Positions 1 to 64,000 of a DNA stretch of 64,000 nt are shown piece after piece (the first letter of the stretch is position 1; the number at the start of each line of letters is the position of its first letter). A model generated the notes under the pieces. It searched no databases. It saw only the letters and a program-made list of their open reading frames with translations, and was not told where the DNA came from. This DNA comes from Tsukamurella paurometabola DSM 20162 (GTDB lineage Bacteria > Actinomycetota > Actinomycetes > Mycobacteriales > Mycobacteriaceae): NCBI RefSeq assembly GCF_000092225.1, contig NC_014158.1, forward strand, positions 1,984,001 through 2,048,000, in the 5' to 3' direction. The position numbers and the translations under genes are program-made.

Positions 1-552
1 ACGGAAGACGGCCCGCTGCTCCGCGGATCGGCAGGTCAGCGGTGACGAGGCGCCGAGACCTCGCCGGTCGATCGCCACCACCGGTCGCGAGGCCAGGAGC
101 GGAGCCTCGGCTGCGGCGAGCGTGGTGAGCGCGCGCTGGCTGGTGAACTCCGTCCCACCGACCAGCACCAGCGGTGCCGCATCCTTCGGTGTGCCGGGGC
201 CCACGGCTCGGGTCAGTGCCACCCGCAGGGGCGCTCGCGACTGCCCGATCGCCACCGTGAGGGTGCCGCACTGGAGTGTTGCGTTCCCCGCTGCCGGCGC
301 GGCGTACCGCTCGCCCAGCTGGCCCGTGCAGTCCTGCCAGGCGATCGGATCGTTCTGCGGTGCACGCCAGGCCGGCGCGCTGTCCACCGGGTTCGTCGAG
401 CTTGATGGCGCCGCGCCGCCGCCACCGGAACCGAAGTCGGTGACGTACCCGGGTGACGGGGCGGGCGAGGGCGCGCATCCGGCGGCGGCCACGGCCGCCG
501 CGATGAGGACGACGCCGATGATGAGCGGTCGCACGGCACGCGGGTGGGGCAT
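1..552 (-). CDS. Secreted alpha/beta-hydrolase lipoprotein, 3' end cut by window edge
   Basis: The frame stays open from an ATG at 552 down to base 1, so only the first 184 codons are visible. Residues 9-24 form a hydrophobic signal segment ending in the lipobox Ala-Ala-Gly-Cys (Cys26), so the product should be an exported lipoprotein. A Gly/Ala/Pro-rich linker follows, then a domain with Asp162-Arg-Arg-Gly-Leu-Gly-Ala-Ser-Ser, the DxRGxGxS pattern of TAP/proline-iminopeptidase-type alpha/beta hydrolases. The nucleophile elbow would lie beyond the edge. A GTG three codons upstream (561) is an alternative start. It lies 36 nt downstream of the RibD-like gene on the same strand, as the secreted hydrolase Rv2672 follows ribD in M. 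tuberculosis, so cotranscription is likely. The substrate cannot be told. Confidence 0.82.
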   Translation of the reverse strand, partial: MPHPRAVRPLIIGVVLIAAAVAAAGCAPSPAPSPGYVTDFGSGGGGAAPSSSTNPVDSAPAWRAPQNDPIAWQDCTGQLGERYAAPAAGNATLQCGTLTVAIGQSRAPLRVALTRAVGPGTPKDAAPLVLVGGTEFTSQRALTTLAAAEAPLLASRPVVAIDRRGLGASSPLTCRSAEQRAVFR

Positions 553-588
553 GGTGTTCACCCTAGCCACGTTCTCCGGCGCCCCGGG

Positions 589-1212
589 TCAGCGCAGCCA
601 GCGCGTGTAGAGGTAGCCCTCGTCGTCGCCGAGCGTGTGCGCGGGACGCCAGCGGTCGGCAGGCAGGTCCGGGCCCGCGACGATCCGCCCGCCGTGACCG
701 CCGACCACCCGGGGTGCGATCGTCAGGCACAGTTCGTCCACCAGGTCGGCGGCGAGCAGCGCGCCGAGCACGCCGGGGCCGCCCTCGGCGAGGACTCGGT
801 GCAGACCGCGCCGGTGAAGATCGGCGAGTACCTCGTGAAGGTCGACGGATTCGCCGTGCCCGGAATAGACGATCGGTTCGGGTCCTCCGGCTGGGTACAG
901 CCGCTCGGTGCGCTCCACATCGCCGCGGGTGACGATCGCCAGCGCAGGGCTCTGCGGTGTGCCGTAGCCCTCCTCGCGCACCGTCGCCGCTCCGACGAGG
1001 ACGACATCGGCCCCCTGGCGCAACGCCTGGAAGACCCGCCGATCGCCCGCACCGCCCAGCGCCCCGGACGTCGCGCCCGCAGTCGCCGCACCGTCGAGCG
1101 AGGTGATCATGTTGGCGCGCACGTACGGCCGTCCGTCGGCGACGGGGTGCCGGTACAGCGTGGCGAGGGTTTCGGCGTCGTGCGGCAGTGGCGGTGGCAG
1201 GAGCGCAGTCAC
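589..1212 (-). CDS. RibD C-terminal-type (dihydrofolate-reductase-fold) pyrimidine reductase family protein
   Basis: A 207-residue single-domain protein of the RibD_C family. Family features are the early Arg-Pro-Tyr-Val-Arg-Ala-Asn-Met then Ser-Leu-Asp-Gly segment, a central Gly-Ala-Asp-Val-Val-Leu-Val-Gly strand-turn for NADPH, and Ala-Glu-Gly-Gly-Pro near residue 145, which in the family binds the cofactor phosphate. There is no deaminase domain, so it is a stand-alone reductase like mycobacterial Rv2671, not bifunctional RibD. Expected role is NADPH-dependent reduction of a riboflavin-pathway pyrimidine; some family members also reduce dihydrofolate. It is transcribed away from zapE and is probably the first gene of an operon with the downstream lipoprotein hydrolase. 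Family call is firm, substrate inferred. Confidence 0.85.
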   Translation of the reverse strand: MTALLPPPLPHDAETLATLYRHPVADGRPYVRANMITSLDGAATAGATSGALGGAGDRRVFQALRQGADVVLVGAATVREEGYGTPQSPALAIVTRGDVERTERLYPAGGPEPIVYSGHGESVDLHEVLADLHRRGLHRVLAEGGPGVLGALLAADLVDELCLTIAPRVVGGHGGRIVAGPDLPADRWRPAHTLGDDEGYLYTRWLR

Positions 1213-1268
1213 CGCACCGACGGTAGCCGAGAGAAGCGGGGGAGTGACCTGCGGATAAAGTGCTTGCC

Positions 1269-2300
1269 ATGACGCTGCATCTCGTTGATCGCACGCCGAC
1301 GGTGACGCCGGAGCAGATGGTCGAGCAGTTGGTGCCGCCGGACATGTTCAGCGAGGTCAGCTTCGACAGCTACATCCCGGACCCGAACGAGCCCAGCCAG
1401 GCGGCTGCGGTGCAGAGCGCTCGGCAGTTCGTGGCCGATGTCACCAAGCTCTCGAAGCAACGCAACAAGAAGGGTCTGTTCGGCCGCAAGAACACCCCGC
1501 CGCACGGCGTGGGCCTCTACCTCGACGGCGGCTTCGGCGTGGGTAAGACCCACCTGTTGGCATCGATCTTCCACAGTGTTCCCTCGCCCAAGGCGTTCGG
1601 TACGTTCGTCGAGTACACCCATCTGGTGGGCGCCCTCGGCTTCAACCAGTGCGTGGAGTACCTGTCGAACCACAGCGTGCTCTGCATCGATGAGTTCGAG
1701 CTCGACGATCCGGGCGACACCATGGTCATGTCGCGGCTGCTCACCGAACTCGCCTCGCGGGGGGTGTCGATCGTCGCGACCTCCAACACCCTTCCGGGGC
1801 AGCTCGGTGAGGGGCGATTCGCCGCGCAGGACTTCATGCGGGAGATCAGCAAGCTCAGCGCCGTGTTCCAGTCTGTGCGCGTCGACGGCCCGGATTATCG
1901 GCACCGCGACCTGCCTCCCGCGCCCGATCCGTTGTCCGACGAGGAACTCGTCGCGATCGCCGAAGCCGATCCGACAGCCACCTTGGACACCTTCGATGCG
2001 CTCTCCGAGCATCTGTCGAAGCTGCATCCGTCGAAGTACAAGCAGCTGGTCGAGGGCGTCTCGAAGGTGTGCATCAGCGGCGTCCATCCCGCCGACAATC
2101 AGACCGTGGCACTGCGCATCGTGGTGCTGGCCGACCGGCTCTACGACGCCGGGATCCCGGTGCTGGTGTCCGGCGCGAAGCTCGACGAGATCTTCACCCC
2201 CGAGATGGTCGCCGGCGGTTACCGCAAGAAGTACCTGCGGGCCACATCGCGCCTGCTGGCGCTGTCCCGGTTCGCGAGCGCCGAGAACGCGGGGGCCTAG
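1269..2300 (+). CDS. zapE: AFG1/ZapE-family P-loop ATPase
   Basis: About 343 residues. The Walker A motif Gly-Phe-Gly-Val-Gly-Lys-Thr lies near residues 88-94 and Walker B Leu-Cys-Ile-Asp-Glu-Phe-Glu near 138-144, followed by an Ala-Thr-Ser-Asn sensor segment. This is the arrangement of the AFG1/ZapE ATPases, which associate with the division ring in proteobacteria and with mitochondrial quality control in eukaryotes. The C-terminal half (Tyr-Arg-His-Arg-Asp to the end) is the usual alpha/beta extension. I prefer the ATG at 1269 over the in-frame GTG at 1260. It is divergent from the RibD-like gene, like Rv2670c relative to Rv2671, and ends in front of a hairpin. The role in actinobacteria is not established. 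Confidence 0.9.
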   Translation: MTLHLVDRTPTVTPEQMVEQLVPPDMFSEVSFDSYIPDPNEPSQAAAVQSARQFVADVTKLSKQRNKKGLFGRKNTPPHGVGLYLDGGFGVGKTHLLASIFHSVPSPKAFGTFVEYTHLVGALGFNQCVEYLSNHSVLCIDEFELDDPGDTMVMSRLLTELASRGVSIVATSNTLPGQLGEGRFAAQDFMREISKLSAVFQSVRVDGPDYRHRDLPPAPDPLSDEELVAIAEADPTATLDTFDALSEHLSKLHPSKYKQLVEGVSKVCISGVHPADNQTVALRIVVLADRLYDAGIPVLVSGAKLDEIFTPEMVAGGYRKKYLRATSRLLALSRFASAENAGA

Positions 2301-2332
2301 CCGCTTCGCCACGGTCGGGGGCGTAACCACGA

Positions 2333-2367
2333 ACACCCGCCCGGGATCTTGTGGGCCGGGCGGGTGT
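2333..2367. terminator. Strong 12-bp hairpin between convergent zapE and csoR
   Basis: A perfect 12-bp inverted repeat (ACACCCGCCCGG paired with CCGGGCGGGTGT) flanks an 11-nt loop 32 bases after the zapE stop. It has no U tract, as is common for GC-rich actinobacterial terminators, and can act in both directions for the two genes that converge here. Confidence 0.7.
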
Positions 2368-2483
2368 CCAAAGGGTGAGGGTGTCGGCGAAGTGAGACGC
2401 AGCTCACATCGCTGACAGAAACTCACTGTACGGTATGTCGCGGTATGTAGGACGCGGATTGGCGTGCAAAGCCGTGAAAACCT

Positions 2484-2813
2484 CTACGACCGGGAGAATC
2501 GGGCGATCGCGGCCGAGGCCTCCTTGATCTTCGCCGCGGTCTCGGCGTCGTCGCCGGACCGGGCCGCATCGACCACGCAGTGACTCAGATGGTCCTCCAG
2601 CAGTCCTAGACCCACTGCTTGGAGAGCCTTGGTCATGGCGGAGACCTGCGTGAGGATGTCGATGCAGTACTTCTCCTCCTCGACCATCCGCTGCAGGCCG
2701 CGCGCCTGCCCCTCGATGCGCCGGAGCCGCTTGAGGTACTCGTCCTTGTCGGACATGTACCCATGGGCGTGATCGTGACCGGATTCTGTGGTCGTCATGA
2801 TTCCAGTATTCAC
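2484..2813 (-). CDS. csoR: CsoR-type copper-sensing repressor
   Basis: A 109-residue member of the CsoR/RcnR family (DUF156), an all-helical tetrameric repressor that releases DNA when it binds Cu(I). The ligand triad is Cys50, His75 and Cys79. The 25- and 4-residue spacings equal those of the Cys36-His61-Cys65 triad of M. tuberculosis CsoR. The family signature Arg-Arg-Ile-Glu-Gly-Gln-Ala-Arg-Gly is at 31-39. A short His-rich N-terminus (His13, His15, His17) precedes the core; the GTG at 2813 overlaps the ATPase stop as GTGA, and ATG 2798 is an alternative start. It is the last gene of the copper operon and probably autoregulates through the palindrome near 5250. Confidence 0.93.
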
Positions 2814-5059
2814 TTCTGCGGCCGGAAGCCGCGCAGGCGGAGGCTATTGCTCACCACGAACACCGACGACAACGCCATGGCACCGCCTGCCAGCATCGGA
2901 TTGAGCAGCCCCGCCGCGGCGAGCGGCAGAGCGGCCAGGTTGTAGGCGAACGCCCAGAACAAGTTCGTCTTGATCGTCGACAGGGTGCGCCGGGACAACC
3001 GGATCGCGTCGACCACGGTACGCAGGTCCCCGCTCACCAGCGTGAGGTCGGCGGCTTCGATCGCCGCATCGGTGCCGGTGCCCATGGCGATGCCGAGGTC
3101 GGCGCCGGCAAGCGCAGCGGCGTCGTTGACGCCGTCGCCGACCATCGCGACCGACCGGCCCTCGCCCTGCAGGCGTCGCACCACGTCCACCTTCTGCTCG
3201 GGCAGCACCTCGGCGATCACCTCGTCGATGCCCACCTGGTCGGCGATGAACCGCGCGGCGGGTTCGTTGTCGCCGGTCAGCATGATCGGTCGCAGCCCGA
3301 GGCCGCGGAGCCGGCTGATCGCGTCCTTCGAGGAGGGCTTGATCTCGTCGGAGACCACGAGCACGCCGCGGGCGGCGCCGTCCCAGCCGACCGCGATCGC
3401 GGTCTGGCCGCGGTGTTGCGCCTCGTCGAACGCAGTGCGCAGGTCGTCGGGCAGGGGCATGGCCCAGTCGTCGAGCAGTGTCGGGCGTCCGGCGACGACG
3501 GCGCGGTCGCCGACCATGCCCTGCACGCCGAGGCCCGGGACGTTGACGAACTGGTCGACGGCGGCGAGGGTGCCGCGGTGCTGTGCCGCCTGGGCGATCG
3601 CGCGGGCGATGGGGTGCTCGGAGGCGGCCTCCAGGGTGCCGGCGGTGGCGAGCACGTCGGTCTCGGTCTCGCCGGGCGCGGCGTGCACGGCGTGCAGCTT
3701 CATGATGCCGGTGGTCACGGTGCCGGTCTTGTCGAGGAGCACGGTGTCGACCCTGCGGGTGGATTCCAGCGCTTCGGGACCCTTGATCAGGATGCCGAGC
3801 TGCGCGCCGCGTCCGGTGCCGACGAGCAGAGCCGTCGGCGTGGCGAGTCCGAGGGCGCAGGGGCACGCGATGATCAGCACCGAGACGGCCGCGGTGAGCG
3901 CCATGGACGCGGGCTGGCCGGAGCCGAGCCAGAAGCCGAGCGAGCCGACGGCGATCGCGATCACGATCGGCACGAAGACGCCGGAGATGCGGTCGGCGAG
4001 GCGCTGCGCCTTGGCCTTTCCGGCCTGTGCGTCCTCGACCAGCCGGCTCATCTGGGCCAGTTGGGTGTCGGCGCCCACGCGGGTGGCGCGCACCACGAGG
4101 CGGCCACCGGCGTTGACGGTCGCGCCGGTGACGGCGTCGCCCGCGCACACCTCGACGGGAACGGATTCACCGGTGAGCAGGGAAGCGTCGATCGCGGACT
4201 GGCCGGAGACCACGAGGCCGTCGGTCGCGATCTTCTCGCCGGGGCGCACCACGAATTCGTCGCCGACCGTGAGTTCGCTGATCGGGATGCGTGTCTCGAC
4301 GCCGTCGCGGAGCACGGTGGCGTCCTTGGCGCCCAGTTCCAGGAGGGCGCGCAGCGCCGCACCCGCCTGCCGCTTGCTCTTCGCCTCGAAGTAGCGGCCG
4401 GCCAGGATGAACGTGGTGACGCCCGCCGCGGCTTCGAGGTAGATGTTGGCGGTGCCGTCCATCCGCTCGATGGTGAAGCTGAACGGGTGCGTCATGCCGG
4501 TGACCCCGGCGGCGCCCCAGAACAGTGCGTACACCGACCAGCCGAAGGCGGCGAGCGTCCCGATCGACACCAGGGTGTCCATGGTCGCGGTGCCGTGCTT
4601 GAGGTTGGTCCAGGCGGCGCGGTGGAAGGGGAGTGCGCCCCACACCACAACGGGGGCGGCCAGAGTCAGTGACAGCCACTGCCAGTAGTCGAACTGAAGG
4701 GCCGGAATCATGGCCATCGCGATCACCGGGATGGTGAGTGCGGCGCTGATCACGAGTCGTTGACGGAGTGCGTCGACGGGCTCGTGGGTCCGGCCGGTCG
4801 GATCGCCGATGGTCTCGTCGCCCGACGGCGCGGGGACGTGCGCGGCGTAACCGGCTTGTTCCACGGCGTCGATCAGGATCGCGGCGTCGGTGCCCGCGGG
4901 CGTAGTGACGTGTGCCTTCTCGGTCGCGAAATTGACGGTGGCGGTGACGCCGTCGAGCTTGTTGAGTTTGCGTTCGATGCGGTTGGCGCAGGAGGCGCAG
5001 GTCATACCGTCGATGTCGAGGTCCACCACAGTGGTGGGCGCGTGGGTCTCAGTGGCCAT
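2810..5059 (-). CDS. ctpV: Copper-exporting P1B-type ATPase (CopA/CtpV-like)
   Basis: A 749-residue heavy-metal P-type ATPase. One N-terminal HMA domain carries Gly-Met-Thr-Cys-Ala-Ser-Cys (Cys21, Cys24). Transmembrane segments follow, with an actuator Thr-Gly-Glu-Ser loop, the membrane Cys-Pro-Cys metal site, the phosphorylated Asp-Lys-Thr-Gly-Thr motif, and the hinge Gly-Asp-Gly-Val-Asn-Asp. Cys-Pro-Cys with a CxxC HMA domain marks Cu(I) exporters of the P1B-1 class. It overlaps the upstream 52-residue ORF by 11 bp and csoR by 4 bp, so the three are translationally coupled. The csoR linkage supports a copper substrate and an M. tuberculosis CtpV-like role in copper resistance. Length is normal for a one-HMA enzyme. 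Confidence 0.95.
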
Positions 5060-5207
5060 CGTGGCCCCCTTCGCTGGTCGACGGTGCTGTGACGTGCGGT
5101 CCGGGCTGATCGGCCGCCGGGCCGATCGCGGAACCCACTGCGAATGCGGCGGCGAAGACCACTGCCAGCCCCGCGGTGTAGGTCCCGATGGTGACCATGG
5201 GATTCAT
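5049..5207 (-). CDS. Small membrane-anchored protein heading the copper operon
   Basis: The likely start is the ATG at 5207, preceded by GGAG; an in-frame start at 5231 lacks such support. The 52-residue product has one hydrophobic segment (about residues 4-26), then a short Pro/Ser/Gly tail ending Gly-Gly-His-Asp-Gly-His, so it could sit in the membrane with a small His-containing outer tail. It overlaps the ATPase start by 11 bp and is first behind the CsoR-type palindrome. Longer proteins with this kind of N-terminus are, from memory, found next to actinobacterial copper ATPases; here the frame stops early, so it may be a shortened version. Function is unknown, with copper binding or ATPase assistance as guesses. 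Confidence 0.65.
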
Positions 5208-5242
5208 GGCTGCTCCTGTCCTCGACACCACCTCAACATACT

Positions 5243-5259
5243 ATACCCCCCTAGGGTAT
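5243..5259. promoter_or_regulatory. CsoR-type operator of the copper operon
   Basis: The 17-base element reads ATACCC, five central bases, then GGGTAT: a perfect 6-bp inverted repeat of the TACCC/GGGTA class bound by CsoR repressors. It lies 36 bases upstream of the first gene of the csoR-containing operon. Binding is inferred from sequence and context. Confidence 0.8.
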
Positions 5260-5347
5260 GCAACGAGGCGGTGAGGTGCACGTTCGGTGTCGGGGCATCG
5301 GCCCTGGAGGCTCGGCGAGCTGTCGGGAGTCATCGATTCGGATTCTA

Positions 5348-5362
5348 TACCCCCTGGGGGTA
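5348..5362. promoter_or_regulatory. Second CsoR-type operator, facing the divergent gene
   Basis: TACCCCC-T-GGGGGTA is a perfect 7-bp inverted repeat around one central base, about 100 bases from the first palindrome and 45 bases before the divergently transcribed membrane-protein gene. The paired sites suggest that both transcription units answer to copper. Confidence 0.7.
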
Positions 5363-5406
5363 GACAATGAGCACTGCGTACGAATCGGTGTTTCACTGGT
5401 CGGGTG

Positions 5407-5976
5407 ATGGTGGGGACGCTGGTCGGGGCGATCGCCGCACTGTGGTGGGTGCTCGGTCCGGGCCGCGAGGGTGTGGATCGCCCGGTCTGGATGGCGTGCG
5501 TCGCGGTGGTGGCGCTGCTCGCCGTCGCTTCCGTGACGGTCGCCCGGCGGACCGCGGGCGGTGCGGCGGCATCGGAGCCGGTGGAGCGGGGTTTTGCCCG
5601 CAATCGGCGGTACTGGGCGGCGGTCGGCTTCGAGGTCGTGCTCGTCGTGGCGGGAAGTGCGGTCTTGCGTGCGAACGGCCGCGAAGACCTCTCGCTGAGC
5701 GTGGTCCTGATCGCGGTCGGTGTGCACTTCTTCCCGCTCATGTGGGCGCTCTTCGGTCGGTGGAGCGCCACCTTCGGCGCGCTCGGCTGCGCGCTCACGG
5801 CCTGCGGTCTCGGGCTGCTCGCCGCTCGGCTCGGTGGCGCACCCCCGTGGGTCTTCGGGGTGGTCGGCGGCATCGTCCCGGCGGTGGCGTTCACTGTGAT
5901 TCCGCTGGTCGGAGCTCTGCGTGCCGGCTCTGCCGATGTAATGGTTGAAACGTCTGATGAGCCGGTCGCACGCTGA
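5407..5976 (+). CDS. Multi-pass membrane protein, probable copper-regulon member
   Basis: A product of about 189 residues with roughly six hydrophobic segments (near 2-18, 27-45, 70-88, 96-114, 117-138 and 148-170) and almost no soluble domain. A Gly-Val-His-Phe-Phe-Pro-Leu motif in the fourth segment resembles the GxHFxPL motif of small bacterial six-helix membrane proteins of unknown function. Tandem starts GTG 5404 and ATG 5407 are possible; I chose the ATG. It is divergent from the copper operon with a perfect CsoR-type palindrome about 45 bases upstream. An alternative frame beginning at ATG 5367 just after the palindrome gives a low-complexity Arg/Gly product and is rejected. A role in copper handling is inferred from position only. 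Confidence 0.75.
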   Translation: MVGTLVGAIAALWWVLGPGREGVDRPVWMACVAVVALLAVASVTVARRTAGGAAASEPVERGFARNRRYWAAVGFEVVLVVAGSAVLRANGREDLSLSVVLIAVGVHFFPLMWALFGRWSATFGALGCALTACGLGLLAARLGGAPPWVFGVVGGIVPAVAFTVIPLVGALRAGSADVMVETSDEPVAR

Positions 5977-5981
5977 TCCGC

Positions 5982-6155
5982 ATGGACGAGATCGAGCAGC
6001 AACTGCACGCCTGGGAGACCGAATCGCACCACCCCACGAGTCAGGGCATCGTGCTGTACCAGCGCTGTGCGTGCGGGGCGCGGCGGATCACGACGGTCGG
6101 CGCGGTGGTCGAGGTTCCCGTGTCGCTGCCGGAGAGCGCCGCGCAGGCGGGATGA
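5982..6155 (+). CDS. Small 57-residue protein with a Cys-x-Cys motif
   Basis: ATG at 5982, six bases after the membrane-protein stop, opens a 57-codon frame ending at TGA 6153-6155, eight bases before the next gene's GTG start. The product starts with an acidic, His/Trp-containing segment (Asp-Glu-Ile-Glu-Gln-Gln-Leu, then Trp-Glu-Thr-Glu-Ser-His-His-Pro) and carries Gln-Arg-Cys-Ala-Cys-Gly-Ala-Arg-Arg, which looks like half of a zinc ribbon. Similar short proteins occur in relatives as I recall, but I cannot name a family. Tight packing between two real genes and a non-random composition support it as coding. Metal binding is a guess. Confidence 0.65.
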   Translation: MDEIEQQLHAWETESHHPTSQGIVLYQRCACGARRITTVGAVVEVPVSLPESAAQAG

Positions 6156-6162
6156 TCGACGG

Positions 6163-6681
6163 GTGCAGTTCGACCACGACAACATGACCGGTGTGCGGCT
6201 CACCGTCGACCTGGTGAACCTGAGGGGCGACGGCGGGTGGACCGGCGACCGCGTCGCAGAGGTGTTGCGAGGCCATGAGATCCGCCGGATCGAACTCGAC
6301 GGGGGCGTGGTGCGCGACCTCGGTGTGTGGTCGGACGTGTTGCGTGCTCCCTTCCACACCACCACCGTCGGCGACCGCTGCGAGGCCGTGAACCGGCTCC
6401 TGGCCGAGGGGACCGCGGGGATCTACCTCACGGCGCACGACGACTGGCGACCCCACCTGCACTTCACACCCGAGTCCGAATCCCTCCTGGGCCGGGTGAA
6501 GGCGGTCACCGCAGGCGGGTTGGCGATCTTCACCACAGAGGCGGAGGGTGGCCGCCTCGGTTCTTGTGCGCGCGAAGGCTGTTCGCGTGTATTCGCCGAC
6601 ACCAGTCGCGGCGGGCGTCAGTCGTATTGCTCGTCGCGCTGCGCGAACACCGACGCCGTGCGGCGGCACCGTCGCTCCTAG
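6163..6681 (+). CDS. CGNR-type zinc-finger protein (putative stress-responsive regulator)
   Basis: GTG at 6163 gives 172 residues. The N-terminus (Val-Gln-Phe-Asp-His-Asp-Asn-Met, then Leu-Thr-Val-Asp-Leu-Val-Asn-Leu) matches the ABATE-like domain that precedes CGNR zinc fingers, in which Asp-Leu-Val-Asn is typical. The C-terminus has Cys-Ala-Arg-Glu-Gly-Cys-Ser-Arg-Val-Phe, then Tyr-Cys-Ser-Ser-Arg-Cys-Ala-Asn-Thr: two Cys pairs for one zinc ion. The eponymous Cys-Gly-Asn-Arg is changed to Cys-Ala-Asn-Thr. The family is thought to bind DNA or sense ligands, but targets are unknown. The stop codon overlaps the convergent carboxyltransferase stop by four bases. Confidence 0.8.
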   Translation: MQFDHDNMTGVRLTVDLVNLRGDGGWTGDRVAEVLRGHEIRRIELDGGVVRDLGVWSDVLRAPFHTTTVGDRCEAVNRLLAEGTAGIYLTAHDDWRPHLHFTPESESLLGRVKAVTAGGLAIFTTEAEGGRLGSCAREGCSRVFADTSRGGRQSYCSSRCANTDAVRRHRRS

Positions 6682-8261
6682 ATCGGCGAGATGGACCGGC
6701 GCTTGTGGGGTACCCGCGGCGGGCGGCGCCGGACGCGGCCCAACGCCTCCGCCAGCATGGGCCGAGTGGCTGACGGGAGCACGACATCGTCGATGCCGAA
6801 TCCGTCGGCGGCGAGCAGCGGGTCGACGCTCGCCTGGAACAGCGTGATCAGGTCGCCGCGAGCCTTGGCCGGGTCGGGCGCCGCCTCGTACTGACTGCGG
6901 AAGGCGAGGTCGACGGCGCTCTCGATGGGGATCGCGCAGATCTCCGCGGTGGGCCATGCCAGCGAGAGGTCGGCCTCGATACTGCGGCCGCCGCCCATCG
7001 CGATGTAGGCCGCCCCGTACGCCTTTCGAGTCACGATCACGAACCGCGGCACCGTGGCCGCGGCCAGCTCGTAACCGAGGCGTGCGCTGCGCCGCACCAG
7101 ATTCGTCTCCTCGGCGCCTGCGCCGACGAGGAAACCCGGCAGGTCGATGAGGATCAGCAGCGGGAGGCCGAAGGTATCGCAGACCGCGATGAAGTGCGCC
7201 GCCTTCTCGCACGCGTTCGCGTCGAGCGCGCCGGCGTGGAACCGGGGCTGATTCGCCACCACACCGACGGGGCGGCCGTCGATGCGAACGAATGCGGTCA
7301 CGATGTTCTGGGCGTGCCGGCGCTTGAGTTCGAAGACGGTGTCGATGTCGGCGATCGCCTCGATCACGTCGACCACGTCGTACGCCTGCCGCATCGATGA
7401 AGGGATCAAGGTGTCGATGCCGTCCGCGGTGTCGCCGGGTTCGGCGGGGCCAGGGGAGATCATCGGGTCGCCGGTGGCGGATGCCGGGAGATAGCTGAGG
7501 AAGGCGCGGATCGAATCGACTGCCTCCTGCTCGGTATCGGTGACCACGTCGACCACACCACGGTCGGCCTGTAGATCGGCGCCACCGATCTCGTCGTTGG
7601 TGAGGGTCTCACCGGTCGCGGCGTGAACGAGCGGTGCCGACGAGATGCCGATGGTCCCCATGCCGCGGACGATGGTCACGAAATCGCAACACGCCGAGAT
7701 ATTCGCGGGCGCACCGAATCCCGGCCCCATCATCGCCGCCACGAGGGGTACGTGGCCGGAGAGGTCAGCAAGCCGCAGGAGCAGTCGTGACCCCGGCGCG
7801 GCGAGGCGGGAGTCGAGGGCCTCCTGCATCCGGTGCCCGCCGCCGTCCATGAGCATGATCAGCGGGATCTCGTCGAGTAGGGCGCGCTCGGCGCACCGGT
7901 CGAGCTTCGCCATGCCGGTGGCGCCGTTGCTGCCACCGAGCACGGTGAAGTCGAAGGCGGCGATCGCCGCCGGACGCCCGTCGATGTAGCCGATGCCGGT
8001 CACGACACCATCGCCCGGCGCTACCAGGGGAGCGGCGCCCTGTTGTGCGGGCCCCGGCCCGGCCAATGCCCCGAACTCGTGGAAGCCGCCGTTGGCGAGG
8101 AGCGCCACTCGCTCGCGGGCGGTCATCTTCCCGCGGGCGTGCTGCTTGGCCACCTTGTCGGCGCGTGCCTCGTCGGTCACGGCCCGGTACGCCTCCCGTA
8201 CCCGGTCGTTGAGCGCCTCCTCAGGGCTCGTGGTCGCCGGTGCCTGCGTGTTCTCGGTCAC
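6678..8261 (-). CDS. Acyl-CoA carboxylase carboxyltransferase (beta) subunit
   Basis: A 527-residue biotin-dependent carboxyltransferase with both crotonase-fold halves. The N-half has the start-proximal Ala-Arg-Gly-Lys-Met-Thr-Ala-Arg-Glu-Arg motif and the Asp-Gly-Gly-Gly-His-Arg-Met-Gln-Glu segment. The C-half has Asp-Leu-Pro-Gly-Phe-Leu-Val-Gly and Arg-Lys-Ala-Tyr-Gly-Ala-Ala-Tyr with the family's oxyanion Gly residues. It would transfer carboxyl from biotin to an acyl-CoA such as propionyl-, acetyl- or a longer-chain CoA, giving precursors for fatty, methyl-branched or mycolic acids. No biotin-carrier alpha subunit lies nearby, so the partner must be elsewhere. It converges on the CGNR gene with a 4-base overlap. 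Substrate is not predictable from sequence. Confidence 0.88.
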   Translation of the reverse strand: MTENTQAPATTSPEEALNDRVREAYRAVTDEARADKVAKQHARGKMTARERVALLANGGFHEFGALAGPGPAQQGAAPLVAPGDGVVTGIGYIDGRPAAIAAFDFTVLGGSNGATGMAKLDRCAERALLDEIPLIMLMDGGGHRMQEALDSRLAAPGSRLLLRLADLSGHVPLVAAMMGPGFGAPANISACCDFVTIVRGMGTIGISSAPLVHAATGETLTNDEIGGADLQADRGVVDVVTDTEQEAVDSIRAFLSYLPASATGDPMISPGPAEPGDTADGIDTLIPSSMRQAYDVVDVIEAIADIDTVFELKRRHAQNIVTAFVRIDGRPVGVVANQPRFHAGALDANACEKAAHFIAVCDTFGLPLLILIDLPGFLVGAGAEETNLVRRSARLGYELAAATVPRFVIVTRKAYGAAYIAMGGGRSIEADLSLAWPTAEICAIPIESAVDLAFRSQYEAAPDPAKARGDLITLFQASVDPLLAADGFGIDDVVLPSATRPMLAEALGRVRRRPPRVPHKRRSISPI

Positions 8262-8280
8262 GATCGGAAGCTAGCAGCAC

Positions 8281-8303
8281 GGTCCACGTCGGTGGACACG
8301 TGG
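8281..8303 (-). terminator. Hairpin downstream of folD
   Basis: GTCCAC (8282-8287) pairs with GTGGAC (8292-8297), and alternatively CCACGT (8284-8289) with ACGTGG (8298-8303). The hairpin sits 33 bases past the folD stop and 20 bases before the carboxyltransferase start. There is no U tract, so termination is tentative. Confidence 0.4.
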
Positions 8304-8335
8304 CCCCGATCTGTCTATCGAGTTCGCTGACCGCC

Positions 8336-9223
8336 CTACTCAGCCGTTGGTCTGGGGCCGGCGACTCCTGACGATGAATCTACGGAGGCTTCGGCGGCGT
8401 CGATTGTCTGCGACAAGAGCGTCGCGATGGTCATCGGACCGACACCACCGGGTACCGGGGTGATCATCGATGCGCGTCGCGAGGCACCGGCGAAGTCGAC
8501 GTCGCCGACGTTACCGGGGTTGTAGCCGGCATCGATCACTACGGCTCCGGGTTTGATCCATTCACCTCGGACGAGTTCGGGCTGCCCTACGGCCGCCACC
8601 ACGAGGTCCGCGGCAGCGATGTGGTCTGCGAGATTTCTTGTGCGCGAGTGGCAGACGGTCACCGTGGCATCGCGGCGAAGAAGCAGGGCCGCCATCGGTT
8701 TGCCGAGGATCGGGCTGCGGCCGATCACCACGGTGTTCGCACCGCGCACGGTGACGCCGTAGTGGTCGAGGAGCCGGATGATGCCACCGGGAGTGCATGA
8801 TGCGAAGCCTGTGCCGCCGAGTGTCATGGCGGCGAAGGATGCCGAGGTCACTCCGTCGACGTCCTTCTGCGGAGCGATCGCATCGAATGCCGTTCGCTCA
8901 TCGATGTGTTCGCCGACGGGGTGCTGCAGCAGGATTCCGTGCACGTCCGGGTCGTCGGACAGCGCTGCGACGGTGTCGACCAGGCGTGTGGTGTCGGTCG
9001 ACGCGGGCAGGTCGACGTGTCGTGTCCTGATCCCGGCCCGGGTGGCGCGCCGCTCTTTCATGCGCACGTAGGTCGCCGAGGCGAGATCGTCGCCGACGAG
9101 GATTGTTGCCAGAGTGGGGCGGACGCCGGTCTCGGAGTGGAACCTCGTGGCGCGACGCGCACTGTCCGAGTTGGTGGCATCGGCGAGCAGATCGCCGCGC
9201 AGTAGCAGGGGATTGGTGGACAT
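8336..9223 (-). CDS. folD: Bifunctional methylene-THF dehydrogenase / methenyl-THF cyclohydrolase
   Basis: The ATG at 9223 with AGGAG just upstream gives 295 residues, the usual FolD length; an upstream in-frame start at 9256 would fall inside the riboswitch. Signatures are Tyr-Val-Arg-Met-Lys near the N-terminus (catalytic Tyr and Lys of the folate site), Gln-His-Pro-Val, Pro-Gln-Lys-Asp-Val-Asp-Gly, the NADP-binding Val-Ile-Gly-Arg-Ser-Pro-Ile-Leu-Gly-Lys-Pro, and the C-terminal Pro-Val-Pro-Gly-Gly-Val-Gly-Pro-Met-Thr. It interconverts 5,10-methylene-, methenyl- and 10-formyl-tetrahydrofolate in the cytosol, supplying formyl-THF for purine synthesis. The ZTP riboswitch in its leader fits this role. 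Confidence 0.95.
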   Translation of the reverse strand: MSTNPLLLRGDLLADATNSDSARRATRFHSETGVRPTLATILVGDDLASATYVRMKERRATRAGIRTRHVDLPASTDTTRLVDTVAALSDDPDVHGILLQHPVGEHIDERTAFDAIAPQKDVDGVTSASFAAMTLGGTGFASCTPGGIIRLLDHYGVTVRGANTVVIGRSPILGKPMAALLLRRDATVTVCHSRTRNLADHIAAADLVVAAVGQPELVRGEWIKPGAVVIDAGYNPGNVGDVDFAGASRRASMITPVPGGVGPMTIATLLSQTIDAAEASVDSSSGVAGPRPTAE

Positions 9224-9244
9224 GGTGGTCTCCTGGGGTCGGTG

Positions 9245-9316
9245 GCCCAGGCGCACGGCATCGTCGTCATGATCGCTTCCCGGTGGTGCTCCACCTACTT
9301 GCGCCAGTCACGATCC
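9245..9316 (-). promoter_or_regulatory. ZTP (pfl-type) riboswitch upstream of folD
   Basis: Read on the minus strand, the leader begins GGATCGTGACTGGCGC, continues through GGTGG-AGCA-CCACC and GGGAAGCGATC, and ends TGCGCCTGGGC 21 bases before the folD ATG. These are the conserved parts of the ZTP/pfl aptamer: GUGACUGGCG, a P2 hairpin, CCACCGGGAAG, and the distal GCGCCUGGGC whose GCGCC pairs with GGCGC as the pseudoknot stem. GATCG/CGATC closes P1. ZTP aptamers switch on formyl-THF-related genes when ZTP or AICAR accumulates, matching folD. The short distance to the start suggests control of the ribosome-binding site or of termination nearby; I did not resolve the expression platform. Confidence 0.93.
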
Positions 9317-9399
9317 GTGGTCAGGGTATCAACGGGCGCCGACGCGCGGGTACCGTCGGGCATGGCGTGGATCGCGCCATGCCCGACGGGCCGTGGCCA

Positions 9400-10263
9400 T
9401 CACGACGAACGTGAGGACACTGGCGTTCGTTCCTCCCGTTCCAGCACGAAGTGCACAAGTTGCTGCTGGCCGTAGGTCCACACGTTGTTCGCGACCCAGT
9501 ACAGCAGGATGGCGATCGGCAGGATCGGGCCGCTGATGATGCTGCCCAGCGGCATCACCCACAGCATCAGCGTGCGCATCAGGTCGGACTGCATTGCACT
9601 CGTGGGGTCGATGGCCTGGTGCCGGACCGAAAACCGCGCATTGATGTGCGTGGCGAGGCAGGCGATCGCCATGAGCGGAATCGCGACCGCGGCGATCGTC
9701 GTCAGACTAGGAATGCCGCCGAACTGCGCGAACGAAGCAAGGACGGTGTCGGAACTGGATATGGAGACCGAGATCGGCGCGCCGAACAGTCGAGCGCTGA
9801 GGAAGGACTGCACATCGGTAGCCGAGAACACGTAGTTCGCGGTGTTCGCGTTCTGGTCCGGGGTGAGCCCGAGCTGTCCGAGCCCAGTGCCGGTGCGGTT
9901 GAACGATCGAAGAACGTGATAGAGCCCGAAGAAGACGGGGATCTGCGCCAGTGCTGGGAGGCAGCCGAGCAACGGACGAACACCGTGCTCGCGCTGGAGC
10001 TTTTGCGTTTCCAGTGCGAGTTTCTGCGGGTCTTTTCCGTGTTTCCTGCGCAGCTTGTCCAATTCGGGGCGCATCCTCTCCAGGCGCCGCCCGGCCCGGG
10101 CGGACACGAGGCCCGGCCAGAGCAGCACGGCACGAACGGTGAAGACCAAGAAGACCACGGACAATGCCCAGGCGAATCCGTTGTCGGCGCCCAGGAACGC
10201 ACCGAACACGCGGTGCCAGAGCCAGAGCAGGGCGGAAATCGGGTAATAGACGACATCGAGCAT
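9400..10263 (-). CDS. yidC: YidC/Oxa1-family membrane protein insertase
   Basis: 287 residues from the ATG at 10263, with GAGGTG ten bases upstream. The N-terminal segment Met-Leu-Asp-Val-Val-Tyr-Tyr-Pro-Ile-Ser-Ala-Leu-Leu is typical of actinobacterial YidC. Next come a second transmembrane helix, a charged cytoplasmic loop (residues about 55-100, with Lys-Leu-Arg-Arg-Lys-His-Gly-Lys-Asp-Pro-Gln-Lys) and Leu-Leu-Gly-Cys-Leu-Pro-Ala-Leu-Ala-Gln-Ile-Pro-Val-Phe-Phe-Gly-Leu-Tyr, a YidC hallmark; the last helices end in Tyr-Trp-Val-Ala-Asn-Asn. The conserved substrate-groove Arg is plausible near Val-Arg-Ala-Val-Leu. It is shorter than the principal mycobacterial YidC (about 366 residues) and lies away from rpmH/rnpA, so it is probably a second paralogue. 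Confidence 0.9.
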   Translation of the reverse strand: MLDVVYYPISALLWLWHRVFGAFLGADNGFAWALSVVFLVFTVRAVLLWPGLVSARAGRRLERMRPELDKLRRKHGKDPQKLALETQKLQREHGVRPLLGCLPALAQIPVFFGLYHVLRSFNRTGTGLGQLGLTPDQNANTANYVFSATDVQSFLSARLFGAPISVSISSSDTVLASFAQFGGIPSLTTIAAVAIPLMAIACLATHINARFSVRHQAIDPTSAMQSDLMRTLMLWVMPLGSIISGPILPIAILLYWVANNVWTYGQQQLVHFVLEREERTPVSSRSS

Positions 10264-10345
10264 GAAAAGAGCACCTCGCAGGCGTGAGTGCGCGTGCGTG
10301 ACCGCGACGCGCGGAATGGGGACGCGTGCGGCGTGTGCTGAGGAG

Positions 10346-10666
10346 CTACGCCGCGGTGGCGGCGAAGCCGGGTGCTCGGGGTCGACGGGGCCGCCCGGCC
10401 CCGTTCGGCATGAAACTGCGGCGATAGGCGCCTCGCAGGCGTTGGTCCGGTTCTCGGCCGGTTCTCGGGCCCGACGGTGCGCCGCCGTCCCGGTCCGCTG
10501 TTGCCGCCTGGCATAGGGCCGCGATGGCGATAGCGAGTGTGATTCCCACCAGGGCGGCGGCACCGTCCGTCACGGTGACGCTGGCGAGGAACAGGGCGAC
10601 CACCGCGATCCACGGCGCGGAGAAGTCGCCCCACCGGGGGAGCCTCCGGAGGATCTCGATGGTCAT
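10346..10666 (-). CDS. Small two-helix membrane protein upstream of yidC paralogue
   Basis: 106 residues from the ATG at 10666. Two adjacent hydrophobic helices (about residues 19-35 and 37-56) precede a basic, Pro/Gly/Arg-rich tail ending Gly-Arg-Pro-Arg-Arg-Pro-Arg-Ala-Pro-Gly. That tail resembles the conserved end of DUF6412 proteins, which I recall sitting next to a YidC paralogue in streptomycetes and relatives. The gene precedes yidC on the same strand with an 82-base gap, so they probably share a transcript. A partner role in membrane-protein insertion is inferred from position only. Confidence 0.65.
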   Translation of the reverse strand: MTIEILRRLPRWGDFSAPWIAVVALFLASVTVTDGAAALVGITLAIAIAALCQAATADRDGGAPSGPRTGREPDQRLRGAYRRSFMPNGAGRPRRPRAPGFAATAA

Positions 10667-10689
10667 TGCATCAGCGTACAGAAATGGCT

Positions 10690-10721
10690 GAAGCCCCGGC
10701 CGCATACGCGACCGGGGCTTC
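10690..10721 (-). terminator. Terminator of the downstream tRNA-Gly
   Basis: GAAGCCCCGG (10690-10699) pairs perfectly with CCGGGGCTTC (10712-10721) around a 12-base loop, immediately after the encoded CCA of tRNA-Gly on the minus strand. It also separates the tRNA from the small membrane-protein gene. Confidence 0.75.
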
Positions 10722-10797
10722 TGGAGCGGATGACGGGATTCGAACCCGCGACCCTCACCTTGGCAAGGTGATGCGCTACCAACTGCGCTACATCCGC
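10722..10797 (-). tRNA. tRNA-Gly (GCC), copy with encoded CCA
   Basis: On the minus strand the cloverleaf starts GCGGATG and closes with CATCCGC, discriminator U and encoded CCA. The anticodon loop reads CTTGCCAA with anticodon GCC, and the T arm is GCGGGTTCGAATCCCGT. The tRNA body is the same as the second copy at 11281-11353, but only this copy encodes CCA. Confidence 0.97.
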
Positions 10798-11031
10798 CTG
10801 CTGTTGAGGCTCGTCTTAACGTACACGACGGACAGTCGGCACCTCGAAGAGGGTGGGGGATAGCGGGATTGGTTCTCTGCCCGAATGTGAAACGTGACTG
10901 CGGTCACCTGCAACGCGGGTACGTGCACAGGCGTACTCGTCGAGTCTGCGGAAATGTCTGCGGAAGCCGGCGATGGCGTACGAATCCGCAGTTTCGGTGC
11001 AGACTCTGGATGAGTGCAGGGTGGAGATACG

Positions 11032-11058
11032 AAAAAACCCGCCGTCTCCAGCGGGTTT
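11032..11058 (-). terminator. Intrinsic terminator after the Gly-Cys-Val tRNA cluster
   Basis: On the minus strand AAACCCGC and GCGGGTTT form an 8-bp stem around an 8-base loop, followed by a run of T. This is a canonical rho-independent terminator seven bases past the tRNA-Val CCA. Confidence 0.85.
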
Positions 11059-11064
11059 ACTTCG

Positions 11065-11139
11065 TGGTGCGCGATACTGGGATTGAACCAGTGACCTCTT
11101 CCGTGTCAGGGAAGCGCTCTCCCACTGAGCTAATCGCGC
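11065..11139 (-). tRNA. tRNA-Val (GAC)
   Basis: Minus strand. The acceptor GCGCGAT pairs with ATCGCGC, followed by discriminator A and encoded CCA. The anticodon loop CTGACAC has anticodon GAC, and the T loop is TTCAATC. It is the last gene of a three-tRNA cluster (Gly, Cys, Val) ending at the hairpin 11032-11058. Confidence 0.97.
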
Positions 11140-11153
11140 GTAACAAGAAGTGG

Positions 11154-11186
11154 CGCTCAGCCGCTCCGTTGCGGAGTGGCTGAGCG
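11154..11186 (-). other. 15-bp hairpin between tRNA-Cys and tRNA-Val
   Basis: CGCTCAGCC-G-CTCCG pairs with CGGAG-T-GGCTGAGCG around a 3-base loop, with a single mismatch on the minus strand that would be G-U on the other. It may be a processing hairpin for RNase III or an internal attenuator that lowers tRNA-Val expression. It has no U run. Confidence 0.5.
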
Positions 11187-11189
11187 TGT

Positions 11190-11263
11190 TGGAGGCGGCG
11201 ACGGGAATCGAACCCGTGTGCACGGCTTTGCAGGCCGTTGCCTCACCACTCGGCCACACCGCC
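11190..11263 (-). tRNA. tRNA-Cys (GCA)
   Basis: Minus strand. The acceptor GGCGGTG pairs with CGCCGCC (one G-U pair), followed by discriminator U and encoded CCA. The anticodon loop CTGCAAA has anticodon GCA, and the T arm is CACGGGTTCGATTCCCGT. It lies between tRNA-Gly and tRNA-Val in one probable transcript. Confidence 0.97.
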
Positions 11264-11280
11264 ACGGTAAGCCCACTTCG

Positions 11281-11353
11281 AGCGGATGACGGGATTCGAA
11301 CCCGCGACCCTCACCTTGGCAAGGTGATGCGCTACCAACTGCGCTACATCCGC
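11281..11353 (-). tRNA. tRNA-Gly (GCC), copy without encoded CCA
   Basis: The mature sequence is the same as the copy at 10722-10797, with anticodon GCC, but the acceptor is followed by CGAA instead of CCA, so CCA must be added by the nucleotidyltransferase. It is the first gene of the Gly-Cys-Val transcript. The 259 bases upstream (11354-11612) hold no gene and must contain its promoter and that of the divergent tRNA-Val. Confidence 0.97.
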
Positions 11354-11612
11354 AATCACAGCCGGACCGGCCCTTTCGGCGCCTTCCCGGTGCGAGAGAG
11401 AACAGTACGTGAACATCGAGCGGTTAACAAATCGCCTGGTCACCCTGTATTCGCGTCGCAGTCGGCGAGGTGGTGAAGCATCATCTAGCCTCGTCGGCTC
11501 ACCCTGCCGACGATAGCCGCAGGTAGGTGCCCCGATTACCCTTCCGCTCAGGCGTCGTGTTAATGTTCTCTCTCGTTCGGCCGAGCGGTAACGCGAGGTT
11601 GAACGCGACTTC

Positions 11613-11684
11613 GGTCCTATGGCTCAGTGGGAGAGCGTCCCCTTCACACGGGGAAGGTCGCTGGTTCGATCCCAGCTAGGACCA
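11613..11684 (+). tRNA. tRNA-Val (CAC)
   Basis: Plus strand. The acceptor GGTCCTA pairs with TAGGACC, followed by discriminator A and no encoded CCA. The anticodon stem TCCCC/GGGGA encloses TTCACAC with anticodon CAC, reading GUG. A weak TTACCC / TAATGT promoter-like pair ends about 47 bases upstream, and an intrinsic terminator follows directly. Confidence 0.95.
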
Positions 11685-11688
11685 CCGA

Positions 11689-11714
11689 AAAACCGCCTGG
11701 TGACAGGCGGTTTT
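11689..11714 (+). terminator. Intrinsic terminator of tRNA-Val (CAC)
   Basis: AAAACCGCCTG and CAGGCGGTTTT form an 11-bp stem around a GTGA loop, with a T-rich 3' side, five bases after the tRNA. Confidence 0.88.
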
Positions 11715-11873
11715 CTTCGTTTCGGAGCTCGCGCGGATGCGATCGGTCGCGGCGCGTGCCAGGCGTCTGTCCCGATTACACCGCCTCTCGGTGGACGACG
11801 AGGCGCGTACGACGATTGTTCGCACTCTTCTGATGTGGCGTCAGACGGCGGCGTTCTCAGTAGCGTGATCCGC

Positions 11874-12311
11874 ATGAGCATCACACTTGAGAACGTCGGT
11901 ATCGCGGTCCGCGATATCGAGGCCACGATCGCCTTCTTCACCGACCTGGGACTGACAGTCCTGGGCCGACAGACGGTCAGCGGAGAGTGGGCGGACACGG
12001 CAGTCGGGTTGGACGGCAACCATGCCAAGATCGCGATGCTCCAGACGCCGGACGGGCGGGGGCGACTGGAGCTGTTCGAGTACATCCATCCCGATGCGAT
12101 CGAGACGAGCCCGACTCTGCCGAACGAGATCGGCATGCACCGGGTCGCCTTCTCCGTCGATGATCTCGACGACGCGCTCGCGATCGCGGCAACCCACGGG
12201 TGCTATCCGCTTCGTGGTGTGGCCACCTACGAGAACGTTTACAAGCTCACCTACCTCCGCGGTCCCAGCGGCATCATCGTGATGCTCGCGCAGGACCTCA
12301 CTCAGAGCTGA
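11874..12311 (+). CDS. VOC-superfamily (glyoxalase/methylmalonyl-CoA epimerase-like) protein
   Basis: 145 residues from the ATG at 11874. Two beta-alpha-beta-beta-beta modules are visible: Leu-Glu-Asn-Val-Gly-Ile-Ala-Val-Arg-Asp near the start and Met-His-Arg-Val-Ala-Phe-Ser-Val-Asp-Asp in the middle, the paired pattern of vicinal-oxygen-chelate enzymes. The usual first metal-ligand His is replaced by Asn in the first module, and the terminal strand has Val-Met-Leu where a ligand Glu is common. Glu in Leu-Glu-Leu-Phe-Glu and the central His remain. It may therefore be a non-canonical or non-catalytic VOC fold. It stands alone after the tRNA terminator, directly followed by a small ORF. Confidence 0.82.
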   Translation: MSITLENVGIAVRDIEATIAFFTDLGLTVLGRQTVSGEWADTAVGLDGNHAKIAMLQTPDGRGRLELFEYIHPDAIETSPTLPNEIGMHRVAFSVDDLDDALAIAATHGCYPLRGVATYENVYKLTYLRGPSGIIVMLAQDLTQS

Positions 12312-12512
12312 ATGCACGGAACGGACGTACCTGGTGTCGCGATCGCACGGGGCGGCCCGATGGATGGGGCCGTACTCGGGGACGCCGACGTCGCTTCCTT
12401 CGAGGTGACGATGGCGGATGGAACCCGGTGGGTCTACGGAGTGACTGACGAATCGAGCGTTACGCCGGACGGTTCATTCGGTGTGGTTTTCGCGTGTCGG
12501 GGTCGGCAGTGA
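12312..12512 (+). CDS. Small hypothetical protein downstream of VOC gene
   Basis: The ATG follows the VOC stop with no gap and opens 66 codons. The product has Gly-Gly-Pro-Met-Asp-Gly-Ala-Val-Leu, an acidic stretch, then Asp-Gly-Thr-Arg-Trp-Val-Tyr and Phe-Gly-Val-Val-Phe-Ala-Cys-Arg. This layout resembles small actinobacterial and phage beta-rich proteins beginning GGxxDG. No function is assigned. No separate ribosome-binding site is visible, so translation would depend on reinitiation. Confidence 0.5.
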   Translation: MHGTDVPGVAIARGGPMDGAVLGDADVASFEVTMADGTRWVYGVTDESSVTPDGSFGVVFACRGRQ

Positions 12513-12557
12513 CCCTGCGCAGGTGAATCGTCGCGGGTCTCGTGACCGCGGGTCCAG

Positions 12558-13190
12558 CTACACAGGGTCGGTCGCGGGGCCGAATCCGCGCAGCTCGGTA
12601 CGCAGCGGCCGGTCCGCCAGCTTGATAACCAGCAGTGCCAGTGGCACCAGCACGAATCCGATCACCGGGCCCACCAAAACCACAGTGTCGATCGGATAGT
12701 GAAGCGCCAGGTACAGGCCCGCTGCCGAACCGGTGACCGCCGTCGCCGCACACACCACGCTCATCAGGCGAATGCGGGTGCGGAAACGCGGAGATTCTTC
12801 CAGGCAACGGTCCCAGGTCTCGGGAGTCACCTTGAGGAACTTCACATACATCGGTCCGAGGATGCTCGCGACGAGTGGTCGGCGGGTGAAGGACGATCCG
12901 AGGAAGTATGCCGCGGCAAAGAAGCCATCAATCGATTGTGCCGCCAACGCGATTCGCGGCTCTCCCGTCACCAGCGACGGAATGAGTGACACCGCCAGAA
13001 TCGCGGTGGTGAACAATTCCAGCTGTCCCACTTGTCGGGTCGCCAGCATTCGCCAGGACACGATCACCAGTCCGGTGACGATTCCGAGTACGACCCCGTT
13101 GAGCTGCGACAGTCCGGCCAATCGGGTCGCACTGAAATAGGCGAGAACGGGCAGGAGGGCGCCCAGGATCGCGGGCGGCGGTCGCCTCAT
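12558..13190 (-). CDS. VC0807-like multi-pass membrane protein
   Basis: 210 residues from the ATG at 13190, which overlaps the upstream glycosyltransferase stop (ATGA). About six hydrophobic helices are visible, with Ser-Ile-Asp-Gly-Phe-Phe-Ala-Ala-Ala-Tyr-Phe-Leu-Gly-Ser-Ser-Phe-Thr-Arg-Arg-Pro and Thr-Pro-Glu-Thr-Trp-Asp-Arg-Cys in loops. This pattern matches the VC0807 family of uncharacterized inner-membrane proteins, often annotated as intracellular septation-like. Coupling to a family-2 glycosyltransferase suggests a joint role in making or moving a polyprenyl-linked or cell-envelope glycan, but nothing in the sequence proves it. Confidence 0.75.
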   Translation of the reverse strand: MRRPPPAILGALLPVLAYFSATRLAGLSQLNGVVLGIVTGLVIVSWRMLATRQVGQLELFTTAILAVSLIPSLVTGEPRIALAAQSIDGFFAAAYFLGSSFTRRPLVASILGPMYVKFLKVTPETWDRCLEESPRFRTRIRLMSVVCAATAVTGSAAGLYLALHYPIDTVVLVGPVIGFVLVPLALLVIKLADRPLRTELRGFGPATDPV

Positions 13191-14047
13191 GGTCGCTCGC
13201 GCTCGGTTCCGGTGCTCCGGAACATGTCGCGGACGGAGAATCCACCGTCGCCGATCCCGCGCAGGATCGCGAGCCGTACCGCATGGAACCCGACCGTCAG
13301 GGGCAGCGCCGCGGTCAACCACGCCGCGGTCACGCGCCGGCCGTGCAGCCAGAAGGTGCGGGGAAGGTAAGCGGCGTACGTGGCGTAGCTCGCCACGCCG
13401 GTGTAGAACCGCCGCGGCGAGACCTCCACTACGACATCCCTGATCAATCCGCAGGCGCCGCCGGACTCTTCGACGCACAGTGCGATGTCGACGTCCTCGA
13501 AGATGTCCCGGCGCATTGCGACCCGGGATCGGATCCGGTGCCAGGTCTCGGCGCGGAACGCCATACTCGGACCGAAGCAGTAGCTCACTCGTTGCGCGCG
13601 GTTGGCGTTGCGGCCCAGCGGGTCGTTCCACTTGTTCAGTGCCGCTTGGAAGTTCCTCCCCGGTAAGCCGCGGAACTCGCCGAGAGTTGAAACGACGTCG
13701 AACGCCCGGCCGTCGTCGGTGTCGAAGAAGGTTCGTAGTCGCCGGGCCCAACCCGGCGCGACGACGGTATCGGCGTCTATCCGGGCGATCACCGACGATT
13801 CTGCGGCGTCGAGACCCGTGTTGCGTGCGTACACCAGCCCTTGGCGGGCTTCGTGGATGAGCTTGACGGCGGTATTCGACTCGGCCAGCTTCTCGACCAG
13901 GTCGACGGTGCGATCCGAAGAGTTGTTGTCGACCACGATGATCTCATCGATCTCGGGGCCCTCGGCGAGAAGTCGCTCCAGGCATTCCTCGATGACGTCG
14001 TCCTCGTTGTAGGCCGGGATCACAACTGCAAAAGTGTTCTCTGCCAT
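13187..14047 (-). CDS. Family 2 glycosyltransferase with C-terminal membrane segment
   Basis: 286 residues. The GT-A nucleotide-sugar fold shows Val-Val-Ile-Pro-Ala-Tyr-Asn-Glu-Asp at residues 8-16, Val-Val-Asp-Asn-Asn-Ser-Ser-Asp, and the metal-binding Asp-Ala-Asp (within Ile-Asp-Ala-Asp-Thr). A later Glu-Asp-Val-Asp is the probable acceptor/base region. A hydrophobic stretch near residues 235-262 may anchor it in the membrane. It reads away from the TetR-GT1 operon and is translationally coupled to the VC0807-like gene. Donor and acceptor are unknown; a glycolipid or cell-wall sugar is likely for this kind of membrane-associated GT2. Confidence 0.87.
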   Translation of the reverse strand: MAENTFAVVIPAYNEDDVIEECLERLLAEGPEIDEIIVVDNNSSDRTVDLVEKLAESNTAVKLIHEARQGLVYARNTGLDAAESSVIARIDADTVVAPGWARRLRTFFDTDDGRAFDVVSTLGEFRGLPGRNFQAALNKWNDPLGRNANRAQRVSYCFGPSMAFRAETWHRIRSRVAMRRDIFEDVDIALCVEESGGACGLIRDVVVEVSPRRFYTGVASYATYAAYLPRTFWLHGRRVTAAWLTAALPLTVGFHAVRLAILRGIGDGGFSVRDMFRSTGTERERP

Positions 14048-14179
14048 GGTGAAACGCTAGACCCGAGGCGATGGCGTTGCAGCCTGGCGGCCGGTGACAC
14101 TACTCACAGAGGTGCGTTGCGACGGTGGTGGCTGTATCCCGCCAGCTCAGCTCCCTCTGTCCACCGATCTCTCGCAAAG

Positions 14180-14217
14180 TTGGATCAACTGATCTATTAT
14201 TGGTTCATGCGATCCAA
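14180..14217. promoter_or_regulatory. Candidate TetR operator overlapping the tetR start
   Basis: TTGGATC (14180-14186) is the exact inverted complement of GATCCAA (14211-14217), 24 bases apart, flanking and overlapping the ATG at 14207. The AT-rich spacer contrasts with its surroundings. This is a plausible autoregulatory site for the regulator; binding is inferred. Confidence 0.4.
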
Positions 14218-14824
14218 AGAGAGTTTCATCGGGCAGACCAGGCGTCGACAACTGGTGCAGATCGCGATCGAAACCATCGCCGAACTCGGCTACGCGCAGG
14301 CCTCCGTGCGAAAGATCGCCGAGCGCGCCGACGTGGGCCTCAGCGTGGTGATGCATCACATCGGCCACAAGGATGACCTGGTCGCGGCTGTGGTGGCCGA
14401 ATGCTATCGGTCGCTGTTGGAAACGATGCGCCCGGCGGTCACCGCCGAAACGACGGCGACCGGGAAGCTGGCGGCACATATTCGTGCGCATATCTCCTTT
14501 ATCGAGAGCCACCGCTCTCATCAGATCGCGCTGACCGAGATCGCCACCGGGTACCGCTCCGCGGACGGTCGTAGGGTGCAGGATCTCGATGTGGATCCGG
14601 AGTTCGCGGAAGCTCTGGCCGAGGTCGAGCTGGAACGGATCTTCCGGGACGGCATCGTATCCGGCGAATTCCGTGAACTATCCGCAGACTCGATGGCCAC
14701 GGCGGTCCGCGGGGCGATCGGCGCAGCCCTCATGCGATCGATCGCCGCCCCGGATGCCGACCTCGCCGGGTATGGCGAGGACCTGGTCGATGCGTTCACC
14801 CGCGCCGTGCGAGCGAAAGAGTAA
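14207..14824 (+). CDS. TetR-family transcriptional regulator
   Basis: 205 residues from the ATG at 14207. The N-terminal helix-turn-helix runs from Arg-Arg-Gln-Leu-Val-Gln-Ile-Ala-Ile-Glu through Ala-Ser-Val-Arg-Lys-Ile-Ala-Glu-Arg-Ala-Asp-Val-Gly to Val-Met-His-His-Ile-Gly-His-Lys-Asp-Asp-Leu, where the family more often has Tyr-Tyr-His-Phe. The C-terminal ligand domain is all-helical, as in BetI/AcrR-like members. The gene is two bases upstream of a glycosyltransferase, so it very probably controls that two-gene operon, and perhaps the divergent GT2 genes from the shared 159-base interval. The inducer is unknown. Confidence 0.88.
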   Translation: MRSKESFIGQTRRRQLVQIAIETIAELGYAQASVRKIAERADVGLSVVMHHIGHKDDLVAAVVAECYRSLLETMRPAVTAETTATGKLAAHIRAHISFIESHRSHQIALTEIATGYRSADGRRVQDLDVDPEFAEALAEVELERIFRDGIVSGEFRELSADSMATAVRGAIGAALMRSIAAPDADLAGYGEDLVDAFTRAVRAKE

Positions 14825-14826
14825 TC

Positions 14827-16071
14827 ATGGCCACCGTTCTCATCGCCGCCTACGGTTCCCGCGGCGACATCATGCCGCTCACTGACATTGGCTGCCGACT
14901 CCGCGACGCCGGCCACCGCGTAGTGCTCACCTCCAACGGCGAACTGGATGACGAGGTCCGCGCGACCGGGCTCGAAACGCGCGGAATCTCCTTCGATGTC
15001 GACCGCGACCTGGAAACCGGCGAGGAGGACGCCCTCAAGGTGGCGCTCCAGGTGGTGAAGCCGGCGGGAATCCGCAGGCTGGGCAACAGTTTCCTCGATG
15101 TCGTCGCGGATCTGGAGCCAGATCTGGTGATGCTCACTCCGTTCACCGAGCTCCCCGGGCACGCCCTCGCTGAGGCGCACGGCATCCCAACGCTCGGCCT
15201 CCGGTTCCAGCCGATGTCCGCGACCCGTGCCTACCCGCCCAGTCTGCTCGGAGCCCGATCGCTGGGCGGGCCGGGCAACCGTGCGGTCGGGAACCTCGCG
15301 GTCGCCGCGGTCGACCGTGTATACGGCGGTGCCGTCGCCGATTTCCGTCGGCGCCTCGGCCTCCCGGTGCAGTCCGCACGGGCACTCCGCCGAACCCGCA
15401 CCGCGCAGGAGTGGCCGATCCTGTACGGCTATTCCCCGTCGGTACTCCCGCGCCCCGCAGACTGGCGGACGGGTATCAATGTCACCGGCTATTGGTGGTC
15501 GCGAGGACTCGAAAGCTGGACGGCACCTGTGGACCTCGAAGAATTCCTGGCCGCCGGTCCGCCGCCGGTATTCGTCGGGTTCGGCAGCCTTCCGGTGACC
15601 GATGCCGAGCGCGACCGCCTCGCCCATACGGTGCGGGCGGCGGCGCTCGGCTCGGGACAGAGGTTCCTGGTGCAGGCCGGGGGAGCAGGGTTGACGGTGG
15701 AGAACGACGAGCACACCCTCTCCATCGGCACCGTCCCCTACGACTGGCTGTTCAGTCGCGTCGCGGCGGTGGTGCACTCCTGTGGCGCGGGCACCACCGC
15801 TTCCGGTCTTCGGTCGGGAGTTCCGACGGTCGGCGTGCCCTCGCCCGGCGGTGATCAGCAGTTCTGGGCGGAGCAACTCCGCCGCCTCGGAGTGAGCCCC
15901 GCGACGCTGCCACGACCGGCATTGCGCGCCGAGCGCCTCACCGACGCAGTGACGGCTGCGATCACCGACCCGTCGTACCGGGAGGCCGCGGCGCGGATCG
16001 CCGAACGCATCCGGCACGAAGACGGTGCGGGCCGTGTCGTCACTGAGGTCGAGCGGCTTCTCGGGCGATGA
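14827..16071 (+). CDS. GT1-family (UGT/sterol-glucosyltransferase-like) glycosyltransferase
   Basis: 414 residues with the GT-B architecture of macrolide, sterol and rhamnosyl transferases. The N-terminus Tyr-Gly-Ser-Arg-Gly-Asp-Ile-Met-Pro-Leu is the GSRGDVxP acceptor-domain signature. The C-domain has Val-Phe-Val-Gly-Phe-Gly-Ser-Leu-Pro, then His-Ser-Cys-Gly-Ala-Gly-Thr-Thr and Gly-Gly-Asp-Gln-Gln-Phe-Trp-Ala, the usual sugar-nucleotide region (HxGxGT and the DQ pair). The HCGAGT variation is common in this branch. It would add a hexose to a lipid or small hydrophobic acceptor. With an adjacent TetR repressor, xenobiotic detoxification or glycolipid synthesis are the main options. Confidence 0.88.
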   Translation: MATVLIAAYGSRGDIMPLTDIGCRLRDAGHRVVLTSNGELDDEVRATGLETRGISFDVDRDLETGEEDALKVALQVVKPAGIRRLGNSFLDVVADLEPDLVMLTPFTELPGHALAEAHGIPTLGLRFQPMSATRAYPPSLLGARSLGGPGNRAVGNLAVAAVDRVYGGAVADFRRRLGLPVQSARALRRTRTAQEWPILYGYSPSVLPRPADWRTGINVTGYWWSRGLESWTAPVDLEEFLAAGPPPVFVGFGSLPVTDAERDRLAHTVRAAALGSGQRFLVQAGGAGLTVENDEHTLSIGTVPYDWLFSRVAAVVHSCGAGTTASGLRSGVPTVGVPSPGGDQQFWAEQLRRLGVSPATLPRPALRAERLTDAVTAAITDPSYREAAARIAERIRHEDGAGRVVTEVERLLGR

Positions 16072-16128
16072 TCGGGCGGGACCAACTGGGTGGGACGTGC
16101 TGTACGCCGAGCCGTTACCGTGAATACC

Positions 16129-16842
16129 ATGTTCACGTCAGAAGAACGGCAGGGTATCGCGAATAGGCTGATCGGGAGCGCTCAGGACTCCGAGGACTTC
16201 GTGGCCGGCGCCGTCGTCGGTGCCGCGGCGATCGGCATGCTCGATGACGTCACCGGCATCGACCTTCAATTCGCCGCCGCGCCCGGTGCCGCCATCGAGG
16301 ACGTGCGCGAGCGCCTCGTTCGTACCCTCTACCGGGATTTCGGTGCGATCCACCACACGGTGGAGAACGGCACCCCGGTGTTCCTGCTGCCGAACCTCTT
16401 GACGGCGCGGATCGCCGTCGTGCCCGCGGACTTGTTCGGACCGCGTGCCGGCGAACCCTTTCAGCAGCTCTTCGGCGTTACCGACCCGCAGCCGACGCTC
16501 GAGGTCGGCACGGTCGATCTGATCGGACCAGCCTGGCTCGGGGCGCTCCGAACCCGCGCCGCGCTGCGCCGTGGTGACGGGCCCGGGGCAGCGGCGCAAC
16601 TCGATCCGCTTCGTGATGCACTCATCGCCCTGATCGGTGCGCGCACCGGAGCGCCCGCCGGGTACCTGCCCCGTCAGGAGCGAGACACCATCCAGGCCAC
16701 CTTCCCATCCTCCGTCTCCTTCATCGAAGTCGAGCGCGCCTTCGGTGTCGCCGTCCAGATCCTCGACCACGAACTGCAGTCCACGGCACCCGTGATCGGC
16801 GACGCCGTCGCGCTCCCGCTGCTCGAAGAGGTCGCCGACTAG
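16129..16842 (+). CDS. Nucleotidyltransferase-like protein of unknown role
   Basis: 237 residues from ATG 16129 (GTG 16120 is also possible). The N-terminal third, with Ala-Asn-Arg-Leu-Ile, Gly-Ser-Ala-Gln-Asp-Ser-Glu-Asp, Gly-Ala-Ala-Ala-Ile-Gly and Asp-Asp-Val-Thr-Gly-Ile-Asp-Leu-Gln-Phe, resembles the polymerase-beta-type nucleotidyltransferase pattern in which a Gly-Ser precedes the metal-binding acids (here Asp...Asp-Leu). The remainder is helical and carries no motif I recognise. Such proteins often modify small molecules or tRNA, or act in toxin-antitoxin pairs; no partner is visible here. The annotation is tentative. Confidence 0.6.
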   Translation: MFTSEERQGIANRLIGSAQDSEDFVAGAVVGAAAIGMLDDVTGIDLQFAAAPGAAIEDVRERLVRTLYRDFGAIHHTVENGTPVFLLPNLLTARIAVVPADLFGPRAGEPFQQLFGVTDPQPTLEVGTVDLIGPAWLGALRTRAALRRGDGPGAAAQLDPLRDALIALIGARTGAPAGYLPRQERDTIQATFPSSVSFIEVERAFGVAVQILDHELQSTAPVIGDAVALPLLEEVAD

Positions 16843-16889
16843 CGGCGTCGTGGCGGCATCGCGCGCCACCGAGTCGGTACGCTGGGGGA

Positions 16890-17339
16890 ATGCCTGACCA
16901 CGACACCGATAGCGGCGCCGGAGGCGGTTCGCCCCTGGCGCGCCTGCACACGTGGCGCGATCGCGTGAAGTCAACCCGCCAAGGGCAGTTGGCATGGCGG
17001 ATCGCCGTCGGCGTGATCGGCGGCGCCGTGCTCATCGCCGGCATCATCGCCATCCCGTATCCCGGACCGGGCTGGTTGATCGTGTTCGCCGGCCTGGGCA
17101 TCCTGGCCAGCGAATTCGAGTGGGCGCACCGACTGCTGAAGTTCGCCCGCGCCCGCTACGACCGTTTCGCCGAGTGGCTCGGCAAGCAGAACGTGGTGGT
17201 CAAGGGTCTGTTCGGGTTGGGAACCTGTGCCATCGTGCTGCTGACGTTGTGGTTACTCGGCGCTCTCGGCATGGTGGGCGGATGGTTCGGCATCGACTGG
17301 TCATGGTTGCAGAGCCCCATTTTCGGCGATAACAGCTGA
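16890..17339 (+). CDS. TIGR02611-type actinobacterial membrane protein
   Basis: 149 residues. A charged N-terminus is followed by a long hydrophobic block containing Ile-Ala-Ile-Pro-Tyr-Pro-Gly-Pro-Gly-Trp-Leu-Ile-Val-Phe-Ala-Gly-Leu-Gly-Ile-Leu, then Ala-Ser-Glu-Phe-Glu-Trp-Ala. PGPGW followed by E-F-x-W-A is the family hallmark of TIGR02611, related to the PGPGW membrane proteins. Two further helices occupy 98-130. Its stop overlaps the ATG of the next gene by one base, so the two are coupled. The role is unknown in all actinobacteria. Confidence 0.82.
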   Translation: MPDHDTDSGAGGGSPLARLHTWRDRVKSTRQGQLAWRIAVGVIGGAVLIAGIIAIPYPGPGWLIVFAGLGILASEFEWAHRLLKFARARYDRFAEWLGKQNVVVKGLFGLGTCAIVLLTLWLLGALGMVGGWFGIDWSWLQSPIFGDNS

Positions 17340-17893
17340 TGCCCGGCGGGGATCTCGCCGCAGTCATCGACGAATTGCGCCGGTCGATGCGCGCCCCCGA
17401 TCGGCGGGTCGCGGGAACCCTGTACTGGTACTCCCTGTCCGGTGCGTTGGCGCGCCTGGCCCTCGTCGACGGACGCGATGCTGATCGGGCCGGGGTCACC
17501 GTCGGGCCCGGGAGCTGGCCGCAGACCGACGAACCTCCGCTCACGGCGACGCCGCTGCACAGTCTCGGTCGCCGCCTGCGCACCGATGTCTCTGCGGTCG
17601 CCGCCGCTTCTGGTGCGCCCGAACGCGCACTGTGGGCCATTGCCACCGATTCTGTGGCATCCGCCGCCCTCGCCTCGGCCGATCCCACCGCCCGCGCCGA
17701 CGAGGCGCTGGCTCACTGCGCGCCCCACGCACCATCGGCTCGGTTCGAATCCGCAGCCGGCCGCGGCATCGTCGTTCGACGGGGCTCCTGCTGCCTGCTG
17801 TACCTGTGCCCGGGAACCCGTAAATGCTTGAGTTGCCCACGGCAGACGCCGGAGGAGCGCCGCCGCCGATTATCGGTGGCAAGCGACCGATAG
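17339..17893 (+). CDS. (2Fe-2S)-binding protein of the FhuF C-terminal type
   Basis: 184 residues. The C-terminus contains Ser-Cys-Cys-Leu-Leu-Tyr-Leu-Cys-Pro-Gly-Thr-Arg-Lys-Cys-Leu-Ser-Cys-Pro, a Cys-Cys...Cys-x2-Cys cluster like the 2Fe-2S site of FhuF siderophore-iron reductases, with one extra Cys between. The preceding region is Ala-rich and resembles the degenerate N-domain of FhuF-like proteins. It may release iron from siderophores or act as a small redox protein. It overlaps the membrane-protein gene by one base and ends 60 bases before thrS. Confidence 0.78.
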   Translation: MPGGDLAAVIDELRRSMRAPDRRVAGTLYWYSLSGALARLALVDGRDADRAGVTVGPGSWPQTDEPPLTATPLHSLGRRLRTDVSAVAAASGAPERALWAIATDSVASAALASADPTARADEALAHCAPHAPSARFESAAGRGIVVRRGSCCLLYLCPGTRKCLSCPRQTPEERRRRLSVASDR

Positions 17894-17953
17894 GATCGGT
17901 GCACACACAACCCGCGTGCGGCCAGGTATGCCGCCCGCATGAATAGGAGCACC

Positions 17954-19987
17954 GTGAGCACCACCTTCGTCGTCCCCGCCGGAATCGCCGCCGGGGCCGC
18001 CATGCGCGAGCTGGATCTTCCCAACAAGGGCCCCGAGGCCGTCGTGGTGGTGAAGACGACCGACGGCACCCTCAAGGACCTCAGCTGGGTCCCGGAGACC
18101 GACACCGAGGTCGAGGCCGTGGCGGCGAACACCGACGACGGCCGCAATGTGATCCGGCACTCCGCGGCGCATGTTCTGGCGCAAGCGGTTCAGGACGGCT
18201 TCCCCGGTACCAAGCTCGGGATCGGCCCGTACATCACGGACGGTTTCTACTACGACTTCGACGTTGCCGAGCCGTTCACCCCCGAGGATCTGAAGAACCT
18301 CGAGAAGAAGATGAAGCAGATCATCAAGGCGGGTCAGAAGTTCAGCCGCCGTGTCTACGCGAGCAAGGACGAGGCCCGCGCCGAGCTGGCGGGAGAGCCG
18401 TACAAGCTCGAGTTGATCGACGACAAGGGCGCTGCCGACGACAGCGAGGTCATGGAGGTCGGCGGGGCCGAACTGACCGCGTATGACAATCTCAATCCCC
18501 GTACCGGCGAACGGATCTGGGGTGATCTGTGCCGCGGACCGCACGTGCCCACCACCAAGTACATCCCGGCCGTGAAGCTCACCCGTAGCTCCGCGGCGTA
18601 TTGGCGTGGCGACCAGAACAACGCCGACCTTCAGCGCATTTACGGCACCGCATGGGAGTCCCCGGAGGCACAGGACGAATACCTGGAGCTGCTGGCCGAG
18701 GCGGAGAAGCGCGACCACCGCCGGCTCGGTGCCGAGCTGGACCTGTTCAGCTTCCCCGACGCCCTCGGTTCCGGCCTGCCGGTGTTCCACCCCAAGGGCG
18801 GCATCATCCGCAAGGAACTGGAGGAGTACTCGCGGCAGCGTCATGTGGACGCCGGGTACGAGTTCGTCAACACCCCGCACCTCACTAAGAGCGCTCTCTA
18901 CGAGGTCTCGGGGCACCTCGATTGGTACAAGGACGGCATGTTCCCGGCCATGCACCTCGACGCCGAGTACGACGACGAGGGCAACGTCACCAAGCCCGGC
19001 CAGGACTACTACGTCAAGCCGATGAACTGCCCGATGCACAATCTGATCTTCGACGCCCGCGGCCGGTCGTACCGGGAACTGCCGTTGCGGCTCTTCGAGT
19101 TCGGCTCCGTCTACCGGTATGAGAAGTCCGGGGTGATTCACGGCCTGACTCGGGTGCGCGGAATGACTCAGGACGATGCGCACATCTACTGCACTAAGGA
19201 GCAGATGCATGGCGAACTCACCACGACCTTGAAGTTCGTGCTGTCGCTGCTCAAGGACTACGGCCTCGATGACTTCTACCTGGAGCTGTCGACCAAGAAT
19301 CCCGAGAAGTACGTTGGCGACGACGACGTCTGGGAAGAAGCCACCAAGACCTTGCAGCAGGTTGCCGAAGCCTCGGGCCTCGACCTGGTACCCGATCCGG
19401 GCGGCGCCGCCTTCTACGGGCCGAAGATCTCGGTGCAGGCGAAGGACGCCCTGGGGCGTACCTGGCAGATGTCGACGATCCAGCTCGACTTCAACCTGCC
19501 CGAGCGGTTCGAGCTCGAGTACACCGCGCCGGACGGCACCAAACAGCGTCCGGTGATGATCCACCGCGCTCTGTTCGGTTCCATCGAGCGGTTCTTCGGT
19601 GTGCTCACCGAGCACTACGCGGGTGCGTTCCCGGCGTGGCTGGCACCCGAGCAGGTCGTCGGCATCCCCGTGGCTGAGCAGTTCGGCGATCACTTGGAGA
19701 CCGTGATCCGCAAACTCCGTGCCGAAGGCATCCGCGCCCACGTCGACCACAGCGACGATCGGATGCAGAAGAAGATCCGCAACCACACCACCCAAAAGGT
19801 TCCGTTCATGCTGCTGGCGGGGGAGCGCGATCGCGAAGCCGGTGCCGTCAGCTTCCGGTTCCGCGACGGCACCCAGGTCAACGAGGTCCCCGTCGACGAT
19901 GCCGTCCAGCGGATCGTGGAGTGGGTGCGCGCGCGTCGCAATGAATCGCCGACGGCCGAGCTGCTGGGCACCGTCGTCACGCCCTGA
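17954..19987 (+). CDS. thrS: Threonyl-tRNA synthetase
   Basis: 677 residues from the GTG at 17954, preceded by AGGAG; an ATG at 17939 in frame lies before that site and is less likely. The order is TGS domain (to about residue 65), the editing domain with His-Ser-Ala-Ala-His near 75, then class II motifs: [12 protein letters not shown] with the zinc Cys, motif 2 Arg-Tyr-Glu-Lys-Ser-Gly, and motif 3 followed by the anticodon-binding domain. Length is normal. It charges tRNA-Thr with threonine. I see no T-box leader in the 60 bases upstream. It leads the thrS-HIT-pgsA-patA-pimA-Nudix cluster. Confidence 0.97.
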
Positions 19988-20018
19988 CGGAAACGAACGA
20001 GACGGGAGGGGAAACGAC

Positions 20019-20567
20019 ATGGTCGACGAATCCAGCGACGCACACCGCGATTTCGGTGTGGGTGACGGCGATGAGAGCATCGAACGGCTGTGGACGCCGT
20101 ACCGGATGCGATACCTCGTCGACACCCCTCCCGTCCCCGAGGGCAGCACCGCCTTCCTGGAGATCCCCAAGCTGGCCGACGAGGACGGCCTCATCGTTGC
20201 CCGCGGCGAACACTGCTACGTGGTGCTGAACCTGTTCCCGTACAACCCGGGTCATTGCATGGTGGTTCCGTATCGTCAGGTCGCCGATCTCGAGGAGCTG
20301 ACCGACGACGAGGCCTTCGAACTGATCAAGCTCACCCAGAAGACGATCCGAGTGATCAAGCGGATCTCTCGGCCCGCCGCGTTCAACGTGGGCTTCAACC
20401 TGGGCCGCTCGGGCGGTGGTTCGATCGCCGAGCACCTGCACCAACACATCGTGCCGCGCTGGCCCGGCGATGCGAACTACATCACGGTGCTCTCGGGCAC
20501 TAAGGTGATGCCGCAGCTTCTGGGACAGACCCGGGCGCTCATGGCGAAGGCCTGGGAGGAGGTCTAG
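20019..20567 (+). CDS. HIT-family Ap4A phosphorylase-like protein
   Basis: 182 residues from the ATG at 20019 with a strong GGGAGGGG site. The catalytic triad motif is His139-Leu-His141-Gln-His143-Ile-Val-Pro-Arg-Trp, with the conserved Asn-x-Gly-x-Asn-x-Gly segment at about 123-129. By order and motif it corresponds to M. tuberculosis Rv2613c, shown to phosphorolyse Ap4A to ADP and ATP. Its job would be to keep dinucleoside tetraphosphates low, which fits the neighbouring thrS since aminoacyl-tRNA synthetases make Ap4A as a side product. The stop overlaps the pgsA GTG by one base. Confidence 0.9.
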   Translation: MVDESSDAHRDFGVGDGDESIERLWTPYRMRYLVDTPPVPEGSTAFLEIPKLADEDGLIVARGEHCYVVLNLFPYNPGHCMVVPYRQVADLEELTDDEAFELIKLTQKTIRVIKRISRPAAFNVGFNLGRSGGGSIAEHLHQHIVPRWPGDANYITVLSGTKVMPQLLGQTRALMAKAWEEV

Positions 20568-21226
20568 TGTCTTCGATCTTCAGTCGCGAGGCGGTGTCCA
20601 AGGTCACCCTTCCGATCGGAAAGACGCTGATCAAGACGGGCCTGACGCCCGACGCGGTGACTCTGTTCGGGACCGTCTGCTCGGTGACCGCGGCGCTGTG
20701 GCTCTTTCCCACCGATCACCTGTTCGCCGGCGCTCTGGTGATCTGGTTCTTCGTCATGTTCGACATGCTCGACGGGGCCATGGCCCGCGCCCGCGGCGGC
20801 GGCACCCGGTTCGGTGCATGGCTCGACGCCACCTGCGACCGGATCGCCGACGGTGCGATCTTCGCCGGTCTCGCGTGGTGGGCCGTGTTCACCGAGAACA
20901 ACCGCTACAACCTGCTGATCGCCACTCTGATCTGCCTGGTCACATCCCAGGTGATCAGCTACGCCAAGGCCCGCGCCGAAGCCTCCGGTCTCAAGGGAGA
21001 CGGCGGGTGGATCGAACGCCCCGAGCGCCTGATCATCGTTCTCGTCGGAGCCGGATTCACCGGACTCGGTCTCTGGTGGGCCATCCACATCGCGATGTGG
21101 CTGCTCGCCGTCACCAGTATCATCACCGTGTTCCAACGCGCCATGAGCGTGCGCCACTCGCCCGGAGCCACCGATCTGCTGCCGCTGCCCCAGGCGGCCG
21201 CGCAGCACGAAGGGGATCAGGCGTGA
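20567..21226 (+). CDS. pgsA: Phosphatidylinositol-phosphate synthase (CDP-alcohol phosphatidyltransferase)
   Basis: 219 residues starting at GTG 20567. The CDP-alcohol phosphatidyltransferase signature is complete: Asp66, Asp69-Gly70, Ala73-Arg74, Gly83, Asp87 and Asp91. About six membrane helices follow. In mycobacteria the orthologue PgsA1 joins CDP-diacylglycerol with inositol 1-phosphate to give phosphatidylinositol phosphate, the first step of PI, PIM, lipomannan and lipoarabinomannan. Position between the HIT gene and patA/pimA is the mycobacterial order, supporting this substrate rather than glycerol phosphate. It overlaps patA by four bases (GTGA). Confidence 0.93.
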   Translation: MSSIFSREAVSKVTLPIGKTLIKTGLTPDAVTLFGTVCSVTAALWLFPTDHLFAGALVIWFFVMFDMLDGAMARARGGGTRFGAWLDATCDRIADGAIFAGLAWWAVFTENNRYNLLIATLICLVTSQVISYAKARAEASGLKGDGGWIERPERLIIVLVGAGFTGLGLWWAIHIAMWLLAVTSIITVFQRAMSVRHSPGATDLLPLPQAAAQHEGDQA

Positions 21227-22134
21227 TCAACCCGCGCGAGGAGGCCGCTGACCTCGCCTATCGCTCCGGGTGGGCGATCACGAAACGGATGCCCGAGGCC
21301 GCCGCCCGGTTCCTGTTCGACGACCTGGGTGGTCGATTGGGCGCTCGCGGCGAGAACGTCCAGCTCCGGAAGAACCTGGCGCGGGTGCTCGGCACCACGC
21401 CGGATGCGGTGCCGCAGAGCCTGATCGAGGCGTCAGCGCGGTCGTACGCGCGGTACTGGCGTGAGTCGTTCCGGCTCCCGTCCATGGATCTCACGCAACT
21501 CGGTCGCACACTCGACCAGTACGTCGAAGCCCCCAGCGTCCACGAGGCCATGGCCGACGGGAAGGGCGCCGTGCTCGCACTTCCGCACAGCGGCAACTGG
21601 GACATGGCCGGGGTGTGGCTCGTGCAGCAGTACGGCAGGTTCGCCACCGTCGCCGAGCGCCTCAAACCCGAATCGCTGTTCCGCCAGTTCGTGGACTACC
21701 GCGAGTCCCTGGGGTTCGAGATCTTCCCGACCTCCGGTGGCGAGCAGCCACCGATGCCTGCACTGGCAGAGCGTCTGCGCGCGGGTCGCCCGATCTGCCT
21801 GCTCGGTGAGCGCGATCTGGCCCGCCACGGCGTGCCGGTCACCTTCTTCGGTGAACGCACCCGCATGCCCGCCGGCCCGGCGAAGCTGGCGATCGACACC
21901 GGTGCCCCGCTGTTGCCGGTGCACTGCTGGTTCGAGGGCGACGCCTGGGGTTTCAAGGCCGGACCTCCGATCGACGTCAGCCTCGGTATCGAGGACGCGA
22001 CGCAGCGACTCGCGAACGCCTTCGCGGACAACATCGCCGCGCATCCCGCCGACTGGCACATGCTGCAGCCGCTCTGGGAGGCCGACTGGTCACAGGCCCG
22101 GCGTGAGCGCATCCTCGGGCCGCAGGAGCGCTGA
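21223..22134 (+). CDS. patA: PIM acyltransferase (PatA type, lysophospholipid acyltransferase fold)
   Basis: 303 residues from the GTG at 21223. The acyltransferase motif His-Ser-Gly-Asn-Trp-Asp (HxxxxD) is in the first half, and Arg-Leu-Lys-Pro-Glu-Ser, Leu-Leu-Gly-Glu-Arg-Asp and Gly-Pro-Ala-Lys-Leu-Ala correspond to later blocks of the HtrB/LpxL superfamily. In mycobacteria PatA (Rv2611c) transfers palmitate from acyl-CoA to the 6-OH of the mannose of PIM1/PIM2 at the inner face of the membrane. Four-base overlap with pgsA and one-base overlap with pimA show translational coupling. Confidence 0.93.
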   Translation: MINPREEAADLAYRSGWAITKRMPEAAARFLFDDLGGRLGARGENVQLRKNLARVLGTTPDAVPQSLIEASARSYARYWRESFRLPSMDLTQLGRTLDQYVEAPSVHEAMADGKGAVLALPHSGNWDMAGVWLVQQYGRFATVAERLKPESLFRQFVDYRESLGFEIFPTSGGEQPPMPALAERLRAGRPICLLGERDLARHGVPVTFFGERTRMPAGPAKLAIDTGAPLLPVHCWFEGDAWGFKAGPPIDVSLGIEDATQRLANAFADNIAAHPADWHMLQPLWEADWSQARRERILGPQER

Positions 22135-23258
22135 TGCGGATCGGGATGATCTGCCCGTACTCGTTCGACGTCGCGGGCGGGGTGCAGGCCCACGTCGTCG
22201 ACCTGGCTCGTGTACTCATCGCGCGCGGCCACGAGGTCTCGGTGCTCACCCCGTCGTCGAAGGAGACGGTGCTGCCCGACTTCGCCGTCTCCTCCGGCAA
22301 GGCCGTCGCGATCCCGTACAACGGCTCGGTTTCGCGCCTCAGTTTCGGTCCGGTCGCCTTCTCCCGGCTTCGCCGCTGGATTCGTGACGGCGAGTTCGAT
22401 GTCCTGCACGTGCACGAGCCGAACGCACCCAGTCTCGGGATGCTCGCGCTGGCCATCGCCGACGGGCCGATCGTCGCGACGTTCCACACGTCCACCGAGA
22501 AGTCGCTCGTGCTGTCGGTGTTCCAGAGTGTGCTGCGTCCGTCGCACGAGAAGATCCGCGGCAAAATCGCCGTCTCTGAACTGGCCCGCCGCTGGCAGAT
22601 GGAGTCCCTCGGATCCGATGCCATCGAGATCCCGAACGGCGTGGACGTTGCGCACTTCGCCGAGGGGGACCCGCTGCCCGGCTATCCGCGCCCCGGTAAG
22701 ACCATCCTGTTCCTGGGCCGGTACGACGAGCCCCGCAAGGGCATGGCGGTGTTCCTGGAGGCATTGCCCGCGATCGTCGCGGCGCAGCCCGATGTCGAGG
22801 TCCTGGTGATCGGTCGGGGCGACGAGGAGAAGCTGCTCCGCGACGCCGGACCGTATGCGAAGCACCTCCGACTGCTGGGCGCCGTCACCGATGACGAGAA
22901 GGCGGCCGCGCTGCGATCGGCCGACGTCTACGTTGCGCCGAACCTGGGCGGCGAGAGCTTCGGCATCGTGCTGGTCGAGGCCATGGCCGCCGGTGCCGCC
23001 GTGGTGGCCAGTGACCTCAACGCCTTTGAGCGCGTGCTCGACGCGGGGGAGTGCGGCGTGCTCGTCCCGGTCGGCGACGGGGCCGCACTCGGGGCCGCGG
23101 TCGCCGGCCTGCTGTCCGATGAGGAGGCCCGTCGTGCCCAGGTCGCGCGCGCGTCGGAGGCGGTGTGGCGTTTCGACTGGTCGGTCGTTGCCGAACAGGT
23201 ACTCCGCGTGTACGAGACCGTCGCCGTGCCGGGCGTGGTCGTGAGCATCGACGACTGA
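22134..23258 (+). CDS. pimA: Phosphatidylinositol alpha-mannosyltransferase PimA
   Basis: 374 residues, normal PimA length. The GT4 (GT-B) fold is clear: N-terminal Met-Ile-Cys-Pro-Tyr-Ser-Phe-Asp-Val-Ala-Gly-Gly-Val-Gln at residues 4-17, the His-Val-His-Glu-Pro-Asn-Ala-Pro substrate loop, and the C-terminal Pro-Asn-Leu-Gly-Gly-Glu-Ser-Phe-Gly-Ile-Val-Leu-Val-Glu-Ala motif that binds GDP-mannose (E-x7-E). It transfers the first mannose to the 2-position of inositol in PI, an essential step in mycobacteria, working on the cytosolic face of the plasma membrane. ATG overlaps the patA stop. Confidence 0.95.
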   Translation: MRIGMICPYSFDVAGGVQAHVVDLARVLIARGHEVSVLTPSSKETVLPDFAVSSGKAVAIPYNGSVSRLSFGPVAFSRLRRWIRDGEFDVLHVHEPNAPSLGMLALAIADGPIVATFHTSTEKSLVLSVFQSVLRPSHEKIRGKIAVSELARRWQMESLGSDAIEIPNGVDVAHFAEGDPLPGYPRPGKTILFLGRYDEPRKGMAVFLEALPAIVAAQPDVEVLVIGRGDEEKLLRDAGPYAKHLRLLGAVTDDEKAAALRSADVYVAPNLGGESFGIVLVEAMAAGAAVVASDLNAFERVLDAGECGVLVPVGDGAALGAAVAGLLSDEEARRAQVARASEAVWRFDWSVVAEQVLRVYETVAVPGVVVSIDD

Positions 23259-23265
23259 GGCTGCC

Positions 23266-24288
23266 GTGCTGAACCTGACCGCCACCACCGTGCTCGTGAT
23301 CGGGCTGATCGTCGCGGCGGTACTGATCGTCGCCGTACTGGCCTACCAGACCGCGCACCGTCTTGACCGGCTGCATGTGCGCACGGACCTCTCGTACCAG
23401 GCATTGGAATCCGCGCTCGCTCGGCGAGCGGTGGTCGCCCGTGCCGTCGCCGCATCGATCCCCGTTGAGCAGGGGCGGGCACTGCGCCTCATCGCCGACC
23501 GCGCGGAGAACGCCGACCGCGATAACCGCGAGGTGCGTGAGAACCAACTCTCTGCCGCTATCGGGGCCATCGACGTGGAAACCCTGCCGCGGTCGCTGGT
23601 CGCCGAGATCGCCGACGCCGACACCCGTGTCACCATGGCCCGCCGGTTTCACAACGACGCGGTCCGCGACACCCGGGCGCTGCGGGGCCGCCGGTTCGTG
23701 CGCTGGCTGCACCTGGGCGGCACCGCGCCGATGCCGCGCTACTTCGACATCGTCGATCGCGGCGGTGTGCTGCCGGCGGCGCTGCTCGCGGAAAGCGGGG
23801 ACCGGCGGGTGTCGGCGCGGGTGATCCTCGTCGACCGCGACGGTGCGGTGCTGCTGGTACACGGCCATGATCCCCGCAACACCGGCGACCGGTTCTGGTT
23901 CACACCCGGTGGCGGTGTGGAGCCGGGGGAGGAACTGGCGGCGGCGGCGCTGCGGGAGGTCCGGGAGGAGACCGGGCTCGAGTTGTCCCCGGGCTCCCTG
24001 CTCGGTCCGCTCTACCGGCGCGAGGCGGTGTTCGCCTTCGACGGCGACGTCATGGACTCCGACGAGTACTTCTTCGCTGCGACCGTCGACCGGTTCGATC
24101 CGCGCCCTGCCGGGCTCACCGATGTCGAACTGCACACCATCGATGAGATGCGGTGGTGCCAGCCGGACGACGTGACCGGTCTCGCCGACCCCGTCTACCC
24201 GCAGGCGCTCCCGGGCCTCGTCGCCGATGTGCGGGCGGCGCTCGCTGCCGGCGGCGTGCCGGCCGGTGCCCCTATCGCCATCGACTAG
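23266..24288 (+). CDS. Membrane-anchored Nudix hydrolase with LemA-like helical N-domain
   Basis: 340 residues from GTG 23266. One transmembrane helix (about 6-26) leads into a helical region of roughly 110 residues (Leu-Ser-Tyr-Gln-Ala-Leu-Glu-Ser-Ala-Leu-Ala-Arg-Arg through Met-Ala-Arg-Arg-Phe-His-Asn-Asp-Ala-Val) that looks like a LemA domain. A Nudix fold follows, with box Gly-x5-Glu-x7-Arg-Glu-Val-Arg-Glu-Glu-Thr-Gly-Leu (residues about 217-238). The same place in M. tuberculosis holds the membrane Nudix protein Rv2609c. Substrate is unknown; hydrolysis of a nucleotide sugar or lipid-linked pyrophosphate made by the neighbouring pathway is an attractive guess. Confidence 0.85.
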   Translation: MLNLTATTVLVIGLIVAAVLIVAVLAYQTAHRLDRLHVRTDLSYQALESALARRAVVARAVAASIPVEQGRALRLIADRAENADRDNREVRENQLSAAIGAIDVETLPRSLVAEIADADTRVTMARRFHNDAVRDTRALRGRRFVRWLHLGGTAPMPRYFDIVDRGGVLPAALLAESGDRRVSARVILVDRDGAVLLVHGHDPRNTGDRFWFTPGGGVEPGEELAAAALREVREETGLELSPGSLLGPLYRREAVFAFDGDVMDSDEYFFAATVDRFDPRPAGLTDVELHTIDEMRWCQPDDVTGLADPVYPQALPGLVADVRAALAAGGVPAGAPIAID

Positions 24289-24293
24289 TTCGG

Positions 24294-24356
24294 AAACCGG
24301 CGGTTTTCTCGGTCATGCGCCGCTATTCGCCGGGTGGCCGAGAAAACCGCCGGTTT
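24294..24356. terminator. 19-bp perfect inverted repeat between convergent genes
   Basis: Bases 24294-24312 and 24338-24356 are exact inverted complements (19 bp) around a 25-base loop, between the Nudix gene and the convergent hypothetical gene. Each arm itself holds a smaller palindrome, AAACCG-G-CGGTTT on the left and AAACCG-C-CGGTTT on the right, plus a T run, so it can terminate in both directions. Confidence 0.8.
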
Positions 24357-24361
24357 GTGAG

Positions 24362-25066
24362 TCACGTCGATTCGGAGATGAGGGGAACACCGCCGGATTC
24401 CGTGATCCGTACGGTGCGGGCGCGACGTGCGACGAGCGCACCGTCCACCTCGCGGACGGTCCAGCCGTTGGCGAGGTACACACGACCCGGTTCGACGTCG
24501 CGCAGCGGTACGCCCCAGAAACCGTGGTCGGGAACCACCTGGACCTCGATCTCGTCCGCGTGGAACATCACCAGCCATCCGTTCCAACACAGCTCCGGTG
24601 GATACCCGGCCATAGGACGCCCCACGATGATCGGCACCGCCTCGTAGCCCGCGCGGATGTCCCAGACGCCGGGCGGGGCGTTCTGGATGTCGAAGGCGTC
24701 CCGTGCCCCGGCGGCGTCGGCGACCACGAAGACCATCCGCTCGTCATCGGGCGGCACGTCGAGCCAGCGGGTATCGGTGGAGATGAAGGGGTTGGACGAA
24801 CTGGCGATCGTTCCACCGACCGTGACCATGAAGTCGATGGCGCGATCCACATCGGCCTGGGTCGGCCGGCTGATGGACATGCCGTGGGCGTCGACGCTGA
24901 TCTCCGACTGATAGCCGTATTCGTTCTCCGGTGCCAGGTACTCGCCGTCGCCGAGTGCCGTGAGCGACCACCGGTCGACGAATGCGGCGACGAGTGCGGG
25001 GTCGAACTCGGGGCCGGTGAGCTCGGTCTCCGGCTCGATCGAGTACACGTCGATGAATCCGCCCAT
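24362..25066 (-). CDS. Hypothetical acidic protein
   Basis: 234 residues from the ATG at 25066 (a longer in-frame start at 25144 would run into the pdxS promoter). Acidic, no signal peptide or membrane segment; regular alternation such as Phe-Ile-Asp-Val-Tyr-Ser-Ile-Glu near the start, Trp-Leu-Asp-Val-Pro-Pro-Asp-Asp-Glu in the middle and [13 protein letters not shown] near the end suggests a globular beta-rich protein. I do not recognise the family. It is transcribed divergently from pdxS and convergently with the Nudix gene. Confidence 0.7.
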
Positions 25067-25172
25067 GCCTGAAGTGTATGCGGGAAGGCGTGTGACCCAC
25101 CCGGCGGAAGGCGCACCGTCATCGGGAATACTGGGACCCCACACGTCCCACCCCGCTCAAGGAGACCCGTCA

Positions 25173-26078
25173 GTGACCACTGATCCCCAGACCGCACCCG
25201 TCACCGGCACCGCACGCGTCAAGCGCGGCATGGCCGAGATGCTCAAGGGCGGCGTGATCATGGACGTGGTCACCCCCGAGCAGGCCAAGATCGCCGAGGA
25301 CGCCGGGGCCGTGGCCGTCATGGCCCTGGAGCGCGTGCCCGCCGACATCCGCGCGCAGGGCGGCGTGAGCCGCATGTCCGACCCCGACATGATCGACGGC
25401 ATCATCTCCGCCGTCTCGATCCCGGTGATGGCCAAGGCCCGCATCGGCCACTTCGTCGAGGCGCAGATCCTGCAGGCCCTCGGCGTCGATTACATCGATG
25501 AGTCCGAGGTCCTGACCCCGGCCGACTACGCCAATCACATCGACAAGTTCGCCTTCACGGTGCCGTTCGTCTGCGGCGCGACCAACCTCGGCGAGGCCCT
25601 GCGCCGCATCACCGAGGGCGCCGCGATGATCCGCAGCAAGGGCGAGGCCGGGACCGGCGACGTCTCCAACGCCACCACGCACATGCGCAAGATCCGCGAC
25701 GAGATCCGTCGCCTCACCTCGCTGCCCGAGGACGAGCTGTACGTGGCGGCCAAGGAACTGCAGGCTCCGTACGACCTCGTCGTCGAGGTCGCCAAGAACG
25801 GCAAGCTGCCCGTCACCCTGTTCACCGCGGGCGGCATTGCGACACCCGCCGATGCGGCCATGATGATGCAGCTCGGCGCCGAGGGCGTGTTCGTGGGTTC
25901 GGGCATCTTCAAGTCGGGCAACCCGGAGCAGCGCGCGAAGGCGATCGTCGCCGCGACCACCTTCTACGACGACCCCGGCAAGCTCGCCGAGGTCTCCCGT
26001 GGGCTGGGCGAGGCGATGGTCGGCATCAACGTCGACGACATCCCGCAGCCGCACCGCCTGGCGGAACGCGGCTGGTGA
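25173..26078 (+). CDS. pdxS: Pyridoxal 5'-phosphate synthase, synthase subunit
   Basis: 301 residues from GTG 25173 with AAGGAGA upstream. A very conserved (beta/alpha)8 enzyme: [11 protein letters not shown] with the catalytic Asp, Ala-Val-Met-Ala-Leu-Glu-Arg-Val-Pro with the Arg-Val-Pro loop, Met-Ala-Lys-Ala-Arg-Ile-Gly-His with the imine-forming Lys, Arg-Ser-Lys-Gly-Glu-Ala-Gly-Thr-Gly, and Val-Gly-Ser-Gly-Ile-Phe-Lys. It makes PLP from ribose 5-phosphate, glyceraldehyde 3-phosphate and ammonia supplied by PdxT, forming a 12+12 complex. PdxT lies three genes downstream, separated by two signalling genes and tesB. Confidence 0.97.
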
Positions 26079-26200
26079 CGGCATGTCGCCTGCCGGTGCC
26101 GGGGGAATCGCGCTAGCGTCGAGGCTGCGCGTACGCCGGGTTCCGGGGCGACGAGCCGAATAGCAACGCACGATCGACGATGTAGCAGGTGAGGCGGAGG

Positions 26201-27496
26201 ATGTCAGACACAGCAACCGGAGGACAGCGGGCCGACGGCGCTCCGATCGCGCTGCGGGTGCTCGCGTACATCGCCGACCTCTGCCTGGCCTCCACGGTGA
26301 TCGCCGTGGCACTGATCATCAATGTGCTGGCCGGTCTCGAGAAGGGGCTGTACTTCCTCGGTGGCGGCGTGATCGTCGCGATCATCGCCTCGATCGTGCT
26401 GCACGGCGCCTACGCGGCCAGCCCCGGCAAGATGCTGGCCGGACTCAAAGTGGTCGACGCCGATACCCGGGCCGCCCTGGGCTATCCCGCGTCGGCCATT
26501 CGCTCGCTGGTCTTCAACGTGCTCGCGCCGCTGGTGTACCTCCCCGCCTGGTCGATCCTCGCGGACGCCGGGCGTCGCGGGATCCATGAGAAGGCGTCCA
26601 AGACCACCGTCGTCGACGGCACCGAAGTCGAGGTCGAGCAGGCACCGCGCACGGCGGCGGCGCCATCCGGCCCCCTGGGCGGCCTGGTGACCGGCGAGGG
26701 TGCCCAGGACGATTCCGGGTTGCAGCGCATCCCCACCCCACTGCCGGGTGACGGTGCCCGGACCGCCGCGCTCACCGACACCGGTGCGGAGACCGAGGCT
26801 GAGCCCCGGGAGCGACTGCAGCCGCCGTCGCTGCCTCCACTGCCCGACGACGTTCCCGGCCTGCGCCCTGTGCCGCCCCGCTTCGGCCCGCCGCTCGCCG
26901 AGGGCGAGCAGCCTGCCGGTCCCGCGGCGCCGGCCGCCGCGTTCGCTTCGCCGCCGCAGGCGCCGGTGCCGCCCGCACCCCGCCCCGCACACCCGCAGAG
27001 CCTCCCGCCGCAGCCGACCCAGCCGCCGCAGCCGCAGAGTGCTCCGCCTCGCCCGGCCTCATCCGCGCCCCCGGTACCGCCGCAGGGGCCGCCCCCGCAG
27101 CGTCCGAGCGCACCGTCGCCGCTCCAGACCGCCGGGGCCGGAGGTCAGCGCCCTGCGGGCGCTGCGCCGATCGTGCTCCGCTTCGACGACGGCCACTCGG
27201 TCGATGTGCGCGGTGACGGCATCATCGGCCGCGAGCCGGTGATCCCGGCAGGTCTGGACCCGTCCAAGGTCACCAAGCACGTTCTCGTCGACGACACCGC
27301 CTCGGTGTCCAAGACCCACCTCTTGTTCGGACTCACTCGCGGTGAGCTGTGGGTCGAAGACGTAGGGTCGACGAACGGATCTGCGATCGCATACGAGGAT
27401 TCGTGGACCGAGCTCACCAAGGGAGTCAGGTACGCCGTGGAGAAGGGCAGCGTCGTGCATATAGGGCAGCGCAGTTTCAAGGTGCTCGGCGGATGA
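26201..27496 (+). CDS. RDD-domain membrane protein with C-terminal FHA domain
   Basis: 431 residues from the ATG at 26201 behind GGCGGAGG. The N-terminal RDD domain (about 15-150) has Leu-Arg-Val-Leu-Ala-Tyr-Ile-Ala-Asp and hydrophobic helices with Ala-Ser-Pro-Gly-Lys-Met-Leu-Ala-Gly-Leu-Lys-Val-Val. A disordered Pro/Ala/Gln-rich linker spans about 155-315. The last 105 residues are an FHA domain with Gly-Arg-Glu-Pro, Val-Ser-Lys-Thr-His and Asp-Val-Gly-Ser-Thr-Asn-Gly, the GR/SxxH/NG residues that bind phosphothreonine. It overlaps the PP2C gene by four bases (ATGA). A membrane adaptor for a Ser/Thr-kinase signal is likely; no kinase lies nearby. Confidence 0.85.
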   Translation: MSDTATGGQRADGAPIALRVLAYIADLCLASTVIAVALIINVLAGLEKGLYFLGGGVIVAIIASIVLHGAYAASPGKMLAGLKVVDADTRAALGYPASAIRSLVFNVLAPLVYLPAWSILADAGRRGIHEKASKTTVVDGTEVEVEQAPRTAAAPSGPLGGLVTGEGAQDDSGLQRIPTPLPGDGARTAALTDTGAETEAEPRERLQPPSLPPLPDDVPGLRPVPPRFGPPLAEGEQPAGPAAPAAAFASPPQAPVPPAPRPAHPQSLPPQPTQPPQPQSAPPRPASSAPPVPPQGPPPQRPSAPSPLQTAGAGGQRPAGAAPIVLRFDDGHSVDVRGDGIIGREPVIPAGLDPSKVTKHVLVDDTASVSKTHLLFGLTRGELWVEDVGSTNGSAIAYEDSWTELTKGVRYAVEKGSVVHIGQRSFKVLGG

Positions 27497-28305
27497 CCGC
27501 CGAGGCCACAGGAGACGGCTCGGCACGTTCGGAGATCGTCTACGGCGCCCAGGGCGGCGTCTCGATGAAGTGGGTCGCGATCAGCAACCCGGGCCGCGTC
27601 CGGATGACGAACGAGGACGGTGCGCTCACCGGACCGGGCATGTTCCTGCTTGCCGACGGCATGGGCGGGCACGATGCCGGTGAGGTCGCCTCAGCGGCTG
27701 CGCTGGAGGCACTCGCCGAGGTCTTCGGCCCCGAGCCCGCCGACGCGCAAGTCGTGATGGAACAGGTGGTCGATCGACTGCGGCAGGCGCACGCCACCAT
27801 CGAGGCCATCGATTCGGAGACCGGCAAGCGTGCGGGCACCACGGTGACCGGGGTCCTGCTGACCACCTACGAGGACGTGCCGCATTGGCTCGTGGTCAAC
27901 ATCGGCGATTCGCGTACCTACCGCCTCGCCGAGGGCTACTTCGAGCAGCTCACCGTGGACCATTCCCAGGTGCAGGAGCTCATCAACGGCGGCTTCCTCA
28001 GCCCCGAACAGGCGCGGGTCGACCCGCGGCGCAACGTGATCACCCGCGCTCTCGGTGCCGGCATGGAGCCCGACGCAGATTTCTGGATCGTGCCTGCACA
28101 GCCGCAGGAGAAGCTGCTGGTGTGCTCGGACGGCCTCAACGGCGAGCTCACGGACGACGAGATCCAGTCGATACTCGAATCCGAGGTCCCGATCGACGAG
28201 TGCGCCGATCAGCTCGTGTCCGCGGCCCTGAACGCGGGCGGCCGTGACAACGTCACCGTGATCGTGGTGGAAGCCACCACCGAACCGGTCGGCGAGGACT
28301 GGTGA
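27493..28305 (+). CDS. PP2C-type protein serine/threonine phosphatase
   Basis: 270 residues. PPM-family motifs: Asn40-Glu-Asp42 (the RxxNED motif), Leu-Ala-Asp-Gly-Met-Gly-Gly-His (Asp55-Gly-Met-Gly-Gly-His60, metal-binding), Gly-Thr-Thr-Val-Thr-Gly, Asn-Ile-Gly-Asp-Ser-Arg, Thr-Val-Asp-His-Ser, Cys-Ser-Asp-Gly-Leu and Gly-Gly-Arg-Asp-Asn-Val-Thr at the end. The last Asp pairs coordinate Mg/Mn. There is no membrane segment, unlike mycobacterial PstP, so it is cytosolic. Translational coupling to the RDD-FHA gene suggests that it dephosphorylates that protein or its partners. Confidence 0.9.
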   Translation: MTAEATGDGSARSEIVYGAQGGVSMKWVAISNPGRVRMTNEDGALTGPGMFLLADGMGGHDAGEVASAAALEALAEVFGPEPADAQVVMEQVVDRLRQAHATIEAIDSETGKRAGTTVTGVLLTTYEDVPHWLVVNIGDSRTYRLAEGYFEQLTVDHSQVQELINGGFLSPEQARVDPRRNVITRALGAGMEPDADFWIVPAQPQEKLLVCSDGLNGELTDDEIQSILESEVPIDECADQLVSAALNAGGRDNVTVIVVEATTEPVGEDW

Positions 28306-28323
28306 CCTGAGTAGAGTCACCTC

Positions 28324-29148
28324 GTGGCTGACATCGAAGCACTCCTGAGCCTGGAGCAGATCGACCGCGATATCTTCCGCGGAATTCACGCACCGTCGAT
28401 CCTGGTGCGCACCTTCGGCGGGCAGGTCGCCGGACAGGCGCTGCGGTCCGCGATCTCGACCGTCCCCGACTCGATGCAGGTGCACTCACTGCACGGCTAC
28501 TTCCTGCGTCCCGGCAACCCGGATGCCGACACCGTCTTCCTCGTCGATCGCATCCGCGACGGCCGATCCTTCTGCACCCGCCGGGTCAACGGCGTGCAGA
28601 ACGGTGAGGCGATCTTCTCCATGTCGGCCTCGTTCCAGCTGCCCGGGCAGGAGGGCATCGAACACGCCGACGAGATGCCGGTGGCCCCCGACCCCGAGAC
28701 GGTGCCCAACCCGCGCGAGGACCCCAACGCCTCCACGGAGAGTCGCGGGCTGATCCAGGAGTGGAACAACTGGGACATCCGGATCGTCGATCAGGCGCAG
28801 ACCGAGCCCTATGCCGGGCGAGCGGTGCATCAGCAGGTGTGGTTCAAACACATCGGCCGGCTACCCGATGATCAGAACATCCACACCAGCGCCCTGGCCT
28901 ATATGAGCGATATGACGCTGCTGACCTCCGCGCGGGTCGGCCATCCCGGCGTCGATACCCAGGTGGCTTCCCTGGACCACGCCATGTGGTTCCTGCGGCC
29001 CTTCCGCGCCGATGAATGGTTGCTCTACGACCAGACGTCGCCGTCGGCCGGCGGAGGCCGTGCCCTGACCGCCGGACGGATCTTCAGCCAGGACGGCACG
29101 CTGGTCGCCGTCGTGATCCAGGAGGGCCTGCACCGCTACCGGCACTAG
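28324..29148 (+). CDS. tesB: Acyl-CoA thioesterase II
   Basis: 274 residues from GTG 28324 with the double hot-dog layout of TesB. [11 protein letters not shown] is near the start; [12 protein letters not shown] and [11 protein letters not shown] are the first-domain signature. The second domain shows Ala-Tyr-Met-Ser-Asp-Met-Thr-Leu-Leu and Ser-Leu-Asp-His-Ala-Met-Trp-Phe, with the catalytic Asp in the former. It releases free fatty acids from acyl-CoA. It lies between pdxS and pdxT as in M. tuberculosis (tesB2), a conserved but unexplained linkage. Confidence 0.93.
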
Positions 29149-29192
29149 GCCACCCGCGGCGATCCGGTGCCGGGCACCTACGCTGTTCACCC

Positions 29193-29798
29193 GTGACTGT
29201 GCGGATCGGAGTTCTGGCCCTTCAGGGTGATGTGCGTGAGCATCGGCGGGCACTGGAGGAGGTGGGGGCGGCCACCAGCGCGGTGCGCACCGTTGCCGAC
29301 CTCGCCGCCGTCGACGCCATCGTGATACCGGGTGGCGAGTCCACCACCATGAGCCGGCTGCTCGGCGTGTTCGACCTGTACGACCCGCTGCGCGCCGCCC
29401 TCGCCGGTGGGCTACCCGCCTACGGATCGTGCGCCGGGATGATCCTGCTCGCCTCCGAGGTACTCGACACCCGGCCCGATGCTCGTTGCCTGGCCGCGAT
29501 CGATATGACGGTCCGGCGGAACGCCTTCGGCAGACAGGTGGATTCGTTCGAGACCGACCTCCACGTCGCCGGCATCGACGGCGCACCGGTACGGGCCGTG
29601 TTCATCCGCGCGCCCTGGGTGGAACGGGTCGGCGACGGTGTCGACGTGCTGGCCAGGGTGCCTGCGGAGGCGGGTGAGTCGGCGGGTACGGTGGTCGCAG
29701 TGCAGCAGGGTGTGACGCTTGCCACATCCTTCCATCCCGAGGTGACCGGGGATCTGCGGATCCACGAGCACTTCCTCTCGATGGTTCGGCGCGGCTGA
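29193..29798 (+). CDS. pdxT: Pyridoxal 5'-phosphate synthase, glutaminase subunit
   Basis: 201 residues from GTG 29193 (GTG 29199 also possible). A class I glutamine amidotransferase: [13 protein letters not shown], Pro-Gly-Gly-Glu-Ser-Thr-Thr-Met, the nucleophile Cys in Tyr-Gly-Ser-Cys-Ala-Gly-Met, and the His/Glu pair in Phe-His-Pro-Glu-Val-Thr. It hydrolyses glutamine and channels ammonia to PdxS. It is separated from pdxS by the RDD-FHA, PP2C and tesB genes, with 44 bases after tesB. Confidence 0.96.
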
Positions 29799-29887
29799 CC
29801 CGTCTCGGTCTGCCCACGCCCTCTGCCGGATCGTGTTGAGGTGGTGGGGCCGCGTGCGGTACCCGCAGACGGACAGGGGGTGCGCGC

Positions 29888-31282
29888 ATGAGCTACATGC
29901 CGGTGACCGATTCGATGTTCCTCGTCGCGGAATCGCGCGAGCATCCCATGCACGTGGGCGGATTGCAGCTGTTCACCCCACCCGACGGGGCCGGGCCCGA
30001 TTACGTGCGTTCGGTGGTCGAGACGATGCGCGCGCATACCGATGTGAGCAGCCGCTTCGGACGTCGCCCGGCGGATCCGGTCGGCATCGTCGGCAACACG
30101 TGGTGGACCGATGTCGACTCGATCGACGTCGACTACCACGTGCGGCACACGGCGCTGCCCCAGCCGGGACGGATCCGCGAGCTCTTCCAGATGGTCTCGC
30201 TGTGGCACGAGACCCTGCTCGACCGGCATCGTCCGATGTGGGAGCTCCAGGTCATCGAGGGGCTCGAGGACGGACGGTTCGCGGTCTACAGCAAGGTGCA
30301 TCATTCGCTGGTGGACGGTGTCTCGGCCCTGAAGTACATGACCCTCTCGCTCTCGGAGGACCCGAACGACATGGAGGGGCGCGTCGTCTGGCAGCCGGGG
30401 CTCGGCAAGCGCGCAAGGCCCCAGGAACCGGCCCCGGCGAAGCCGTCCGGTCTGTTCGGCGTCGATCCGCTGGGCGTGGCGAAGCAGGCCGCGGGTCTCA
30501 CGAGCGAGGTGCTCGGTATGGTTCCCGCCTCGCTCAAGGTGGTGGGCAACGCCTTTCGCGATCACGACTACATGGCGCCGTTCCAGGCGCCGCACACCAT
30601 CTTCAACGTCCCGATCGGCGGCGCCCGGCGTTTCGTCGCCCAGTCGTACTCGCTCGAGCGGATCAACGCGATCCGCCGCGCGGCGGGAGCCACCGTCAAC
30701 GATGTGGTCCTGGCGATGTGCGGCGGCGCACTGCGGTCGTATCTGGCCGAGCTCGGCGAACTGCCCGACCGGTCGCTCACGGCGATGGTCCCGGTGAACC
30801 TGCGTAAGGAGGGTGACGCGTCGGACTCGAACGCGGTGGGCACGATCATCGCCACGCTGGGGACCGATATCCCCGACGCCGCCGACCGGCTGCACATGGC
30901 GCGTGATTCGGTACGGGCCGCCCGCCGGGTGATGGGCGAGCTCTCGCCGATGCAGGTGCTCGCGGTGAGCGCGGCCAACATCGCCGGACTGGCACCGGGC
31001 CTGCTGCCCGGGTACTCCGGCCGCACCCGGCCGCCGTTCAACCTGGTGATCTCGAATGTTCCCGGCCCCCGCGCCCCGATGTACTGGAACGGTTCCCGCC
31101 TCGACGGCATCTATCCGGCGTCGATCGTGCTCGACGGTGCCGCCATCAACATCACCATCTCCACCAACTACGACAACCTGGAGTTCGGCATCGTCGCCTG
31201 CCGTACCTCTGTGCCGCACGTGCAGCGCCTCATCCACCACCTCGAAGATGCGCTCGGCGAGTTGGAGAAGGCTTTCGCGTAA
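29888..31282 (+). CDS. Wax ester synthase / diacylglycerol acyltransferase
   Basis: 464 residues, typical WS/DGAT length. The catalytic motif His138-His-Ser-Leu-Val-Asp-Gly144 (HHxxxDG) is intact and preceded by Tyr-Ser-Lys-Val. Later family blocks are Thr-Val-Asn-Asp-Val-Val-Leu-Ala-Met and Ile-Ser-Asn-Val-Pro-Gly-Pro, with Pro-Val-Asn-Leu-Arg. It uses acyl-CoA to acylate long alcohols or diacylglycerol, producing wax esters and triacylglycerol stores. It lies between pdxT and yebC, a place where M. tuberculosis has no such gene as I recall. It could work with tesB in fatty acid turnover; otherwise unlinked. Confidence 0.93.
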   Translation: MSYMPVTDSMFLVAESREHPMHVGGLQLFTPPDGAGPDYVRSVVETMRAHTDVSSRFGRRPADPVGIVGNTWWTDVDSIDVDYHVRHTALPQPGRIRELFQMVSLWHETLLDRHRPMWELQVIEGLEDGRFAVYSKVHHSLVDGVSALKYMTLSLSEDPNDMEGRVVWQPGLGKRARPQEPAPAKPSGLFGVDPLGVAKQAAGLTSEVLGMVPASLKVVGNAFRDHDYMAPFQAPHTIFNVPIGGARRFVAQSYSLERINAIRRAAGATVNDVVLAMCGGALRSYLAELGELPDRSLTAMVPVNLRKEGDASDSNAVGTIIATLGTDIPDAADRLHMARDSVRAARRVMGELSPMQVLAVSAANIAGLAPGLLPGYSGRTRPPFNLVISNVPGPRAPMYWNGSRLDGIYPASIVLDGAAINITISTNYDNLEFGIVACRTSVPHVQRLIHHLEDALGELEKAFA

Positions 31283-31327
31283 ACTCGGGGGGTTGATACA
31301 GCGCACCAGGACTGAATCGAGGGTTCG

Positions 31328-32083
31328 ATGAGCGGCCACTCCAAATGGGCCACCACCAAGCACAAGAAGGCGGCGATCGATGCCAAGCGCGGCAAGCTGT
31401 TCGCCAAGCTGATCAAGAACATCGAGGTCGCGGCCCGTACCGGCGGTGGCGACCCCGACGGTAACCCCACGCTGTACGACGCCATCCAGAAGGCGAAGAA
31501 GAACTCCGTTCCCAACGACAACATCGAGCGCGCGCGCAAGCGCGGCGGCGGCGAAGAGGGCGGCGGCGCGGACTGGCAGACCATCATGTACGAGGGCTAC
31601 GGCCCCAACGGTGTGGCGGTGCTGATCGAGTGCCTCACCGACAACCGCAACCGCGCCGCCGGTGAGGTCCGCGTCGCGATGACCCGCAACGGCGGCAATA
31701 TGGCCGATCCGGGATCGGTGTCGTATCTGTTCACGCGCAAGGGCATCGTCACCCTGGACAAGAACGATCAATCCGAGGACGACGTGCTCATGGCCGTGCT
31801 CGACGCCGGTGCCGAAGAGGTCAGCGATCTCGGCGAGCAGTTCGAGATCATCTCCGAACCCACGGATCTGGTCGCGGTGCGAACGTCGCTGCAGGAGGCC
31901 GGAATCGACTACGAATCGGCCGAATCGGGATTCCGCGCCTCGGTCGAGGTGCCGCTCGACGCCGACGGTGCCCGCAAGGTGTTCAAGCTGATCGACGCGC
32001 TCGAGGACAGCGACGACGTGCAGAACGTGTACACCAACATCGACATCTCCGATGAGGTGCTCGCCGAGCTCGACGCCGACTGA
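31328..32083 (+). CDS. yebC: YebC/PmpR-family protein
   Basis: 251 residues, normal for the family. The N-terminus [13 protein letters not shown], Lys-Arg-Gly-Lys-Leu-Phe-Ala-Lys-Leu, and Val-Pro-Asn-Asp-Asn-Ile-Glu-Arg-Ala are conserved, as is [10 protein letters not shown]. YebC proteins were annotated as transcription regulators; some members now act on ribosomes during translation of proline-rich stretches. Its position after pdxT corresponds to Rv2603c. The ATG at 31328 has a weak upstream purine stretch. Confidence 0.95.
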
Positions 32084-32155
32084 TCCGGACGGCCGCATTG
32101 CCGTTCTGCATCGCCCCTACTGTCCGGTACTGATGCGTCAGGATATTCTCAGAGT

Positions 32156-33859
32156 GTGACTCGGACTCGAACCTCGCTGCGCCGTGCCTCCGCACTCGCC
32201 GTAGTCGGGGCCCTGCTCCTCGGAGCGGGCGGAGCCGCGGTCTGGGAGAGCGGACGCGCTGAAACCGTCCACGGCGCCACGGCGCTGGGCGTGAAGTTCG
32301 GCGGCGTGAGCCGTGACGAGGCGATCAACCGGCTGCGCCCGGCGGCGCAGCAGGCAGCCACCGAGCAGGTCACGCTGCGCACGCCGAAGGGGTCGGTGCG
32401 GTTCAGCCCGGAACAGCTGGGCCTGACGATGGATGTCGAGGGCACCGTCGATCAGGCCATCCGCGACCGAAATCCGGGTCGTGACCTGATCGGGTACGTC
32501 AAGCAGCGGCACGTGCACCCCGCCGCGAACATCGACCGCGGTACGTTCGACGCCGCGCTCACGAAGTCGACGCCCGCGCTCACTTCGGCCGCGGGCGATG
32601 GCGCGGTGGTCTTCAAGGACGGCAAGCCGGTTCCCGTGCTGCCCAAGCCCGGCGACAAGATCAACTTCGATGAGGCGGCGAAGGCGGTGCTCGAAGCCTG
32701 GCCGGACACCACCGACATCGGTGTCCCCACCGAGAACGTGCGCCCCACCGTCTCCGAGCAGATGGTCCGGTCGGTGGCCTCCGGTGCGGCGGCGCGCGCG
32801 GTCGCCTCACCCGTCGCACTGCGCAAAGACGGCGCACCCAATGCCGACCCGACTACTGTCGGCCGGCTCAGCGGTGACGACATCGGGACGTTCCTATCGT
32901 TCCAGCCCGACGGCGAGGGGCAGCTCAAGCCCACGGTCGACCGTGATGCCGCGCGCAAGGTTCTCGGTACGCGCCTCGAGTCGGCGGTGTCCAAGCCGAA
33001 GGACGCGTCCTTCTCGCTGTCCGGAGGGGCGCCGACGATCACCGCGGCGGTACCCGGCAGCGAGGTGGTCTGGGATCCGACCATCGACGCGGTCGCCAAG
33101 GCCGTCAACCAGCGCGACGACGCGAACCGCGAAGCCACCGCGCAGTTCAAGACCGTAGAACCGAAGATCACCACCAAACGCGCGAACGAACTCGGCGTCA
33201 AGGAGGTGGTGAGCGAGTTCTCCACCGGTGGCTTCAGTGATGCCTCCGGTGTGAACATCCGGCGGGTCGCACAGCAGGTCAACGGTGCGGTGATCCTGCC
33301 GGGAGAGACCTTCTCGCTCAACGGGTACACCGGGCCCCGCGGTACCGCGCAGGGATACGTGGAATCGGGCATCATCAACAACGGCCGCCCCGATAAGGCC
33401 GTCGGCGGCGGTATCTCACAGTTCGCGACCACGCTGTACAACGCCGCGTACTTCGCCGGGCTCGCCGACGCCGGCCACACCGAGCACAGCTACTACATCT
33501 CCCGGTACCCGGAGGCACGCGAGGCCACCGTCTTCGAGGGCTCGATCGACCTGAAGTTCACCAACGACACCCCGTACGGCGTGGTGATCGAGTCGAGCGC
33601 CGGCTCGTCGTCGGTGTCGGTGCGGATGTGGAGCACCAAGACCCGGTCGGTCGAGTCCATCAAGGGCGAGCGCAGCGCATCCACCGAACCGTCGACCATC
33701 CGTCTGCCGAAGGGCCCGCACTGCGTGGCCAGCACCGGGCAGCCCGGCTTCACCACCAGCAACACCCGGGTGATCACCGATGCCCGGACGGGGAACCTGA
33801 TCTCGCGGAACACCCGGACCGTGAAGTACGACCCGGTGCCCACCGTCATCTGCGAGTAG
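32156..33859 (+). CDS. VanW-family exported protein with peptidoglycan-binding-like repeats
   Basis: 567 residues from GTG 32156. An N-terminal membrane segment (about 12-30) is followed by repeated peptidoglycan-binding-like domains to about residue 330 (Gly-Val-Ser-Arg-Asp-Glu-Ala and Asp-Arg-Asp-Ala-Ala-Arg-Lys-Val in each). The VanW domain runs from Phe-Ser-Thr-Gly through Val-Ile-Leu-Pro-Gly-Glu-Thr-Phe-Ser-Leu-Asn and Gly-Gly-Gly-Ile-Ser-Gln-Phe-Ala-Thr-Thr-Leu-Tyr-Asn-Ala. VanW proteins occur near glycopeptide-resistance and cell-wall genes, but the activity is undefined. It lies between yebC and ruvC, where mycobacteria differ, and is likely its own transcript. Confidence 0.88.
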   Translation: MTRTRTSLRRASALAVVGALLLGAGGAAVWESGRAETVHGATALGVKFGGVSRDEAINRLRPAAQQAATEQVTLRTPKGSVRFSPEQLGLTMDVEGTVDQAIRDRNPGRDLIGYVKQRHVHPAANIDRGTFDAALTKSTPALTSAAGDGAVVFKDGKPVPVLPKPGDKINFDEAAKAVLEAWPDTTDIGVPTENVRPTVSEQMVRSVASGAAARAVASPVALRKDGAPNADPTTVGRLSGDDIGTFLSFQPDGEGQLKPTVDRDAARKVLGTRLESAVSKPKDASFSLSGGAPTITAAVPGSEVVWDPTIDAVAKAVNQRDDANREATAQFKTVEPKITTKRANELGVKEVVSEFSTGGFSDASGVNIRRVAQQVNGAVILPGETFSLNGYTGPRGTAQGYVESGIINNGRPDKAVGGGISQFATTLYNAAYFAGLADAGHTEHSYYISRYPEAREATVFEGSIDLKFTNDTPYGVVIESSAGSSSVSVRMWSTKTRSVESIKGERSASTEPSTIRLPKGPHCVASTGQPGFTTSNTRVITDARTGNLISRNTRTVKYDPVPTVICE

Positions 33860-33904
33860 CAGCGCGTGTCTGCGCTCGGCATCCGAGCGATGCAGGGTAG
33901 GCTC

Positions 33905-33920
33905 TCGAACAAAGGTTTGA
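33905..33920. promoter_or_regulatory. LexA (SOS) box upstream of ruvC
   Basis: TCGAAC-AAAG-GTTTGA matches the actinobacterial LexA consensus TCGAAC-N4-GTTYGA and lies 20 bases before the ruvC ATG. Repression by LexA and induction by DNA damage are expected for the ruvCAB operon. Confidence 0.85.
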
Positions 33921-33940
33921 GTGTTCGACGGAGGTGCGCG

Positions 33941-34588
33941 ATGCGGGTGATGGGGGTGGACCCCGGTCTCACGCGGTGCGGCTTCTCCGTGGTCGAGACC
34001 GGCTCGGGGCGCAAGGTCGTCGCGCTGGACGTCGACGTGGTGCGCACACCGTCGACGATGCCTCTACCGGAGCGACTCCTGGCCGTATGGACCGCAGCCG
34101 AGTTCTGGATGGATACGCACCGGCCCGACGTGATCGCCGTGGAACGCGTTTTCGCGCAGCACAACGTCTCCACCGCCATGGGGACAGCGCAGGCCGGCGG
34201 CGTGGTCGCCCTCGCCGCCGCCCGACGCGGTATCGATGTGCACTTCCACACCCCGTCGGAGGTCAAGGCTGCCGTCACCGGCAATGGCAACGCGGGCAAG
34301 GCGCAGGTGACGGCCATGATCACCAAAATCCTCGGGCTCCAGAAGGCGCCCGAACCCGCCGACGCCGCCGACGCCCTCGCGCTGGCCGTGTGTCACAGCT
34401 GGCGCGCCCCGATGATCGCGCGGATGGCGGAGGCGGAACGCCGCGCCGAGGCGCAGAAGAAGGTGTTCGAGCAGCGGCTCGCGGCGCAACGCCGCGCGAG
34501 CGGCACACGAAGTGCGAGCGGCACACGAAGTGCGAGCGGCACACGAAGTGCGGGCGCCAGCCGCACGATGACGGGAGGAGCGCGATGA
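33941..34588 (+). CDS. ruvC: Holliday-junction endonuclease RuvC
   Basis: 215 residues from ATG 33941 with GGAGG upstream. The four acidic catalytic positions are visible: Asp7 in Val-Asp-Pro-Gly-Leu-Thr-Arg-Cys-Gly, Glu in Val-Glu-Arg-Val-Phe, and two Asp in Pro-Ala-Asp-Ala-Ala-Asp-Ala-Leu-Ala. It resolves four-way junctions as a dimer. The core ends near residue 185; the last 30 residues are an Arg/Ala/Ser tail containing three exact 18-base repeats (34496-34549), which is unusual. It overlaps ruvA by four bases. Confidence 0.96.
34496..34549 (+). repeat. Three tandem 18-bp repeats in the ruvC tail
   Basis: GCGAGCGGCACACGAAGT occurs three times head to tail with no mismatch, coding for Ala-Ser-Gly-Thr-Arg-Ser each time; a partial fourth unit (GCGGGC) follows. 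The perfect identity suggests a recent slippage expansion that keeps frame. Confidence 0.95.
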
Positions 34589-35184
34589 TCGCGTCGCTGC
34601 GCGGCGAGGTACGGCATATCGGGCTCGATCACGTGGTGGTCGAGTGCGCCGGCGTGGGCTACAAGGTACTGGTGGCGCCTGCCACCGCGGGTGCGCTCAC
34701 CCGCGGTTCCGAAGGCTCGTTGCTGACGTCGATGGTGGTGCGCGAGGACTCGATGACTCTGTACGGTTTCACCGACTCGCCGCAGCAGGAACTGTTCCAC
34801 CTGCTGCAGACGGTGCAGGGAGTGGGGCCACGGCTCGCCATGGCGGCGATCGCCGTCCTCGAGCCCGCACAGATGCAGTCCGCGATCGCCTCGGGCGATA
34901 TCAAGACCCTGTGTCTGATTCCCGGTATCGGGAAGCGCGTCGCCGAGCGGATCCACATCGAGCTCAAGGACAAAGTGGCGGCGCCGAGCACCTCGGTGGG
35001 CCAGGCAGGCACGTCCAACGCCCCGTCGGGCGGGACCGCACAGCAACTGCTCGACGCCTTGGAGGGCCTCGGCTTCACCCCGAAGCAGGCCGAACCGGCC
35101 GTCGCCGCTGCGGTCGAGGCGGGACCGGACAAGCCGGTCTCCGAACTGCTGCGCGATGCACTGAAGTCTCTGGGGCGCGGCTGA
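34585..35184 (+). CDS. ruvA: Holliday-junction DNA-binding protein RuvA
   Basis: 199 residues. The N-terminal OB fold has Met-Ile-Ala-Ser-Leu-Arg-Gly and Val-Val-Arg-Glu-Asp; the two helix-hairpin-helix motifs include Gly-Val-Gly-Pro-Arg-Leu-Ala and [11 protein letters not shown]; the C-terminal domain ([11 protein letters not shown]) contacts RuvB. It binds junctions as a tetramer and loads RuvB. ATGA overlap with ruvC and one base before ruvB. Confidence 0.97.
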
Positions 35185-35185
35185 C

Positions 35186-36280
35186 GTGCAGTACGACGAC
35201 GAGGTGGGGAGCGAGTACGACGAGGACGAGGTCTCCGGCCTGATGGGGCCGTCGGCACTGTCCGGCGACGATTCCGACTCGCTGCGCCCGAAATCGCTCG
35301 ACGAGTTCATCGGGCAGCCCAAGGTCCGTGAGCAATTGCAACTGGTCTTGCACGGCGCGCGCAAGCGTGGCGGAACCCCCGATCACATCCTGCTGTCCGG
35401 TCCGCCCGGGCTGGGCAAGACCAGCCTCGCAATGATCATCGCCGCCGAACTCGGTACCGCTCTCCGCGTCACCTCCGGTCCGGCGCTGGAGCGCGCCGGC
35501 GATCTTGCGGCCATGCTGTCGAACCTGGTCGAGGGCGATGTGCTGTTCATCGACGAGATCCACCGGATGGCCCGCCCGGCTGAGGAGATGTTGTACCTCG
35601 CGATGGAGGACTTCCGGGTGGATGTGGTGGTGGGCAAGGGGCCCGGCGCCACCTCCATCCCGCTCGACGTGGCGCCGTTCACCCTGGTGGGCGCCACCAC
35701 ACGGTCCGGCTCGCTCACCGGGCCGCTGCGCGACCGATTCGGCTTCACCGCGCATATGGACTTCTACGACACGGCCGACCTGATCCAGGTGATCGAGCGC
35801 AGTGCGAAGATCCTCGGCATCGAGATCGTGCGCGAGGCGGCCGCCGAGATAGGCAGTCGCTCCCGCGGCACCCCGCGCATCGCGAACCGCCTGCTGCGCC
35901 GGGTGCGCGATTTCGCCGATGTGCGCGCCGACGGCATCGTCACGGTCGATGTGGCACGCGGTGCGCTGAAGGTCTACGACGTCGACGAGCTCGGCCTCGA
36001 TCGCCTGGACCGCGCGGTGCTCGGTGCTCTGATCCGCAGCTTCGGTGGCGGACCGGTGGGGGTCTCGACCCTCGCGGTCGCAGTGGGCGAGGAGCCCGGC
36101 ACCGTCGAAGAGGTGTGCGAGCCCTTCCTCGTGCGGGCCGGGATGCTCGCCCGGACTCCGCGCGGCCGCGTCGCGACGATGGCGGCCTGGCACCACCTCG
36201 GGCTGGAGCCGCCCGCGGGTGCGCTCGCATCCGGAATCGAGGTGCGCGGTGACTTCGACGCGGACGAGCGACTGTTCTAG
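35186..36280 (+). CDS. ruvB: Holliday-junction branch-migration helicase RuvB
   Basis: 364 residues from GTG 35186, with a longer acidic N-terminus than E. coli. AAA+ motifs: Walker A Gly-Pro-Pro-Gly-Leu-Gly-Lys-Thr (72-79), Walker B Phe-Ile-Asp-Glu-Ile-His-Arg, sensor 1 Gly-Ala-Thr-Thr-Arg, arginine finger region Leu-Arg-Asp-Arg-Phe-Gly. The winged-helix end has Arg-Thr-Pro-Arg-Gly-Arg. It drives branch migration with RuvA. Last gene of the SOS-controlled operon. Confidence 0.97.
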
Positions 36281-36323
36281 CCGGAAGCCTGCGATGTCCG
36301 GGTGGGTCTGCTAGACCCGAGGA

Positions 36324-37250
36324 GTGGAGCAGGTCCGGGATCGGCTGCGCGGCCGTGTCGCGGTGGTCGCGGGGGCCACGCGCGGCGCGGGCCGCGGGAT
36401 CGCCGCCGGTCTGGCGGAACAAGGAGCCACTGTCGTGTGCACCGGCCGCAGCAGCCGCTCGGGTGACTCCAGGATCGTCTCCGATTATCCGCGTCCCGAG
36501 ACGATCGAGGAGACCGCTGAACTCGTGGATGCTCTCGGCGGTATCGGTGTCGCCGTCCAGGTCGACCATCTCGACCCTGAGCAGGTATCCCGTCTCGCCG
36601 ATCGCCTCCGATCCGACTACGGTCGGATCGACCTCCTGGTCAACGACATCTGGGGCGGTGAACTGCTCAAGGGAGCGCCGGCCACGTGGAACACTCCGCT
36701 GTGGCGCCAGGACCTCGACGCCGGGCTGCGCCTCCTCCACCTCGCCGTCGATACCCACCTCATCACCGCGCACTTCTTGAGCCCGCTGCTGATCGGCCAT
36801 CCCGGCGGGCTGATCGTCGAAATAACCGATGGAACAGCAGAATTCAATGCCGCTACCTACCGGATATCGGTGTTCTACGATCTCGCCAAGGCCTCGATCA
36901 ACCGGCTGGCCTTCTCCCAGGGCCACGAGCTCGCCGACCACCGCGCGGCCGCCGTCGCCGTCACTCCCGGATGGCTGCGCTCGGAGATGATGCTCGATGC
37001 CTACGGCGTCACCGAGGACGACTGGCGCGCCGCGCTGACCGTGCGTCCCGGGTATCCGACGGCGCCGCCGGGCTTCGCCTACTCCGAGTCGCCCCGCTAC
37101 GTCGGCCGCGGGATCGCAGCGCTCGCCGCGGATCCCGAGCGCGATCGATGGAACCAGCGGTCACTGAGTTCAGCGGCACTCGCGGACGCCTATGGCATTA
37201 CCGACATCGACGGCACCCGGCCCGATAGTTGGGCCGGGCGCCGCGACTGA
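36324..37250 (+). CDS. Short-chain dehydrogenase/reductase
   Basis: 308 residues from GTG 36324. The coenzyme loop Gly-Ala-Thr-Arg-Gly-Ala-Gly-Arg-Gly is at about 17-25, with Thr-Gly-Arg-Ser-Ser-Arg following the second strand, suggesting NADP. The catalytic Tyr-x3-Lys is Tyr-Asp-Leu-Ala-Lys; the usual Ser is replaced by a Thr-Asp-Gly context at the expected place. The substrate loop is long and the C-terminus extended to 308 residues. Its stop TGA abuts the convergent glycosyltransferase stop, sharing a TGATCA palindrome. Substrate unknown. Confidence 0.85.
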   Translation: MEQVRDRLRGRVAVVAGATRGAGRGIAAGLAEQGATVVCTGRSSRSGDSRIVSDYPRPETIEETAELVDALGGIGVAVQVDHLDPEQVSRLADRLRSDYGRIDLLVNDIWGGELLKGAPATWNTPLWRQDLDAGLRLLHLAVDTHLITAHFLSPLLIGHPGGLIVEITDGTAEFNAATYRISVFYDLAKASINRLAFSQGHELADHRAAAVAVTPGWLRSEMMLDAYGVTEDDWRAALTVRPGYPTAPPGFAYSESPRYVGRGIAALAADPERDRWNQRSLSSAALADAYGITDIDGTRPDSWAGRRD

Positions 37251-39158
37251 TCACCGCGTGGGGGCGGTGAGGTCGTAGACCGTGACCCCGTCAACGGTGC
37301 GCGACGAGAACGTCGTCTCCACCCACGACCGGATCTGCGATGCGGTGCCGGAGCCGCCGAATCCGCCGAAGCCACTGCCCGATTCGGCGAGGAAGTAGTG
37401 GATCCGGCCGTCCCGCACGTACTGCTGGAACCGGTCGAGCGTGGGGGAGGGGTCGGTGCCGTTGAAGCCGCCGACCGGCATCACGGGCCTCGCCGTCGCC
37501 AATTGGTAGCCGGCGGCGGCGTTCGCGCCGACTGTCGCGGCCACCCAGGTGTATCGGTCCGCGTCCGCGAGCAGCAACGCGGTCACCTTCGGTCCTGCGG
37601 TGCTGCCCTGCAAGAACGATGTTCCGCCACCCGATCTGTCCATCCGGCCACGACCACGGCCCGGTCCGAAACCGTGCCCGCTCGATGGCCCCGCCGAGAC
37701 GATGGCGCCCTGCCGTGGTGACGCGATCGTCTCCGCGGTGAACGCCACCTGACCGGCAAGAGCGGCGAACAGTGCGGTGACGGCGATCGTCGCCGTGAGT
37801 CGCCGTGTCCGACCTATTGCGGGCGCTGCCGTGGCAAGGATCGCGACCGCCGAAACGAGGGCGGCCGCCGCGATCGCCCAGCGCAGCCACGGATTCCAGT
37901 TCGGGGTCTGATCGAGGACGTACCAGCCGGTCGCGCCGGTCGCGGCGACGGCGAGGGCGCCGACTACCCGCACCCATGTCCGGTCGCGCTCGCGCCAGGC
38001 CACGGTCGTGCCGATCGCGACCAGCGCCGCGATCGCCGGCGCGAGTGCCACCGTGTAGTACGGGTGGAAGATGCCGGCCATGAAACTGAAGGTGACCCCG
38101 GTAACGAGCAGCCAGCCGCCCCAGGCGATCACGGCAGCCCGGTCGCCGTCGGTGCGCGGAGCGCTCCGACGCAGGACCAGCACCAGGACAAAGGCGATCA
38201 ACGCGGCGGGGAGCAGCCAGGCGATCTGCCCGGCCTGCGCGGGTGCAAACATGCGCAAGGCCCCGGCGTCACCGAACATGCCGCCGCCGTGGCGATCCGG
38301 CATCTCGATCCCGGGCGGCAGCTCGAAACCCGCGGGTACCTCCATCCCGCTGCGGCCGGGGCCCACGCTGCCCTTCTCGTCGCCGTTGAGCCGGCCGAGC
38401 CCGTTGTATCCGAGTGTGAGTTCCAGGATGGAATTGTTCTGCGAGCCACCGATCCATGGCCGCGACGCTGCGGGCCACAGCTCGACGGTCAGCAGCCACC
38501 AGCCGGCCGCGACGATCATCGAGGTGCCCGCGGCGAACAACTGGGCGATGCGGACACCGATCTTCGGCGGTCCCGCGACCAGGTATGTCAGCGCCAGCCC
38601 GGGGACGATGAGCATCACGGCGAGCTGCTTGGTCAGGAACCCGACACCCACGAAGGCACCGCACACGATGAGCCACCGCCACCGGCCGTCCTCGACGGCC
38701 CGTAGCATCGCCCACGTCGCGGCGATCATGAGGAGAACGAGCAGCGCATCGGGATTGTTGAATCGGAACATCATGGCCGCCACCGGCGTGACTGCCAGGA
38801 TCAGCCCGGCGAGCAGGCCCGCCACGGCGCCGAACCGGCGGCGCACCGTGGCGTACAGGAGAGCGACCGCGGCGACCCCCAGGAGCGCTTGCGGAACCAG
38901 CATCGCCCAGGAGTTCACACCGAAGATCCGTGTCGAGAGTTCCATCACCCACAGTGATGCGGGCGGTTTGTCGACGGTGATCGAGTTGGCGCCGTCGGAA
39001 CTGCCGAAGAACAGGGCCTTCCAGCTCACCGTTCCGGCCTGCACCGCTGCCGAGTAGAACGCATTCGCCCATCCGGCCCGCCCCAGCCCCCAGACGTACG
39101 CGATCGCCGTCCCCGCCAGGAGAACGGCGATCGCGCCCCGTTCCTGTAGCCGCGTCAC
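37251..39158 (-). CDS. ArnT/GT39-like membrane glycosyltransferase
   Basis: 635 residues from GTG 39158, overlapping the upstream GT2 stop by GTGA. The N-terminal part has repeated hydrophobic helices with Phe-Tyr-Ser-Ala-Ala-Val, Val-Asp-Lys-Pro-Pro-Ala-Ser and Met-Phe-Arg-Phe-Asn-Asn-Pro-Asp-Ala, the acidic/NNPD loops of dolichyl- or polyprenyl-phosphate mannosyltransferases. A Gly/Met/Arg-rich low-complexity loop (about 502-525) precedes a periplasmic C-terminal domain with Gly-Gly-Phe-Asn-Gly-Thr-Asp. It would add a sugar from a polyprenyl-phosphate donor to a glycolipid or protein outside the membrane, using the donor made by the neighbouring GT2 enzyme. Confidence 0.88.
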   Translation of the reverse strand: MTRLQERGAIAVLLAGTAIAYVWGLGRAGWANAFYSAAVQAGTVSWKALFFGSSDGANSITVDKPPASLWVMELSTRIFGVNSWAMLVPQALLGVAAVALLYATVRRRFGAVAGLLAGLILAVTPVAAMMFRFNNPDALLVLLMIAATWAMLRAVEDGRWRWLIVCGAFVGVGFLTKQLAVMLIVPGLALTYLVAGPPKIGVRIAQLFAAGTSMIVAAGWWLLTVELWPAASRPWIGGSQNNSILELTLGYNGLGRLNGDEKGSVGPGRSGMEVPAGFELPPGIEMPDRHGGGMFGDAGALRMFAPAQAGQIAWLLPAALIAFVLVLVLRRSAPRTDGDRAAVIAWGGWLLVTGVTFSFMAGIFHPYYTVALAPAIAALVAIGTTVAWRERDRTWVRVVGALAVAATGATGWYVLDQTPNWNPWLRWAIAAAALVSAVAILATAAPAIGRTRRLTATIAVTALFAALAGQVAFTAETIASPRQGAIVSAGPSSGHGFGPGRGRGRMDRSGGGTSFLQGSTAGPKVTALLLADADRYTWVAATVGANAAAGYQLATARPVMPVGGFNGTDPSPTLDRFQQYVRDGRIHYFLAESGSGFGGFGGSGTASQIRSWVETTFSSRTVDGVTVYDLTAPTR

Positions 39159-40402
39159 GGGGCGGCCCCGGGGGACCGGAAGATCAGCCGCATGCCCACG
39201 AAGCGCAGCACCGTCGCCACCAGATTCGCGATCACCAGCACCGCGAGCTGCAGCTCCCGGGATGCTGCGGGCGCCGCCGTCGCCAGCAGTGCCAGACTTC
39301 CGGCGGTGAGTGCCCACGTGACGAGGAAGACCACCAGGCCCTGCGTGTGGTGCCGCATCGCGCCGCGCCGGCCTCGCACACCGAAGGTGAATGCGCGGTT
39401 CGCGGCGATGTTGCCCACGGCGGTGATGAGGAGCGCTGCGAAGTTCGCGGCCTGTGCGCCGATCGCCGAGTGCAGCGCCAGATACAGCACTGCGTAGGCC
39501 ACCGTGCTCGCCAAACCGACGACCGCGAACCGGGCGAGCTGACCGATCATCCCGTGCGGCACGCCGGCGATCCGGGGTTCGTCGCGTCCGACCGCACGAC
39601 GTACGTCGTCGAGTGGCAGCCGCCCGGCCGCCAGCGCCCGACCCACACGGGCCATGCCTCGCAGATCTTTGGCCACGGTATCGACGATGTCGACCCGGCT
39701 GTCCGGATCGTCGGTCCAATCGACCGGGACCTCGTGGATGCGCAGTCCGGCGCGCTCCGCCAGCACCAGTAGTTCGGTGTCGAAGAACCATTCACCGTCC
39801 TCCACCAGGGGTAGCAACTCCCGCGCGACGTCGGTGCGGATCGCCTTGAATCCGCACTGGGCGTCGGAGAAGCGCACGCGCAGCGCGGTGTGCAACAGCA
39901 CGTTGTAGCCGCGGGAGATGAATTCCCGCTTGGGGCCCCGTCGCACTCGGGCACCACGGCCCAGCCGGGTGCCGATCGCGAGGTCGCTGTGTCCGGAGAT
40001 GAGGGGAGCGACCAACGGGAGCAGGGCGTTGAGGTCAGTGGACAGGTCGACGTCCATGTACACGAGCACCTGCGCATCGGACTCCGACCACACTCGGCGC
40101 AGCGCCCGGCCACGGCCTTTCGCGTCCAGGTGCACCACGCGGACTCCGTCGATGGCGCTCGCCAGGGAGTGGGACACGCGCAGGGTTTCGTCGGTGCTCG
40201 CATTGTCGGCGATGGTGATGCGCGCAGGGACCCGCAGGGTGTCGGTGAGGTAGGCGTGCAAGGTCTCCACGCAGTGGGCGATGGTGTGCGCCTCGTTGTA
40301 CACGGGGATCACGATGTCGAGGACGGGGGCGGCGGGCGATGCCGCATGTCGGGATTCGGCCGCGGCCAAGCGCGTACCGTCGGGTGCGGTCTCGGTTGTC
40401 AT
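39155..40402 (-). CDS. Polyprenyl-phosphate glycosyltransferase (DPM1-like) fused to GtrA domain
   Basis: 415 residues. GT2 domain: Val-Ile-Pro-Val-Tyr-Asn-Glu near 30, Ile-Ala-Asp-Asn-Ala-Ser-Thr-Asp, and the catalytic Tyr-Met-Asp-Val-Asp-Leu-Ser-Thr-Asp, then Gly-Thr-Arg-Leu-Gly-Arg and Phe-Lys-Ala-Ile-Arg-Thr. This is the dolichol-phosphate-mannose synthase type. A GtrA domain with four helices (about 285-405) follows, with Phe-Ala-Val-Val-Gly-Leu-Ala-Ser-Thr and Asn-Arg-Ala-Phe-Thr-Phe; GtrA proteins flip lipid-linked sugars. The fusion would make and flip a polyprenyl-P-sugar for the coupled ArnT-like enzyme. Confidence 0.9.
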   Translation of the reverse strand: MTTETAPDGTRLAAAESRHAASPAAPVLDIVIPVYNEAHTIAHCVETLHAYLTDTLRVPARITIADNASTDETLRVSHSLASAIDGVRVVHLDAKGRGRALRRVWSESDAQVLVYMDVDLSTDLNALLPLVAPLISGHSDLAIGTRLGRGARVRRGPKREFISRGYNVLLHTALRVRFSDAQCGFKAIRTDVARELLPLVEDGEWFFDTELLVLAERAGLRIHEVPVDWTDDPDSRVDIVDTVAKDLRGMARVGRALAAGRLPLDDVRRAVGRDEPRIAGVPHGMIGQLARFAVVGLASTVAYAVLYLALHSAIGAQAANFAALLITAVGNIAANRAFTFGVRGRRGAMRHHTQGLVVFLVTWALTAGSLALLATAAPAASRELQLAVLVIANLVATVLRFVGMRLIFRSPGAAP

Positions 40403-40530
40403 GCCGCTGAGCTTTCAGCGCCCCGCTGCCGTGACCCTGCGGGCACTCTGTGGGGTCGCTGGGAGACGCCCACCCGAGATCTGTCGGTGGCAGCGCCTAG
40501 CCTCGGAGACAACAGAGACGAGGGGACGCG

Positions 40531-42651
40531 ATGTCGGAGCAGGACCATGCCGTGCTGAGCGGTGCGCGCGCCCAGCGGGCCCGCGCGGTGATCGAGGCGC
40601 TCGCCGGGCCCGGTGCCGCGCTCCGTGCCGACCAGGAGACCGCCGTCGCATCACTGCTCGAACCGGCTGCACGGGTGCTCGTGGTGCAGGCCACCGGATG
40701 GGGCAAGTCGGCGGTGTACTGGGTAGCCACCGCGCTGCGGCGCGCGGAAGGAGCCGGTCCCGCCCTGATCGTGTCACCACTGCTGTCCCTCATGCGCGAT
40801 CAGGTCGCCGCTGCCGAGCGAGCCGGACTGCGTGCCGCCACGCTCAACTCGTCGAACTTCGAGGAGTGGGGCGCCATCGAAGCGCGGCTCGCGGCCGGCG
40901 AGATCGACGTACTCCTCGTTTCACCCGAGCGCCTGGCCAATCCGTCGTTCGGACGCCGCGTCCTGGCGGCGCTTGAGGGGAAGCTCGGGCTCCTCGTGAT
41001 CGACGAGGCGCACGCCGTCTCCGACTGGGGCCACGACTTCCGCCCGGACTATCGGCGCGTGTCGGACGTGCTGACGCGGCTGCACCCGGCGACCCCGGTT
41101 CTCGCTACCACCGCGACCGCGAATGCCCGCGTCACCGCCGACGTCGCGGCGCAGTTGGGCGACGCCACACTGGTGTTGCGCGGCCCGCTCGCCCGGCGCT
41201 CCCTGCAACTGAACGTGCTCCCCACACTGGCCCCGATCACTCGCTACGCGTGGGTCGCCCGGCACCTGCCCGATCTCCCCGGATCGGGAATCGTGTACGC
41301 GCTCACCGTGTCCGACGCCGAACGCCTCGTCGACGGGATCCGGGCGGTGCACGGCGCCGACTACCCGGTGGCCGCCTACACCGGAAAGCTGGACCCGGAC
41401 ACCCGGGAGCGCCTCGAAGATGCGCTGCGCGCCAACGAGATCAAGGCGCTCATCGCGACATCGGCGCTCGGGATGGGCTTCGACAAGCCCGATCTCGGTT
41501 TCGTGGTGCACGTGGGCTCGCCGCCGTCGCCCGTGTCGTACTACCAGCAGGTCGGTCGTGCCGGGCGCGCCATCGACCACGCCGTCGTCGCGCTGCTCCC
41601 GTCCGAGTCGGATGCCGGCGTGTGGGACTACTTCGCGACCGCCACGATTCCAGATCCCGAGCAGATGGCGACGGTGCTCACCGCTCTCGGGGACGACGAG
41701 ACGGGCGAGGGCCTCTCGGCCATCGCGCTCGAAGCGGGCACCGGACTGCGGCGTACCCGGATCGACCTCATGCTCAAGCAGCTCGCCGTCGACGGTGCCG
41801 TCGAGCGCGTCGAGGGGGGATACCGGCTGACCGGAGCGAACTGGCATTACGACGGCGCGCATTACGACGGCATCGTGGCCACCCGGCGCCGCGAGGCCGA
41901 CATCATGCGCGCCTACACCCGTGGTGAACGCTGTCTCATGCAGTTGCTCACCGAGTCGCTCGACGACCCCGAAGCCGCGCCCTGCGGCCGCTGCTCCGTC
42001 TGCCTCGGCCACGTCCCCGACGGATTGGGGCAGGAGCCGCCACCCGAGACCGCCCGGCTGGTCGGCGGCGCCCTGCGTGCGCAGAGCCAGGTGCTCGATC
42101 CGCGAAAAATGTGGCCCGGCGGAGTATCGGGTCGCAAGGGACGCATCGCCCCCGATGTCGCCGCCGAACCCGGCCGGGTGATCGTGTTCGCCGACGCGCC
42201 CGAATGGACCGGCACGATTGCCGCAGCCCGGTCGGGCGATTCCCACGCCGTGTCCGACCTCGCGGACGCCGCCGTCGCCACCTTGTCCCGCTGGCGTCAG
42301 CAGTGGCGCGCCCGCCCCGACGTGGTGGTGTCGCTGCAGGTCACTGATCGGTCTCAGCCGGTGGAGCCGGTCGCCGACCGTATCGCCGAGATCGGCAGGC
42401 TGGATCGGATCACATTGCCCGTACCGCGCGGCCCGGCCCCCGGCCGTGATGCGTCCGGCGCCCAGGAGGCCGCGCACTGGCTCGACACGATCACGGTCGA
42501 CGATGCCTCCGCCTCGGCGGTCCGTGCTCGCGCGGTGCTGCTCGTCGTGGACTCCACGTCCACCGGGTGGGCCGTCACGATCGCAGCGGCCCGGTTGCGC
42601 GAGGCCGGTGCCGCATGCGTGCTGCCGCTGGTCCTGCACCGTCCGGCCTGA
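40531..42651 (+). CDS. recQ: RecQ-family DNA helicase with PRTase-like C-terminal extension
   Basis: 706 residues. Superfamily 2 motifs: Ala54-Thr-Gly-Trp-Gly-Lys-Ser60 (I), Ile-Asp-Glu-Ala-His-Ala-Val-Ser-Asp-Trp-Gly-His (II with the aromatic loop of RecQ), Thr-Ala-Thr-Ala (III), Gly-Arg-Ala-Gly-Arg (VI). A zinc-type Cys set (Cys...Cys-Gly-Arg-Cys-Ser-Val-Cys) follows. Residues from about 550 form an extra region ending in Val-Leu-Leu-Val-Val-Asp-Ser-Thr-Ser-Thr-Gly-Trp, close to the PRPP motif of phosphoribosyltransferases but with only one acid. It unwinds recombination and repair intermediates. It is divergent from the GT2-GtrA gene. Confidence 0.92.
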   Translation: MSEQDHAVLSGARAQRARAVIEALAGPGAALRADQETAVASLLEPAARVLVVQATGWGKSAVYWVATALRRAEGAGPALIVSPLLSLMRDQVAAAERAGLRAATLNSSNFEEWGAIEARLAAGEIDVLLVSPERLANPSFGRRVLAALEGKLGLLVIDEAHAVSDWGHDFRPDYRRVSDVLTRLHPATPVLATTATANARVTADVAAQLGDATLVLRGPLARRSLQLNVLPTLAPITRYAWVARHLPDLPGSGIVYALTVSDAERLVDGIRAVHGADYPVAAYTGKLDPDTRERLEDALRANEIKALIATSALGMGFDKPDLGFVVHVGSPPSPVSYYQQVGRAGRAIDHAVVALLPSESDAGVWDYFATATIPDPEQMATVLTALGDDETGEGLSAIALEAGTGLRRTRIDLMLKQLAVDGAVERVEGGYRLTGANWHYDGAHYDGIVATRRREADIMRAYTRGERCLMQLLTESLDDPEAAPCGRCSVCLGHVPDGLGQEPPPETARLVGGALRAQSQVLDPRKMWPGGVSGRKGRIAPDVAAEPGRVIVFADAPEWTGTIAAARSGDSHAVSDLADAAVATLSRWRQQWRARPDVVVSLQVTDRSQPVEPVADRIAEIGRLDRITLPVPRGPAPGRDASGAQEAAHWLDTITVDDASASAVRARAVLLVVDSTSTGWAVTIAAARLREAGAACVLPLVLHRPA

Positions 42652-42787
42652 TCCGAACCACGCTCGGCCAGGGGGAACGGCCCGCGTTCTGTGCGCTGTG
42701 GAACACTGGACGGTCGAGTGCTGCCCGCGACCCGGGCGGCTGCCCCGCGGAGCGACCCCGCGCCCCGATGATCGAAGGAGATCGACG

Positions 42788-43129
42788 ATGGAACTCGTGC
42801 TGCCCCTGCTGCTCGTAATGATGCTCGGCTTCATGTTCTTCAGCTTCCGCAAGCAGAAGAAGCAGATGAACGAGACGCTGCAGATGCAGGAGAACCTCGG
42901 CGTCGGCACCGAGGTCATGACCTCCACCGGCCTCTACGGCACCGTCGTGGGGCTCGGCGATGACACCATCGAGCTGGAGATCGCCCCCGGTATCACCACC
43001 ACCTGGGTGCGTCGCGCCGTCGCCAAGGTGATCACGCCGGAGGAGCTGGACGCTCCCGACATCGAGTCGATCCCCGACGCCGACACCACCCCCGAGGTCG
43101 AGAACGACAAGCGTCCCGAGGACCGCTGA
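42788..43129 (+). CDS. yajC: Sec translocon accessory protein YajC
   Basis: 113 residues. A single N-terminal transmembrane helix (2-19) with Phe-Phe-Ser-Phe-Arg-Lys-Gln-Lys-Lys-Gln directly after is the usual YajC opening; the body has Gly-Val-Gly-Thr-Glu-Val-Met-Thr-Ser-Thr-Gly-Leu-Tyr-Gly-Thr-Val. The acidic tail (Asp-Ala-Asp-Thr-Thr-Pro-Glu) is not conserved. Within the SecDF-YajC complex it supports export. Starts at ATG 42788, after ATCGACG; a GAAGGAGA sits nine bases upstream. It leads the secD-secF-apt run. Confidence 0.95.
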   Translation: MELVLPLLLVMMLGFMFFSFRKQKKQMNETLQMQENLGVGTEVMTSTGLYGTVVGLGDDTIELEIAPGITTTWVRRAVAKVITPEELDAPDIESIPDADTTPEVENDKRPEDR

Positions 43130-43199
43130 ACCGTACCGACCCCTGACGCTCGGCCCGGGGGCCGAGCACTCCATCCACGTCGAGGAGCAGTAACTACCC

Positions 43200-44816
43200 G
43201 TGGCCAAGACCTCATCGAGCCGTGACGGAAGCGGAGATCCGTGGAAGCCACTCGCGTTCTTCGGCGTGCTGCTCATCGCCGTGTTCGGCCTGATCTTCTT
43301 CACCGGCGACAAGAAGCCCGAGCCCAAGCTGGGCATCGACCTGCAGGGCGGGACCTCGGTCACCCTGCAGGCCACGCGACCTGACGGCACCGTGCCCGAC
43401 TCCAACTCACCGGAGCTGGAGCAGGCCCGCGACATCATCAACCAGCGCGTGAACGGCCTGGGTGTCGCCGGATCCGAGGTGAAGATCAACGGCAGCAACC
43501 TGGTGATCACCGTGCCCGGCGAGGACGGCGACCAGGCCCGCACACTGGGCCAGACCGCCCGCCTGCTGGTGCGCCCGGTACTCAGCGCGGTGCCGGCGAC
43601 GCCGCAACCGAATGCCCCGGCGCCCGATCTCACCAATCCCGATACCGCGAAGAAGGCCCTGCTCGACGCGAAGGCGGCCCGGCAGTCCACCGATCCGGCG
43701 GCTCAGCAGAAGGCGGCCTCGCAGCTCAACTGCGATGCCACCGATCCGCTCGCGGGTAACGACGATCCGAAGCTGCCGCTGGTCACCTGCGGCAAGCTCG
43801 AGAACGACCCGAAGAACCCGCAGCCGCGGATGGTGTACACGCTGGCCCCGTCGATCATCGACGGCCAGTCGATCAAGAACGCCAGTTCGGGCATTCCCCA
43901 GAACCAGGCGCAGTACGTGGTCACGCTGGAGTTCACGGGCGACGCCGCCAAGGCGTGGGCCGACTACACCTCGAACAATCGCGGGAAGCAGGCCGCCTTC
44001 GTCCTCGACTCGCAGGTGATCACCGCGCCGCAGATCAACGAGCCGATCACCGGTGGTCAGACACAGATCTCCGGCAGCTTCAACCAGCAGTCCGCCGCCG
44101 ACCTCGCGAACGTGCTGAAGTACGGCTCGCTGCCGCTGTCGTTCAAGGCCGGCACCGCGCAGACGGTGAGCGCTACGCTCGGGTTCGACTCGCTGCGCGC
44201 CGGCGTCATCGCCGGCCTCATCGGACTGGTTCTGGTGCTGATCTACGCGCTCGCCTACTACCGTGCGCTCGGCGTGCTGGTGGCGTTGTCGCTGGTGCTG
44301 TCCATCGCGCTGCTGTACGGACTGCTGGTATTGCTCGGACGGTGGATCGGCTACTCGCTCGACCTGTCCGGTATCGCCGGCATCATCATCGGTATCGGCA
44401 TGACCGCCGACTCCTTCGTCGTCTACTTCGAACGCATTAAGGACGAGATCCGCGACGGGCGCAGTTTCCGCTCCGCCGTCCCGCGCGGCTGGGCCAGCGC
44501 CCGCCGCACGATCTGGACCGGCAACGCGGTGTCCCTGCTCTCCGCCGTGGTTCTGTACATCCTCGCCGTCGGTGATGTCCGCGGATTCGCGTTCACCCTC
44601 GGCCTGTCCACCGTCCTCGATGTGGTGATCGTGTTCCTGGTGACGCATCCCCTGGTGGTGCTGGCCTCCCGCACCGACTTCTTCGCCAAGCCGTCGATGA
44701 ACGGGCTCGGTGCGGTCGCAGCGATCGGTCGCGAGCGGCGCCGCGCGGTAGCGAACACGGGTGCCACGGCCAAGGACGCGAGTACCGGCTCGAACGCAGG
44801 GGAGACGAAGGCATGA
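43200..44816 (+). CDS. secD: Protein translocase subunit SecD
   Basis: 538 residues from GTG 43200, with GAGGAGCAG ahead. The first helix is followed by Leu-Gly-Ile-Asp-Leu-Gln-Gly-Gly-Thr, the SecD family signature; the large P1 ectodomain holds an Ala/Pro-rich actinobacterial insertion (about 120-175); six-helix RND part includes Thr-Leu-Gly-Phe-Asp-Ser-Leu and Gly-Met-Thr-Ala-Asp-Ser-Phe-Val. It uses proton motive force with SecF to pull exported proteins out. ATGA overlap with secF. Confidence 0.96.
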
Positions 44817-45937
44817 GCGACACCACGACTCAGGTCTCCGAGCAGGAGAAGAAGGCCGGATTCTTCACCAAGCTCTACACGGGCACCGGTGCCTTCGACA
44901 TCATCGGACGCCGCAACCGCTACTACATCGCCACCGGCATCATCATCGTGATCGCGATCCTCGGCATCCTGATCCCGGGCTTCAAGCTGAGCATCGACTT
45001 CGAGGGCGGTACCCAGGTGTCGTTCCCGGTCGGCAGTGCGCAAGCCGATACCGCGAAGGCTCGCGAGGTGGTGCAGTCCGCGACCGGTATCGCACCGTCT
45101 GCCGTGCAGACCGCCGGATCCGGTGCCTCCCAGACGTACCAGATCTCGACCTCCGAGCTCAGTGCGGACCAGATCACCAAGGCCCGCGCCGCGCTCTTCG
45201 AGCAGTTCCAGCCCCCGGGCCGCGACGGCAAGCCCTCCGCGAACACCATCAGCTTCTCAGCGGTGAGTTCGACGTGGGGCGGACAGATCACCCAGCGCGC
45301 GCTGCTCGGTCTCATCGTGTTCCTGGTGCTGGTGACGATCTACATCGCGGTCCGCTTCCGGGAGTTGGAGATGGCGCTCGCCGCACTGGCATCGCTGTTC
45401 TTCGACGTGATCGTCACCGCCGGCGTCTATGCCTGGTCGGGGTTCGAGGTCAGTCCCGCAACGGTGATCGGCCTGCTCACCATCCTGGGCTTCTCGCTCT
45501 ACGACACGGTGGTCGTCTTCGACAAGGTCGAGGAGAACGTGCGCGGCGTACTGCACACCAACCGGAGGACCTACGCCGAACAGGCCAACCTCGCTGTGAA
45601 TCAGACTCTGATGCGGTCGATCAACACCACGGTCATCTCGGCGCTGCCGATCGTGGCGCTGATGGTGGTCGCCGCATGGATCCTGGGCGTGGGCACCCTG
45701 ATGGACCTCGGCCTGGTCCAGTTGGTCGGTGTGGTCGTCGGTACGTACTCGTCGGTGTTCTTCGCGTCGCCGCTGTTGGTGACACTCAAGGAGCGCAAGC
45801 CCGAGTACAAGGCGCACACCCAGAAGGTGCTCAACAAGCGCCGGGCCGTGGGCGTCGAGGCGGAGTCCGCTGTGGTGCAGACCGCACAGCGGCTCTCCCG
45901 TCCGCCGGTGCGCAAGCGCGACCGCCGTCGTGGCTGA
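44813..45937 (+). CDS. secF: Protein translocase subunit SecF
   Basis: 374 residues. Signature Leu-Ser-Ile-Asp-Phe-Glu-Gly-Gly-Thr follows the first membrane segment; the C-terminal RND-like helices have [20 protein letters not shown]. A basic cytosolic tail ends in Arg-Lys-Arg-Asp-Arg-Arg-Arg. It pairs with SecD. It overlaps apt by eight bases. The lipoprotein gene that M. tuberculosis carries between secF and apt is absent here. Confidence 0.96.
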
Positions 45938-46490
45938 CGAAGCCAGCGCGGCCGTCGCCGCGCATACCCGGCACGTGGCCGACTTCCCGGAGCCCGGCGT
46001 GGTCTTCGCCGACCTGACACCGGTCTTCGCCGACGGTGCCGCCCTTGCTGCCGTGATCGACGCGCTCGCCGAATCGGGCCGTGATCCGGCGGGCGCGGTC
46101 GCCGTCGACCTGGTGGCGGGCCTGGATGCCCGGGGGTTCCTGCTCGGCTCCGGCGTGGCGCTGCGACTCGGTGTCGGCGTTCTCGCGGTGCGCAAGGCGG
46201 GCAAGTTGCCACCGCCGGTGTTGCGCGAGGAGTACACACTCGAATACGGCTGCGCGGCATTGGAGATCCCGGCCGAGGGGATCGACCTGCGGGGCCGCCG
46301 AGTCCTGGTGGTCGACGACGTGCTCGCCACCGGCGGCACCGTCACCGGCGCGGTGGCGCTGCTGCGCCGCGCCGGGGCACAGGTGCAGCGGGTCTCCGTC
46401 GTGCTGGAGCTCGAAGCGCTCGGTGGACGTTCGCGGCTGGCGGAAATGCCGGGTGGTCCCGTCGAAGTCTCGGCGATCTCGGTAGGCTGA
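45930..46490 (+). CDS. apt: Adenine phosphoribosyltransferase
   Basis: 186 residues from GTG 45930. N-terminal [15 protein letters not shown] (Apt signature, with Ala for the more usual Lys/Arg), then Asp-Ala-Arg-Gly-Phe-Leu-Leu-Gly, Arg-Lys-Ala-Gly-Lys-Leu-Pro, and the PRPP motif [13 protein letters not shown] near 125-137. It converts adenine and PRPP to AMP (purine salvage). Linked to secDF and rel as in M. tuberculosis. Confidence 0.95.
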
Positions 46491-46526
46491 ATCCCTAGCC
46501 CAGCCACGACACGAGGACGGGGAGGA

Positions 46527-48869
46527 ATGATGTCGCTGCCGTCCCAGGGATCCGACGCCGCGCGTACCCCCACGGCCGAGGCCGCTCCGCAGCCGCCGAA
46601 TCTGGAGCAGACGGGGTCCACCACCCGCCGGGTGCGGGCTCGGCTGGCACGCCGGATGACGGGCACCCGCAATCACGTGCGGCCCGTGCTGGAACCCCTG
46701 GTCGCCCTCCACCGCGAGGTGTACCCCAAGGCCGACGTGGCCCTCATCGAGCGCGCCTACGACGTCGCTGAGCAACGCCACGCCACGCAGATGCGGAAGT
46801 CGGGCGATCCGTACATCACCCATCCGCTCGCCGTCGCCACGATCCTCGCCGAGCTCGGCATGGACACCACCACCCTCGTCGCCGCGCTGTTGCACGATAC
46901 GGTCGAGGACACCGGATACAGCTTGGACCAGCTGACCGCCGAATTCGGCTCCGAGGTCGCGCACTTGGTCGACGGCGTCACCAAGCTCGACAAGGTGGCC
47001 CTCGGCAGTGCGGCCGAGGCGGAGACGATCCGCAAGATGATCATCGCGATGGCGCGGGATCCGCGCGTGCTGGTGATCAAGGTGGCGGACCGTCTGCACA
47101 ACATGCGCACGATGCGCTTCCTGCCTCCCGAGAAACAGGCCCGCAAGGCTAAGGAGACACTGGAAGTCATTGCGCCGCTGGCGCATCGACTCGGCATGGC
47201 CACGGTGAAGTGGGAGTTGGAAGACCTTTCCTTCGCGATCCTGCACCCGAAGAAGTACGACGAGATCGTGCGCCTGGTGGCCGATCGCGCACCGTCGCGC
47301 GATACCTACCTGGCGAGCGTGCGCGCCGAGATCAACGGCGCACTCACGGCGTCGCGGATCGTCGCCGATGTGCAGGGGCGGCCGAAGCACTACTGGTCGA
47401 TCTATCAGAAGATGATCGTCAAGGGCCGCGACTTCGATGACATCCACGACCTGGTGGGCGTACGCATTCTGTGCGATGAGGTGCGGGACTGCTATGCCGC
47501 CGTCGGCGTGGTGCACTCGTTGTGGCAGCCCATGGCGGGCAGGTTCAAGGACTACATCGCACAGCCCCGGTACGGCGTCTACCAGTCGCTGCACACCACC
47601 GTCATCGGCCCGGAGGGCAAGCCTCTGGAGGTGCAGATCCGCACCCGTGACATGCACCGCACCGCCGAATTCGGTATCGCGGCGCACTGGCGCTACAAGG
47701 AGACCAAGGGCAAGGGCGGCAAGGGCGGTTCCGATCTGTCCGAGGTCGACGACATGGCCTGGATGCGGCAGCTCCTCGACTGGCAGCGGGAGGCCGCGGA
47801 TCCCGGAGAGTTCCTCGAATCGCTGCGCTACGACCTCGCCGTCAAGGAGATCTTCGTCTTCACCCCGAAGGGCGATGTGATCAACCTGCCCGCCGGTAGC
47901 ACCCCTGTGGACTTCGCGTACGCCGTGCACACGGAGGTCGGTCACCGCTGTATCGGCGCCCGGGTGAACGGCCGGCTCGTGGCCCTGGAGCGCAAGCTGG
48001 AGAACGGCGAGGTGGTGGAGGTCTTCACCTCCAAGGCCGAGAACGCCGGCCCGTCGCGCGATTGGCAGTCGTTCGTGGTGTCGCCACGCGCGAAGGCGAA
48101 GATCCGGCAGTGGTTCGCCAAGGAGCGCCGTGAGGAGGCGCTCGAGAACGGTCGCGACGCGATCGCCAAGGAGGTGCGCCGCTCGGGCCTGCCGCTGCAG
48201 CGGCTCACCAATGCCGAGTCGATGGCGGGCATCGCCAAGGAGTTGCGTTACGCCGACGTCTCGGCGCTGTACACGGCCGTCGGTGAGCACCAGGTGTCCG
48301 CGCACACCGTGGTGCAGCGGATGCTGGAGCAGCTCGGCGGCTTCGAGGAGGCGACGGAGGAGCTGGCCGAGCGCAGTACCCCGTCCACCCTGTCGGGGCC
48401 GTCGACACCGTCCACCGATGTGGGCGTGCTCGTGACCGGTCAGCCGGGCGTCCTCGCGAAGTTGGCCAAGTGCTGCACCCCGGTGCCGGGCGACGAGATC
48501 GTCGGCTTCGTCACCCGCGGCGGCGGCGTGAGTGTGCATCGCACGGACTGCACCAACGTGGCGGAGCTGCGGAAGGAGCCCGAGCGCTTCCTGGACGTGA
48601 AGTGGGCCCCGTCGCCGTCGTCGGTGTTCCTGGTGGCGATCCAGGTCGAGGCCCTCGACCGGCATCGCCTGCTCTCGGATGTCACCAAGGTGCTGGCCGA
48701 CGAGAAGGTGAACATCCTGTCGGCATCGGTGACCACGTCTCGCGATCGGGTCGCGGTGTCGCGCTTCACCTTCGAGATGGGCGATCCGAAGCATCTCGGT
48801 CACGTACTGAACGTGGTGCGCAATGTGGAGGGCGTCTACGACGTCTACCGCGTGACCTCGGCCCAGTAG
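46527..48869 (+). CDS. rel: Bifunctional (p)ppGpp synthetase/hydrolase
   Basis: 780 residues (M. tuberculosis Rel has 790). Tandem ATGs at 46527 and 46530; the GGAGG at 46521-46525 fits the second better. Domains: hydrolase with His123-Asp-Thr-Val-Glu-Asp128; synthetase with Arg-Phe-Lys-Asp-Tyr-Ile-Ala-Gln-Pro and Tyr-Gln-Ser-Leu-His-Thr-Thr; TGS with Thr-Pro-Lys-Gly-Asp; the zinc-finger region with Cys-Cys-Thr-Pro; and a C-terminal ACT domain. Both sites look intact. It controls the stringent response. A hairpin (48994-49018) lies beyond its stop. Confidence 0.96.
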
Positions 48870-48993
48870 GCGAGAGCACCGTCCTTGCACGGGCGGGCGC
48901 GGACGCCTCCTGGCACGTGAAGGGCCCCACGGCGTTGGCGGATTCTAGGGATCGTCGCAACACCGAGCCTGGTAGGGCCCACCATACGGAAGT

Positions 48994-49018
48994 GCTCCGC
49001 TGAGTATTCCAGCGGAGC
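48994..49018 (+). terminator. Hairpin downstream of rel
   Basis: GCTCCGCTG (48994-49002) pairs perfectly with CAGCGGAGC (49010-49018) around a 7-base loop, followed by GCTTCT. It lies 125 bases after the rel stop and 48 bases before the promoter of the His-rich ORF. Confidence 0.65.
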
Positions 49019-49041
49019 GCTTCTGGGATCCGCGGTGCTCG

Positions 49042-49071
49042 TTGCATTACGTGCACGCATTCGCATATAAT
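49042..49071 (+). promoter_or_regulatory. Sigma-70-type promoter of the His-rich gene
   Basis: TTGCAT (49042-49047), an 18-base spacer and TATAAT (49066-49071), a perfect minus-10. The predicted transcription start at 49078-49079 coincides with the ATG at 49079, so the message would be leaderless. Consensus minus-10 boxes are rare in this GC-rich window. Confidence 0.7.
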
Positions 49072-49078
49072 CATGCCT

Positions 49079-49237
49079 ATGACGATGACGCGCACTGAGC
49101 ACCTGGCACACGACCACTCCGACCATGCCCATGGACCCGACTGCGGCCACGAGGCTATCCAGCACGGCGATCACGTGGACTACGTCCACGATGGGCACCG
49201 TCACGCTCCGCATGGTGACCACTACGACGAGCACTGA
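49079..49237 (+). CDS. Small His-rich (metal-binding) protein
   Basis: 52 residues, 14 of them His plus one Cys, arranged as His-x-His and His-x2-His runs: Ala-His-Asp-His-Ser-Asp-His-Ala-His-Gly, Cys-Gly-His, His-Gly-Asp-His-Val-Asp-Tyr-Val-His-Asp-Gly-His-Arg-His, and a closing Asp-Glu-His. Small proteins of this style occur in actinobacteria near zinc-uptake or zinc-regulated genes and are often labelled zinc permease without experimental proof. Zinc, nickel or copper buffering is the likely role. ATG 49079 (or 49073, in frame) lies at a perfect promoter. The ORF lies between rel and the transposase, inside the putative mobile unit. Confidence 0.8.
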   Translation: MTMTRTEHLAHDHSDHAHGPDCGHEAIQHGDHVDYVHDGHRHAPHGDHYDEH

Positions 49238-49290
49238 TCCAAACGCCGCACGATGTCCTACGCTCGCGATACGAGCGCGGGGCATCGGTG

Positions 49291-50652
49291 CTAGCGAGCT
49301 GTAATGAGGTCACGCAAACGCTCGGCTGGTGTCTTCCAGCCGAGCGTTTTGCGTGGTCGGCGATTGAGTTTCTGGGCGACGAGTTCGAGGTCTTCGCGGC
49401 CGTAGGCGCTCAGGTCGGTGCCTTTCGGGAAGTACTGGCGCAGTAGTCCATTGGTGTTCTCGTTGCTTCCGCGCTGCCAGGGTGAGTGGGGATCGCAGAA
49501 GTAGACCGGAACCCCGGTGGCGACCGTGAATTGTTGGTGGGCGGCCATCTCGCAGCCCTGGTCCCAGGTCAGTGATCCCCGCAAATGTCCTGGGAGATTT
49601 CCGATCAACGAAACCAGCACGTCACGGACTTCTTCGGCGGAGTGGCCGCCAGGCAGGTGGCCGAGCATGACGTAGCGGGTGGAGCGTTCGACGAGTGTGA
49701 CGATCGCGGACTCGCTGCGAGTACCGACGATCAGGTCACCTTCCCAGTGGCCTGGCACGGCTCGATCCTCGACCTCGGCGGGCCGGTCGGAGATCATCAC
49801 CATCTTGTCGACGAATCGTCTGGTGCGATGTTCGGCGCGGCGGTGGGGCTTGCGGCGGGTGCGGCCCGTTCGCAAGGCCATCGCGACTTCACGGCGCAGG
49901 CCGCCCCGAGCCTGAACGTAGATCGACTGGTAGATCGTCTCGACGCTCACACGCATACTTTGCTCGTTGGGGAACTCGGTCACTAGAGAGTGACATATCT
50001 GCTCTGGGGACCACTGGTCCTGCAGTTTGTTCTCGACGTAGTCCCGCAGCGGACCGGCCTGGGCCAGTTTCGCTGGCTTCGGCCGTGACCGGCTCTTTTC
50101 CCACCTGCGGTGCGCCTGATGCGGGCGATAGGCACCGTTGACAACGCCAGCGTCGATCTCCCGTTTGATCGTCGATGCTGGCCGGCCGAGCTCCCTGCCG
50201 ATGGCCCGCAGCGATGCCCCCTCGCGGCGCATGTCAGCGATAGTTTCCCGCTCGGTCAAGGTCAGAAACCGTGGATGCAGGCTCCGCTGCCTCGGTGCAT
50301 CCGATTCCACTCCGACCCACGTGACCGCACCTGTCAGGTAATCGATCTTGCGTCCGTCGGGATGGATACGAGTATCGCCAATCTTGCGCACCCCTCGATC
50401 CCAGTCCCCAGCAGTGCGAACGCTGACACCGACACGCCGAGCAGCGTCCGGCCGCAGCACCCCCTCACGGCGAAGCCGGTCGTACTCGGCCCGGCCGGGA
50501 TGACCACCATTGCTAGTGCTCCCACGTCCACGCAGGCCCGCCCTGCGCATCCATCCAAACGCCGTATTCACTGTCACCCCCGCCGCCCTAGCAGCGACCG
50601 ACACATTGCCGTCAGACACGTCCAATTCCTTGAAGAACCTCTTCTTCACCAT
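49291..50652 (-). CDS. IS30-family transposase
   Basis: About 453 residues from the ATG at 50652 (a GTG at 50664 in frame is inside an inverted repeat and less likely). Two N-terminal helix-turn-helix regions are visible (Val-Ser-Val-Ala-Ala-Arg-Ala-Ala-Gly-Val, and the later IS30-type Leu-Thr-Glu-Arg-Glu-Thr-Ile-Ala-Asp-Met). The DDE triad is intact: Asp in His-Trp-Glu-Gly-Asp-Leu-Ile-Val-Gly, Asp in Leu-Thr-Trp-Asp-Gln-Gly and Glu in Ser-Asn-Glu-Asn-Thr-Asn-Gly-Leu-Leu-Arg-Gln-Tyr-Phe-Pro-Lys-Gly. No frameshift is seen, so it looks active. Confidence 0.95.
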   Translation of the reverse strand: MVKKRFFKELDVSDGNVSVAARAAGVTVNTAFGWMRRAGLRGRGSTSNGGHPGRAEYDRLRREGVLRPDAARRVGVSVRTAGDWDRGVRKIGDTRIHPDGRKIDYLTGAVTWVGVESDAPRQRSLHPRFLTLTERETIADMRREGASLRAIGRELGRPASTIKREIDAGVVNGAYRPHQAHRRWEKSRSRPKPAKLAQAGPLRDYVENKLQDQWSPEQICHSLVTEFPNEQSMRVSVETIYQSIYVQARGGLRREVAMALRTGRTRRKPHRRAEHRTRRFVDKMVMISDRPAEVEDRAVPGHWEGDLIVGTRSESAIVTLVERSTRYVMLGHLPGGHSAEEVRDVLVSLIGNLPGHLRGSLTWDQGCEMAAHQQFTVATGVPVYFCDPHSPWQRGSNENTNGLLRQYFPKGTDLSAYGREDLELVAQKLNRRPRKTLGWKTPAERLRDLITAR

Positions 50653-50663
50653 CGGTGAATGCA

Positions 50664-50706
50664 CGATCCCCGCAACTCCTTGCTATCCGCGGTGTTGCGG
50701 GGATCG
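50664..50706. repeat. 13-bp inverted repeat at the 5' side of the transposase gene
   Basis: CGATCCCCGCAAC (50664-50676) and GTTGCGGGGATCG (50694-50706) are exact inverted complements with a 17-base spacer, just upstream of the transposase start. The right arm is part of the outer repeat 50690-50736, and a related GGATCGTCGCAAC lies at 48948-48960. This could be a transposase-binding site or terminal repeat end. Confidence 0.8.
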
Positions 50707-50712
50707 CTAGAA

Positions 50713-50730
50713 CCCACGGTTCGCCGTGGG
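50713..50730 (-). terminator. Hairpin downstream of ppiB
   Basis: CCCACGG and CCGTGGG form a 7-bp stem with a 4-base loop (TTCG on plus, CGAA on minus), 18 bases past the ppiB stop. It belongs to the outer repeat 50690-50736; in the left copy (48920-48965) the second half of the stem is lost. Confidence 0.6.
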
Positions 50731-50748
50731 GCCCTTTCGTTGCGGAGC

Positions 50749-51822
50749 CTAGGAGTTGAGCACCATCGAGGTGATGTTGACGCCCGGATCGGCGGGCGCG
50801 CCGTCGGTCACAGGCTCCCCCGGCTTCGGTGCGGGTGCGCCGGGCTTGGGCTTGATGCCCTTCTTGGCGATAGCCTGGAGCACCTTGAGCCCATCAGGGG
50901 TGGTGTTGCCGATCACCGAATAGTTCGCGGGCAGCGTGGTGTCCTGGTACACGAGGAAGAACTGGTTCGCGCCCGTGTTGGACTGGCCCGATTGTGGCGA
51001 GTTGGCGTTCGCCACCGCGATCGTGCCGGCCGGGTAGATCACCGTCGGCGGCATTCCCGGCTGGGACGGAGCCGCGGCGCCTTGCAGGAACGTCGGCGTC
51101 TCGTCCGGTGAGGTCCAGAGGGGGCCGCTGCTGCCGGTGCCGGACGGGTCGCCGCACTGAAGCACGTAGAGACCGCTCTTCTTGTCCGCGCCGGGCGTGG
51201 CGGTCTCCCGGTGGCAGATCGTGTTGTCGAAGTACTTCGCATTGATCATGGTGATGAAGGCCTGCACATTGCACGGGGCCTTCGACCGGTCGAACTCGAA
51301 TCCGATGGTGCCCTGGTTGGTTGCGATCGACCCCGCCAGAGTGCCGGTGTTGGGCACGTCCTTGCCGTCGGGCTTGGCGACCGACTTGTTGCGATCGGCA
51401 GCCTTATCCAGGGCGGGCAGGATGGCCTCGACCTCGGCGATCTGATCCTCGGTCTGCTTGATCTGAGCCTCGGTGGCGGTTCGCTGCTCTGGTGGCAGAG
51501 CGCCCATCTGCGCGCGCTGCTTCGCGATCTGGTCGCGCGTGGTCTTGATGTTGTCCCGCAGCGTCGTGGCCTGATCCGGACGGTCGGGGTATGTGCACTG
51601 GGTGTGCAGCGACTTGTACCGGTTCTCCGCGCCGACGCGGAGGGGGGCCCGCGGGCCCTGGGGAAGCCAGATGTAGCAGCCCGCGGCGACGAGCGCGACG
51701 ACCACGGCGGCGCTGATGCCGATCGCCGTGATCTTGCGCTTGCGGGCCTCGGCCTCACGCCGCTCGTTCTGGCGCGCGAGTTTGTCTCGGGCTGCCTGAC
51801 GGCGCTCCTCATTGCTCGGCAC
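50749..51822 (-). CDS. ppiB: Membrane-anchored cyclophilin-type peptidyl-prolyl isomerase
   Basis: 357 residues. A basic N-terminus (Arg-Lys-Arg-Lys) and a transmembrane helix (about 31-53) are followed by a charged, coiled-coil-like stretch (about 85-140, Lys/Gln/Glu/Ala-rich) and the cyclophilin fold: Gly-Thr-Ile-Gly-Phe-Glu-Phe-Asp, Cys-Asn-Val-Gln-Ala-Phe, Cys-His-Arg, Leu-Gln-Cys-Gly-Asp-Pro, Asn-Gln-Phe-Phe-Leu-Val. The last parts show the Gly-x-Asn-Gln-Phe-Phe signature. Two Cys near the active site may form a disulfide. Likely folds exported proteins. Corresponds to Rv2582 by position. Confidence 0.92.
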   Translation of the reverse strand: MPSNEERRQAARDKLARQNERREAEARKRKITAIGISAAVVVALVAAGCYIWLPQGPRAPLRVGAENRYKSLHTQCTYPDRPDQATTLRDNIKTTRDQIAKQRAQMGALPPEQRTATEAQIKQTEDQIAEVEAILPALDKAADRNKSVAKPDGKDVPNTGTLAGSIATNQGTIGFEFDRSKAPCNVQAFITMINAKYFDNTICHRETATPGADKKSGLYVLQCGDPSGTGSSGPLWTSPDETPTFLQGAAAPSQPGMPPTVIYPAGTIAVANANSPQSGQSNTGANQFFLVYQDTTLPANYSVIGNTTPDGLKVLQAIAKKGIKPKPGAPAPKPGEPVTDGAPADPGVNITSMVLNS

Positions 51823-51978
51823 GGTGTGACGACCTCCTAGTAACCGTTAGTCCGGCGGGCACGACGCAGTGACACGGACGGTACCGCCGCGGTGACACAG
51901 GGCGGCGCCGCCGCCGAGCCAAGTCTGCCAGCTAAACCTGATAGACGCCGCCACCGGGTCTGGTGACACAATGGTCGG

Positions 51979-52716
51979 ATGCTGATCACCGGATTCCCGG
52001 CGGGGGTGTTCCAGACCAACTGCTACGTGCTCGCGGAGGGGCCGGGCGCCGACGCCGTCATCGTCGACCCGGGGCAGGACGCCGTCGAATCGGTGAAGGC
52101 GCTGCTCGCCGAGCACCGCCTCAATCCCGTGGCCGTGCTGCTCACGCACGGTCATCTGGACCACACCTGGACCGCGCAGCCGTTGGCCGATGAGTTCGGT
52201 ATCCCGGTGTACATCCACGCCGCCGACCGCCCCATGCTGGCCGATCCCGCGGTCGGCATCGGTCCCGCTCTGGGGTCGATGATCGGTGGTCAAATCTTCA
52301 CAGAACCCGAGAAGGTCATCGAGCTCGACGACGGTGAAGCGGTCACACTGGCGGGCATCACGTTCGGCGTCGATCTGGCGCCCGGCCACACCCGCGGGTC
52401 GATCGTCTTCACCACCGAGGTACCGCAGATCGACGAGGCCGGGGAGCCGGTCGGCGCCGAGCCCGTGATCGTCGCGTTCTCCGGCGATGTGCTCTTCCAG
52501 GGTTCGATCGGGCGTACCGATCTCCCCGGCGGCAGTCACGAGCAACTGCTCGACTCGATCGCGGCGAAACTTCTCCCGCTCCCCGACGAGACCGTCGTAC
52601 TCCCGGGCCACGGCCCTGCTACCACCATCGGGCAGGAGCGGGCGTCGAACCCGTTCCTCCAGGGGCTCACCGGGGCGCAGGCGCCCGGTGAGCGGAAAGG
52701 ACGATTCGGACTGTGA
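51979..52716 (+). CDS. Metallo-beta-lactamase-fold hydrolase (glyoxalase II-like)
   Basis: 245 residues. Thr-His-Gly-His-Leu-Asp-His (HxHxDH) gives the dinuclear zinc site; later ligands include His in Ala-Pro-Gly-His-Thr-Arg-Gly-Ser, Asp in Ser-Gly-Asp-Val-Leu-Phe and His in Pro-Gly-His-Gly-Pro. Family members hydrolyse hydroxyacyl-thiol esters; in a mycothiol organism the thiol is probably mycothiol. It overlaps hisS by four bases and corresponds to Rv2581c. Confidence 0.9.
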
Positions 52717-54038
52717 GCGCCGGAAGCTTCCAGGCTCCCAAGGGCATCCCCGACTACATCCCGGTCCCGTCCGGCGAGAAGAACAGCTCGGCTGATTTCC
52801 TCGCGGTGCGCACGGCGCTGCTGCGCGCTATCGCGGATGCCGGCTACGGCTACATCGAGCTGCCGATCTTCGAGGACACCTCCCTGTTCGCGCGCGGCGT
52901 CGGTGAGTCGACCGATGTGGTGGCCAAGGAGATGTACACCTTCGCCGACCGCGGCGACCGCTCCGTGACGCTGCGCCCGGAGGGGACGGCCGGTGTGGTC
53001 CGCGCGGTCCTGCAACACGGCCTGGATCGGGGCCAACTGCCGGTCAAGGCGGCCTACGCCGGTCCGTTCTTCCGCTACGAGCGTCCACAGGAGGGCCGGT
53101 ACCGGCAGCTTCAGCAGGTGGGCATCGAGGCGATCGGCGTGGACGATCCCGCACTCGATGCCGAGGTGATCGCCGTGGCCGACCGCGCCTATCGCAGCGT
53201 CGGTCTCGACGGGTTCCGCCTGGAGGTCTCCAGCCTGGGTGACGAGACCTGCCGCCCGCAGTACCGGGAGAAGTTGCAGGAGTTCCTGTTCGCGCTCGAC
53301 CTCGATGAGGAGACCCGTCGGCGTGCCGAGATCAATCCGCTCCGCGTGCTCGACGACAAGCGGCCCGAGGTGAAGGCCATGACGGCCGATGCACCCCTCA
53401 TGATCGACAACCTCACCCCGGAGCCCAAGGAGCACTTCGAGAAGGTGCTCGGCTACCTCGACGCGCTCGGGGTGCCCTATGTGGTGAATCCGCGCCTGGT
53501 CCGCGGCCTCGATTACTACACCAAGACCTGTTTCGAGTTCGTGCACGACGGTCTCGGCGCCCAGTCGGGAATCGGCGGCGGCGGCCGCTACGACGGCCTG
53601 GTCGAGCAGCTGGGCGGCCGCGAGGGCGTGACCGGCGTCGGATTCGGACTCGGCGTCGACCGCACGCTGCTGGCGTTGGCCGCCGAGGGCAAGCGCGCAC
53701 CGGCGGCGCCTCGCGTGGTGGCCTTCGGCGTCCCGCTGGGCGACGACGCCCGGGATGCGATGGTCCCGCTCCTCGGACGGCTCCGCGCGCTCGGTGTGCC
53801 CTCCGATATGGCCTACGGCAACCGCGCGATGAAGGGCGCGATGAAGGCCGCCGACCGTTCCGGTGCCCGATTCGCCCTGATCCTGGGCGATTCCGAGCTG
53901 GCCGACGGCGTGGTGATGCTCAAGGATCTGGCGAACGGCGAGCAGCGGGCGGTGCCGCTCGATACCGTGGCGGGCGTGATCGCCTCCGCGAACGACGTGA
54001 ACGGTGCCGACGGCGCGAGCGCGCGGAGCGCGGGGTAA
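52713..54038 (+). CDS. hisS: Histidyl-tRNA synthetase
   Basis: 441 residues from GTG 52713. Class II motifs: Leu-Arg-Pro-Glu-Gly-Thr-Ala-Gly, [12 protein letters not shown] (motif 2) and the HisRS-specific Arg-Gly-Leu-Asp-Tyr-Tyr, with Gly-Gly-Gly-Gly-Arg-Tyr-Asp-Gly-Leu afterwards. The C-terminal anticodon domain starts near 340. It attaches histidine to tRNA-His. Corresponds to Rv2580c. Confidence 0.97.
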
Positions 54039-54042
54039 CCGC

Positions 54043-54735
54043 GTGTCGGCCAGCCCCGCCGAGCCCGGCGCCCGCGATCCGCGGGAGCTGAGTGCGGAGG
54101 ACGCCGTCGACATCGATCTGATCCCGCCGCGGCTGATGTTGCCGAAGGTGCGTCGGGCGGTCGCCGTCGGTCTCCTCCTCACGGTGGTGGCGGCGCTCGC
54201 TACGGCCCTGGTGGTGACTCCGCTCTGGGGTGTCGTGGTGCTGGTCGCCGGGGCGGCCCCGGGCCTCGGTAGTTACCTGGGAGTCGCGCGACGACGCGTC
54301 GTGCTCGACCACCGTGTGATCACGCGCCGCACGCTGCTGACCCGCCGGATGAACCTGATCGCGGCCGAGGAAGTCGATCTCGTGGCCGAGGTGGCTCGGC
54401 TGGCCCAGGTGTCCCTGCGGCTGCGGCAGGGCCGCACCACGATGCGCGTGCCGATCGCGCTGTACGGCACCCCGGGACGGGGCCGCGTGCGCGGTCGTGA
54501 ATTGCCGATGCTGGCGACGCGACGGTTGTCGGAATCGCTGAGCAAGCATGCGGATCCGCATGTGCGGGAGATCGCCCGCGTGCTCGGCGAGCAATCCCGG
54601 GAACAGGCCACCGCGGTGCCGATCCGGGATCGCCCGCTGTTCCGTGCGGCCGGCATCGCCCGAGAGGTGGGCGGCCGCGAAGAACTCGTCTTCACCGCCG
54701 ACGAAGTCGGGGAGCTCAATCGCCCGCCTTGGTGA
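54043..54735 (+). CDS. Membrane protein with PH-like C-terminal region
   Basis: 230 residues from GTG 54043, four bases after hisS. Acidic N-terminus, two helices (about 40-83: Val-Ala-Val-Gly-Leu-Leu-Leu-Thr and Gly-Val-Val-Val-Leu-Val-Ala), then a soluble domain with Leu-Asp-His-Arg-Val-Ile-Thr-Arg-Arg-Thr-Leu-Leu and Met-Arg-Val-Pro-Ile-Ala-Leu-Tyr. The two helices plus a beta-rich tail resemble bacterial PH-domain membrane proteins, but the family is unproven. Confidence 0.65.
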   Translation: MSASPAEPGARDPRELSAEDAVDIDLIPPRLMLPKVRRAVAVGLLLTVVAALATALVVTPLWGVVVLVAGAAPGLGSYLGVARRRVVLDHRVITRRTLLTRRMNLIAAEEVDLVAEVARLAQVSLRLRQGRTTMRVPIALYGTPGRGRVRGRELPMLATRRLSESLSKHADPHVREIARVLGEQSREQATAVPIRDRPLFRAAGIAREVGGREELVFTADEVGELNRPPW

Positions 54736-54792
54736 ACCCGACGCGCCGTTCGAACGCTTGACTGAAATCGAACAAAGTGTTCGACTGAGTGG

Positions 54793-55827
54793 GTGCGATG
54801 GGAAGGCCAATTACTGACGGACGAGCCCGGCTCCGGCGTGCGCGCTCTGCCGGGGCTCGAAGGGATCGGACGGGCGGTCACCACCCCGGATTTCGAGGGG
54901 ATCACCTTCCATGAGGTGCTGTGTAAGAGTGCGCTCAACCGGGTGCCGGAATCGGCGGCGCTGCCGTTCGAATGGACGATCAACCCGTATCGCGGATGTA
55001 CCCATGCGTGCACCTACTGCTTCGCTCGCTCAAGCCACGAGTACCTCGACTTCGACGCCGGGGGAGATTTCGACACCCAGATCGTGGTGAAGACGAACCT
55101 GGTCTCGGTGCTCAAGAAGGAGCTGCGCCGCGCGTCCTGGCGCGGCGAGGCGGTGGCGCTCGGGACCAACACCGATCCCTATCAGCGTGCGGAGGGGCGG
55201 TATCGGCTGATGCCCGGCGTGATCGGTGCCCTTGCGGGTGCGGGTTCGCCGATTTCGATCCTCACCAAGGGCACACTGCTGCAACGCGATCTGCCGTTGC
55301 TCGCCACCGCCGCCACCACGGTGCCGGTGCGCCTGTCGGTCTCGCTCGCCCTGCTCGATCCGGCATTGCAGGCCTCGCTCGAACCGGGAACTCCGAAGCC
55401 TGCCGCTCGGCTCGGTCTGATCCGGGCGATCGCCGACGCGGGCTTTGACTGCAATGTGATGGTGGCACCCGTGATCCCGTATCTCACGGACGATTCCGCG
55501 TCGCTGCGGGCGTTGTTCGAGGCGCTGGCCGGGGCAGGCGCGGCGAGCGCCACGGTGATGGCGCTCAATCTCACCGGCCGCTACCGGGACTGGTTCCTCA
55601 GCTGGCTGGCGCAGAATCACCCGGCGCTGGTGCGCCGGTACCGGCAACTCTACGGCTCTACCGGGCGGGTGTCGGCCGAGTACCGGGCGCACCTGCGGTC
55701 GCGGACGGAGCCGCTGATGAAGGAGTTCGGCCTCTCGATCCGCGAAGAGTATTCGGCGCCGGATCGGCGCCCGGTGCGCAGGCCCACGGGATCGGTCGCG
55801 CCGGACTTGCAGGAGCCCCTGTTCTAG
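54793..55827 (+). CDS. Rv2578c-family radical SAM protein
   Basis: 344 residues from GTG 54793. Iron-sulfur motif Cys-Thr-His-Ala-Cys-Thr-Tyr-Cys (CxxxCxxC) within Tyr-Arg-Gly-Cys-Thr-His, followed by Ala-Arg-Ser-Ser-His-Glu-Tyr-Leu. Gly-Thr-Asn-Thr-Asp-Pro-Tyr-Gln-Arg and Pro-Val-Ile-Pro-Tyr-Leu match the SplB-like branch of the family. Some actinobacterial members carry an intein, absent here. The substrate is unknown. The 57 bases upstream hold a palindrome resembling an SOS box but with a five-base spacer. Confidence 0.88.
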   Translation: MRWEGQLLTDEPGSGVRALPGLEGIGRAVTTPDFEGITFHEVLCKSALNRVPESAALPFEWTINPYRGCTHACTYCFARSSHEYLDFDAGGDFDTQIVVKTNLVSVLKKELRRASWRGEAVALGTNTDPYQRAEGRYRLMPGVIGALAGAGSPISILTKGTLLQRDLPLLATAATTVPVRLSVSLALLDPALQASLEPGTPKPAARLGLIRAIADAGFDCNVMVAPVIPYLTDDSASLRALFEALAGAGAASATVMALNLTGRYRDWFLSWLAQNHPALVRRYRQLYGSTGRVSAEYRAHLRSRTEPLMKEFGLSIREEYSAPDRRPVRRPTGSVAPDLQEPLF

Positions 55828-55834
55828 ACAGTGT

Positions 55835-55850
55835 GTAACGTATCAGTTAC
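55835..55850. promoter_or_regulatory. Operator-like palindrome before arsR
   Basis: GTAAC-GTATCA-GTTAC is a perfect 5-bp inverted repeat about ten bases before the GTG at 55860. Sites of this type (GTAAC...GTTAC) are commonly autoregulatory for ArsR/SRPBCC pairs. Confidence 0.6.
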
Positions 55851-55859
55851 GCTTTCGCG

Positions 55860-56240
55860 GTGACTGTCTTCGCGGCCATCGCCGACCCGGTGCGACGGGA
55901 CATCCTGTCGCTGCTGCGGGCGGCACCGCGCACCGCGGGGGAGGTTGCGGCATCCTTCGAGATCAGCAGGCCGGCGATCAGTCGGCACCTGCGAGTATTG
56001 CGCGAGGCCGGGCTGGTGGCGGCCGAACGCGGCGGCGACGCGCGGGAACGCAGCTACGCGCTGCGCCTCGATGCGCTGGCCGAGGTGGAGGCCTGGATCG
56101 AACACCTCCGCGCTCCGGCGCGTTTCGCGGAGTTGCTCGGCTCGCCGGCGCTCGACACCGAGGTGCGGCGCGCGCGGCGCGATGCACGCAACCCCGCGCT
56201 CGCCGAGCGGGCGACGCACGACGAAAGAGGCACGGCATGA
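55860..56240 (+). CDS. ArsR-family transcriptional regulator
   Basis: 126 residues from GTG 55860. Winged-helix motif: Ala-Asp-Pro-Val-Arg-Arg-Asp-Ile-Leu-Ser-Leu-Leu, then Val-Ala-Ala-Ser-Phe-Glu-Ile-Ser-Arg-Pro-Ala-Ile-Ser-Arg-His-Leu-Arg-Val-Leu. No Cys metal site, so it is of the non-metal branch coupled to SRPBCC proteins. ATGA overlap with the SRPBCC gene. Probably represses this pair through the palindrome 55835-55850. Confidence 0.88.
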   Translation: MTVFAAIADPVRRDILSLLRAAPRTAGEVAASFEISRPAISRHLRVLREAGLVAAERGGDARERSYALRLDALAEVEAWIEHLRAPARFAELLGSPALDTEVRRARRDARNPALAERATHDERGTA

Positions 56241-56731
56241 CCAAGAGAGAGCCGACGGGACGCGTGGCGGCGACGGCCGCGGGCCGGGCTCTGTTGCTGG
56301 AGAGGTACTTCGATGCCGACATCGACGAGGTGTGGGCGTCGATCACCGAGTCCGACCGGACCGCGCGCTGGTTCGGGAGGTGGACCGGAACTCCCGGCGT
56401 CGGCGCCGAGGTGATGGTCACCATGGGCTTCGAAGAGGGCTCGCCGACGATGCCGATGACGATCACGGCTTGCGAACCGCCGCGCCGACTGTGCCTGCAG
56501 GCCACGGACGAGTACGGCGAATGGAACCTCGAAGTACTGATCGACCGGGACGGCGAGCGCACTCGGCTGACTTTCCTGCACCACCTCGGTGCGGGAACCG
56601 ACCCCGGTGAGACGGGTCCGGGCTGGGAGTTCTACCTGGATGCGCTGGTCGCCGCCGAGGCGGGCCGGTCGCTGCCCGACTTCGACGAGGGCTATTTCCC
56701 GGGGATGGTGGCGTACTACCGCGGGGAGTGA
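56237..56731 (+). CDS. SRPBCC (AHSA1-type) protein
   Basis: 164 residues. [16 protein letters not shown] near the start and Gly-Trp-Glu-Phe-Tyr-Leu-Asp-Ala-Leu near the end are the START/Bet v1-like AHSA1 signature. The fold binds hydrophobic small molecules. Paired with the ArsR repressor; ligand unknown. Confidence 0.87.
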
Positions 56732-56743
56732 CGACCCCGCCGC

Positions 56744-56764
56744 TAATGAAAACTGTTATCGTTA
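56744..56764. promoter_or_regulatory. Zur-like 21-bp palindrome upstream of the CobW gene
   Basis: The 21 bases read TAATGAAAACTG then TTATCGTTA: the two halves match in 14 of 20 paired positions across a central T. AT-rich TGAAAA/TTTTCA-type sites are the usual Zur box of actinobacteria, and CobW-type genes are classical Zur targets. The palindrome ends five bases before the ATG. Inferred, not shown. Confidence 0.6.
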
Positions 56765-56769
56765 GTGGC

Positions 56770-57924
56770 ATGGAAACCGCAGCTCCCCTCCCTGTCACCG
56801 TCCTGTCCGGATTCCTCGGCGCCGGGAAGACCACCCTCCTCAACCACCTGCTGAGCAACCGCGAGGGCCGCCGCATCGCCGTGATCGTCAACGACATGAG
56901 CGAGGTCAACGTCGACGCCTCCCTGATCGGGCTCGGCGGCTTCGACCGCACGCAGGAGAAGCTCGTCGAGCTGAGCAACGGGTGCATATGCTGCACCCTG
57001 CGCGAGGATCTGGTGGACGCCGTCGGAGCCATCGCCCGCCAGCGCACGCCCGACGGTGCGCCGCGCTTCGACCACCTGGTGATCGAGTCGACCGGCATCT
57101 CCGAGCCGATGCCCGTGGCGGCCACCTTCGACTGGACCTTCGACGACGGCAGCCGGCTCGGCGATATCGCAGTCCTCGACACGATGGTGACGGTGGTCGA
57201 CGCGAGCACCTTCCTCGGCGAGATCGCGAAGGGGCACAACCTCGCCCAGCGCGGGATGGGCGCCGCTCCGGACGACGAGCGCTCCATCGCCGACCTCCTC
57301 GTCGATCAGGTCGAGTTCGCCGACGTGGTGTTGCTCAGCAAGCTGGACCTGATCTCGGCCGCCGCGGGCGGCGCCGTCCAGGCCGCGGTGGGACGCCTGA
57401 ATCCCCGCGCGAAGATCCTGCCGTTGCGCCACGGCGCACTCGAGCTCGCCGAGGTGATCGGTACCGGGCTGTTCGATCACGAAGCCGCCTCCGCGGTCGC
57501 TGGGTGGGACGACGAGGTTCTCGGCGGGCACACTCCGGAGACGGAGGAGTACGGCATCTCGTCGTTCGCTTACCGGTCCGACCGTCCGTTTCATCCGCAG
57601 CGCCTCCTGGAATCACTGAGCGAGGTCCGGGCGGTGCTGCGCAGCAAGGGGTTCTGCTGGATCGCCAGCCGTCCAGATCTGGTGGCCGTGTGGTCGCAGG
57701 CAGGACCGAATCTCACCATCGAGCCCGCGGCGTACTGGTCGCACGTCGATGGCGTCCCGCAACAGGAATTGGTGTTCATCGGGGTCAAGCTCGACGCCGA
57801 CCGCATGCGGTCACTGCTCGACCGCGCTCTGCTCACCGACGCCGAGGTGGCCGACGGGCCGGCTGCGTGGCGCGACTACCCTGATCATCTGCCCGCGTGG
57901 AATGTGCCCGATCACGTTCATTGA
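56770..57924 (+). CDS. CobW/COG0523-family zinc metallochaperone GTPase
   Basis: 384 residues from ATG 56770; an in-frame start at 56728 would read through the palindrome and is not chosen. Gly14-Phe-Leu-Gly-Ala-Gly-Lys-Thr21 is the P-loop, Cys72-Ile-Cys-Cys75 the metal site (CxCC), Ser-Lys-Leu-Asp the G4-like motif and a CobW_C domain follows. COG0523 proteins use GTP to deliver zinc to client enzymes under limitation. Its end overlaps the glpD stop by seven bases (convergent). A Zur-like site supports a zinc role rather than cobalamin synthesis. Confidence 0.9.
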
Positions 57925-59480
57925 GCCGCGAGCGCAGCCTCCGCAGAGCTCGTCGCCGCCGCGGCGACATGGGGGATGAGCGAGAGACGGGTGCGGCGTT
58001 CAAGAAGATCGTCGACCGTCAGGGCGCCCTCGACGAGTGCGCCGTAGAGCATTTCGGCGCCGGTGATCTCCGTGCCTGCCGTCACCGGCTCGGCCAGCGC
58101 CGGCTGCACCTCGGCGAGGGCGGCCACGGCGGTGGCCTCGGTGCCGTACTTGTGCACCAGTCGCTGCGGTGCCGCGACAGCGGCCAGCTCCCCTCGCGGC
58201 GCCGCGCCGACGAGCGGCACCGACCGGGTCACACTGGGCCCGGTGAGCAGGCCCGAGGCCGTGACGGCCGCGTCGACGGCGTCCTGCGCCATCCGCCGGT
58301 AGGTGGTCAGCTTGCCCCCCACCACGGTGATCAAGCCGTCGCCACGGGTGAGAACCGCGTGCTTGCGTGAGACGTCCGCGGTCCGCCCTGCACCGGAGTC
58401 CAACAGCGGCCGAAGACCGGCGAAGGTACCCGCGATGTGGTCCCGGCGCAGGGGGGTATCGAGCGCGAGGCTGACCGTGGCCAGCAGGAAGTCGATCTCT
58501 TCCTCGGACGCGGTCGGCACGTCGGGCAGTGGACCGTCGGCCTCCTCGTCGGTCAGACCCACATAGATGCGCCCGTCCGGCTGGGGGAGTGCGAAGACGT
58601 ACCGGCCGAACGCACCTGGGACGGGCACCGTCAGCCCGGCGGTGAGACCGCCGAAGACGTCCTGGCGGAAGACCAGATGGGTGCCCCGGCTCGGCCGCAA
58701 TGCGATCGCGGGGTCGACGGTGCCCGCCCACACCCCGGTCGCATTGATCACTGCGCGGGCGCGGATCGCGCGGCTGGCGCCGGTCAGCTCGTCGGTCACC
58801 GTCGCTGCCGTACCCGTGACCTGTGACGCGGCACAGTGTGTGAGGATGCGCGCGCCGTGCGCGGCGGCCGTGCGCGCGATCGCGACGGTGAGCCGGGCGT
58901 CGTCGGTGAGCTGGCCGTCCCAATTGAGCAGGCCGCCACGCAGACCCGCACGTTTGACCGTCGGTGCCATGCGGATCACTTCGGCGGCCGAGATGCGTCG
59001 CGAACGGCCCAGTTCCGTAGCCGGAGTGCCTGCGGCGCGGCGCAAGACGTCGCCGGCGAGGAAGCCGACCCGGGTGAGTGCGGCGTCGAACGTCGAAACA
59101 TCGGCGAGCAGCGGCACGACCTGTGCGAGCGGGCGGGTCAGGTGCGGGGCTATCGACCGGATCAGGACATCGCGTTCCACTGCGCTCTCATGTGCGATGC
59201 CCACCGCACCCGAGGCGAGGTAGCGCAGGCCGCCGTGCACCAATTTCGATGACCACCGGCTGGTGCCGAAGGCCAGATCGTGCTTGTCCACCAGCGCCAC
59301 CGATAGTCCCCGGCTCGCGGCGTCGAGTGCTACTCCGGTGCCGGTGACTCCGCCGCCGATCACCAGGACGTCCACGGCGGGGTCGTCGGCGAGGGTGGCG
59401 AGGTCGGCCTTGCGGCGCGTCGCGTCGAGCCGGGAGCGCGGGTCCACCGACTCGAGTGCGGCGGCGAATCTTTCGGTCAC
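57918..59480 (-). CDS. glpD: Glycerol-3-phosphate dehydrogenase (FAD)
   Basis: 520 residues from GTG 59480, overlapping the upstream TetR stop as GTGA. FAD-binding [10 protein letters not shown] near 45-56, then [16 protein letters not shown], typical GlpD. C-terminal domain from about 390. It oxidises glycerol 3-phosphate to dihydroxyacetone phosphate at the membrane, feeding electrons to quinone. The gene set glpD-TetR-flavoprotein-DagK matches Rv2249c-2252. Confidence 0.94.
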
Positions 59481-60094
59481 GGGCGCAGATACCTCTCGAC
59501 GAGATCGAAGAGTTGGGAATCGAGTAGATCGCCGCCGTCGGCCCCGGCGAAGACGGGCCCGGATAGTGCGGATGACCATGCGGCCTGGAGTACCACGGAC
59601 GCCAGTTCACGGGGATCGCCCGACCGGATGCTGCCGTCGTTCTGCCCGGCACGGACCGCCGCTTCGAGCGTATCGAGCTGATTCGCCGAGGTACGGCCTT
59701 GGCGGTGCAGCAGGTAGGGGATCAAGAACTCCGGATCGAGTTCGATGATCCGGCGCAGCAACGGGTGGGACCGCGCGGACGAGGTCAGGTGTACGACGGT
59801 GCGCGCAAGGCTCTCGCGCGTGTCGTCGCCCGGGACCGGGGTGAGTGTTGCGAGGGCTGCCGAGAACTCGCGTGTGGTGACGGTTGCCGCGAGAGCCTGG
59901 ACATTGGGGTAGCGCCGATACAGTGTGGCGCGCGACACTTGAGCGGCGCGCGCGACATCGGCCATGGTGGTGCGCCGGATGCCGATCGTGGTCATCAGAT
60001 CACGTGCGGCATCGAGGATCGTCTGGTCGTCGATGGCGTTCGCGGGGGTCCGCGCCGGGGCCGCGACCTCCTCGTTGAGATCCTGCGACATCAT
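59477..60094 (-). CDS. TetR-family regulator of the glpD region
   Basis: 205 residues from ATG 60094 (60091 equally possible). The HTH includes Ile-Leu-Asp-Ala-Ala-Arg-Asp-Leu-Met, Thr-Thr-Met-Ala-Asp-Val-Ala-Arg-Ala-Ala-Gln-Val-Ser-Arg-Ala-Thr-Leu-Tyr-Arg-Arg-Tyr-Pro. The last part is the variable ligand domain. It is cotranscribed with glpD. Its start and the start of the divergent flavoprotein gene are only 15 bases apart, with a palindrome between. Confidence 0.88.
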   Translation of the reverse strand: MMSQDLNEEVAAPARTPANAIDDQTILDAARDLMTTIGIRRTTMADVARAAQVSRATLYRRYPNVQALAATVTTREFSAALATLTPVPGDDTRESLARTVVHLTSSARSHPLLRRIIELDPEFLIPYLLHRQGRTSANQLDTLEAAVRAGQNDGSIRSGDPRELASVVLQAAWSSALSGPVFAGADGGDLLDSQLFDLVERYLRP

Positions 60095-60097
60095 GTG

Positions 60098-60107
60098 TAC
60101 AAATGTA
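60098..60107. promoter_or_regulatory. TetR-operator-like palindrome between divergent starts
   Basis: TACA-AA-TGTA is a perfect inverted repeat of 4 bp per side in the 15-base gap between the TetR and flavoprotein ATGs. The longer AT-rich stretch (60091-60110) stands out. A likely shared operator, inferred. Confidence 0.5.
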
Positions 60108-60109
60108 TC

Positions 60110-61705
60110 ATGACTTCCTCCGAGGTGGAGCTTCCCGTCGTCGCTTTCGAGCCCGGTCGCTGGGGAGATCCGGCCACGCCGATGCACCTGTCCGATTCGG
60201 TGCTCGGCGCGCTGACCATGCTCGGCATCGATGGGGCGCCGCCCGAGCCGATCACACCCGTGGTGGCCGCGAGCCGGGCCGATGAATCCGCGGTCACCGC
60301 ATTGCGCGCCACCGGTGCGGACGTCTCCACCGATCAGGCCGACCGGCTACGGCACCTGCGCGGCTACTCGACCCCCGATCTGCTGAGGTTTCGTACGGGC
60401 GACGCCTCCGACGCCCCTGATGTGGTGGTCACTGCGCGCACGGCCGACCAGGTGACCGCTGTTCTGCGGGTGTGCGGCGAGGCCGGGTTCACGCTCAGCC
60501 CGTTCGCGGGAGGTACCGCCGTCACCGGCGGACTCGCCCCGGAACGTACGCGCCCGGTCGTCGCGCTCGACCTGCGTGGTCTCACCGGCCTGCTCGACCT
60601 CGACTCCGTCTCGCAGGTCGCCACGCTCGCCGCCGGAACCCGGCTGCCCGAGGCGGAGAAGCTCTTGCGCGAGCGAGGCTTCGAGCTCGGTCACTTCCCC
60701 CAGTCCTACGAGGGCGCGACCATCGGCGGCTGTGCAGTCACCCGATCCGCCGGGCAGTCCTCGATCGGCTACGGCCGCTTCGACGAGATGGTCGTCGGGC
60801 TCACCGTCGCCACCCCGGTGGGCACCAGCGAGATCGGCACCGCACCCAAGTCTGCCGCCGGCCCCGACCTGCGCCAGCTGTTCCTCGGCTCCGAGGGGGT
60901 GTTCGGCGTGGTCACCGCCGTGCGTGTCCGGGTGCACCCCGTGCCGGCGGTCCGGCGTTTCTACGGCTGGCACTTCACCGACTTCGCCGCCGGTGCCGCA
61001 GCAATGCGGTACCTGGCCCAGAGCGCAATACGGCCGACGGTGCTGCGGCTGTCCGACGAGGCGGAGACCGGTCTCAATCTGGCGAACCCCGGATCCGCGG
61101 GCACGGCCGATGGCCCCGTCGGTGGGTGTCTGATGATCGTCGGCTTCGAGGGCGACGAGCCCGACGTCGACTGCCGGGACGGCTACGTCTCCGCGCGGCT
61201 GATCGAGCTGGGCGGCACGTTCCTCGGCGAGGGGCCCGGCGAGGCGTGGCGTGTGGGACGGTTCCGCGGCCCGTACCTCCGCGATCCACTACTCGACGCC
61301 GGGGCTCTGGTCGAGACGCTGGAGACCGTCACCTTCTGGTCCAATATCGACCGGCTCAAAGCCGATGTCACCGCGGCGATCACCGGCGCCCTCGGCGACC
61401 AGGGCAGCCCCGCGGTAGTCATGTGTCACATCTCGCACGTCTACCCGACCGGGGCTTCGTTGTACTTCACGGTGATCGCCAAAGCGCTACCGGATTCTTT
61501 GGCGCAGTGGACGATCGCCAAGCGGGCCGCGAACGCGGCGATCCGCGCGGCCGGTGCCTCGATCACGCATCACCACGCCGTCGGCGTCGACCACCGTGCG
61601 ACCTACCTGGAGGAGATCGGCGACGTTCAGCTCGCGGCCCTGCGCGCCGTGAAGTCCGCGCTCGACCCGCACGGTGTGCTCAACCCCGGGGTTCTGCTCC
61701 CGTGA
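60110..61705 (+). CDS. FAD-binding oxidase (alkyl-DHAP synthase/glycolate-oxidase-like)
   Basis: 531 residues. FAD-binding (PP-loop type) Phe-Ala-Gly-Gly-Thr-Ala-Val-Thr-Gly and Gly-His-Phe-Pro-Gln-Ser-Tyr-Glu-Gly-Ala-Thr-Ile-Gly-Gly-Cys, with the C-terminal Val-Gly-Val-Asp-His and Leu-Asp-Pro-His-Gly-Val-Leu-Asn-Pro-Gly. The last motif is usual for D-2-hydroxyacid or alkyl-DHAP enzymes. It corresponds to Rv2251. The substrate is not clear. It overlaps the DagK gene (GTGA). Confidence 0.88.
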   Translation: MTSSEVELPVVAFEPGRWGDPATPMHLSDSVLGALTMLGIDGAPPEPITPVVAASRADESAVTALRATGADVSTDQADRLRHLRGYSTPDLLRFRTGDASDAPDVVVTARTADQVTAVLRVCGEAGFTLSPFAGGTAVTGGLAPERTRPVVALDLRGLTGLLDLDSVSQVATLAAGTRLPEAEKLLRERGFELGHFPQSYEGATIGGCAVTRSAGQSSIGYGRFDEMVVGLTVATPVGTSEIGTAPKSAAGPDLRQLFLGSEGVFGVVTAVRVRVHPVPAVRRFYGWHFTDFAAGAAAMRYLAQSAIRPTVLRLSDEAETGLNLANPGSAGTADGPVGGCLMIVGFEGDEPDVDCRDGYVSARLIELGGTFLGEGPGEAWRVGRFRGPYLRDPLLDAGALVETLETVTFWSNIDRLKADVTAAITGALGDQGSPAVVMCHISHVYPTGASLYFTVIAKALPDSLAQWTIAKRAANAAIRAAGASITHHHAVGVDHRATYLEEIGDVQLAALRAVKSALDPHGVLNPGVLLP

Positions 61706-62586
61706 GCGCCCGGCCGGACGTGGTCGCCGTGATCAACCCGATCTCCGGCGGCGGTGCCGCCCGGGAGCAATGGGCCGCGGTGGCCGCCGAGTTGCACCGG
61801 TACGGCATGGATGTCGAAGCGGTCGAGTCCGACTCGGGTGAGGACGCAGCCGCTCGCGCGGCCGAGGCGGCGGCCAGTGGTGCCCTCACCGTCGCCGTCG
61901 GTGGCGACGGCCAGATCCGCGACGTGGCATCCGGTGTCCTGCGGGTGCCGGGCGCCCCGCTGGGCATCGCCGCCGCCGGCCGCGGCAATGATTTCGTCCG
62001 GCACCTGGGCATGCCCATCGACCCGGCGGGCATCGCCGCCGTCCTCGCCGACGGCCGCCGCCGCGACCTCGATGTGCTCACGGTGGGGGATCGGATCGCC
62101 GTGGGCAACGTGTACGTGGGCCTCGATTCCGTGGCGACGGAGATGATCAACCGCCTGCGCTGGATGGGTCCGCTGGCCTACCGCATCGCCCCGGCGCTGG
62201 CGGCCCTGCGGTGGAAGCCGGCGACCTTCACGGTGACCGTCGACGGTGTCGCGCACCGACTACTGGCGCACATCGTGGTCATCGCGAACTCCGGCCGCTA
62301 CGGCAGCGGTCTGCACATGGTTCCCTCGGCGTCCGCGGATAACGGCCGCATCGACGTGCTCGCGGTGCGCGGCGAGGGGTCCGTGGTCAGGCTGATCGGG
62401 GCGATGGGGGAGGCGAAGACCGGTGTCCACGTACACCGCCCGGAGGTGATCACCTTCACCGGTCAGGAGATCTCCGTGACGGCCGATCGACCGATCCCGG
62501 TGCACTCCGACGGTGACTACCTGCAGAAGCTGCCCGTCACCGTCGGTCTCCGCAAAGCCGTTCTCCCGGTGCTCGTCCCGCGCTGA
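61702..62586 (+). CDS. dagK: Diacylglycerol kinase family lipid kinase
   Basis: 294 residues from GTG 61702. Asn-Pro-Ile-Ser-Gly-Gly-Gly near the start, Val-Gly-Gly-Asp-Gly-Gln (the GGDGT/Q motif) near 70, Ala-Ala-Gly-Arg-Gly-Asn-Asp-Phe, and the closing His-Ser-Asp-Gly-Asp-Tyr. It phosphorylates a diacylglycerol or similar lipid; in mycobacteria (Rv2252) it supports phosphatidylinositol mannoside metabolism. Four bases before the convergent DUF885 gene. Confidence 0.93.
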   Translation: MSARPDVVAVINPISGGGAAREQWAAVAAELHRYGMDVEAVESDSGEDAAARAAEAAASGALTVAVGGDGQIRDVASGVLRVPGAPLGIAAAGRGNDFVRHLGMPIDPAGIAAVLADGRRRDLDVLTVGDRIAVGNVYVGLDSVATEMINRLRWMGPLAYRIAPALAALRWKPATFTVTVDGVAHRLLAHIVVIANSGRYGSGLHMVPSASADNGRIDVLAVRGEGSVVRLIGAMGEAKTGVHVHRPEVITFTGQEISVTADRPIPVHSDGDYLQKLPVTVGLRKAVLPVLVPR

Positions 62587-62590
62587 CGGC

Positions 62591-64000
62591 TCAGGCGATC
62601 GCGGCGCGCAGGGTGTCCAGACCCATGCCGCCCAGGGCGAGGGCGTCCCGGTGGAAGTCCTTGACCGACGATCCCGGGTGCGCCGCGAGGTAGGCGTCGC
62701 GGGTCTGCTCCCATACCCGCTGTCCCACCGAGTACGACGGTGCCTGGCCGGGCCAGCCCAGGTATCGGTGGTACTCGAACCGGAGCTGCTCGTCGGACAT
62801 GGCGACGTGCGAGCGCAGGAAGGCCCAGCCCTTCTCGTACGTCCACGCGCCTCCACCCACCTCGGCGGGCGCCTCGAAGCCGCAGTGCACACCGATGTCG
62901 AGCACCACTCGCGCCGCGCGCAGCCGCTGCGAGTCGAGCATGCCCATGAGGTCGCCGTCGTCGTCGAGGAAGCCGAGATCCCGCATGAGTCGTTCCGCGT
63001 ACAGCGCCCAGCCCTCACCGTGTCCCGAGGTGAACGAGTACAGCTTGCGCCAGCGGTTCAGCGGCGCGATCACGGCCTGCCCGATCTGCAGGTGGTGTCC
63101 CGGGACACCTTCGTGGTAGACGGTGGTCTTCTCCTGCCAGGTGTGGAACTCGGTGACGCCCTTCGGAACCGACCACCACATCGAACCCGGACGAGTCAGG
63201 TCGGCCGAGGGTCCGGTGTAGTAGATGCCGCCGCTGCTGCTCGGCGCGATCCGGCAGTCCAAGTGATGCAGCGGCGCCGGGATATCGAAGTGTGTGCCCG
63301 CCAGGGCGGCGACCGACTCGTCCGAGGTCCGCTGCATCCATGCCTGGAGTGCATCGGTGCCGTGCAGTGCGTACCGCGGCTCGGTGTCCAGGCGCGTGAT
63401 CGCCTCCGCCACCGTCGATCCCGGGTACAGCCGCTGCGCGACCTCGTGCTGTTCGGCGACGATCGACGCCAGCAGCTGCTGCCCCCAGGCGTACGTCTCC
63501 TCCAGATCGACATTGGTGCCCAGGAACAGCCGCGAGTACAGCGGATAGGCCTCGCGCCCCACTCCCAGACCGCCCGAACGATCCACCGGCACCGCCGACG
63601 GCGCGATCTCGTCGGAGAGCACCGTGGCGAACCTGGCGAACGCCGCGTGGATGGCCTCGACGAGGCCGTCCGGAATCGGTCCGCTGAGCCGGTCGGCGTT
63701 CGCCGCGACTTGCTCTCCCGCTTCGCGGGCCTGGGTGAGGCACTCGGTGACCTGAAGAGCGGCGAACGGCCACGAACCGTCGGTGAGCCGGGCCCGCAGA
63801 CCCGAGATGGCCGAGTCGACGGCGGCGGGCACCGCGGACAGACGCGCGACGAGGAGGGCATCCGCCTCGTCGGTGCCGGTACCCATCAGGTCGAAGACAT
63901 CGCGGATGCCTTGGAGCGGTGAGGCGATCACGTTGAGGTCGCCCACGATCCGTCCGGCGTCGGCCAGTTCGATCTGCACACCGAGGCGTTCACGCAGTGC
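62591..64000 (-). CDS. DUF885-family putative metallopeptidase, 5' end cut by window edge
   Basis: The frame remains open through base 64000, so the N-terminus is missing; at least 469 codons are visible. The metal motif is His-Glu-Gly-Val-Pro-Gly-His-His-Leu-Gln, the HEGxPGHHxQ signature of DUF885, with Gly-Glu-Gly-Trp-Ala-Leu-Tyr-Ala-Glu as the distal part. Family members are thought to be zinc carboxypeptidases. Its stop lies four bases past the dagK stop on the opposite strand. Confidence 0.88.
   Translation of the reverse strand, partial: ALRERLGVQIELADAGRIVGDLNVIASPLQGIRDVFDLMGTGTDEADALLVARLSAVPAAVDSAISGLRARLTDGSWPFAALQVTECLTQAREAGEQVAANADRLSGPIPDGLVEAIHAAFARFATVLSDEIAPSAVPVDRSGGLGVGREAYPLYSRLFLGTNVDLEETYAWGQQLLASIVAEQHEVAQRLYPGSTVAEAITRLDTEPRYALHGTDALQAWMQRTSDESVAALAGTHFDIPAPLHHLDCRIAPSSSGGIYYTGPSADLTRPGSMWWSVPKGVTEFHTWQEKTTVYHEGVPGHHLQIGQAVIAPLNRWRKLYSFTSGHGEGWALYAERLMRDLGFLDDDGDLMGMLDSQRLRAARVVLDIGVHCGFEAPAEVGGGAWTYEKGWAFLRSHVAMSDEQLRFEYHRYLGWPGQAPSYSVGQRVWEQTRDAYLAAHPGSSVKDFHRDALALGGMGLDTLRAAIA

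Follow-up and report, generated by a model that had tools for sequence, protein, structure and literature searches.

Between the convergent host genes rel and ppiB of Tsukamurella paurometabola DSM 20162, an IS30-type transposase and a very small histidine-rich gene are enclosed by two imperfect inverted repeats. This arrangement raises the question of whether an insertion sequence (IS) has taken up a passenger gene and moves with it, or whether a transposase simply landed beside a gene that was already resident at the junction. The stretch of DNA that we analysed, referred to here as the window, comprises 64,000 nucleotides (contig NC_014158.1, positions 1,984,001 to 2,048,000), and its features are collected in Table 1.

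Table 1. Features of the rel/ppiB interval, in window positions, and motif sites elsewhere, with counterparts
Feature	Position	Strand	Basis
Host gene rel (RelA/SpoT family)	46527..48869	+	Family-library match
Left arm of host rel/ppiB terminator hairpin; target site, outside element	48920..48933		Joined flanks fold; GC hairpin of relatives
Target duplication, left copy GTT	48934..48936		Copy and flank comparison
IS30-family element, 1782 bp	48937..50718		Ten copies (nine identical, one differing at a single base); 3-bp duplications
Terminal inverted repeat, transposase-downstream end	48937..48965	+	Repeat finder, sisters, copy comparison
Passenger segment	48966..49290	+	Absent from 13 closest sister copies fetched
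Strong hairpin between element end and passenger promoter	48987..49025		Fold, -31.1 kcal/mol
Promoter/operator-like motif shared with chromosomal homologues; holds -10 box TATAAT (49066-49071), ends at ATG	49059..49078	+	Motif discovery, matrix scan
Gene of the His-rich peptide (52 residues, 14 of them His); second in-frame ATG at 49073	49079..49237	+	ORF translation, homologues
Hairpin between the two convergent genes	49251..49287		Fold, -25.9 kcal/mol
IS30-family transposase, 457 aa	49291..50664	-	NCBIfam transpos_IS30 2.2e-88; Pfam rve and HTH_38
Perfect 14-bp inverted repeat in transposase 3' end, TTTT after it on passenger's strand	49316..49349		Repeat finder, fold
Inverted repeat pairing upstream end with transposase start region	50664..50706	-	Repeat finder
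Terminal inverted repeat, transposase-upstream end	50690..50718	-	Repeat finder, sisters, copy comparison
Target duplication, right copy GTT	50719..50721		Copy and flank comparison
Right arm of host rel/ppiB terminator hairpin; target site, outside element	50723..50736		Joined flanks fold
Host gene, cyclophilin type (ppiB)	50749..51822	-	Family-library match
Motif sites at CDF gene and at response regulator/CtaG-type gene	L213 (G000:C1:3121251), L191 (G000:C1:98445); counterparts L193, L214, L203		

Limits and copies of the mobile unit

The protein between the repeats had been called an IS30-type transposase in the first-pass annotation, and the family libraries confirmed an IS30-type DDE transposase, with NCBIfam transpos_IS30 covered over its whole length at a score of 296 against a cut-off of 80 bits. 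A search of the PDB with the transposase gave no match at E values up to 0.01. The inverted repeats had been described as 48920-48965 and 50690-50736 with about 36 of 46 columns alike, and our alignment gave a very similar figure, 38 identical columns of 47 with one gap. The repeat finder resolved them into two pairs, the outer of 15 nt at 100% identity and the inner of 26 nt at 85%, the latter with like ends in sister elements. IS30-family elements have terminal inverted repeats of about 20-30 bp and short target duplications of 2-3 bp. As proposed ends of the element, the repeats held up in their inner parts, 48937-48965 and 50690-50718; the outer 15-bp arms were ruled out, as their sequence differs from copy to copy and is therefore host DNA.

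The genome consists of two contigs totalling 4,479,724 bases, of which the first has 4,379,918, and a query with the whole unit (window positions 48900-50760) matched ten places in it. Reading of the flanks gave exactly the same limits for all ten chromosomal copies, namely a mobile unit of 1782 bp at 48937-50718 in the window. Nine copies were identical and the tenth (L008) carried one changed base. Because the transposase and the His-rich gene occur together in every one of the ten, the passenger belongs to the moving unit, and the presence of the whole unit at ten sites excludes a chance origin. The suggestion that this IS carries a His-rich passenger thus proved correct, as did the expectation that the same block, with both of its ends, would be found at other sites.

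Perfect 3-bp target duplications (GTT, GTT, GGG, GTC, AGT, AGT, ACT, and CAG) flanked eight of the ten copies. In the remaining two the triplets were swapped: left and right read CAC and ATA at L003, and ATA and CAC at L007.

The empty junction in relatives

When the flanks of the window copy were joined with one duplication omitted, they formed a perfect hairpin between the convergent rel and ppiB genes; the window copy is inserted in the loop of the rel/ppiB terminator. A search with the ppiB end over 16 Tsukamurella genomes covered 15 others, 14 of them readable in that rel and ppiB both lay in the stretch (L157 had no rel there). In these 14 the rel-ppiB distance was 76-225 bp, far below the length of the element; the distances for L147 and L160 take in some coding sequence because the protein alignments ended early. 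The block had been expected to be missing from this junction in relatives, and neither the element nor the His-rich gene was present at any of the 14 readable junctions. The opposite expectation, that relatives lacking the transposase would keep both the His-rich gene and the two repeats, was not borne out: none of the 14 had the gene, and what 11 of them had was a strong GC hairpin similar to the outer arms (it was lacking in L158, L159, and L160).

An extra segment between transposase and end

From the transposase stop to the downstream end the element measures 325 bp, versus 6-8 bp in the 13 closest sister copies fetched, which have transposases at least 67% identical (L061-L066, L141, L142, L235, and four of genome G450). 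The closest of these sisters came from a Gordonia rubripertincta plasmid, a Rhodococcus fascians plasmid, Saccharopolyspora, and G450. The last holds at least four copies of a passenger-free sister element and may hold more, because the phylum search scored the best four candidates per genome. Passenger-free copies were found among these sisters and not among the ten copies of the element itself.

Over a wider set of 84 IS30-type loci evaluated by script, the end lay within 60 bp of the stop in 48 (nine of these values, -7 or -10, come from a generic alignment and are possibly spurious) and farther away in eight (L084, L093, L094, L106, L108, L113, L116, and L120), while 16 were unresolved and 12 not scorable. 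A pattern scan placed the end close to the stop in L093, one of the eight, and in L114, one of the 16. Inspection of L094, L113, L116, and L120 revealed that L113 and L116, from Synechococcus sp. SynAce01, are identical 1812-bp copies with a true 353-bp tail in the same slot and no clear gene in it. Because of this tail, the slot between stop and end tolerates extra DNA elsewhere too, and extra DNA at this position need not be selected cargo.

On plasmid NZ_CP065038.1 of Leifsonia sp. ZF2019 (L144), a partly annotated IS30-type transposase stretch is followed, some 2.85 kb downstream, by a repeat resembling an element end, and the interval so bounded would take in several genes, including an acyl-CoA desaturase. 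This is perhaps another passenger-bearing unit, or else the ends are unrelated.

The histidine-rich peptide and its family

Read from the ATG at 49079, the passenger gene encodes the 52-residue protein with 14 His that had been reported, together with one Cys; the start at 49073 gives 54 residues. The transposase, on the minus strand, and the peptide gene are convergent. The family libraries returned no match naming the peptide, the PDB none at E values up to 10, and the plasmids none at 1e-5, where a low-complexity filter may hide one. Homologues were present in 59 of 249 genomes of the order and in four of 16 Tsukamurella genomes, the element's own host included in both counts. They make up an actinobacterial family with the pattern CGHxxxxHGDHVDYxHDGHxHxxHxxHxDEH, whose shared His, Cys, and Asp positions the passenger matches over about 45 residues. 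The passenger has a single unit and is 77-82% identical to the full-length Tsukamurella homologues, whereas the other members read were all found outside IS30 elements, many of them comprising two units or more.

In the host genome all ten matches to the gene lay within element copies, and none outside. The three other Tsukamurella genes are chromosomal and stand away from the rel-ppiB junction; by eye, the gene of G256 lies beside argS, and that of G255 is in a different place. No similar transposase was found near the chromosomal homologues at the best 32 distinct loci, with flanks of about 1.5 kb in 29 of them. These loci shared no conserved neighbour in general, and three (L018, L027, and L029) shared one; in L027 it has a GTPase-like motif, which by eye we take to be COG0523/CobW. 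In G252 (L059/L281, identical over 5888 bases) about 34 codons of a chromosomal His-rich gene are left, with a prophage adjoining, as if the prophage attachment site lay inside the gene.

DNA similarity between the passenger and its homologues was confined to the coding region or nearly so. Comparisons with two chromosomal homologues gave dN/dS values of 0.088/0.79 and 0.072/1.13, and dS was saturated for the third. This constraint may largely predate capture by the element. The composition of the peptide suggests that it probably binds metal, and a function in metal buffering would be in keeping with this.

Promoter, shared motif, and hairpins

A consensus promoter had been proposed for the passenger. 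Its -10 box is indeed a perfect TATAAT, but at -35 there is only TTGCAT, at a spacing of 18 bp, and a sigma-70 scan of 48860-50760 found no promoter. The -10 box does fall within a motif, ATGCGCATaTgcTAATGTaT, that we learned from 31 regions upstream of chromosomal homologues, leaving out the truncated L059 and the element itself. The log-likelihood of this motif was 144, compared with 62-71 in six shuffled sets that were run with fewer starts and iterations, and it was present in 17 of the 31 regions and absent from 14. The promoter of the element scored 16.7 for the motif (p of about 0.001 from 2000 shuffles), and with a matrix built from the 17 sites, the element's site was the best in the 64-kb window on either strand, at 18.3 bits as against 15.7 for the best site outside the element.

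A pattern search of 12 genomes returned more matches than the reversed control in 11 and none in G256; eight of the 12 had been chosen for the motif at their His-rich gene, and that part is therefore circular. Non-circular counts against the reversed control were 4 versus 0 in the host genome (G000), 4 versus 0 in G261, and 3 versus 1 in G255. The element's own site is more than two mismatches away from the strict pattern and so lies outside these matches. One of the four matches in the host genome precedes a cation diffusion facilitator (CDF) gene (Pfam Cation_efflux, 7.5e-39), and similar sites were found before the same CDF gene, identified by eye, in G261 and G255; another lies with a response regulator of OmpR type on one side and a CtaG-type gene on the other. 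It is possible that the motif marks a metal regulon of Tsukamurella. Among 20 loci, no ArsR-type gene had a strong motif in its own promoter, and the best match was again the CDF site. Mycobacterial CDF exporters are controlled by ArsR-type repressors, SmtB with ZitA in the sections of PMC7174638 drawn on here and KmtR in those of PMC7055735, and these metal-induced systems resemble the present one in that the motif here also precedes a CDF gene. They have a named repressor, whereas the present system is known from its motif sites; the SmtB site in M. smegmatis itself is not identified in the portion of PMC7174638 used. By analogy, an ArsR-type repressor might act at the passenger promoter.

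The passenger is flanked by two hairpins, and a third, at 49316-49349, is built from the last codons of the transposase, with a counterpart in all eight sisters folded. The three together would insulate the convergent genes from each other.

Target choice and a probable rearrangement

We compared left and right flanks with mispaired flanks for 28 elements, ten from the host genome and 18 sisters. Eighteen of the 28 pairs scored above 95% of mispaired flanks, 16 of 18 among the sisters and two of ten among the host's copies. Clearly palindromic flanks were seen in L001 and, with flanks exchanged, in L003, and the remaining eight copies had only GCGGCCCC-like arms as judged by eye. In the sisters, which include copies L294, L297, L299, and L300 of G450, the insertion point was mostly (16 of 18) the loop of a GC-rich palindrome resembling a terminator. 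The sister group thus tends toward terminator-like hairpins, and the burst of the present element was less strict. IS30 itself prefers near-palindromic hot spots, as part of PMC9333248 describes.

Copies L003 (G000:C1:2802193-2803991) and L007 (G000:C1:1610757-1612552) are oppositely oriented at 2.80 and 1.61 Mb. The left flank of L003 joined to the right flank of L007 made a perfect palindrome by eye, and the left flank of L007 joined to the right flank of L003 made a single open frame of 333 codons across the join. Because their target duplications are exchanged, these two copies probably recombined with each other, inverting a stretch of about 1.19 Mb with the window inside it; a misassembly at identical repeats would give the same picture.

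Origin and role of the passenger

A block that moves with both of its ends, duplicates its target, and holds an extra gene with a kept promoter motif is most readily explained as a transporter IS of the IS30 family, that is, a recently active insertion sequence with a single acquired passenger gene, and we consider this explanation likely, a presumed metal role of the passenger included. The small peptide would serve in the cytosol to buffer or chaperone Zn, Ni, or Co. Its gene would be transcribed from a promoter of its own, probably a leaderless one, with the -10 box inside the operator for a metal-responsive repressor that would also govern a CDF metal exporter, and transposition would then have lifted the gene to ten copies. 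In a bolder version, the IS acquired a metal-buffering gene of the host along with the metal-responsive operator, supplanted the copy in the chromosome, and increased the dosage to ten, with metal stress favouring spread of the element; we regard this version as rather doubtful. If it were true, the passenger would be a portable regulon member on a very small passenger-bearing IS.

Two other arrangements can be set aside. A His-rich gene resident between rel and ppiB, with the transposase landing beside it, would agree with the chromosomal location of the family in the other genomes read, three Tsukamurella among them, but the three Tsukamurella genes stand elsewhere, and the ten gene-bearing copies together with the 14 empty junctions rule it out, leaving it a negligible chance. 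Equally negligible is a composite transposon with the gene between two IS copies: a transposase search of the genome gave ten matches, one per copy, each unit has one pair of ends, and the passenger is not flanked by two IS copies, which rules this arrangement out as well.

Two further readings concern what the passenger does for its carrier. It could be a hitch-hiker: a harmless piece of host DNA, caught in the slot before the end and tolerated by the element, that benefits neither host nor element. The tail without a clear gene of the two Synechococcus copies in the same slot fits this, and the ten copies have arisen too recently to carry a readable trace of selection; the open frame, the low dN/dS against homologues (which mostly reflects the time before capture), and the kept promoter motif speak against it. 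We hold this to be a real possibility, at somewhat less than an even chance. We regard it as improbable that transposition is regulated by the passenger, whether through its transcript, for instance an RNA antisense to the transposase, or through its peptide. The two genes are convergent, and antisense control of transposases is known (from the part of PMC9330008 consulted), but there are two hairpins, one in the gap that separates the genes and one, followed by TTTT on the passenger strand, in the 3' end of the transposase gene; this second hairpin recurs in sisters that have no passenger, and the chromosomal homologues read have no transposase nearby. In our preferred reading, the transporter IS, the passenger is a captured member of an otherwise chromosomal family, and its promoter keeps a motif shared with chromosomal homologues.

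Relation to known insertion sequences

The element resembles the IS30 family (IS30, IS1655, and ISBlo4) in its transposase, end sequences, and small duplications, and to some extent in near-palindromic targets (clear in 16 of 18 sisters and two of ten own copies), and differs from it in having a passenger gene between transposase and end. IS30 moves by copy-out-paste-in through an IR-IR junction, and a 2-bp staggered attack is described for it (both in part of PMC9333248), as opposed to the 3-bp duplication of the present element. As in a transporter IS (tIS), the passenger lies inside both ends and moves with the element. Passenger-bearing ISs are already known in other families, also with metal-type genes, according to the sections of PMC6305408 used here: ISPst2 (ISL3) and ISArsp12 (IS481) each carry an ArsR-type regulator and a permease. 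The present element is like these two in being a single IS whose ends enclose a transposase and a passenger of metal-homeostasis type, and unlike them in its transposase family and in having a single 52-residue gene. In the same sections, the sole IS30-family element, ISArsp15, has no passenger. Among the partly covered open-access literature searched, we found no description of an IS30-family element with a passenger gene, which is weak evidence, nor, in the open-access literature searched, of a histidine-rich passenger gene on any insertion sequence. The words 'insertion' and 'IS element' are absent from the main text of the T. paurometabola DSM 20162 paper (PMC3156402).

This locus offers a clean and small case of an insertion sequence becoming a gene carrier: the cargo is a single 52-residue gene, the copies number ten, and relatives have empty sites. 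The capture of a passenger in the slot between transposase and end becomes testable with this element, as does the question of whether a passenger pays for its carrier. The element also brings into view an uncharacterised family of actinobacterial His-rich peptides with a common promoter motif, and a group of transposases mostly placed in terminator-like hairpins.
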